In this document: piece by piece, positions 1 through 21,319 of the stretch
Layout of the letters: each line of letters starts with the position of its first letter
Numbering within the stretch: the first letter of the stretch is position 1
IMG/VR virus record: IMGVR_UViG_3300045970_000221
Span: 1-21,319 of that record
DNA length: 21,319 nucleotides
Reading direction: 5' to 3' (one strand)
Source: a virus
Made by a program: the position numbers and the translations under genes
The notes under the pieces: generated by a model
What the model was told of the DNA's origin: nothing
The model's database searches: none
Seen by the model: only the letters and a program-made list of their open reading frames with translations

Positions 1-153
1 CTCCTCTGACCCGGGTTTGCCCTTGGTCATGGCAAACTTTCTGATCTGAGCAACATAGGTCTTCAGGGGCTTGACGTTTTTGTCAGCATCCCGCAGCTCG
101 GCCAGCAAGCGGCTCTCAGCCCAGAGATGGACGTACTTATGCTGAAGTTTCAT
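1..153 (-). CDS. Unknown phage protein, 5' part only (cut by left edge)
   Basis: The first 51 codons are open from an ATG at 153 and run off the window without a stop. The visible peptide begins MKLQHKYVHLWAESRL and is rich in Lys, Leu and Arg; I do not recognise it. The start is chosen because a TACAAT hexamer ends exactly 6 nt before this ATG, the arrangement also seen before three other genes here. There is no Shine-Dalgarno sequence between the two, so the mRNA may be leaderless. The gene stands 38 nt beyond the previous stop and therefore seems to begin its own transcription unit. The length and function of the rest cannot be judged. Confidence 0.65.
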   Translation of the reverse strand, partial: MKLQHKYVHLWAESRLLAELRDADKNVKPLKTYVAQIRKFAMTKGKPGSEE

Positions 154-159
154 AGGTGC

Positions 160-170
160 ATTGTATCACA
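160..170 (-). promoter_or_regulatory. Putative leaderless promoter, -10 TGTGATACAAT
   Basis: On the minus strand TGTGATACAAT carries an extended -10 (TGnTACAAT). The hexamer (165-160) ends 6 nt before the ATG at 153, so RNA should start near the A of the ATG. The same 11-mer occurs before the dCMP deaminase gene. At 17-bp spacing upstream is GTGTAC (188-183), part of GTGTACAA, which is also found at the same spacing before the gene starting at 9310. A consensus TTGACA is absent. The promoter role is inferred from sequence alone. Confidence 0.6.
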
Positions 171-191
171 CCTAGCCAGGTTGTACACCTT

Positions 192-416
192 TCAAGTGTA
201 ACCGTCTCGCTCTTCTTGTAACTTCTTGTAGATCCGAGAAGCCAGTCGAGGCACCGCTTCCCTCCAGAGCACGTAATAGAATGGGCTGGGCATCTCAGAG
301 ATGTAGGTGGTAAACATCCCTAGCCGGACCGCATGTAGATTCAAAAGCAGGTCGCTGAACATCTTCGAGTAGAAGACCCGCGACCGTTCATCCATGCCTT
401 GAAAGGGCTTGGTCAC
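192..416 (-). CDS. Small unknown phage protein, 74 aa
   Basis: This is an intact 74-residue ORF of unknown function, predicted mostly helical, with aromatic residues through the middle (SPFYYVLWREAVPRL) and a charged C-terminus. It begins with GTG at 416, which overlaps the stop of the upstream zinc-finger gene in a GTGA, and AGGTAGG upstream can serve as ribosome binding site. An in-frame ATG at 395 is the alternative start. It is the last gene of the clamp-loader cluster. T4 regA lies near this position after gene 62, but this protein is shorter than RegA (about 122 aa) and I see no resemblance, so no function is assigned. Confidence 0.6.
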   Translation of the reverse strand: MTKPFQGMDERSRVFYSKMFSDLLLNLHAVRLGMFTTYISEMPSPFYYVLWREAVPRLASRIYKKLQEERDGYT

Positions 417-1156
417 AGGCCTACCTCACGAAGCGCTGCCGAGAATTCGCGCAGCAGATAGGGCTCATCACGAAACCGACCGAGTGCCGCCGGCACGTTG
501 ATGGCGTTTGCTAGCAGGTCCTTCTCCTCGGAGGGTAGCGACAGGAGGTAGGCCTTGAAGCGGTCAGAGGCCAACAACGACCAGTAGGTCAACCGTCTCT
601 TGCTGATGAGGTGTAAAAGATCCTTGACACCGATAGCCTTGAAGACATCGGGCAGCGCGCAGTTCAAGTCCTTGGCCAGGTCTGTCAGCTCGTCGATGGC
701 ACGGACCAGTTGCTTCTCAGGTGGCACCGCCGCATCATACGTTTGTAACCACAAACTGTATGTAGTGTCGCGCGTCCACAGGACTGGTGGTACGTCGGTC
801 TTGACCATGAGCCGGACAAACTCCTCAGGGTCGGGCATGTTGGTAGCGACCACATGGCGAGCAAACTTGACGAAGGCGCTGTAGAGCTTGGCCTCAGCGA
901 AGGTCTCGATGGATTGGGGCGAGAAGCGACGGGCCTTGAACCAAACGTTGTAGTAGGAGAAGGCTGCTTGACCGACAGGACTACGCAGCTCATCCAGCCG
1001 GTCACGCTCGCGACAGTGGTGCTTCATAAACGCGTTTTCAAGCTTGAAGGCACGCGAGCAGTAGGCGCAGTCCCAAGTAACCTTCGAGACGGGCATGGGC
1101 GTATCAGCGCTACTTCTTCGAGAGGCAGAATGTGCCCGAAGCTCTTCGCGGTTCAT
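413..1156 (-). CDS. Conserved T4-like phage protein with N-terminal zinc finger, 247 aa
   Basis: Near the N-terminus the segment WDCAYCSRAFKLENAFMKHHC gives C30-x2-C33-x12-H46-H47-C48, a C2H2/C2HC-type zinc finger. It is followed by an alpha-helical region of about 200 residues with no catalytic motif I recognise. From memory, similarly organised proteins occur as conserved hypotheticals in T4-like phages; nucleic-acid or protein binding is inferred from the finger only. The ATG at 1156 is preferred to an in-frame TTG one codon earlier because GAGGAAG sits about 6 nt upstream. That ATG shares one base with the previous stop (TGATG), which implies coupled translation. Confidence 0.75.
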   Translation of the reverse strand: MNREELRAHSASRRSSADTPMPVSKVTWDCAYCSRAFKLENAFMKHHCRERDRLDELRSPVGQAAFSYYNVWFKARRFSPQSIETFAEAKLYSAFVKFARHVVATNMPDPEEFVRLMVKTDVPPVLWTRDTTYSLWLQTYDAAVPPEKQLVRAIDELTDLAKDLNCALPDVFKAIGVKDLLHLISKRRLTYWSLLASDRFKAYLLSLPSEEKDLLANAINVPAALGRFRDEPYLLREFSAALREVGL

Positions 1157-1707
1157 CAAATCTTCCTCATCGTGTAACCAGCATCGAGCAGCTCATTCAT
1201 TCCTTCTTTAAGAATGTTTGTCCAGTACTTGCTGTCCACGGGTTCTTTAGATAGAAGCCACTCGTTAGCGATGCCGCGATGCACGTACAGGTATCCACCA
1301 CCGCGCCGCTGCGCCGCCCTCGCCATAGTGTTGTATTGACGAACTTTGGTGTCATGCTGGTCTTTATCAGTGGCGTGTCTCTTCTCAGCCGAGAAGCAGA
1401 TAGCGTCTATTGCCTCAGTTGTCCACCTCTCGACAAACGCATTGATCACCACTCCGTACACCGGGGTGGGAGGTTCATTGTGTGGGGCTCTGTCAACGAT
1501 CGACGTAGAGAATGCCGCATCACCTTCTATTGCACTTGCATAGAAGGTGCCCTCATACTGATTTTTCGATTCCACATCTCTGATGTCAGTTTTGAAGAGC
1601 TCGACGATATAGGCCTCATCTCCCCATCCGAACTGTCCCTGCCAGCCCCAGCTAACAGGTTGCAACAATCCAGGAATTTCACTGTCAAAGATCTCATCTA
1701 GCTTCAT
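1156..1707 (-). CDS. Unknown phage protein with MKLDEI leader, 183 aa
   Basis: This is an intact ORF of unknown function that starts at an ATG overlapping the stop of the upstream gene by 4 nt (ATGA). It opens with MKLDEIFDSEI, a leader like those of the genes at 2799 and 5836. The central part (VYGVVINAFVERW, then AICFSAEKRH, then VRQYNTMARAAQRRGG) resembles, from memory, a family of uncharacterised phage proteins with an 'FSA-(D/E)-K ... R-Y' pattern often found with MKLSEL-type leaders. No enzymatic motif is evident. Its place between a probable gp62 and the zinc-finger protein suggests co-expression with replication genes but does not define a role. Confidence 0.65.
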   Translation of the reverse strand: MKLDEIFDSEIPGLLQPVSWGWQGQFGWGDEAYIVELFKTDIRDVESKNQYEGTFYASAIEGDAAFSTSIVDRAPHNEPPTPVYGVVINAFVERWTTEAIDAICFSAEKRHATDKDQHDTKVRQYNTMARAAQRRGGGYLYVHRGIANEWLLSKEPVDSKYWTNILKEGMNELLDAGYTMRKI

Positions 1708-2150
1708 GCCAGCTCCTTCTTGAGCTTCTTGGTCTTCTCATCGTCCCAACCGAGCTCCTCGGACATCAGCATGATGTCATCGCTGGAGATCTTGTAATCA
1801 CTTGCTTCTCTAGCAGACACCGAGTAGTACTCCTTGATGACCTCCATTCGAAGTTTCTCGCCCTTGCTGCCTGGACCCTTCAGCCACGAGTAGCGACTGG
1901 TCTTGCCAGTTGCAGCAGCTGCAAGCAGCTTGCACAGCAGCGCCTTCTCTCCGCCCAGCGAAAAGGCGTAGGGATTGACGAAGGTGTTGAGCCGCATGAT
2001 CTGTGCAGCGTCAGAGGTGCCAGTCATCCAGCGCATCAGCACGAAGGGAGCGACACCCTTCTGCGCCTCAGCTGTCAGCTTCTCGTAGGCCTGCAGATCC
2101 CGCTTCGACAGCGTAGACAGGAAGGCCCAGAGGTCAAAGGCCTCGCTCAT
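1704..2150 (-). CDS. 62: Probable clamp-loader small subunit (gp62-like), 148 aa
   Basis: This protein is probably the small subunit that joins the gp44 ATPases to form the loader for the sliding clamp of DNA polymerase. The call rests on position in the gp44 gene cluster, similar size (T4 gp62 is about 187 aa), and an all-helical sequence with the layout I associate with gp62: an early VLMRWMTG segment, a helix before SRYSWLKGPG, then an EVIKEYYSVSAREA helix. There is no nucleotide-binding motif, as expected for gp62. Unlike T4, two small genes separate it from gene 44. It overlaps its upstream neighbour by 4 nt. The family is very divergent, so a profile comparison would settle this. Confidence 0.6.
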   Translation of the reverse strand: MSEAFDLWAFLSTLSKRDLQAYEKLTAEAQKGVAPFVLMRWMTGTSDAAQIMRLNTFVNPYAFSLGGEKALLCKLLAAAATGKTSRYSWLKGPGSKGEKLRMEVIKEYYSVSAREASDYKISSDDIMLMSEELGWDDEKTKKLKKELA

Positions 2151-2422
2151 CCCACCGCGCGCATGTCGAGGTCATCACCATCGAGGTAGAACTCGATGAC
2201 CTCTGGCGCGCCTTCAATGTCCAGGCCGGTGGTGTTGATGATGGGCTGCTCGCCCTTCAGCATCTTGCGCATCGCGATCTTCTGCAGGTTGTCAAGTGCA
2301 CCGAGAATTTCGATGATCTTCTTGGCCTCAGCCAGTTCAGCAGAGACCATCTCGAGTTGTTGTTCAGTTGTGTACATGGTTTGTCCTTCGTTGTCTTCGG
2401 GGTAGATTGTGGATGATGACAT
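2147..2422 (-). CDS. Small unknown protein with helical N-terminal half, 76-91 aa
   Basis: This is an unrecognised ORF of up to 91 residues. Residues from about 20 to 60 (TEQQLEMVSAELAEAKKIIE and onward) look like a continuous amphipathic helix or coiled coil; the C-terminal part is acidic (FYLDGDDLDM). Two starts are possible. The ATG at 2422 lies just after the previous stop with a weak AAGAAG upstream. The ATG at 2377 has AAGGA at a good distance and would give 76 residues (MYTTEQQ...). The latter has the better ribosome site; the longer form fits the tight packing. It overlaps the gp62-like gene by 4 nt. No function is assigned. Confidence 0.55.
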   Translation of the reverse strand: MSSSTIYPEDNEGQTMYTTEQQLEMVSAELAEAKKIIEILGALDNLQKIAMRKMLKGEQPIINTTGLDIEGAPEVIEFYLDGDDLDMRAVG

Positions 2423-2424
2423 GG

Positions 2425-2799
2425 CTAGATCTTCTTGAGGCGGCTGAGAATGTCGACGACGCTGCCGTTACCAGTCTCATACATCTGGTACAGCTCCATC
2501 AGCTCGTCATGATTGAGGGTGACCCAGTCGAGCACCGTGTCGAGCTCAAATTGCTTGAGGCGCATGTACTTGGGCGTCATCACTTGCGGGGGCGTGCCAA
2601 CTGAGATGACGAAGCAGTCATCATCGGCAAACTTGCCCTTGATGTTGCTGACCTTGATGCGGGGCCCATGCTGACCGCCAACCTTGCCGATCCAGAGGAA
2701 CACTGGTAGGCCAGTATCAGAGACCGGCAAGCCGGCCATCTCATTGATCGGCTGGGCAACAAGGGTTGCCTCATCTATGACAAGTTCGTTCAGCTTCAT
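2425..2799 (-). CDS. Conserved phage protein with HGPRIKVS motif, 124 aa
   Basis: The ATG at 2799 overlaps the stop of the clamp-loader ATPase gene by 4 nt (ATGA), so the two are almost certainly co-translated. The protein has a MKLNELVID leader, then VFLWIGKVGGQHGPRIKVSN, a beta-rich region containing FVISV, and a helical C-terminus ending SRLKKI. The HGPRIKV segment recalls small uncharacterised phage and bacterial proteins, possibly DUF4160-like, but I cannot confirm family membership. No catalytic residues are recognised. In T4 the position directly after gene 44 belongs to gene 62; this protein does not look like gp62. Confidence 0.65.
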   Translation of the reverse strand: MKLNELVIDEATLVAQPINEMAGLPVSDTGLPVFLWIGKVGGQHGPRIKVSNIKGKFADDDCFVISVGTPPQVMTPKYMRLKQFELDTVLDWVTLNHDELMELYQMYETGNGSVVDILSRLKKI

Positions 2800-3713
2800 A
2801 GGGACCCCAGTTCGATGAAAAGTGCGGCAATGTTGATCTCGACGTCAGCCACCTGACCATGGTAGACCTGGTACTCGGCGATCTTCACGACCGCCTGGTC
2901 TTCCTTGCCCTTCAGCTTCTTGACCTTGTGCAGGTTGTCGTAGATGAAACGAAAGATGTCCTGGATCTCCTCGCGGGTAGCCGAGGCACAGACCAGCTTT
3001 CGAGCACCGACGAAGTCGCCCTTCTCGAGGGCCGGTAAAAGTCCCAGCTTCCAGTCGGCACCACCTTCGTTGGCACCAGCCAGCACCAGAGTGCCGGTCG
3101 AGCTGTGACCCTCGAGCACCGTCACCACCCGTCGCATGCTTGGGTAGGAGGCTGCGATCACTGCATCCAGGTCCTCGATGCTGAAGTCGATGTCGTACTT
3201 GTCGAGGATCTCGGCTGCGCGGATCGCCATCTGCCCGACGTCGGGACCGGAGAAGTTGTGGATGTGGAAGCGATCCTGCAGCGGGGGCAGGACCTTGTTG
3301 AGGTAGTTGCAGGTGGCGATGAAGCGACAGGTGCCCGACACCTCCTCGATCAGGGATCGCAGCAGCGCTTGGCCATCTTGGCTGAGGTAGTCGATCTCCT
3401 CCAGCCGGACCACCTTGATGTCGCCGATGGGCATCGTCATCGCGAAGCCCTTCACCTTGTCGCGAAGTGCCTCGATCTTCTCATCCGAGCAGTTGATGCG
3501 CAGGATGTCCATCTCGTCGATGTCACATGACCGACACAGCGCGTAGGACACCGACGTCTTGCCAGTGCCACGTGGGCCGTGGATCAAGAGACTTGGAAAG
3601 TTCTTGTCGGCAACAAACTTGGCGAAGATCTTGGCGGTGCGGTCATCACCGAAGATGACGTCTTCCACGATCTGTGGTCGTGTAGCTTCGACCCAGGGTT
3701 TACGAACTGCCAT
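2796..3713 (-). CDS. 44: Sliding-clamp loader large subunit, gp44-like AAA+ ATPase, 305 aa
   Basis: This is the AAA+ ATPase of the phage DNA-polymerase clamp loader, which uses ATP to open the ring clamp and place it on primed DNA. Visible motifs are Walker A GPRGTGKT (46-53), Walker B-type VVRLEEID (101-108), sensor-1 Asn136 in ATCNY, and Arg148 in LQDRFH at the place of the SRC arginine finger. The length is close to T4 gp44 (319 aa). Two signatures depart from T4: Walker B reads EE rather than DE, and SRC is replaced by DRF. The start is an ATG with AGGAG 6-7 nt upstream. A likely promoter and a small hairpin covering the AGGA lie just upstream. Confidence 0.93.
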   Translation of the reverse strand: MAVRKPWVEATRPQIVEDVIFGDDRTAKIFAKFVADKNFPSLLIHGPRGTGKTSVSYALCRSCDIDEMDILRINCSDEKIEALRDKVKGFAMTMPIGDIKVVRLEEIDYLSQDGQALLRSLIEEVSGTCRFIATCNYLNKVLPPLQDRFHIHNFSGPDVGQMAIRAAEILDKYDIDFSIEDLDAVIAASYPSMRRVVTVLEGHSSTGTLVLAGANEGGADWKLGLLPALEKGDFVGARKLVCASATREEIQDIFRFIYDNLHKVKKLKGKEDQAVVKIAEYQVYHGQVADVEINIAALFIELGSL

Positions 3714-3719
3714 GCGTGC

Positions 3720-3735
3720 TCCTATGCTGATAGGA
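3720..3735 (-). promoter_or_regulatory. Hairpin covering the clamp-loader ribosome binding site
   Basis: On the minus strand TCCTAT-CAGC-ATAGGA is a perfect 6-bp stem with a 4-nt loop. Its 3' arm contains AGGA of the Shine-Dalgarno sequence of the gp44-like gene. An RNA entering from upstream could fold it and hide the site. An RNA started by the promoter at 3738-3746 would begin inside the 5' arm and could not form it fully. The regulatory role is inference. Confidence 0.35.
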
Positions 3736-3737
3736 TC

Positions 3738-3746
3738 ATTGTACCA
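3738..3746 (-). promoter_or_regulatory. Putative extended -10 promoter for the clamp-loader operon
   Basis: TGGTACAAT on the minus strand is an extended -10 (TGnTACAAT), placed in the 69-nt gap before the gp44-like gene. Unlike the leaderless sites, it leaves 24 nt before the ATG, including an AGGAG. A short dyad ACCAC-T-GTGGT overlaps its upstream half and could be an operator. No good -35 is visible. Confidence 0.5.
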
Positions 3747-3782
3747 CAGTGGTCGACTGCGTGTTGCTAGAAGCGTGACCGC

Positions 3783-5291
3783 TCAGGTGGGCTTTCGCCC
3801 TGTGGTGTAGGCGCCGGTCCCAATGCCAATCTCGTGAGCGTCGCCGTTGACGATGCCCTGAGTGTCCGTGATGGTGTCAGGATCTGCCTTGACGGCGCCG
3901 AGACTGGAGAGGGTGATCTGCTCACGCACAGGTGGTCTGAGGGCGGCGGCGATGGCATCGGCACCAGCCTGCAGGCGGTCCAGCTTGGCCAACTGGACAG
4001 CCTTCCAGTCCTCGAGTGACATGCCAGCGCGTGCTGCTTCGCGCCGCTCATATTGCTCTTGCAGCGCTTCAAGCTCGGCGGCATCTGCCTCAGGCGTTGG
4101 CGAAGGGTAGACCCGAGCCTGCGATGCATCAGGTGTAGATGTCTTGACGATGAAGGGCTTCTCAGGGTCAGGGGTACGTTGAAGCTCTACGAATGGGGTG
4201 GCTTCTGAGGGGGTTCCTGTCTCATGATCCACATCGGTCTGGAGGGGGAAGACGTAGTCGCCAGGCTGGGGTGTTGACCGCACGGGCTCTGGCAGCTGCT
4301 GCACGGGGACGTCTGTGACAGGCTCTGCAGTGGCTGGGATCTCGAGACTGACCAGAGACGGTACAGCTTCCGGCACAGGAATATCAGGGACCACAGGAGG
4401 ATTAGACACAGAAGTAGATTGCTCATGCTGCACCTCGCTTGGTGTTGGTGTCATGTCCCAGATTGCAGCCCACTCAGGAGACTGGACTGGCAAGGGCGGT
4501 TCGTGCATCGCCACGTTTGGCATGGTAGGCTCGGGCTCACTGAAGACCTCTTGAGCGACCTCGATACGACGCTGAAGCTGCTCTTCCTCGAAGTCAGGTT
4601 CTGGCTCTGGCTTCTTGCGCTGGTCCCATAGGAAGTTACCAGCGATGATGAGGAAGACGGCCAGTGGGTCAAACACGAAGATGATCATGAGGATCACCCA
4701 CTTGACAGCCTGCTCGACTGGAATGCCGAACGCCTTGGCGATGAAGAGGATTGGACCAGCCTTGGCCTCGACGCTGATCTGGTGGATCTGCAGATCAGGC
4801 AACTGCTTGTCGATAGCAGTGATCTTGTCCTGCAGATCCTTCTGCTCCTGCTTGAACTGGTTCATGAGCCGGATCCGCTGCATCGCAGAGTACTTCTCCG
4901 GTATAGCGGCAATCTGATCGTCGATCTGCTTCTTGCGCTCTTCGTACTTGGCGATCTGTGTCTTCAGCACATCCACCTTTAGACCGCCCTCCTGCGTCCC
5001 GATCATGGCCTGCTGAAAGGACGCGCTCAGATAGCCAGCGGCGCCCGCCGATGTGATCGTCATCGTGACAGCTGCGGCGATCAGGCCATATGTTCGCATG
5101 ATCTTGCCAAGTCGAGACCAGTGCTTGTAAAGGAGAGAGACCACCACTAACTTGCCCACGTCCAGTGCAACCGCCAGCGCGATGATGATTGGATTGGCGC
5201 CAAACAACGAGCTCAGGCCAATCACAGACACCAGGGTGCCGATGCCTTCAATAGAGAAGGCGGCGAGGAAGGTGAGCAGGGCAAAGATCAT
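3783..5291 (-). CDS. Phage membrane protein, four helices, coiled coil and long cytoplasmic tail, 502 aa
   Basis: This is an integral membrane protein of unknown function. Predicted membrane segments lie at about residues 3-25, 33-55 (containing ALDVGKLVVVSLLYKHW), 66-88 and 196-222. Between the third and fourth lies a charged coiled coil (about 105-167). After the fourth, KK-rich residues and a tail of roughly 275 residues rich in Pro, Glu, Val and Thr follow; by the positive-inside rule the tail should be cytoplasmic. From memory, large T4-like phages carry uncharacterised proteins with this 'LDVGKL-LYxxW' segment and coiled coil. The start is an ATG with AGGAG 6 nt upstream, overlapping the previous stop by 4 nt. 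The cluster carries a late-promoter motif, so late expression is likely. Confidence 0.75.
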   Translation of the reverse strand: MIFALLTFLAAFSIEGIGTLVSVIGLSSLFGANPIIIALAVALDVGKLVVVSLLYKHWSRLGKIMRTYGLIAAAVTMTITSAGAAGYLSASFQQAMIGTQEGGLKVDVLKTQIAKYEERKKQIDDQIAAIPEKYSAMQRIRLMNQFKQEQKDLQDKITAIDKQLPDLQIHQISVEAKAGPILFIAKAFGIPVEQAVKWVILMIIFVFDPLAVFLIIAGNFLWDQRKKPEPEPDFEEEQLQRRIEVAQEVFSEPEPTMPNVAMHEPPLPVQSPEWAAIWDMTPTPSEVQHEQSTSVSNPPVVPDIPVPEAVPSLVSLEIPATAEPVTDVPVQQLPEPVRSTPQPGDYVFPLQTDVDHETGTPSEATPFVELQRTPDPEKPFIVKTSTPDASQARVYPSPTPEADAAELEALQEQYERREAARAGMSLEDWKAVQLAKLDRLQAGADAIAAALRPPVREQITLSSLGAVKADPDTITDTQGIVNGDAHEIGIGTGAYTTGRKPT

Positions 5292-5836
5292 GCTAGCTCC
5301 TCGCTAAACCAAACGATGCCGTCCCTGACAAGAGGGTCGGTGTTTCCCGGTACTCCAGGCCATGACAGGCCTGCAAGAGGATCGCCACCAATTTTGCCCT
5401 CTACGACTAGACGGGCCTCGGTCTTTCGAATGATTACTGGATCATACGGCATAATCTTTCCGCGCAGCTCTATGGAGAGGTTGAACAGTTGCGGATAGCG
5501 AACCATTCTATCAATGAGTGCCGCCCCGTCGGGTGACACCACATCTGCGAAGACAACTTTACCTAGGTGTTGCTTGGCTGCTTGCATCAAGACCAACCCC
5601 AGCCCCAACTTCCTGAAGCCCGGCAGAACGTAAATGGTCTTGACAATGTGACCATCGAGTTCAATGTATCCAGCAAGCTTATCTTCAGCTGACCTTAGAT
5701 AGAACGTCTGCTCTTTACGGAACAGGGTGTAGTCACCCTCAACCTTCGCGATTGCTTTGCCATCGAACCAGGATTGATCCCCCAGATCTTTATCGGGCAT
5801 TGCTGTCGCTGCGAAGATTAGTTCCGAAAGTTTCAT
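5288..5836 (-). CDS. GNAT-like acetyltransferase-fold protein with MKLSEL leader, 182 aa
   Basis: The central segment IVKTIYVLPGFRKLGLGLVLMQAAKQHLG resembles GNAT motif A, the acetyl-CoA-binding region, with beta strand 4 before the loop and a helix after it. The canonical Q/R-x-x-G-x-G/A pyrophosphate loop reads FRKLGLG. The substrate is unknown, and the protein may have lost activity. An upstream in-frame start would add six residues, but the ATG at 5836 is preferred because it overlaps the co-chaperonin stop as ATGA and gives the leader MKLSELIFAATA, similar to two other proteins here. The ribosome site is weak (CAGGCAC), consistent with coupling. The downstream gene overlaps by 4 nt. Confidence 0.65.
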   Translation of the reverse strand: MKLSELIFAATAMPDKDLGDQSWFDGKAIAKVEGDYTLFRKEQTFYLRSAEDKLAGYIELDGHIVKTIYVLPGFRKLGLGLVLMQAAKQHLGKVVFADVVSPDGAALIDRMVRYPQLFNLSIELRGKIMPYDPVIIRKTEARLVVEGKIGGDPLAGLSWPGVPGNTDPLVRDGIVWFSEELA

Positions 5837-6156
5837 AGTGCCTGTGACTGGCACTCGTTGATGTCGTCGGTGATGGCGAGGATCTTTGTGTCATCAGTCT
5901 TCCAGACCTGACCATTTTCCCACTTGCTGCCTTCCATCCACATCATGGCCTCGACGAGGATCAGATCATCTTCCTTGACTTCAGCCAAGGGGCCAGCGGC
6001 CACAACTCGACCCCAACGTGCCACCTTCTGGGCTGACATGGTCGGTGGAATGATGATGCCAGAGGCGCGGGCGCGCTCATGGAAACGGCCCTTTTGGCCG
6101 CCGGTGTCCTCAAGGAACTGGAACATCACATTGTTTCGGAGGGGACGCAGCTTCAT
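5833..6156 (-). CDS. 31: GroES-like co-chaperonin (gp31-type), 107 aa
   Basis: This is a co-chaperonin that caps host GroEL; T4 gp31 is needed to fold the major capsid protein. The N-terminus MKLRPLRNNVMFQFLE matches the first strands of GroES. A long Gly/Arg-rich mobile-loop region (about 17-38, ending in ASGIIIPP) follows, then WGRVVAAGP and KEDDLILVEA, the conserved core strands, and a C-terminal KILAITDDI strand like the end of GroES. At 107 aa it is close to gp31 (111 aa). The start has AAGGA 6 nt upstream and overlaps the previous stop (ATGA). Membership in the GroES fold is well supported; gp31 function is inferred. Confidence 0.82.
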   Translation of the reverse strand: MKLRPLRNNVMFQFLEDTGGQKGRFHERARASGIIIPPTMSAQKVARWGRVVAAGPLAEVKEDDLILVEAMMWMEGSKWENGQVWKTDDTKILAITDDINECQSQAL

Positions 6157-6353
6157 GGTGTTCCTTTAGACTGAATGACCATCCGCAGTGCGGCAGTCAG
6201 CTTCAGTTCGTTGATGGTTGTCTTTTCCTCGTCCGTCAGGTAGTTCCAGGCGTCGGGGGAAATATAGCTTTCAGTGATCGGGACGGTCAAACCCTTCTGC
6301 TGCCGAATACACGGACAGTTGCCGGGTGGGCCCATGCAGGCACAGGCTGCCAT
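6153..6353 (-). CDS. Small cysteine-rich phage protein, 66 aa
   Basis: This unknown protein starts with MAACACMGPPGNCPCIR, a CxC-x6-CxC cluster (C4, C6, C13, C15) that could bind a metal, followed by a mostly helical segment with TDEEKTTINELKLTAALRM. The ATG at 6353 shares a base with the stop of the preceding gene (TAATG), so the two are probably translated together. The next gene, the co-chaperonin, overlaps it by 4 nt. I do not recognise a named family. Confidence 0.65.
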   Translation of the reverse strand: MAACACMGPPGNCPCIRQQKGLTVPITESYISPDAWNYLTDEEKTTINELKLTAALRMVIQSKGTP

Positions 6354-6601
6354 TACTTCTTGGCGATCTGCTTGCCAGTGGCCACAGCGTTGGCTGAGAC
6401 AGCTGCACCTTCGGCAGCGATCTGCAGCATCTCATTGCTGAGATCTGGGGCTACGGTGGTCTTGACACCGTCCTTGACATCGATAGCCGTCTTGCGCTCA
6501 TCGACCTCCTTGGGGGCTGGTGCTGCAGCCAGCTGGGCTTTGATGGCCAGGAGCTCAAAGTCGATGAGCTCACCGCGGGCGCTTCGAATGAAACGAGACA
6601 T
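6353..6601 (-). CDS. Small conserved T4-like phage protein, 82 aa
   Basis: The protein begins MSRFIRSARGELIDFELLAIK and is otherwise Ala- and Lys-rich. Proteins with an 'SRF-R-xRGE-xDFxLL-IK' beginning are, from memory, uncharacterised conserved phage proteins of T4-like genomes; no function is known to me. The ATG at 6601 is chosen over one 12 codons earlier because AGGAG lies 9 nt upstream of it. An exact TATAAATA late-promoter motif lies about 40 nt upstream, so this is the first gene of a probable late cluster that includes the Cys-rich protein, co-chaperonin, GNAT-like protein and membrane protein. Confidence 0.7.
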   Translation of the reverse strand: MSRFIRSARGELIDFELLAIKAQLAAAPAPKEVDERKTAIDVKDGVKTTVAPDLSNEMLQIAAEGAAVSANAVATGKQIAKK

Positions 6602-6641
6602 AGGGATTTTCTCCTGATTGTGTGCGCTATATGGCACGTTG

Positions 6642-6649
6642 TATTTATA
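6642..6649 (-). promoter_or_regulatory. T4-type late promoter, exact TATAAATA
   Basis: TATAAATA on the minus strand matches the T4 late-promoter consensus at all eight positions. It lies in the 72-nt gap between the polymerase III-like fragment and the 82-aa protein, about 40 nt before an ATG with a good ribosome site. In T4 this element is read by host RNA polymerase carrying gp55 and gp33 with the sliding clamp. Those factors are not in this window. Confidence 0.7.
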
Positions 6650-6673
6650 GGTGCCCGCCCATGAGCTGGTCGC

Positions 6674-7228
6674 TCAATCGTGAAAAAATTCGGCGGCTGG
6701 AACCTGAAGTTTGATGCAGTCCACCGAGTGCAGTCCGAGTAGGAAGAGGACATACGAAGCACAGGATGACCCACGACCGACGCCCCAGACCACGTTGTTG
6801 GCTCGGAAGGTGTCGATGACGTAGATGACGGTCTTGACAAACTCGATCATGCCGCGCTGCTTGATCTCATCATACTCTTCCTCCATGCGACAGAGGGCCT
6901 CGTCCTCTTCTTGAACGCTGTAGGCCAGTTCATCCTCACGCTTGATGTAGGCAGCGGCAATGCGCTCCCACAGATCCATGGTCAGGTACTCGTCAGGAAG
7001 CTGCCAGCGGAAGTCCAGGCTGATGGGCTCAGGCTGATCCAGCTTGATCTCGAGCTCCTCTGGAACCTGGGCATTGAACTGCTCAACCTCCCAACCGGTC
7101 TCAGTGACGCGCAGCTGGGCAGGAGAGACGCCGAGCAGCAGACACCGGGCCACCATCTCAGGAGAGATGACAGAGACCCCGTCGAAGCGAAGGACACGGT
7201 CGATGAGGTCCACTGCCAGGCGTTTCAC
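6674..7228 (-). CDS. Stand-alone DNA polymerase III alpha-like fragment, 184 aa
   Basis: Residues 129-183 run collinear with the start of the polymerase region of bacterial DNA polymerase III alpha: a helix IEFVKTVIYVIDTFRANN, then GVGRGSSCASYVLFLLGLHS (149-168), corresponding to the family pattern GxGRGSxxxSLVAYxLGIT. The ORF ends where the catalytic Asp motif (PDFDIDF) would begin in a complete enzyme, and no PHP domain is present, so it cannot be a polymerase alone. The N-terminal 120 residues are acidic and helical and unfamiliar. It starts with GTG overlapping the previous stop (GTGA). A nucleotide- or template-binding role, or interference with the host replicase, are possibilities only. 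Confidence 0.7.
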   Translation of the reverse strand: MKRLAVDLIDRVLRFDGVSVISPEMVARCLLLGVSPAQLRVTETGWEVEQFNAQVPEELEIKLDQPEPISLDFRWQLPDEYLTMDLWERIAAAYIKREDELAYSVQEEDEALCRMEEEYDEIKQRGMIEFVKTVIYVIDTFRANNVVWGVGRGSSCASYVLFLLGLHSVDCIKLQVPAAEFFHD

Positions 7229-7509
7229 TGTTCGGCTGCCTCGATCAGACGTGCAGCGCGTTCAGCTGATGTCAGCCGCTTGACGCCCAACGCGAAGCCG
7301 GCGTACTTCATCAGCACCGTCATCGGCACGTCGGTGAAGGGGTGCTCGCAGTAGAACTGCACGGCGCCCCAGTTGCCAGTCTCGATGAACTTGGCCAGGC
7401 TGGTGGTGTGTGCCGGGTTGGTCGGGTCGAACTGAGCACGGTGCGCGCTGGTGGCACGCAGGGCGGTCGACAGGTTCAGAACGTCGGAGGTATCGGAGAA
7501 GTCGGGCAT
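7225..7509 (-). CDS. Small unknown phage protein, 94 aa
   Basis: This is an intact ORF with AGGA 6 nt before the ATG. The middle contains FIETGNWGAVQFYCEHPFTD, followed by VPMTVLMKYAGFALGVKRL and a helical, Ala/Arg-rich end. I associate this arrangement with uncharacterised phage proteins but cannot name a family or function. It is followed at a 4-nt overlap by the polymerase III alpha-like fragment, so the two may work together or simply share translation. Confidence 0.65.
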   Translation of the reverse strand: MPDFSDTSDVLNLSTALRATSAHRAQFDPTNPAHTTSLAKFIETGNWGAVQFYCEHPFTDVPMTVLMKYAGFALGVKRLTSAERAARLIEAAEQ

Positions 7510-7538
7510 GGTGTCCTCAGTGGGTTGCGGGTTGAAAA

Positions 7539-7820
7539 TCAGTCGCGGATCATCATCAAGTAGATGTGCCGAAATGCTTGGATCGTCTTCACCTGGGTCT
7601 CGGTTGGCTTCTTGGAGATCACCTTCTGCGTGTCTGAGCCGTGGTAGTGCTCTTCGTCTTCGACGAGAAACCCTTTGCTGTTCAGGTACGCATCGACCGG
7701 CATTCCGAGGGAGTGGTACACGTCAGCGCGGATCTGCTGAAGGACTTCGCCCGGGTCAACAGTCACGCTGACTGATCGTTGGGTGGTCTCAATGCCTTTG
7801 ATGCGCATAGTGTTGGTCAC
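7539..7820 (-). CDS. Small unknown phage protein, 93 aa
   Basis: This ORF starts with GTG at 7820, overlapping the dCMP deaminase stop (GTGA); an ATG four codons later (7808) is an alternative. Neither start has a clear ribosome site, so coupling to the deaminase gene is likely. The sequence opens with a beta-type segment (RSVSVTVDPGEVLQQIRADVY) and ends with a helix (FRHIYLMMIRD). I do not recognise it. Confidence 0.6.
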   Translation of the reverse strand: MTNTMRIKGIETTQRSVSVTVDPGEVLQQIRADVYHSLGMPVDAYLNSKGFLVEDEEHYHGSDTQKVISKKPTETQVKTIQAFRHIYLMMIRD

Positions 7821-8647
7821 AGGAAGGAGGATCGGTAGGGACCTGGCTTCTCTTCAGCAGGTCCAGCGGGTGAAGCAGCAGGTTGCGGTCGGGTAGCCGC
7901 GGCATGCGCCTGCAGCAGTGCCGCAACTTCGTCATCAGAAGGTACGTCGTCCGGCTTGATCAGCGGCAGCGCGAAGGGGTCATCGATCTTGGGCGTCTCG
8001 ACTGGTACTGGCTTGGCCACTGACTGGGCACGTAGCTTGGCTGCCAGATCCTCTGGCGAGGTGGTGATCTGCTTGAGGACCGAGACGCGCGGTGGAGGGG
8101 CGGGGGTCGGCGCAGGTGGCTGCGTCTGACGGACAACTGCAGGTGCCGGCTCAGGGGTGAAGTGGCCGCCTTGAACTGCAGACACTGAGAGTTGATCTAC
8201 AACAACACCACGCTTCAGCAGGAAGTCCACGCCGCTGTGATCTCGGTAGAGATTGCGGAAGACGACACGACGAATGCCTGCCTGCTTGATGAGCTTGGCA
8301 CACTCGAAACAGGGGGAGTAGCGGGTGTAGATGGTGGCGCCTTCGGCACCTTCGCCGCCTGCCTTGGCCAACTTCATCAACACATTGCTCTCTGCGTGCA
8401 AAACCTCGGGCTTCGTGCGCATGGCACTCTCACCTGGCAGGTCCTCATCTTCCCAGACCTCACACACATCATCAGGGTCTCCGGCGGGCATCCCATTGTA
8501 CCCATCAGAAATGATACGTTTGTCCTTGACCAGGAGGGCGCCGACCTGGAGGCGGTTGCCCTTCGAGCGCTTCGCCCAGATCTCAGCCATCTGCATGTAG
8601 GCTTCGTCGAGTTCGATGCGGTCGGGATTGATGGTGATTGCTTGCAT
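7817..8647 (-). CDS. cd: dCMP deaminase with long proline-rich C-terminal extension, 276 aa
   Basis: This zinc enzyme deaminates dCMP to dUMP, feeding dTMP synthesis. The catalytic motif is HAE (84-86), with PCFEC (112-116) supplying the other zinc cysteines; ISDGYNGMPAG is typical of the dCMP deaminase family. The enzyme core ends near residue 158, and T4 Cd is about 193 aa. A further stretch of about 115 residues rich in Pro, Ala and Val is unusual for the family and has no motif I recognise. The ATG at 8647 lies exactly 6 nt after a TACAAT hexamer without a ribosome site, so the message may be leaderless. The gene is followed by a 4-nt-overlapping small ORF. Confidence 0.92.
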   Translation of the reverse strand: MQAITINPDRIELDEAYMQMAEIWAKRSKGNRLQVGALLVKDKRIISDGYNGMPAGDPDDVCEVWEDEDLPGESAMRTKPEVLHAESNVLMKLAKAGGEGAEGATIYTRYSPCFECAKLIKQAGIRRVVFRNLYRDHSGVDFLLKRGVVVDQLSVSAVQGGHFTPEPAPAVVRQTQPPAPTPAPPPRVSVLKQITTSPEDLAAKLRAQSVAKPVPVETPKIDDPFALPLIKPDDVPSDDEVAALLQAHAAATRPQPAASPAGPAEEKPGPYRSSFL

Positions 8648-8653
8648 ACGGCT

Positions 8654-8664
8654 ATTGTATCACA
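8654..8664 (-). promoter_or_regulatory. Putative leaderless promoter, -10 TGTGATACAAT
   Basis: The minus-strand TGTGATACAAT is identical over 11 nt to the site before the gene starting at 153. It ends 6 nt before the deaminase ATG at 8647. It overlaps the stop codon of the preceding gene (8662-8660). There is no clear -35, so the extended TGn element would have to carry recognition. Confidence 0.6.
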
Positions 8665-9310
8665 AGCCTTTGAAGTAGAGACCCTTCTTGTCCAGGACCA
8701 CGATCTTCGTGTCGGGGCTGACCCAACCTGCCTTGCCCTGCACGTTGACCTTCAGGTTGTCCTTCAGGGCTTCGCGAGCAACCGAGAGGAAGCGAGCGGC
8801 AGCGGTGTTGATCTGGAAGAGGCGACCGTAGTGAGACCGCAGCTTGATCTTCCAAGAAGGGCCGAAGCCGGCGTTGGGTCGTTGATCGACTGCGGTGACG
8901 GTGCAGAGGACCATCACGTCGTCGCCTTCAGCGATGGAGGGCCAGACCTTGACTTGTTCTTCGGTCTCGACCAAACGGTCGTAGGTCTTGACGACGTTCA
9001 TCAGCTGGGCTGGGGAGAGGTAGCCACGAGAGATGTACTGCTGCGAGAGGCTCTCGATGAAGTCGTTGCCGAAGTCGGGAACCGTCTGACCGAGATGATC
9101 GACTTTGGTCTTGGATGTGTTCAGCACGCGGTAGATGGCGAGCTTCTCCTTCTCGGTCAGACCAGCTTCAAACTGGTCCTTGATCAGCTGCTTCTCAGCG
9201 GCCCATTGGGCGACTTGAGCTGCACGTTTCGCCTCACGCTCTGCGATCTTGGCTGCCTTGCGGTCCAAGTCACGTTGCGCACGTTCTTCGGGGGTGAGTT
9301 TCTTTGCCAT
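8660..9310 (-). CDS. Unknown phage protein, helical N-terminus and possible OB-fold, 216 aa
   Basis: Residues 1-45 form a highly charged Lys/Arg/Ala helix (ERAQRDLDRKAAKIAEREAK). A middle part includes FIESLSQQYISRGYLSPAQL (84-103), a helical motif seen, from memory, in various phage and helicase-associated proteins. Residues from about 128 (GDDVMVLCTVTAVDQ, WKIKLRSHYGRLFQI, TKIVVLDKKGLYF) are beta-rich and could be an OB-fold, suggesting nucleic-acid binding. None of this is specific enough to name it. The ATG at 9310 is preferred over one six codons earlier because a TATAAT ends exactly 6 nt upstream, which would place the earlier ATG upstream of the transcript. Confidence 0.65.
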   Translation of the reverse strand: MAKKLTPEERAQRDLDRKAAKIAEREAKRAAQVAQWAAEKQLIKDQFEAGLTEKEKLAIYRVLNTSKTKVDHLGQTVPDFGNDFIESLSQQYISRGYLSPAQLMNVVKTYDRLVETEEQVKVWPSIAEGDDVMVLCTVTAVDQRPNAGFGPSWKIKLRSHYGRLFQINTAAARFLSVAREALKDNLKVNVQGKAGWVSPDTKIVVLDKKGLYFKGL

Positions 9311-9316
9311 GAATGC

Positions 9317-9345
9317 ATTATACACCAACCTGCATTCTTGTACAC
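9317..9345 (-). promoter_or_regulatory. Putative leaderless promoter: GTGTAC - 17 bp - TATAAT
   Basis: A perfect -10 TATAAT (9322-9317) ends 6 nt before the ATG at 9310. GTGTAC (9345-9340) lies 17 bp upstream, inside GTGTACAA, the same 8-mer at the same spacing as before the gene starting at 153. It follows the stem-loop that closes the tail-fibre cluster, so it should start a new unit. Confidence 0.65.
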
Positions 9346-9351
9346 ATCAAG

Positions 9352-9378
9352 GATGTAACAGCCGAAAGCTGTTACATC
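9352..9378 (-). terminator. Stem-loop terminator of the tail-fibre cluster
   Basis: This is a perfect 11-bp inverted repeat (arms 9378-9368 and 9362-9352) with loop TTTCG on the minus strand, beginning directly after the TAA of the third fibre gene. There is no clear T-run after it, so it may act with a factor or mainly protect the mRNA 3' end. Confidence 0.65.
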
Positions 9379-11103
9379 TTAGAGCAGTCCGCACATGGTG
9401 TAGCCACCGTTGTTGACCACCGACTTAGTGCCAACGTTGACCCCGTTCTTGAAGAAGATCACGTTGCCGTTGCTGCTGTCGTAGACCATACCGATGATGT
9501 CGCCGGTTGTCCATGTCGGTGCGTTCGGGGTGCCAGAGGATGCATCACCGTAGCCGACCAAGAAGCCGGTGCTAGTGTAGTAGACACCAAAGGGGCCGCC
9601 GGTGCTGGAGTTGGGATCGAAGGGACCAGCGTAGCCTTGAGTGAAATAGCCAACAGCACCAGTACCGGTGAAGGTGCCAGCGGTAAACTCCCATGCCGAG
9701 AAGAAAGTGTCAGTCCCAAGTGACGTCACGCCGATAGCAGTCGGCGTTGTGCTAAAGCCAACACGCGTCAAGGTGATAGTCGTTGGGTCCGTCAGCGTAG
9801 CACCTGTTGGCAGCTGCGTCGCATCAAAGGTATCACTGAAGTTGGTGAATGTGCCGGTGCTGTATGCTGCCTGGTAGTTGCTGAAGTACGTTGAGGCAGT
9901 CCCAGATCTCAGCATGTAGGTGTAGGTAGGGGCCACAACTGCAGCGGCCAAGTATCCAGAGACATCCCAAACGTTGGGCGCAACCTTGACGATGGTAGCC
10001 TTGCCCATCAACTTGTCGATGGTGAGACCATCTGGGCTGTTGATAGTAACGCCACTACCTGGAACGAAGGTGATGTTGCCTGTGCCTGTCTTCGTGAAGA
10101 TAGCTGAGCCACCGGCCGGCATCGGACCTGGATTGAGAGGGCTGAAGTTGTTGTCAAGGTAGGTGTCGGTACCGGTCCAGCTGCTGTCGGGCGGCACGGC
10201 GACGGCGATGTTGGTAGCAGCGCCAAGGCGGTAGTGAGTGTTGTGCTCACGCGCCGAGCCAAAGTTCAGCGAGGTGGTGACGGCGTAGTTGATGGTAACC
10301 AATGGGGCCGGCTTGATGGGACCGAGAGTTGCAGGCACCCAGTTAGTGCCATCCCACTGAAGCATCTGACCAACAGTCGGTGCAGCGGTGATGGTATCAA
10401 CATCAGTAAGAGCGTTAATACTAAATGGACGAACATCAACTGTCATAGTCCCAGGTGCAGCCGCTGTGCCACCACCAGATGGGCTGGCCAGAAGAGTAGC
10501 ACCGAAAGCCACCTTAGAAGTAACCCAGTCAAGTTGCTGACCCAGGAATGGGCCGTAGCCATCAGTAGTCAGTCGATTTTCGTCAACATACTTCTTTGAT
10601 GCTGGATGGTAGTCCGCAGTTGGGGTGTAAACGACAGTGTTAGCGAAGCCGATCTTGCTGACCAACTGTATCTGCAAGCCTGTGACATCAGCGATGGCGT
10701 GTGTATGGCCAACATCTACCTTCGTATCAAGGGTCGTCTGCAGACCTGTGACATCAGCGATGACGTGTGTGTGAACGAGCGGTGCATAGGTGCCGCTGTA
10801 GTCAGGAAGCGCCGGCGCCTGTTTGTAGACATGCATGTCCCAGACACCAGGACTGATATAGGATACACGAACGTATTCGCCATAGGTGATGGGGGCAGTG
10901 CCGTTCAACGAGTTGAGGGTGACGGACGGGGCGGCTACCAGCGTCAGTGAAGCCCACAGGGAAACGTTGACGATCTCAATGTAGGCGCCGGCTGGCCAAG
11001 TCTGCGTCGTGGAGCCAACGAGCACCTGAATGGCATCGGAAGTGGCGCAGTCGAGGCGAACACGCGTGCCATTCTGTGATGACAGGAGGGTGTAGGTGAT
11101 CAT
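9379..11103 (-). CDS. Tail fibre with C-terminal SPRY-like domain, 574 aa
   Basis: This is a structural fibre protein, probably for receptor recognition. The N-terminus (about 1-90) is a beta-rich domain unlike the other two fibres. It is followed by HTHVIADVTGLQ and HTHAIADVTGLQ repeats typical of phage tail fibres, SPTADYHPASKKYVDE, and LTDVDTITAAPTVGQMLQWDGTNW, a 'QxLxWDGTxWxP' element also present in the large fibre. The last 45 residues (TTGDIIGMVYDSSNGNVIFF, then KNGVNVG) match the end of SPRY/B30.2-like domains, known as recognition modules. The start has AAGGA upstream, 38 nt after the previous stop. A strong stem-loop follows. Confidence 0.85.
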   Translation of the reverse strand: MITYTLLSSQNGTRVRLDCATSDAIQVLVGSTTQTWPAGAYIEIVNVSLWASLTLVAAPSVTLNSLNGTAPITYGEYVRVSYISPGVWDMHVYKQAPALPDYSGTYAPLVHTHVIADVTGLQTTLDTKVDVGHTHAIADVTGLQIQLVSKIGFANTVVYTPTADYHPASKKYVDENRLTTDGYGPFLGQQLDWVTSKVAFGATLLASPSGGGTAAAPGTMTVDVRPFSINALTDVDTITAAPTVGQMLQWDGTNWVPATLGPIKPAPLVTINYAVTTSLNFGSAREHNTHYRLGAATNIAVAVPPDSSWTGTDTYLDNNFSPLNPGPMPAGGSAIFTKTGTGNITFVPGSGVTINSPDGLTIDKLMGKATIVKVAPNVWDVSGYLAAAVVAPTYTYMLRSGTASTYFSNYQAAYSTGTFTNFSDTFDATQLPTGATLTDPTTITLTRVGFSTTPTAIGVTSLGTDTFFSAWEFTAGTFTGTGAVGYFTQGYAGPFDPNSSTGGPFGVYYTSTGFLVGYGDASSGTPNAPTWTTGDIIGMVYDSSNGNVIFFKNGVNVGTKSVVNNGGYTMCGLL

Positions 11104-11141
11104 ACTATGTCCTTAGATGGCCGCTGACAGATAGATCATGG

Positions 11142-13121
11142 CTATGCCACCAACAGAATGGTGGATGATGGCAGCGACGGCGTCAACGTAGCATCGATGG
11201 TGAGGGAGTTGGCGACATCGTTGTAGGTGAGGGAGATATTGGTGCCAGCCTGTAGCAAGGCCGCCACTCGGCCATCGACAGCCTCACTGAAGTCGGTAAC
11301 ATCGGCAGCCACATGGGTGTGCACCACAGCGGCCTTGCTGTCGAGGATTGGCTGAAGACCAACGACCTCACCGATGACGTGTGTGTGGCCCAACTGGGAG
11401 TAGCGGCTGTCGTAACCAAGGTAGCCGACCGGCAGATAGACACCGTCGTGGTTGTGGTTAATGATAGCCTTGTCATCAAGAGCAATCTGCAGCCCAGTCA
11501 CATCAGCAATAATGTGGTTGTGCGAGACCTGTGCCTTGCCAGCAAGTGCAAGCACAAGGCCGCTGACACTTGTCAATTGCCAGTTGCTATAGGTAGCATC
11601 TACCTTAGTGCTGACTGCAAGCGTCAGCGCATCCAAGGCGGGCGGAAGATCAGTGATGTCAGTAATTACGTGACTATGCACGCGATCGGCCTTTGCATTG
11701 ATCGCAAGTTGAAGGCTATCTACTGCATTCTGCAGGCTGGTCATCAGGGAAGTAATTGCCTCCTGTAGACCATTGACCGTGCTGATCTCCTGGGTATGGG
11801 CAAATGGCGCGTAACGTGTGTCAAACCCAGTGTAGCCAATTGGAAGGTAAAGCAGATCATGATTGTGACCAACAATCGACTTGGTGTCGAGGGCATCTTG
11901 AAGACCAATGATCGTGCTGATGGCCTGGGTGTGACCAATGAGGGCGCGGGCTGCTACATCTGTCTGAAGAGTTGCTACATCTGCATTCAGCACAATGAGA
12001 TTGGTCACTGCCGAGGAAGGCATGAAACCCGGTGTAGCAGCAGTAGCATTAGGTGCTGATACGGACCACACGCGTTCACCAATCAGGTTTGTGCTAAATG
12101 ATGTGGTGATTGGTGCTACACCACTAACAATGATATCATTCGCATTTGCCTGAAAGATCTGAGGCATTGTCTCAGCATCGATCTGAAAGAGCACTGTCTG
12201 CTTGTTCTTGACAAAGCCTACACGGTAGACAAGCAGTGAATTTGGGCGAACCGTAGTTACTTGGCCGCCAGCATTACAGTAGAGCGGGGCGCCAAGATGT
12301 GCTGACCAGTCCCATTGGTCCCACTGGATCTCACCAGACTGGGTGAGCACACCAAGGTCATTAGGCTGTAGTGGCATCTGCACGATACCGATAGGCGTAC
12401 GTGCAACTGGCAACGATGGATCGCTGGATGCAAGTCCTACGGTGTCTGCACCCGTAAAGTAGACTAAACTAAAGGCTGGGATAGTCTGTGAGGCACGAAC
12501 TGGCACAAAGGCATTTGGCGGAATAGCCAGCACGCCTGACGTGCTTGACGTGGTACGAATGTAGACAGGCGTAGAGGTAGTCAGAAACTCAAAGTTGACT
12601 GCGCGCACTGGGCGCTGCAGCGTATCAACCATGATGTAGCCGCCTTCAGCCTCTGAGGCAAGACCTACCTGTGATCCGCGGGTATTGGCATCAATGTTGG
12701 TAAGAGCAGCATTATGCACGTGTGCGGCAAACACCGCCACCTTTGCTGCCCATTTTGTCCCAGTCCACACCTTCATCGTGGTGTCAGATAGATCAAACCA
12801 ATGCTGGTCAAAGACTGGAGAAACAGGTGCGACGAGGCCATAAACTGGTGCCAGTGCGGTGATCTTGTACTGCACCAGTGCAGTTAGAAGATCAATCTCC
12901 CAATAGATGTAGCACTCACCAGAGATTGGGCCCCAGGCAGCGTTGACATCGCGATCAAAGATCTGCACGTAGTTAGAGCCACCATGGGCAAACGTTACTA
13001 CTGTTGGGTCAGGTGATACATTGAAGTCGATGAAACTTGCAGTAGCAGATGGCACCAAAAACAGCGGAGTAGAACCTGACTTGTAGAAGGAGATGAGGCC
13101 TTGGCGAAATGGGATTTTCAT
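11142..13121 (-). CDS. Tail fibre, paralogue of the large fibre, 659 aa
   Basis: The first 385 or so residues are paralogous to the 1515-aa fibre: MKIPFRQGLISFYKSGSTP against MKIPFRQGIVSCYKVGNTP, then AFAHGG/TFAHGG, YWEIDLLT, QHWFD, TTMKVWTGTKW, FEFLTT/FEFLTS, ANAFVPVRA, GEIQWDQW. This shared part is probably the virion-anchoring domain. The rest is a run of His-rich fibre repeats: GHTQAISTIIGLQ, GHNHDLLYLPIGY, SHVITDITDL, SHNHIIADVTGLQ, NHNHDGVYLPVGY, GHTHVIGEVVGLQ, HTHVAADVTDF. These HxH motifs resemble metal-coordinating repeats of fibre tips. It ends abruptly after DATLTPSLPSSTILLVA, without the long GTVTSV modules. Confidence 0.85.
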   Translation of the reverse strand: MKIPFRQGLISFYKSGSTPLFLVPSATASFIDFNVSPDPTVVTFAHGGSNYVQIFDRDVNAAWGPISGECYIYWEIDLLTALVQYKITALAPVYGLVAPVSPVFDQHWFDLSDTTMKVWTGTKWAAKVAVFAAHVHNAALTNIDANTRGSQVGLASEAEGGYIMVDTLQRPVRAVNFEFLTTSTPVYIRTTSSTSGVLAIPPNAFVPVRASQTIPAFSLVYFTGADTVGLASSDPSLPVARTPIGIVQMPLQPNDLGVLTQSGEIQWDQWDWSAHLGAPLYCNAGGQVTTVRPNSLLVYRVGFVKNKQTVLFQIDAETMPQIFQANANDIIVSGVAPITTSFSTNLIGERVWSVSAPNATAATPGFMPSSAVTNLIVLNADVATLQTDVAARALIGHTQAISTIIGLQDALDTKSIVGHNHDLLYLPIGYTGFDTRYAPFAHTQEISTVNGLQEAITSLMTSLQNAVDSLQLAINAKADRVHSHVITDITDLPPALDALTLAVSTKVDATYSNWQLTSVSGLVLALAGKAQVSHNHIIADVTGLQIALDDKAIINHNHDGVYLPVGYLGYDSRYSQLGHTHVIGEVVGLQPILDSKAAVVHTHVAADVTDFSEAVDGRVAALLQAGTNISLTYNDVANSLTIDATLTPSLPSSTILLVA

Positions 13122-13139
13122 TAGTTCAGCCTATTTGTG

Positions 13140-13571
13140 CTATGGTGCAGTAGGCCAGTTGATAGTCCAAGGATACCCACCTTGGTTAGGCACATTGCGA
13201 AGGGCCTGGCGATATGCTACCCATAGTGCAGCGGTGGGGGCATCGAGTGCTACGTCTGCAAGTTGTGTCCAGTCGCATTCACGCAGCATACTATCGCGCG
13301 TTGCACGGGCAGTTATGATCTGATCTGTAGTAAGTGTATCCTGTTCTGCCTGCGTTAGTGCTTCAATCTGCCACACCTGCTGACCATTGACAGGGGTAAT
13401 CTCAATAGCCCGCTCAAACCAGGCAGTGATTGGTTCTGCAGAGGTGTTGTAGGCGACAAAGTCACCGACAACTGTGGTGCCGACAGGGATGGAGCAGTGC
13501 GGCATTGCCTGCCGCACATCGTCCAGGGTTAGACGAAGCTGATTGGTGACAGTGTTATGGTAGAAGATCAT
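13140..13571 (-). CDS. Tail-fibre assembly chaperone, 143 aa
   Basis: The C-terminal half, from RDSMLRECDWTQLADVALD through WVAYRQALRNVPNQ to WPTAP, is the diagnostic signature of the phage tail assembly chaperone domain (Phage_tail_APC): R-x-x-x-L-x-x-x-D-W-T, W-x-x-Y-R-Q-x-L-R and a final Pro-rich WP. Such proteins help fibres fold and trimerise. The position directly after the 1515-aa fibre and before its paralogue is as expected, and it could serve both. The ATG at 13571 is 7 nt past the fibre stop; no strong ribosome site is seen, so expression may rely on coupling. Confidence 0.85.
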   Translation of the reverse strand: MIFYHNTVTNQLRLTLDDVRQAMPHCSIPVGTTVVGDFVAYNTSAEPITAWFERAIEITPVNGQQVWQIEALTQAEQDTLTTDQIITARATRDSMLRECDWTQLADVALDAPTAALWVAYRQALRNVPNQGGYPWTINWPTAP

Positions 13572-13578
13572 GATCTAT

Positions 13579-16500
13579 TTAGGCGCTGTAGTTGAGCTGC
13601 GATGCACCATGCCAGGATGTGCCGCCGTTATGTGTCGAGAAGATCAAGAGGTCGACGTTGGCGGTCAACGTTGGTGCAGTGCCGCCGGCCCATTTGACAG
13701 CAGTTGGCCAGGTCTGCACACCCACTGCCCCGTTCTGAAGTGCAAGTACAAACAGGAAGGCTTTACCTGAAACAGGCGGCGATGAGAATGTCCATGTCAG
13801 CGCGGAGGTAGCGGTCTTGGTGAAGTAGGTGCCAAGACCACAGTCAACAGCAGAGCCAGCAACTGTAATCGCTGTCGTCGAAACTGAGCCAGTTAGATCG
13901 ACAGTGCCAGTCGTAGCCAAGCTGGCTACGTTCAGCAGACCCGTGGAAGAGGTGTAGGTAAAGCTTGTCGAGCCACCCATTACGCCTAAATTGTTGAACT
14001 GCACCTGCTTGTCTGCACCAGCAGCAGGTGCAGTTAGTGTCACCCAGGATGCAGCTGAACCGTTCGTTCCCAGCACCTTGCCCGTCTGACCCGTTTGAGC
14101 TGGCAGGAATGTCGTTAGCGCCTGAGCAGGACTTGCAGTTCCGGTGCCGCCGTTTGCTACGCTGAGTGTACCACTCAGTGAGAACGTTCCGACAGTGGTG
14201 ACTGGTCCGCCAGAGATCGTAAGACCTGTTGTACCGGGATCGAATGAAACTGAAGTGACAGTGCCTACTGATGCCGTAGACCAAGAGACGTTAGTGCCAT
14301 CAGTAGTCAGCGCCTTGCCGCCATTCGTCGCCTGTGGCGGCAGCAGATTGTTAAGAGCTGTAACACGGTCGCTGGCATTGGTGCCGCCGTTGGAAAGACC
14401 GAGGGTACCACTTAGAACAATTGTGCCAGCAGTAGTGATCGGTCCACCGGTAAATCTGAGACCGGTGGTGCTACCGTCAATCTCCACGGATGTTACTGAA
14501 CCGGCGGATGAAGTAACCCACTTAACAAATGTTCCATCAGTGCCAAGGATCTTTCCGGCACTGGCAGTTTGCACTGGCATCAAGTTATTGATAGCCGTAA
14601 TTGGATCTGCTGCACCAGTGCCGCCGCCGGTAATCGCTACCTTGCCACCAATGTTAAATGTTCCAGTAGCCGTAACAGGGCCACCAGTTACGGTCAGACC
14701 AATGGTTGTGTCAATGGCCATATCAACAGAAGTTACTGTGCCATTGATGCTCTTCCAGACAGGGAAAGTACCATCGGTGCTAAGGATTTTGTCAGCGTTG
14801 CCTGTCTGCGCTGGCAGCATTAGGTTAAGTGCTGTCTGAAGATCAGTAACACCCGTACCACCGTTCAACGGGCCGAGAACACCTGACAGGCCAATAGTGC
14901 CTGTAGTGGTGATCTTCTTCAACAGAGGATTAGGAGGGTCGAAGTCAGTGCCACCCGTGATGTAGAGACCGACGGAAGTATCCTTCGAAATATCGATCTC
15001 AGTTACGGTACCTGTGCCTGTTCCGGTAAAGATTGGATTATCCCATGCAACAGATGTGCCATTGGACATGAGGAACTTGCCGACAGCAGTAGGACCTTGA
15101 GCAGGCAGCTCAGCCACTGGCGGAAGTGACGTGCCAGTACCGCCGTTTTCAATCGCAAGTACACCCGCAACCGTGAAGGTGCCAGCCTGCGTGATTGGCC
15201 CGCCGGTGAAGGTGAGACCCGTGGTTCCAGGATTGATGGCAACTGAGGTGACAGTGCCACCACCGGCAGGAGTTTGCCAAGATGCGGTAGTACCATCTGA
15301 CATCAGGAACTTGCCACCAGTACCGGGGGTATCAGGCACCAGCGGATCGATAGAGATCACTGGCTGTGTCTGGATTGGCAGCGGCAGCGCCCAGTATGCG
15401 TAGATGCCATCAGAGGTAAGCACCTTGCCAATGGTGCCCGCATCGGTTAGCGACACCCGGTTAACCTGGGCGGGCAGTAGATTGGTTAGACCGATTTGTG
15501 GTGTAGTGCCACCTGTGCCACCATTTAGAGTGCTTAGCGTACCAGAAAGGGTAAGGCTACCGGTAGTTATGATGCGCTTTGCCAGTGGTTGTGGGGGATT
15601 GAACTCTTCACCACCGACGATGTTTAGACCCGACGTTGGGTTCTTGTTTATGGTAATCTCAGTTACCGTACCAAGCACGTTCTGCCAGGTAGGGGCTGCA
15701 GTACCACCAGAAGTCAGAACATAACCAGATGGACCTTGTGCCACCGTGTTAAGCGTGCCATCAGTGTTGGTGATGGTCAACAGATTTGCAAACGTATCCT
15801 GTGTCAAGACATTTGATGAGATGACATTTCCGGCAACAGTGAGGGCTGGATTTCCTGAAACGTATGCAATACCTGGTAGCGTTGTCCAGGTGGTAGTGAG
15901 GCCGTTGGAAACCAGCGCCTGCCCTGGAAGGGCGAGCTGCGGCTGGAGTATGTTCGCAATAGCTTCAATTGAAGTGGCACCACCTGTACCACCGGCAGTT
16001 ACTGGGATAATGCCATCGGCCTTTAGAATAATGTCTGGAGAGCTGCCCGAGTCGAGTGAGAAGGTTAGACCTACCAGGCCACCGCCGATAGCGACGCTGG
16101 TAACAGTACCGCCAGACACTACAGGATTTTCCCAAGTTGGGGAAAATCCTGGACCGTGCGATGTTAGCACCTTGCCTGAAGCGCCTTCAGGAATACCAGC
16201 GAAACGTGGACCATCGCTGATCTGCACCAAGTTGTAGGTGGTAGTACTACCGCCAGAAGGGCCCGCACCACCACTTGAAGTTCCACCAGTTCCGTTTGGC
16301 GTCCACTTGGTTCCGTTCCATGCAAGTGTTTGTCCAGATGTGACACCAGCAACGTCAACGTCGCCGAGATCAGAAAGCTGCAACGTGCCGCCAGGACCAG
16401 AGCCGCCACCTGCACCCGTAGAAGAGATAGTCAGTGTGTTGAGAAGAGGATCAACAACCAGCGTGATGTTCGTACCAGCCTTGATGATTGTTGGCAGAAT

Positions 16501-18126
16501 AGCACCAACACCTGTAGCAAAGTCGGTAATGTCAGCCACAACGTGCGTGTGAATGAGGTCTGCTTTACCAGCCAACACAGGTGTAAGGATCGCATTGACA
16601 CCCACGATAAAATCAGTGATGTCAGCTACAACGTGCGTGTGAATAACATCTGCTTTGCCGGCAAGTGCAGGAGTGAGAATAGCATTGACACCAGCGGTGA
16701 AGTCGGTAATGTCAGCAACTACATGGGTATGGATTGTGTTTGCCTTGGTCGCAAGTGCTGCAGTCAAAGCATCAAGGGCTGCTTGTAGTCCCGTTACATC
16801 AGCGATAATGTGCGTATGAACGAGTGGGGCAAACATACCACCTCCACCCCCACCACCACCTCCACCACCTCCAGTGATTGCATCCAGAGCTGCTTGTAGA
16901 CCAATCACATCACCGATAGCGTGGGTGTGGCCGATCAGACTGCGAAGCAGAATATCCGACTGTGCTTGAGCAAGCTGTAGTGCTGTGTTGTCGATCACGG
17001 TTACCTGTGCACCCGTGATGTAGCCGCTTGATGTGGGTGTCGACGCTGGTAGATCGATCGTCCAGATAGGATCATTCGTAACGCTGAATGTCTTTGTTGC
17101 AGTGAGTGGAGTATTACCAGCTACAATGACATCACCAGCACCTGCCTGTGGCACCTGCGGGGCAGTCTCAGCATCAACGCGAAAGAGAATGGTATTCGTA
17201 TTCTTGATGGTACCAAGACGATATGCAAGGCTGCCAAGTGGGCGAGTAGTAGTGATCTCACCAAAGTTGCCACAGTAAACTGGCTGACCAAGGTGACCTG
17301 CCCAGTTCCACTGGTCCCATTGGATCTCACCGGCCTGTGTCACATTGCCGAGGTCGCCAGGTGCCATCGTCTCTTGAACCACACCGATTGGCGTACGTGG
17401 TGGGCTGACTGTCGGGTTGCTCGATGCCAGGCTAACGGTGTCAGCGCCTGAGAAGTAGACGATGCTGAAGGCAGGGATTGTCTCAGCCGCACGCACTGGC
17501 ACAAAGGCGTTGGGAGCAACAGCCAAAACGCCAGAGGTGCCAGATGTTGTCTTGATACGGACTGGGCTGGTAGAGGTCAGAAACTCGAAGTTACTCTGGC
17601 GTAGTGGGCGCAGCTGGGGATCCAGCATGATGAAGCCAGGCTCAGAAGGTGTAGTGAGGCCTACTTGGGTAGCACCAACTGGATATGTCCTCAGTTGGCT
17701 CACGGCGCCGTTCGGGACCCAACCAGCAAACACGGCAACCTTGGTCTGCCACTTCGTGCCCGTCCAGACCTTCATCGTGGTGTTGGTCGTGTCGAACCAG
17801 TGTTGATCTACGGTAGGTGTCGTTGGTTCTGAACCAACGATTGGTGGGAGGGTGGTGACCTTGTAAAGGACGTCAGATGTAAGAAGGTCAATCTCCCAGT
17901 AGAGATAGCTGGTCACGTTAGGAGCGACTGGCCCCCAAGCGCCATTGACATCAGTGTCGAATACGCTCAGATAATCAGAGCCACCATGAGCAAATGCTAC
18001 TGCTGTTGGTGTTGGTGAGACTACGAAGTCAACGCGGTTGGATGAACCAGTAGATGGCAGCAGGAACTGTGGAGTGTTGCCTACCTTGTAGCAGGAAACA
18101 ATGCCTTGGCGGAATGGGATCTTCAT
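13579..18126 (-). CDS. Large repeat-rich tail fibre / adhesin, 1515 aa
   Basis: This is a very long structural fibre. The N-terminal part of about 385 residues is shared with the 659-aa fibre. A HxH repeat region follows (GHTHAIGDVIGLQ, then HTHIIADVTGLQ and three HTHVVADITDF units), interrupted by a run of 12 glycines at about residue 420. After LQLSDLGDVDVAGVTSGQTL come seven modules (about residues 672-1365), each with GTVTSV or a close variant, GGP, GTxxLSGxL, NGGTG, ALNNLLPxQ and GKxLxTDGTxxxW; single modules are about 80-90 residues and the first two are longer. A distinct C-terminal domain (about 1366-1515) ends in TLTANVDLLIFSTHNGGTSW and is the likely receptor-binding tip. Similar modules occur in other phage adhesins. 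Confidence 0.88.
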   Translation of the reverse strand: MKIPFRQGIVSCYKVGNTPQFLLPSTGSSNRVDFVVSPTPTAVAFAHGGSDYLSVFDTDVNGAWGPVAPNVTSYLYWEIDLLTSDVLYKVTTLPPIVGSEPTTPTVDQHWFDTTNTTMKVWTGTKWQTKVAVFAGWVPNGAVSQLRTYPVGATQVGLTTPSEPGFIMLDPQLRPLRQSNFEFLTSTSPVRIKTTSGTSGVLAVAPNAFVPVRAAETIPAFSIVYFSGADTVSLASSNPTVSPPRTPIGVVQETMAPGDLGNVTQAGEIQWDQWNWAGHLGQPVYCGNFGEITTTRPLGSLAYRLGTIKNTNTILFRVDAETAPQVPQAGAGDVIVAGNTPLTATKTFSVTNDPIWTIDLPASTPTSSGYITGAQVTVIDNTALQLAQAQSDILLRSLIGHTHAIGDVIGLQAALDAITGGGGGGGGGGGGMFAPLVHTHIIADVTGLQAALDALTAALATKANTIHTHVVADITDFTAGVNAILTPALAGKADVIHTHVVADITDFIVGVNAILTPVLAGKADLIHTHVVADITDFATGVGAILPTIIKAGTNITLVVDPLLNTLTISSTGAGGGSGPGGTLQLSDLGDVDVAGVTSGQTLAWNGTKWTPNGTGGTSSGGAGPSGGSTTTYNLVQISDGPRFAGIPEGASGKVLTSHGPGFSPTWENPVVSGGTVTSVAIGGGLVGLTFSLDSGSSPDIILKADGIIPVTAGGTGGATSIEAIANILQPQLALPGQALVSNGLTTTWTTLPGIAYVSGNPALTVAGNVISSNVLTQDTFANLLTITNTDGTLNTVAQGPSGYVLTSGGTAAPTWQNVLGTVTEITINKNPTSGLNIVGGEEFNPPQPLAKRIITTGSLTLSGTLSTLNGGTGGTTPQIGLTNLLPAQVNRVSLTDAGTIGKVLTSDGIYAYWALPLPIQTQPVISIDPLVPDTPGTGGKFLMSDGTTASWQTPAGGGTVTSVAINPGTTGLTFTGGPITQAGTFTVAGVLAIENGGTGTSLPPVAELPAQGPTAVGKFLMSNGTSVAWDNPIFTGTGTGTVTEIDISKDTSVGLYITGGTDFDPPNPLLKKITTTGTIGLSGVLGPLNGGTGVTDLQTALNLMLPAQTGNADKILSTDGTFPVWKSINGTVTSVDMAIDTTIGLTVTGGPVTATGTFNIGGKVAITGGGTGAADPITAINNLMPVQTASAGKILGTDGTFVKWVTSSAGSVTSVEIDGSTTGLRFTGGPITTAGTIVLSGTLGLSNGGTNASDRVTALNNLLPPQATNGGKALTTDGTNVSWSTASVGTVTSVSFDPGTTGLTISGGPVTTVGTFSLSGTLSVANGGTGTASPAQALTTFLPAQTGQTGKVLGTNGSAASWVTLTAPAAGADKQVQFNNLGVMGGSTSFTYTSSTGLLNVASLATTGTVDLTGSVSTTAITVAGSAVDCGLGTYFTKTATSALTWTFSSPPVSGKAFLFVLALQNGAVGVQTWPTAVKWAGGTAPTLTANVDLLIFSTHNGGTSWHGASQLNYSA
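14030..16110 (-). repeat. Seven tandem GTVTSV fibre modules
   Basis: Coding repeats start on the minus strand near 16110, 15672, 15258, 15012, 14742, 14502 and 14266. Spacing is about 240-270 nt for the later units and 410-440 nt for the first two, which contain insertions. The copies have diverged at the DNA level but keep the protein pattern. Confidence 0.8.
16122..16151 (-). repeat. Perfect 12-bp inverted repeat inside the fibre gene
   Basis: The arms 16122-16133 and 16140-16151 are exact reverse complements with a 6-nt spacer, and encode part of GFSPTWENP. They lie just upstream of the first GTVTSV module in the direction of transcription. A hairpin this long is unusual inside a coding region. 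Confidence 0.7.
16510..16815 (-). repeat. Tandem 90-nt fibre repeats (HTHVVADITDF)
   Basis: Three units with period 90 nt carry GTCAGC-type landmarks at 16531, 16621 and 16711, plus a fourth diverged unit offset by 87 nt. Each encodes 29-30 residues of the form AGKADVIHTHVVADITDF plus a variable GVNAILTPAL segment. High DNA similarity among the first three suggests recent duplication. Confidence 0.75.
16837..16872 (-). repeat. Polyglycine codon tract (12 Gly) in the fibre gene
   Basis: On the + strand this is a CCACC/CCTCC-type low-complexity tract; read on the minus strand it gives twelve consecutive GGN codons between DAIT and MFAPLVHTH. It is a flexible linker in the fibre and a likely site of slippage and length variation. 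The ends are placed to within a few bases. Confidence 0.8.
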
Positions 18127-18132
18127 TGGATC

Positions 18133-18594
18133 TTAGCCCTTTGGTGGCTTGAGGGATGGGTCAGCTGCATCTTCAGAAGGCTGAGCGTCCTTGACTGACT
18201 TCTCAGCATAGCCATACTTCGCAGCGACGTACTTGCTATAACCTTCGATTGCACCGACGTAGGTGAGGTAGAGACCAAATACGGATTCGGTCAAGACACC
18301 CGAAGATGTTAGCTTGATAATCACCCAAGTTGCGGTGATGCCACCGACCAACTGCAGCACCTTGGTCAAGGAGACTGACTTGCCGTCCTTGGTGATCATG
18401 TCAGCAAAGTCCAGCGTGCCTGAACGCTGGATGCGGTAGAAGAGGAACAGAATACCAGCCAGCATCGCGACGATCATGACCGACAGCAGGTTGATTTCGT
18501 AGCCGGCGATGTTCAGTACCATGGCAGTGGAACCTGTGATCTTGGCGGCTACTGCTGAGGCGATCGGACTTGCCTCTACGATTGGGGTAGTCAT
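18133..18594 (-). CDS. Small membrane protein, holin candidate, 153 aa
   Basis: The protein has a short N-terminal segment, a strong membrane helix at about 34-53 (INLLSVMIVAMLAGILFLFY), a charged linker with DFADMITKDGKSVSLTK, a second helix at about 79-96 and a third hydrophobic segment at about 103-118, then a hydrophilic Lys/Asp/Pro-rich tail. Its size and topology fit a holin or another small virion-related membrane protein; there is no decisive motif. The ATG at 18594 is chosen over one eight codons earlier because GGAG lies 6 nt upstream, and a late-promoter-like CATAAATA lies 26 nt upstream. It is the first gene of the fibre cluster. Confidence 0.6.
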   Translation of the reverse strand: MTTPIVEASPIASAVAAKITGSTAMVLNIAGYEINLLSVMIVAMLAGILFLFYRIQRSGTLDFADMITKDGKSVSLTKVLQLVGGITATWVIIKLTSSGVLTESVFGLYLTYVGAIEGYSKYVAAKYGYAEKSVKDAQPSEDAADPSLKPPKG

Positions 18595-18619
18595 ATGAAA
18601 CTCCGGATGTTCTGTCACC

Positions 18620-18627
18620 TATTTATG
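18620..18627 (-). promoter_or_regulatory. T4-type late promoter, CATAAATA (7 of 8)
   Basis: CATAAATA differs from the T4 late consensus TATAAATA at the first base only. It lies between the stem-loop that closes the reductase cluster and a gene with a good ribosome site, 26 nt before its ATG. It could drive the membrane protein and the whole fibre cluster, for which no other clear promoter is visible. Confidence 0.6.
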
Positions 18628-18648
18628 GCAACATGCATCGGACAGAGC

Positions 18649-18668
18649 AAAGGGCCCGAAGGCCCTTT
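18649..18668 (-). terminator. UUCG stem-loop terminator of the reductase operon
   Basis: On the minus strand an 8-bp perfect stem (AAAGGGCC / GGCCCTTT) is closed by a UUCG tetraloop in the very stable C(UUCG)G context. It is preceded by an A-run and ends in TTT. It lies 46 nt after the glutaredoxin stop and just before a late-promoter-like site. The + strand also reads as a stem followed by five T, so it may be bidirectional, although no + strand gene is seen. Confidence 0.8.
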
Positions 18669-18713
18669 TTGGCGTGCGCTATTTGTGCACTAATGCTATT
18701 GGGTGCGCGCGGA

Positions 18714-18980
18714 TTAGGCTGCTGCTGCTTCCTGTTGCTGAAGGTAGCTTCGAAGCTCTACGTAACCCCCGATCTTGACGTCCCCGTTGAGAATGAAGGG
18801 CACAGTGCGAAGAACTGGATACTTAGCCATGATGTCGTCACGGCTGATGTACTGCTCCCCGTCGAGTTTTGGCTGACCAACATCGATGTTGATGGCGGTG
18901 TATGTCAAGCCCTTCTGTGTCAGTAGGGCCTTGGCTTGATCACAGAACGGGCAAGAAGGTTTCGAGTAAACAATAAACAT
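18714..18980 (-). CDS. grx: Glutaredoxin, 88 aa
   Basis: This is a small thiol-disulfide oxidoreductase. The redox motif CPFC (C10-C13) follows a beta strand, the cis-proline motif TVP is at 59-61, and the glutathione-binding GG is at 71-72 (KIGGYVEL). The length is typical of glutaredoxins. It is the natural electron donor for the C-terminal cysteine pair of the ribonucleotide reductase two genes upstream. The ATG at 18980 shares one base with the previous stop (TAATG). The C-terminus ends in a short poly-Ala run. Active-site residues are all intact. Confidence 0.93.
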   Translation of the reverse strand: MFIVYSKPSCPFCDQAKALLTQKGLTYTAINIDVGQPKLDGEQYISRDDIMAKYPVLRTVPFILNGDVKIGGYVELRSYLQQQEAAAA

Positions 18981-19147
18981 TACTTCTCCTGGTCAGGTTG
19001 TAGGTTAAAGAGCCGGTCCCAAACTGCCTGCTGCTCAGCATCGGACAGTTGGGACCAGTCTATGATCTCATGTATGGTTCTTTTACAGCCCATGCAGAAC
19101 TCACCATCAGCGTTAAGCTGGCAGTGGCCCACACAAGGGCTCGACAT
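18980..19147 (-). CDS. DUF1289-family four-cysteine protein, 55 aa
   Basis: The protein MSSPCVGHCQLNADGEFCMG, then CKRTIHEI and W, fits the DUF1289 pattern SPCxxxC ... G-x-C-x-G-C-x-R-T-x-x-E-I-x-x-W. The cysteines are C5, C9, C18 and C21, a plausible metal or Fe-S site. DUF1289 proteins are small, common in proteobacteria and of unknown function. The ATG at 19147 shares its first base with the reductase stop (TGATG), which supports this start over one nine codons earlier. Its place between a ribonucleotide reductase and a glutaredoxin suggests a redox or metal-related role in dNTP supply. Confidence 0.8.
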   Translation of the reverse strand: MSSPCVGHCQLNADGEFCMGCKRTIHEIIDWSQLSDAEQQAVWDRLFNLQPDQEK

Positions 19148-21036
19148 CAAATCTCGCAACCTGCGGCCGTGCAAGCCAGCATCTGCACGCCTTCAACGTT
19201 GTCATCCACCTCGATGATGCTGTCCCAGTCCACATTGGTGGGCAGCACTGCCAACATCTCGCTATACTGCTTCTCGGTGCAGTCCTCGTATGGTGCCTGA
19301 CGGTAGGTGCCACCGTCGTAGGGCAGGAAGGACACACCTGACATCTCGTCGAAGTGTTCCCACACGAAGGCGCCGACAGCTGGCCACTCCTTCTCAGACA
19401 CCGAGATGGTGACCGAAGGCTTGTGCTCGCAGTAATGGCGCTGGAAGACCAGCCACAGCTTCAGGTGCTGGATAGCCGTCAGATCCTTGCGAAGCAGAGC
19501 GCCCTTAGGCGCCTTCTTCGGGAAGGTGAAGACAGTGGTAGAGCCAGGCTTGGTGACATCAGGTTCGGCAGGCACACCCGCGTTGATCATGAACTGCGTC
19601 AGCGGATCCTTGTTGTCGCCACGAACGCGGCGGAAGTAGTACTCGGCGTGACGAGCATGCAGACCAGAGGCGGTGTCACACAGCTGGCTAACGGTGCCCG
19701 ACGGCTTGATTGCCGTGACGGCCGCCGCCTGCGGGATACCGAGCGTCTCAGCATACGCGCGGTTCACCTCAACAGCAAATGCCTTCAGTTCCTCAAGGAT
19801 CACCGGCATCTCAGTGCTGTCGGGGTTCGTGAACATCGCGTTGTCAAACACGCCGGTCATCGAGACGCCGAGCAGGCGCTCTTGCTCGGTGTTGTCACGC
19901 CAGACCTTGCGCAGGTATGGGAAGTGCGTGAGGGTCGACTGGAACGTGCCGAGGATCGATGCAAGACGCATCTTGCGCTTCAGGCTCTCGACAGTGTCGT
20001 CAGAGCGAACGATCACCTCGGTCAGATTGCAGAACTGATACGGACGAAGAATGATCTCAGAGCATGGGTTGGTGCCGAACTCGTGGTTTGGGTCGCGCCG
20101 ACCATTCTTCTTCACGACTTTGACCGCTGCTTCGCGATTGAAGATGCCACGCTCACCCGACTTGCTGTCATAGAGCGATGACCATTCCTTCATGAAGACA
20201 CCGACGTCAGGCCGCTCGGTGTAGCAGGCGCTGTTGTTGGCCAGGGCCCGTTGACCATGACCTTCCCACCAGGCGCCAGACTTGGCAGCACGCATACGGT
20301 CATCGGACAGGTTGCTCAGTGAGATCATGGCCGAGCGACGAACGCCGCCGACAACAACGACTTCACCGATCTTGCACATGATATCATGGCACTCGAGTGA
20401 GTTCAGCTTCCGGCCTTGAGCGTTCTTGAACGTCTTCGTAACGAACTGGAACAGTGCAATCAACGGCTCAGGACCAGATGCACGACCGCCGAATGTCTTG
20501 AGGCGGGTGCCTGCTGCGCGTACCTTGTCAGTGTTCCACTGCGGTGCTTCGCCAGAGTAGAGCAGGGAGATGACTTGGCGTAAAGCCTTGGCCCAGCCTT
20601 CCTTGCTGTCGCTGACTACGACAGTAGTCTCGCTGTCGTAGATGCGCTCAGGGATCTCAGGCAGCTTGTTGACGTACTGACGCTCGACACTGAAGCCGAC
20701 GCCCGTGCCACACAGCAGAATGTACATTGCCTCGTCGAAGGCCTTCGGGTCGTCGATCGGCAGATAAGAGCAGTTGTAGCCCGCGGTATTGTCACGCTTC
20801 AGGGCAGGACCCGCAGTCATGATCGAACGCATCGATGGCATGACTTCTTGATTGACGATGGCATCACGAAGCTCAGCATAAAGCTTAGGGTCCATGATGT
20901 AGTTGTGTTTCATCTCGAGGTGGCTTGAGATGAAGTCCATGTAGCGGGTAACTGTCTCAGGCCAGTTCTCGCGCCGCTTCATGCTGTCCAGGTAACGCGC
21001 GTATCGGCTCTTAGAAATGTAGGTCTCGTAAAGCAT
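19147..21036 (-). CDS. nrdJ: Class II (adenosylcobalamin-dependent) ribonucleotide reductase, 629 aa
   Basis: This enzyme reduces ribonucleotides to deoxyribonucleotides using a B12-derived radical, so the phage can make dNTPs without a separate radical subunit. Visible residues are C89 (GYNCSY), thiyl C325 and E327 in NPCSEI (324-328), C336 in FCNL, and the C-terminal shuttle pair C622-x4-C627 (CTAAGC). Size and motifs fit the monomeric NrdJ type. A longer ORF begins 24 codons earlier, but the ATG at 21036 has GGAG 6 nt upstream and avoids a 53-nt overlap with the preceding gene. DUF1289 and glutaredoxin genes follow in tight overlap. B12 must come from the host or medium. Confidence 0.94.
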   Translation of the reverse strand: MLYETYISKSRYARYLDSMKRRENWPETVTRYMDFISSHLEMKHNYIMDPKLYAELRDAIVNQEVMPSMRSIMTAGPALKRDNTAGYNCSYLPIDDPKAFDEAMYILLCGTGVGFSVERQYVNKLPEIPERIYDSETTVVVSDSKEGWAKALRQVISLLYSGEAPQWNTDKVRAAGTRLKTFGGRASGPEPLIALFQFVTKTFKNAQGRKLNSLECHDIMCKIGEVVVVGGVRRSAMISLSNLSDDRMRAAKSGAWWEGHGQRALANNSACYTERPDVGVFMKEWSSLYDSKSGERGIFNREAAVKVVKKNGRRDPNHEFGTNPCSEIILRPYQFCNLTEVIVRSDDTVESLKRKMRLASILGTFQSTLTHFPYLRKVWRDNTEQERLLGVSMTGVFDNAMFTNPDSTEMPVILEELKAFAVEVNRAYAETLGIPQAAAVTAIKPSGTVSQLCDTASGLHARHAEYYFRRVRGDNKDPLTQFMINAGVPAEPDVTKPGSTTVFTFPKKAPKGALLRKDLTAIQHLKLWLVFQRHYCEHKPSVTISVSEKEWPAVGAFVWEHFDEMSGVSFLPYDGGTYRQAPYEDCTEKQYSEMLAVLPTNVDWDSIIEVDDNVEGVQMLACTAAGCEI

Positions 21037-21055
21037 TGGTTCTCCAGGAAATTGA

Positions 21056-21298
21056 TTAGCCCTGTAGCAGGGATCTTGTTGATTGGGGACGAAGTTTGAC
21101 AGCAGCATCGGCGTCTCCTTGCAGGATGAGCTTTCCGATCAGCTGGCGTCTAAACTCACTGGTCTCCCATTCTGATAATGCAGGATCCCCAGCAACTTTC
21201 CGACGATCCTGTTCTTGCTTCATTAGGTACTCCACGAAACCCATGTTGTACTCCACCTTTGCGGAGGTAACAACGGTGAACACTCGAGGGGGCGTCAT
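21056..21298 (-). CDS. Small unknown phage protein, 80 aa (86 if earlier start)
   Basis: This is an unrecognised, mostly helical ORF containing NMGFVEYLMKQEQDRRKVAG and FRRQLIGKLILQGDADAAVKL. It sits directly before nrdJ with a 19-nt gap. The ATG at 21298 is preferred because TACAAT ends exactly 6 nt upstream, the spacing seen before three other genes. Another ATG at 21316 would add six residues, but only 3 nt lie between it and the window edge, so its ribosome site cannot be judged. It may be a regulatory or accessory partner of the reductase; that is a guess from position. Confidence 0.6.
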   Translation of the reverse strand: MTPPRVFTVVTSAKVEYNMGFVEYLMKQEQDRRKVAGDPALSEWETSEFRRQLIGKLILQGDADAAVKLRPQSTRSLLQG

Positions 21299-21304
21299 GT
21301 CATC

Positions 21305-21310
21305 ATTGTA
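21305..21310 (-). promoter_or_regulatory. Putative leaderless promoter, -10 TACAAT
   Basis: TACAAT (minus strand) ends 6 nt before the ATG at 21298, giving the same TACAAT-N6-ATG layout as at 160 and 8654. The -35 region falls outside the window. The motif would overlap codons 2-4 if the earlier ATG at 21316 were used, which weakens the call. Confidence 0.45.
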
Positions 21311-21319
21311 ACTCATTGC

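Follow-up and report, generated by a model that had tools for sequence, protein, structure and literature searches.

A phage-encoded Pol III alpha-like fragment as the probable N-half of a split minimal DNA polymerase

The window analysed here is a stretch of 21,319 nucleotides of virus DNA (IMG/VR virus record IMGVR_UViG_3300045970_000221, positions 1 to 21,319). At positions 6674-7228, on the minus strand, it carries a gene for a 184-residue protein that resembles the alpha subunit of bacterial DNA polymerase III (Pol III alpha) and ends where the catalytic aspartates should begin. A reading of the letters alone (hereafter the sequence-only reading) had considered such a piece of a host-type replicase out of place, since a phage with a T4-type clamp loader would be expected to use a family B polymerase. 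What, then, is the protein for? We consider, with a probability of roughly 0.87, that it is the N-half of a split miniature Pol III alpha-type polymerase, partnered with a separate, phage-encoded C-half as a nucleotidyl transferase. That the window protein belongs to a split minimal Pol III family is very likely; that the two halves act as an assembled nucleotidyl transferase is likely.

The N-half in the window

The N-half gene has a GTG start and overlaps by 4 bases a small upstream gene (7225-7509, minus strand), a homologue of which also accompanies the N-half in the closest contigs; the gene is intact and sits in a packed run, just as the sequence-only reading had it. Residues 94-182 of the protein are matched by PF07733, the Pol III alpha NTPase domain (E 1.4e-9, profile positions 15-94), and residues 10-182 by the PHROG family phrog_11127, 'DNA polymerase' (E 6.8e-29). 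A PDB search with the single window sequence returned a weak match (E 0.13), and a profile of 88 N-half relatives was required to match residues 285-394 of E. coli Pol III alpha at E 2e-8. Together with the fold matches described below, these results bear out the proposed relation to Pol III alpha; the related stretch, put at about 55 residues on first reading, comes to ~90-100 residues.

At its C-terminus (...EFFHD) the N-half can be aligned with the ...LFERFLN stretch that directly precedes the PDxDxDF motif in E. coli alpha, confirming that the protein stops just ahead of the catalytic aspartates. The GVGRGSS motif of this nucleotide-binding half occupies residues 149-155 (positions 6764-6784, minus strand), and G149, G151, R152, G153 and S154 within it, along with R114 and E118, are invariant across the 88 relatives. 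The median dN/dS of the N-half is 0.15 (estimated by the Nei-Gojobori method which, for both halves, was restricted to pairs with dS <1.5). With a net charge of about -6 (counted by hand), residues 1-72 are mildly acidic; they are predicted to fold (block pLDDT mostly 82-97, with 76 in the worst block) and can be aligned across the family, in keeping with the acidic N-terminal domain that had been described for this protein. Downstream of the N-half there is a 36-base gap followed by a conserved 94-residue gene (6353-6637, minus strand), which excludes a frameshifted DnaE remainder at this position, and neither a full DnaE nor a catalytic remnant was found elsewhere in the 21-kb window.

A separate gene for the catalytic half

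When 11 isolate genomes were searched with the Pol III finger family, weak matches to short ORFs were obtained in 8 of them, and these ORFs start at the very motif where the window N-half stops: MDIDIDL... in RAS14, ...RTDIDIDF... in 121Q and ...IPDIDIDF... in Atu_ph07. The ORFs, here called the C-half, correspond to phrog_11778, a family found in all 11 genomes (E 1e-51 to 1e-109). The DxDID motif is followed by K-x-D-x-L, which holds the third catalytic Asp, and then by LADxxALIRP and F/Y-x-K-S/P-H-A-x-x-Y. Across 55 C-halves the invariant residues are D2, D4, D6, H34, G37, K66, D68, W94, P121, A132, R135, P136, H170 and Y174, and the median dN/dS is 0.055. A C-half profile is collinear with Taq alpha over residues 461-522 (DIDTDF), 607-714 and 809-823, with the DIDTDF, K-x-D and KSHAAAY motifs in order. 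The C-half gene is interrupted in contig L088 (4995-5558) and truncated in contig L175 (6089-6463); each case is seen in one contig and may reflect sequencing or assembly errors.

All 11 isolate phages examined carry the N-half and the C-half together. The sequence-only reading had suggested looking for the catalytic part as a split gene, and such a gene, starting at DIDID, is present in all 11 isolates and in nine contigs of the window's clade, while no C-half was found in the 21-kb window itself. With a phage-encoded partner in every isolate relative examined, the idea of a lone, non-catalytic piece of replicase that needs a host partner has to be given up; nor did any result suggest that it binds host tau or DnaE, as had been proposed.

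The two halves complement each other closely. The N-halves end a median of 3 residues past the conserved F181 (range 0-10), and the C-halves start a median of 4 residues ahead of the second Asp of DxDID; such tight placement of both ends indicates that the split is at one fixed point, and neither side of it carries intein sequence. When the profiles of the N-half and the C-half were compared, no mutual homology emerged, so the halves are not duplicates of one another. The N-half has 184 residues and the C-halves 187-215, and Pfam recognises just a part of PF07733 and a part of PF17657 in them; neither half has an equivalent of the PHP domain or the thumb, and much of the fingers is lacking too, the GADxLRRAM region among it.

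AlphaFold2 models, for which the alignments consisted of the window and the fetched related loci only, reached a pLDDT of 92.6 and a pTM of 0.65 for the N-half, and 93.7 and 0.84, respectively, for the C-half. In Foldseek searches of the PDB the first 15 matches of the N-half (best E 0.013, probability 0.99) and the first 14 of the C-half (best E 4e-4, probability 1.00) were all family C polymerases, the modest E-values being no surprise for pieces of a large protein. By these best matches, each half is predicted to have the palm fold of Pol III alpha, and the relation of the window protein to DnaE is thus recovered by profile and structure searches alike. Finally, tree distances of the N-half and the C-half are correlated (r 0.91), and a partial r of 0.56 is retained after removal of the clamp-loader background (Mantel p 0.0005, 18 phages). 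This co-variation supports a joint function of the halves and is not proof of contact between them.

Distribution and gene order

By tblastn the N-half occurs in many jumbo phages, among them XacN1, RAS14, Munch, 121Q/PBECO4, MIJ3/PA5oct, Phosso, SCTP-2, Atu_ph07, XaC1 and Vibrio 2.275.O, and in many of these a GroES-like gene and a gp44-type clamp loader come after it. Relatives of the split pair extend to the 141-kb phage Slicko01, near whose N-half no clamp loader was detected, and to hundreds of metagenomic contigs. Among the matches listed (60 phage records per half), 58 accessions are common to the N-half and the C-half; outside these 58, RAS14 and Slicko01 carry both halves by separate searches, CM1 is also in the remainder, and the 109-kb record PP728206 has, among the matches listed, the C-half only. 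Both halves are often annotated as 'DNA polymerase' or 'hypothetical protein' in the records, with the pairing unmentioned.

The expected family B polymerase was found in all 11 isolate relatives of the window phage, the 21-kb window being too short to show one, and none of the 11 has a full-length DnaE above the Pfam cut-off. In LR588166.1 (L006) the family B matches near 124889-128666 fall in two open frames, which agrees with the split, intein-bearing polymerase B published for phage MIJ3 (PMC6892783).

Some contigs have one half only. The N-half of contig L201 (347504 bases; N-half at 6894-7430) is accompanied by a family B polymerase, with no C-half detectable in the contig; here the N-half has possibly been kept on its own, or the contig is incomplete. 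Conversely, marine contigs of up to 122 kb hold the C-half without an N-half of this family. Since such single-half contigs may be incomplete, they call for caution in reading the halves as a pair and do not refute it.

Six marine contigs (L163-L168) carry, besides the C-half, an unsplit, PHP-less family C polymerase of 561-563 residues with complete motifs (for example L164:94-1785, minus strand; PF07733 E 1e-41, PF17657 E 6e-15). The GRGS match in these contigs was considered as a fused form of the pair and rejected, as it belongs to this separate compact polymerase. Its gene adjoins one that reads like endonuclease III, and a 38% identical homologue is found in a 484-kb uncultured phage.

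The closest relative of the window, contig L073 (55% identity), has both halves within 11 kb, the N-half at 4238-4807 and the C-half at 9920-10492. In nine contigs of the wider clade (L073, L170-L175, L181 and L191) the two halves lie in one gene run, 5-6 kb apart and on either side of the clamp-loader genes, and in all nine the order is N-half, GroES-like, membrane protein, clamp loader, gp62-like, C2H2-like, C-half. In the window, with all of the following genes on the minus strand, the constant neighbour of the N-half is a GroES/Cpn10-like gene at 5833-6156 (Cpn10 E 9e-4, just under the Pfam cut-off, with a chaperonin annotation in relatives). The T4-type clamp loader of the sequence-only reading is upheld by a gp44-type large subunit at 2796-3713 (phrog_168, E 3.9e-65), and a probable gp62-like small subunit lies at 1704-2150 (phrog_225, E 0.0023, and a position after the large subunit in relatives). 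A C2H2-like gene of phrog_11058 follows at 413-1159; its counterparts are found just upstream of the C-half gene in relatives.

The window keeps the clade order as far as the C2H2-like gene and the next small gene, and then stops. The partial small ORF at its edge (1-153, minus strand) occupies the site where relatives have, or soon have, the C-half gene, and in L171 two small genes are inserted at that point, ahead of the C-half, an arrangement that the partial ORF resembles. On the basis of the clade synteny and the L171 insertion, we predict that the C-half of the window phage lies just past window base 1.

Three further features of these loci were noted. In many relatives the C-half gene is preceded by the phrog_11058 gene, and this holds also for 121Q, XaC1 and Munch, whose halves lie far apart; the halves of 121Q are gp56 and gp16. 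Within the replication gene run of the window, a GNAT acetyltransferase-like gene (5288-5854, minus strand) overlaps the GroES-like gene and has no homologue among the related loci compared. Elsewhere, at 9379-18126 on the minus strand, the window encodes three large proteins with many HTHxIxDVTGLQxALD-type repeats, which are probably tail fibre or virion proteins, given their weak matches to phrog_18179 and tail families.

What the two halves may do

In the mechanism that we propose, the N-half would contribute that part of the palm which bears the GxGRGS loop (in cellular Pol III alpha, this loop touches the triphosphate of the incoming dNTP), and the C-half, of ~190 residues, would give (D)xDID, the third catalytic Asp in K-x-D-x-L and a reduced set of fingers. 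Most likely, a single palm is formed by non-covalent association of the two proteins, and the reconstituted nucleotidyl transferase would then work beside the family B replicase on DNA that is damaged or loaded with a clamp. The absence of the thumb, the PHP domain and much of the fingers means that processive template-directed synthesis is not assured; a template-directed polymerase serving in repair, gap filling or one-strand synthesis is plausible. A more specific and more tentative version, which we would put at about a one-in-three prospect, makes the pair an obligate heterodimeric family C polymerase of ~375 residues, the smallest of its family, that would act on clamp-loaded DNA beside the family B replicase and whose split form may be primitive rather than degenerate.

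A less likely alternative is that the halves do assemble, but as a distributive or template-independent nucleotidyl transferase that would serve in end tailing, in support of repair ligation or in nucleotide-based regulation. In cellular Pol III alpha, duplex and template are held by the thumb, the PHP domain and the fingers, and the pair lacks the first two and a large part of the third; moreover, these phages already have a family B replicase and 121Q has its own primase and helicase as well. However, the finger residues A-x-x-RP and K-S-H-A-x-x-Y are conserved along with the palm, and the genes surrounding the pair are those of the clamp loader and of replication.

It is improbable that the N-half alone is the functional unit, as a non-catalytic factor that binds, for example, host replisome proteins or nucleotides. 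Such a role would suit L201 and the other contigs with an N-half and no detectable C-half, and would give a place to the N-terminal 70 residues, a small additional domain that belongs to no known family, but it does not account for the invariant GxGRGS loop, for the presence of a C-half in essentially every isolate genome with an N-half, or for the co-variation of the two trees beyond the clamp-loader background. Lastly, although the N-half spans just ~100 of the ~1100 residues of Pol III alpha, its origin as the decaying remnant of a captured DnaE gene is refuted at the family level, as the sequence-only reading had anticipated, by intact genes in 88 non-redundant relatives, seven invariant residues, the low dN/dS, conserved ends and the lack of remnant sequence downstream, and hardly deserves credence.

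The split arrangement is not new. Iyer et al. 2021 (Viruses 13:63, PMC7824862) described a split minimal Pol III alpha in group 2.2 jumbo phages and proposed that one enzyme is reconstituted from its two halves; like their system, the window has a GxGRGS N-half that stops before the Asp motif and a gp44-type clamp loader, and the window protein is therefore very probably a further case of the known split polymerase. Unlike the genes of that report, which were called distantly located, the halves of the window clade share one gene run. In literature searches we found no subsequent experiments on the split enzyme. The present analysis adds the window member with its divergent clade, the linkage of the halves around the clamp-loader genes, the active-site invariance in larger alignments and the single-half exceptions.

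Among catalogued families, phrog_11127 and phrog_11778, both labelled 'DNA polymerase', are the direct families of the N-half and the C-half, and the PHROG library is silent on their complementarity. Bacterial Pol III alpha (DnaE/PolC; PF07733 and PF17657) arranges the active-site motifs of palm and fingers in the order seen in the split pair, but within one chain of ~1100-1400 residues that also has PHP, thumb, HhH and OB domains and full fingers, whereas the pair consists of two chains, ~375 residues in all, without those parts. Cyanobacterial DnaE is likewise encoded by two genes, its halves being joined post-translationally to the full-length enzyme by the Ssp/Npu split intein; the phage pair differs in having no intein sequence.

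With both halves in a short gene run, the window clade offers a convenient operon-like pair for cloning and testing. If it works, a two-chain polymerase of ~375 residues would show how small the catalytic core of the bacterial replicase fold can be, and would make one phage a place where bacterial-type and archaeo-eukaryotic-type polymerases cooperate; if the heterodimer version holds, one phage replisome would use two unrelated polymerase folds.
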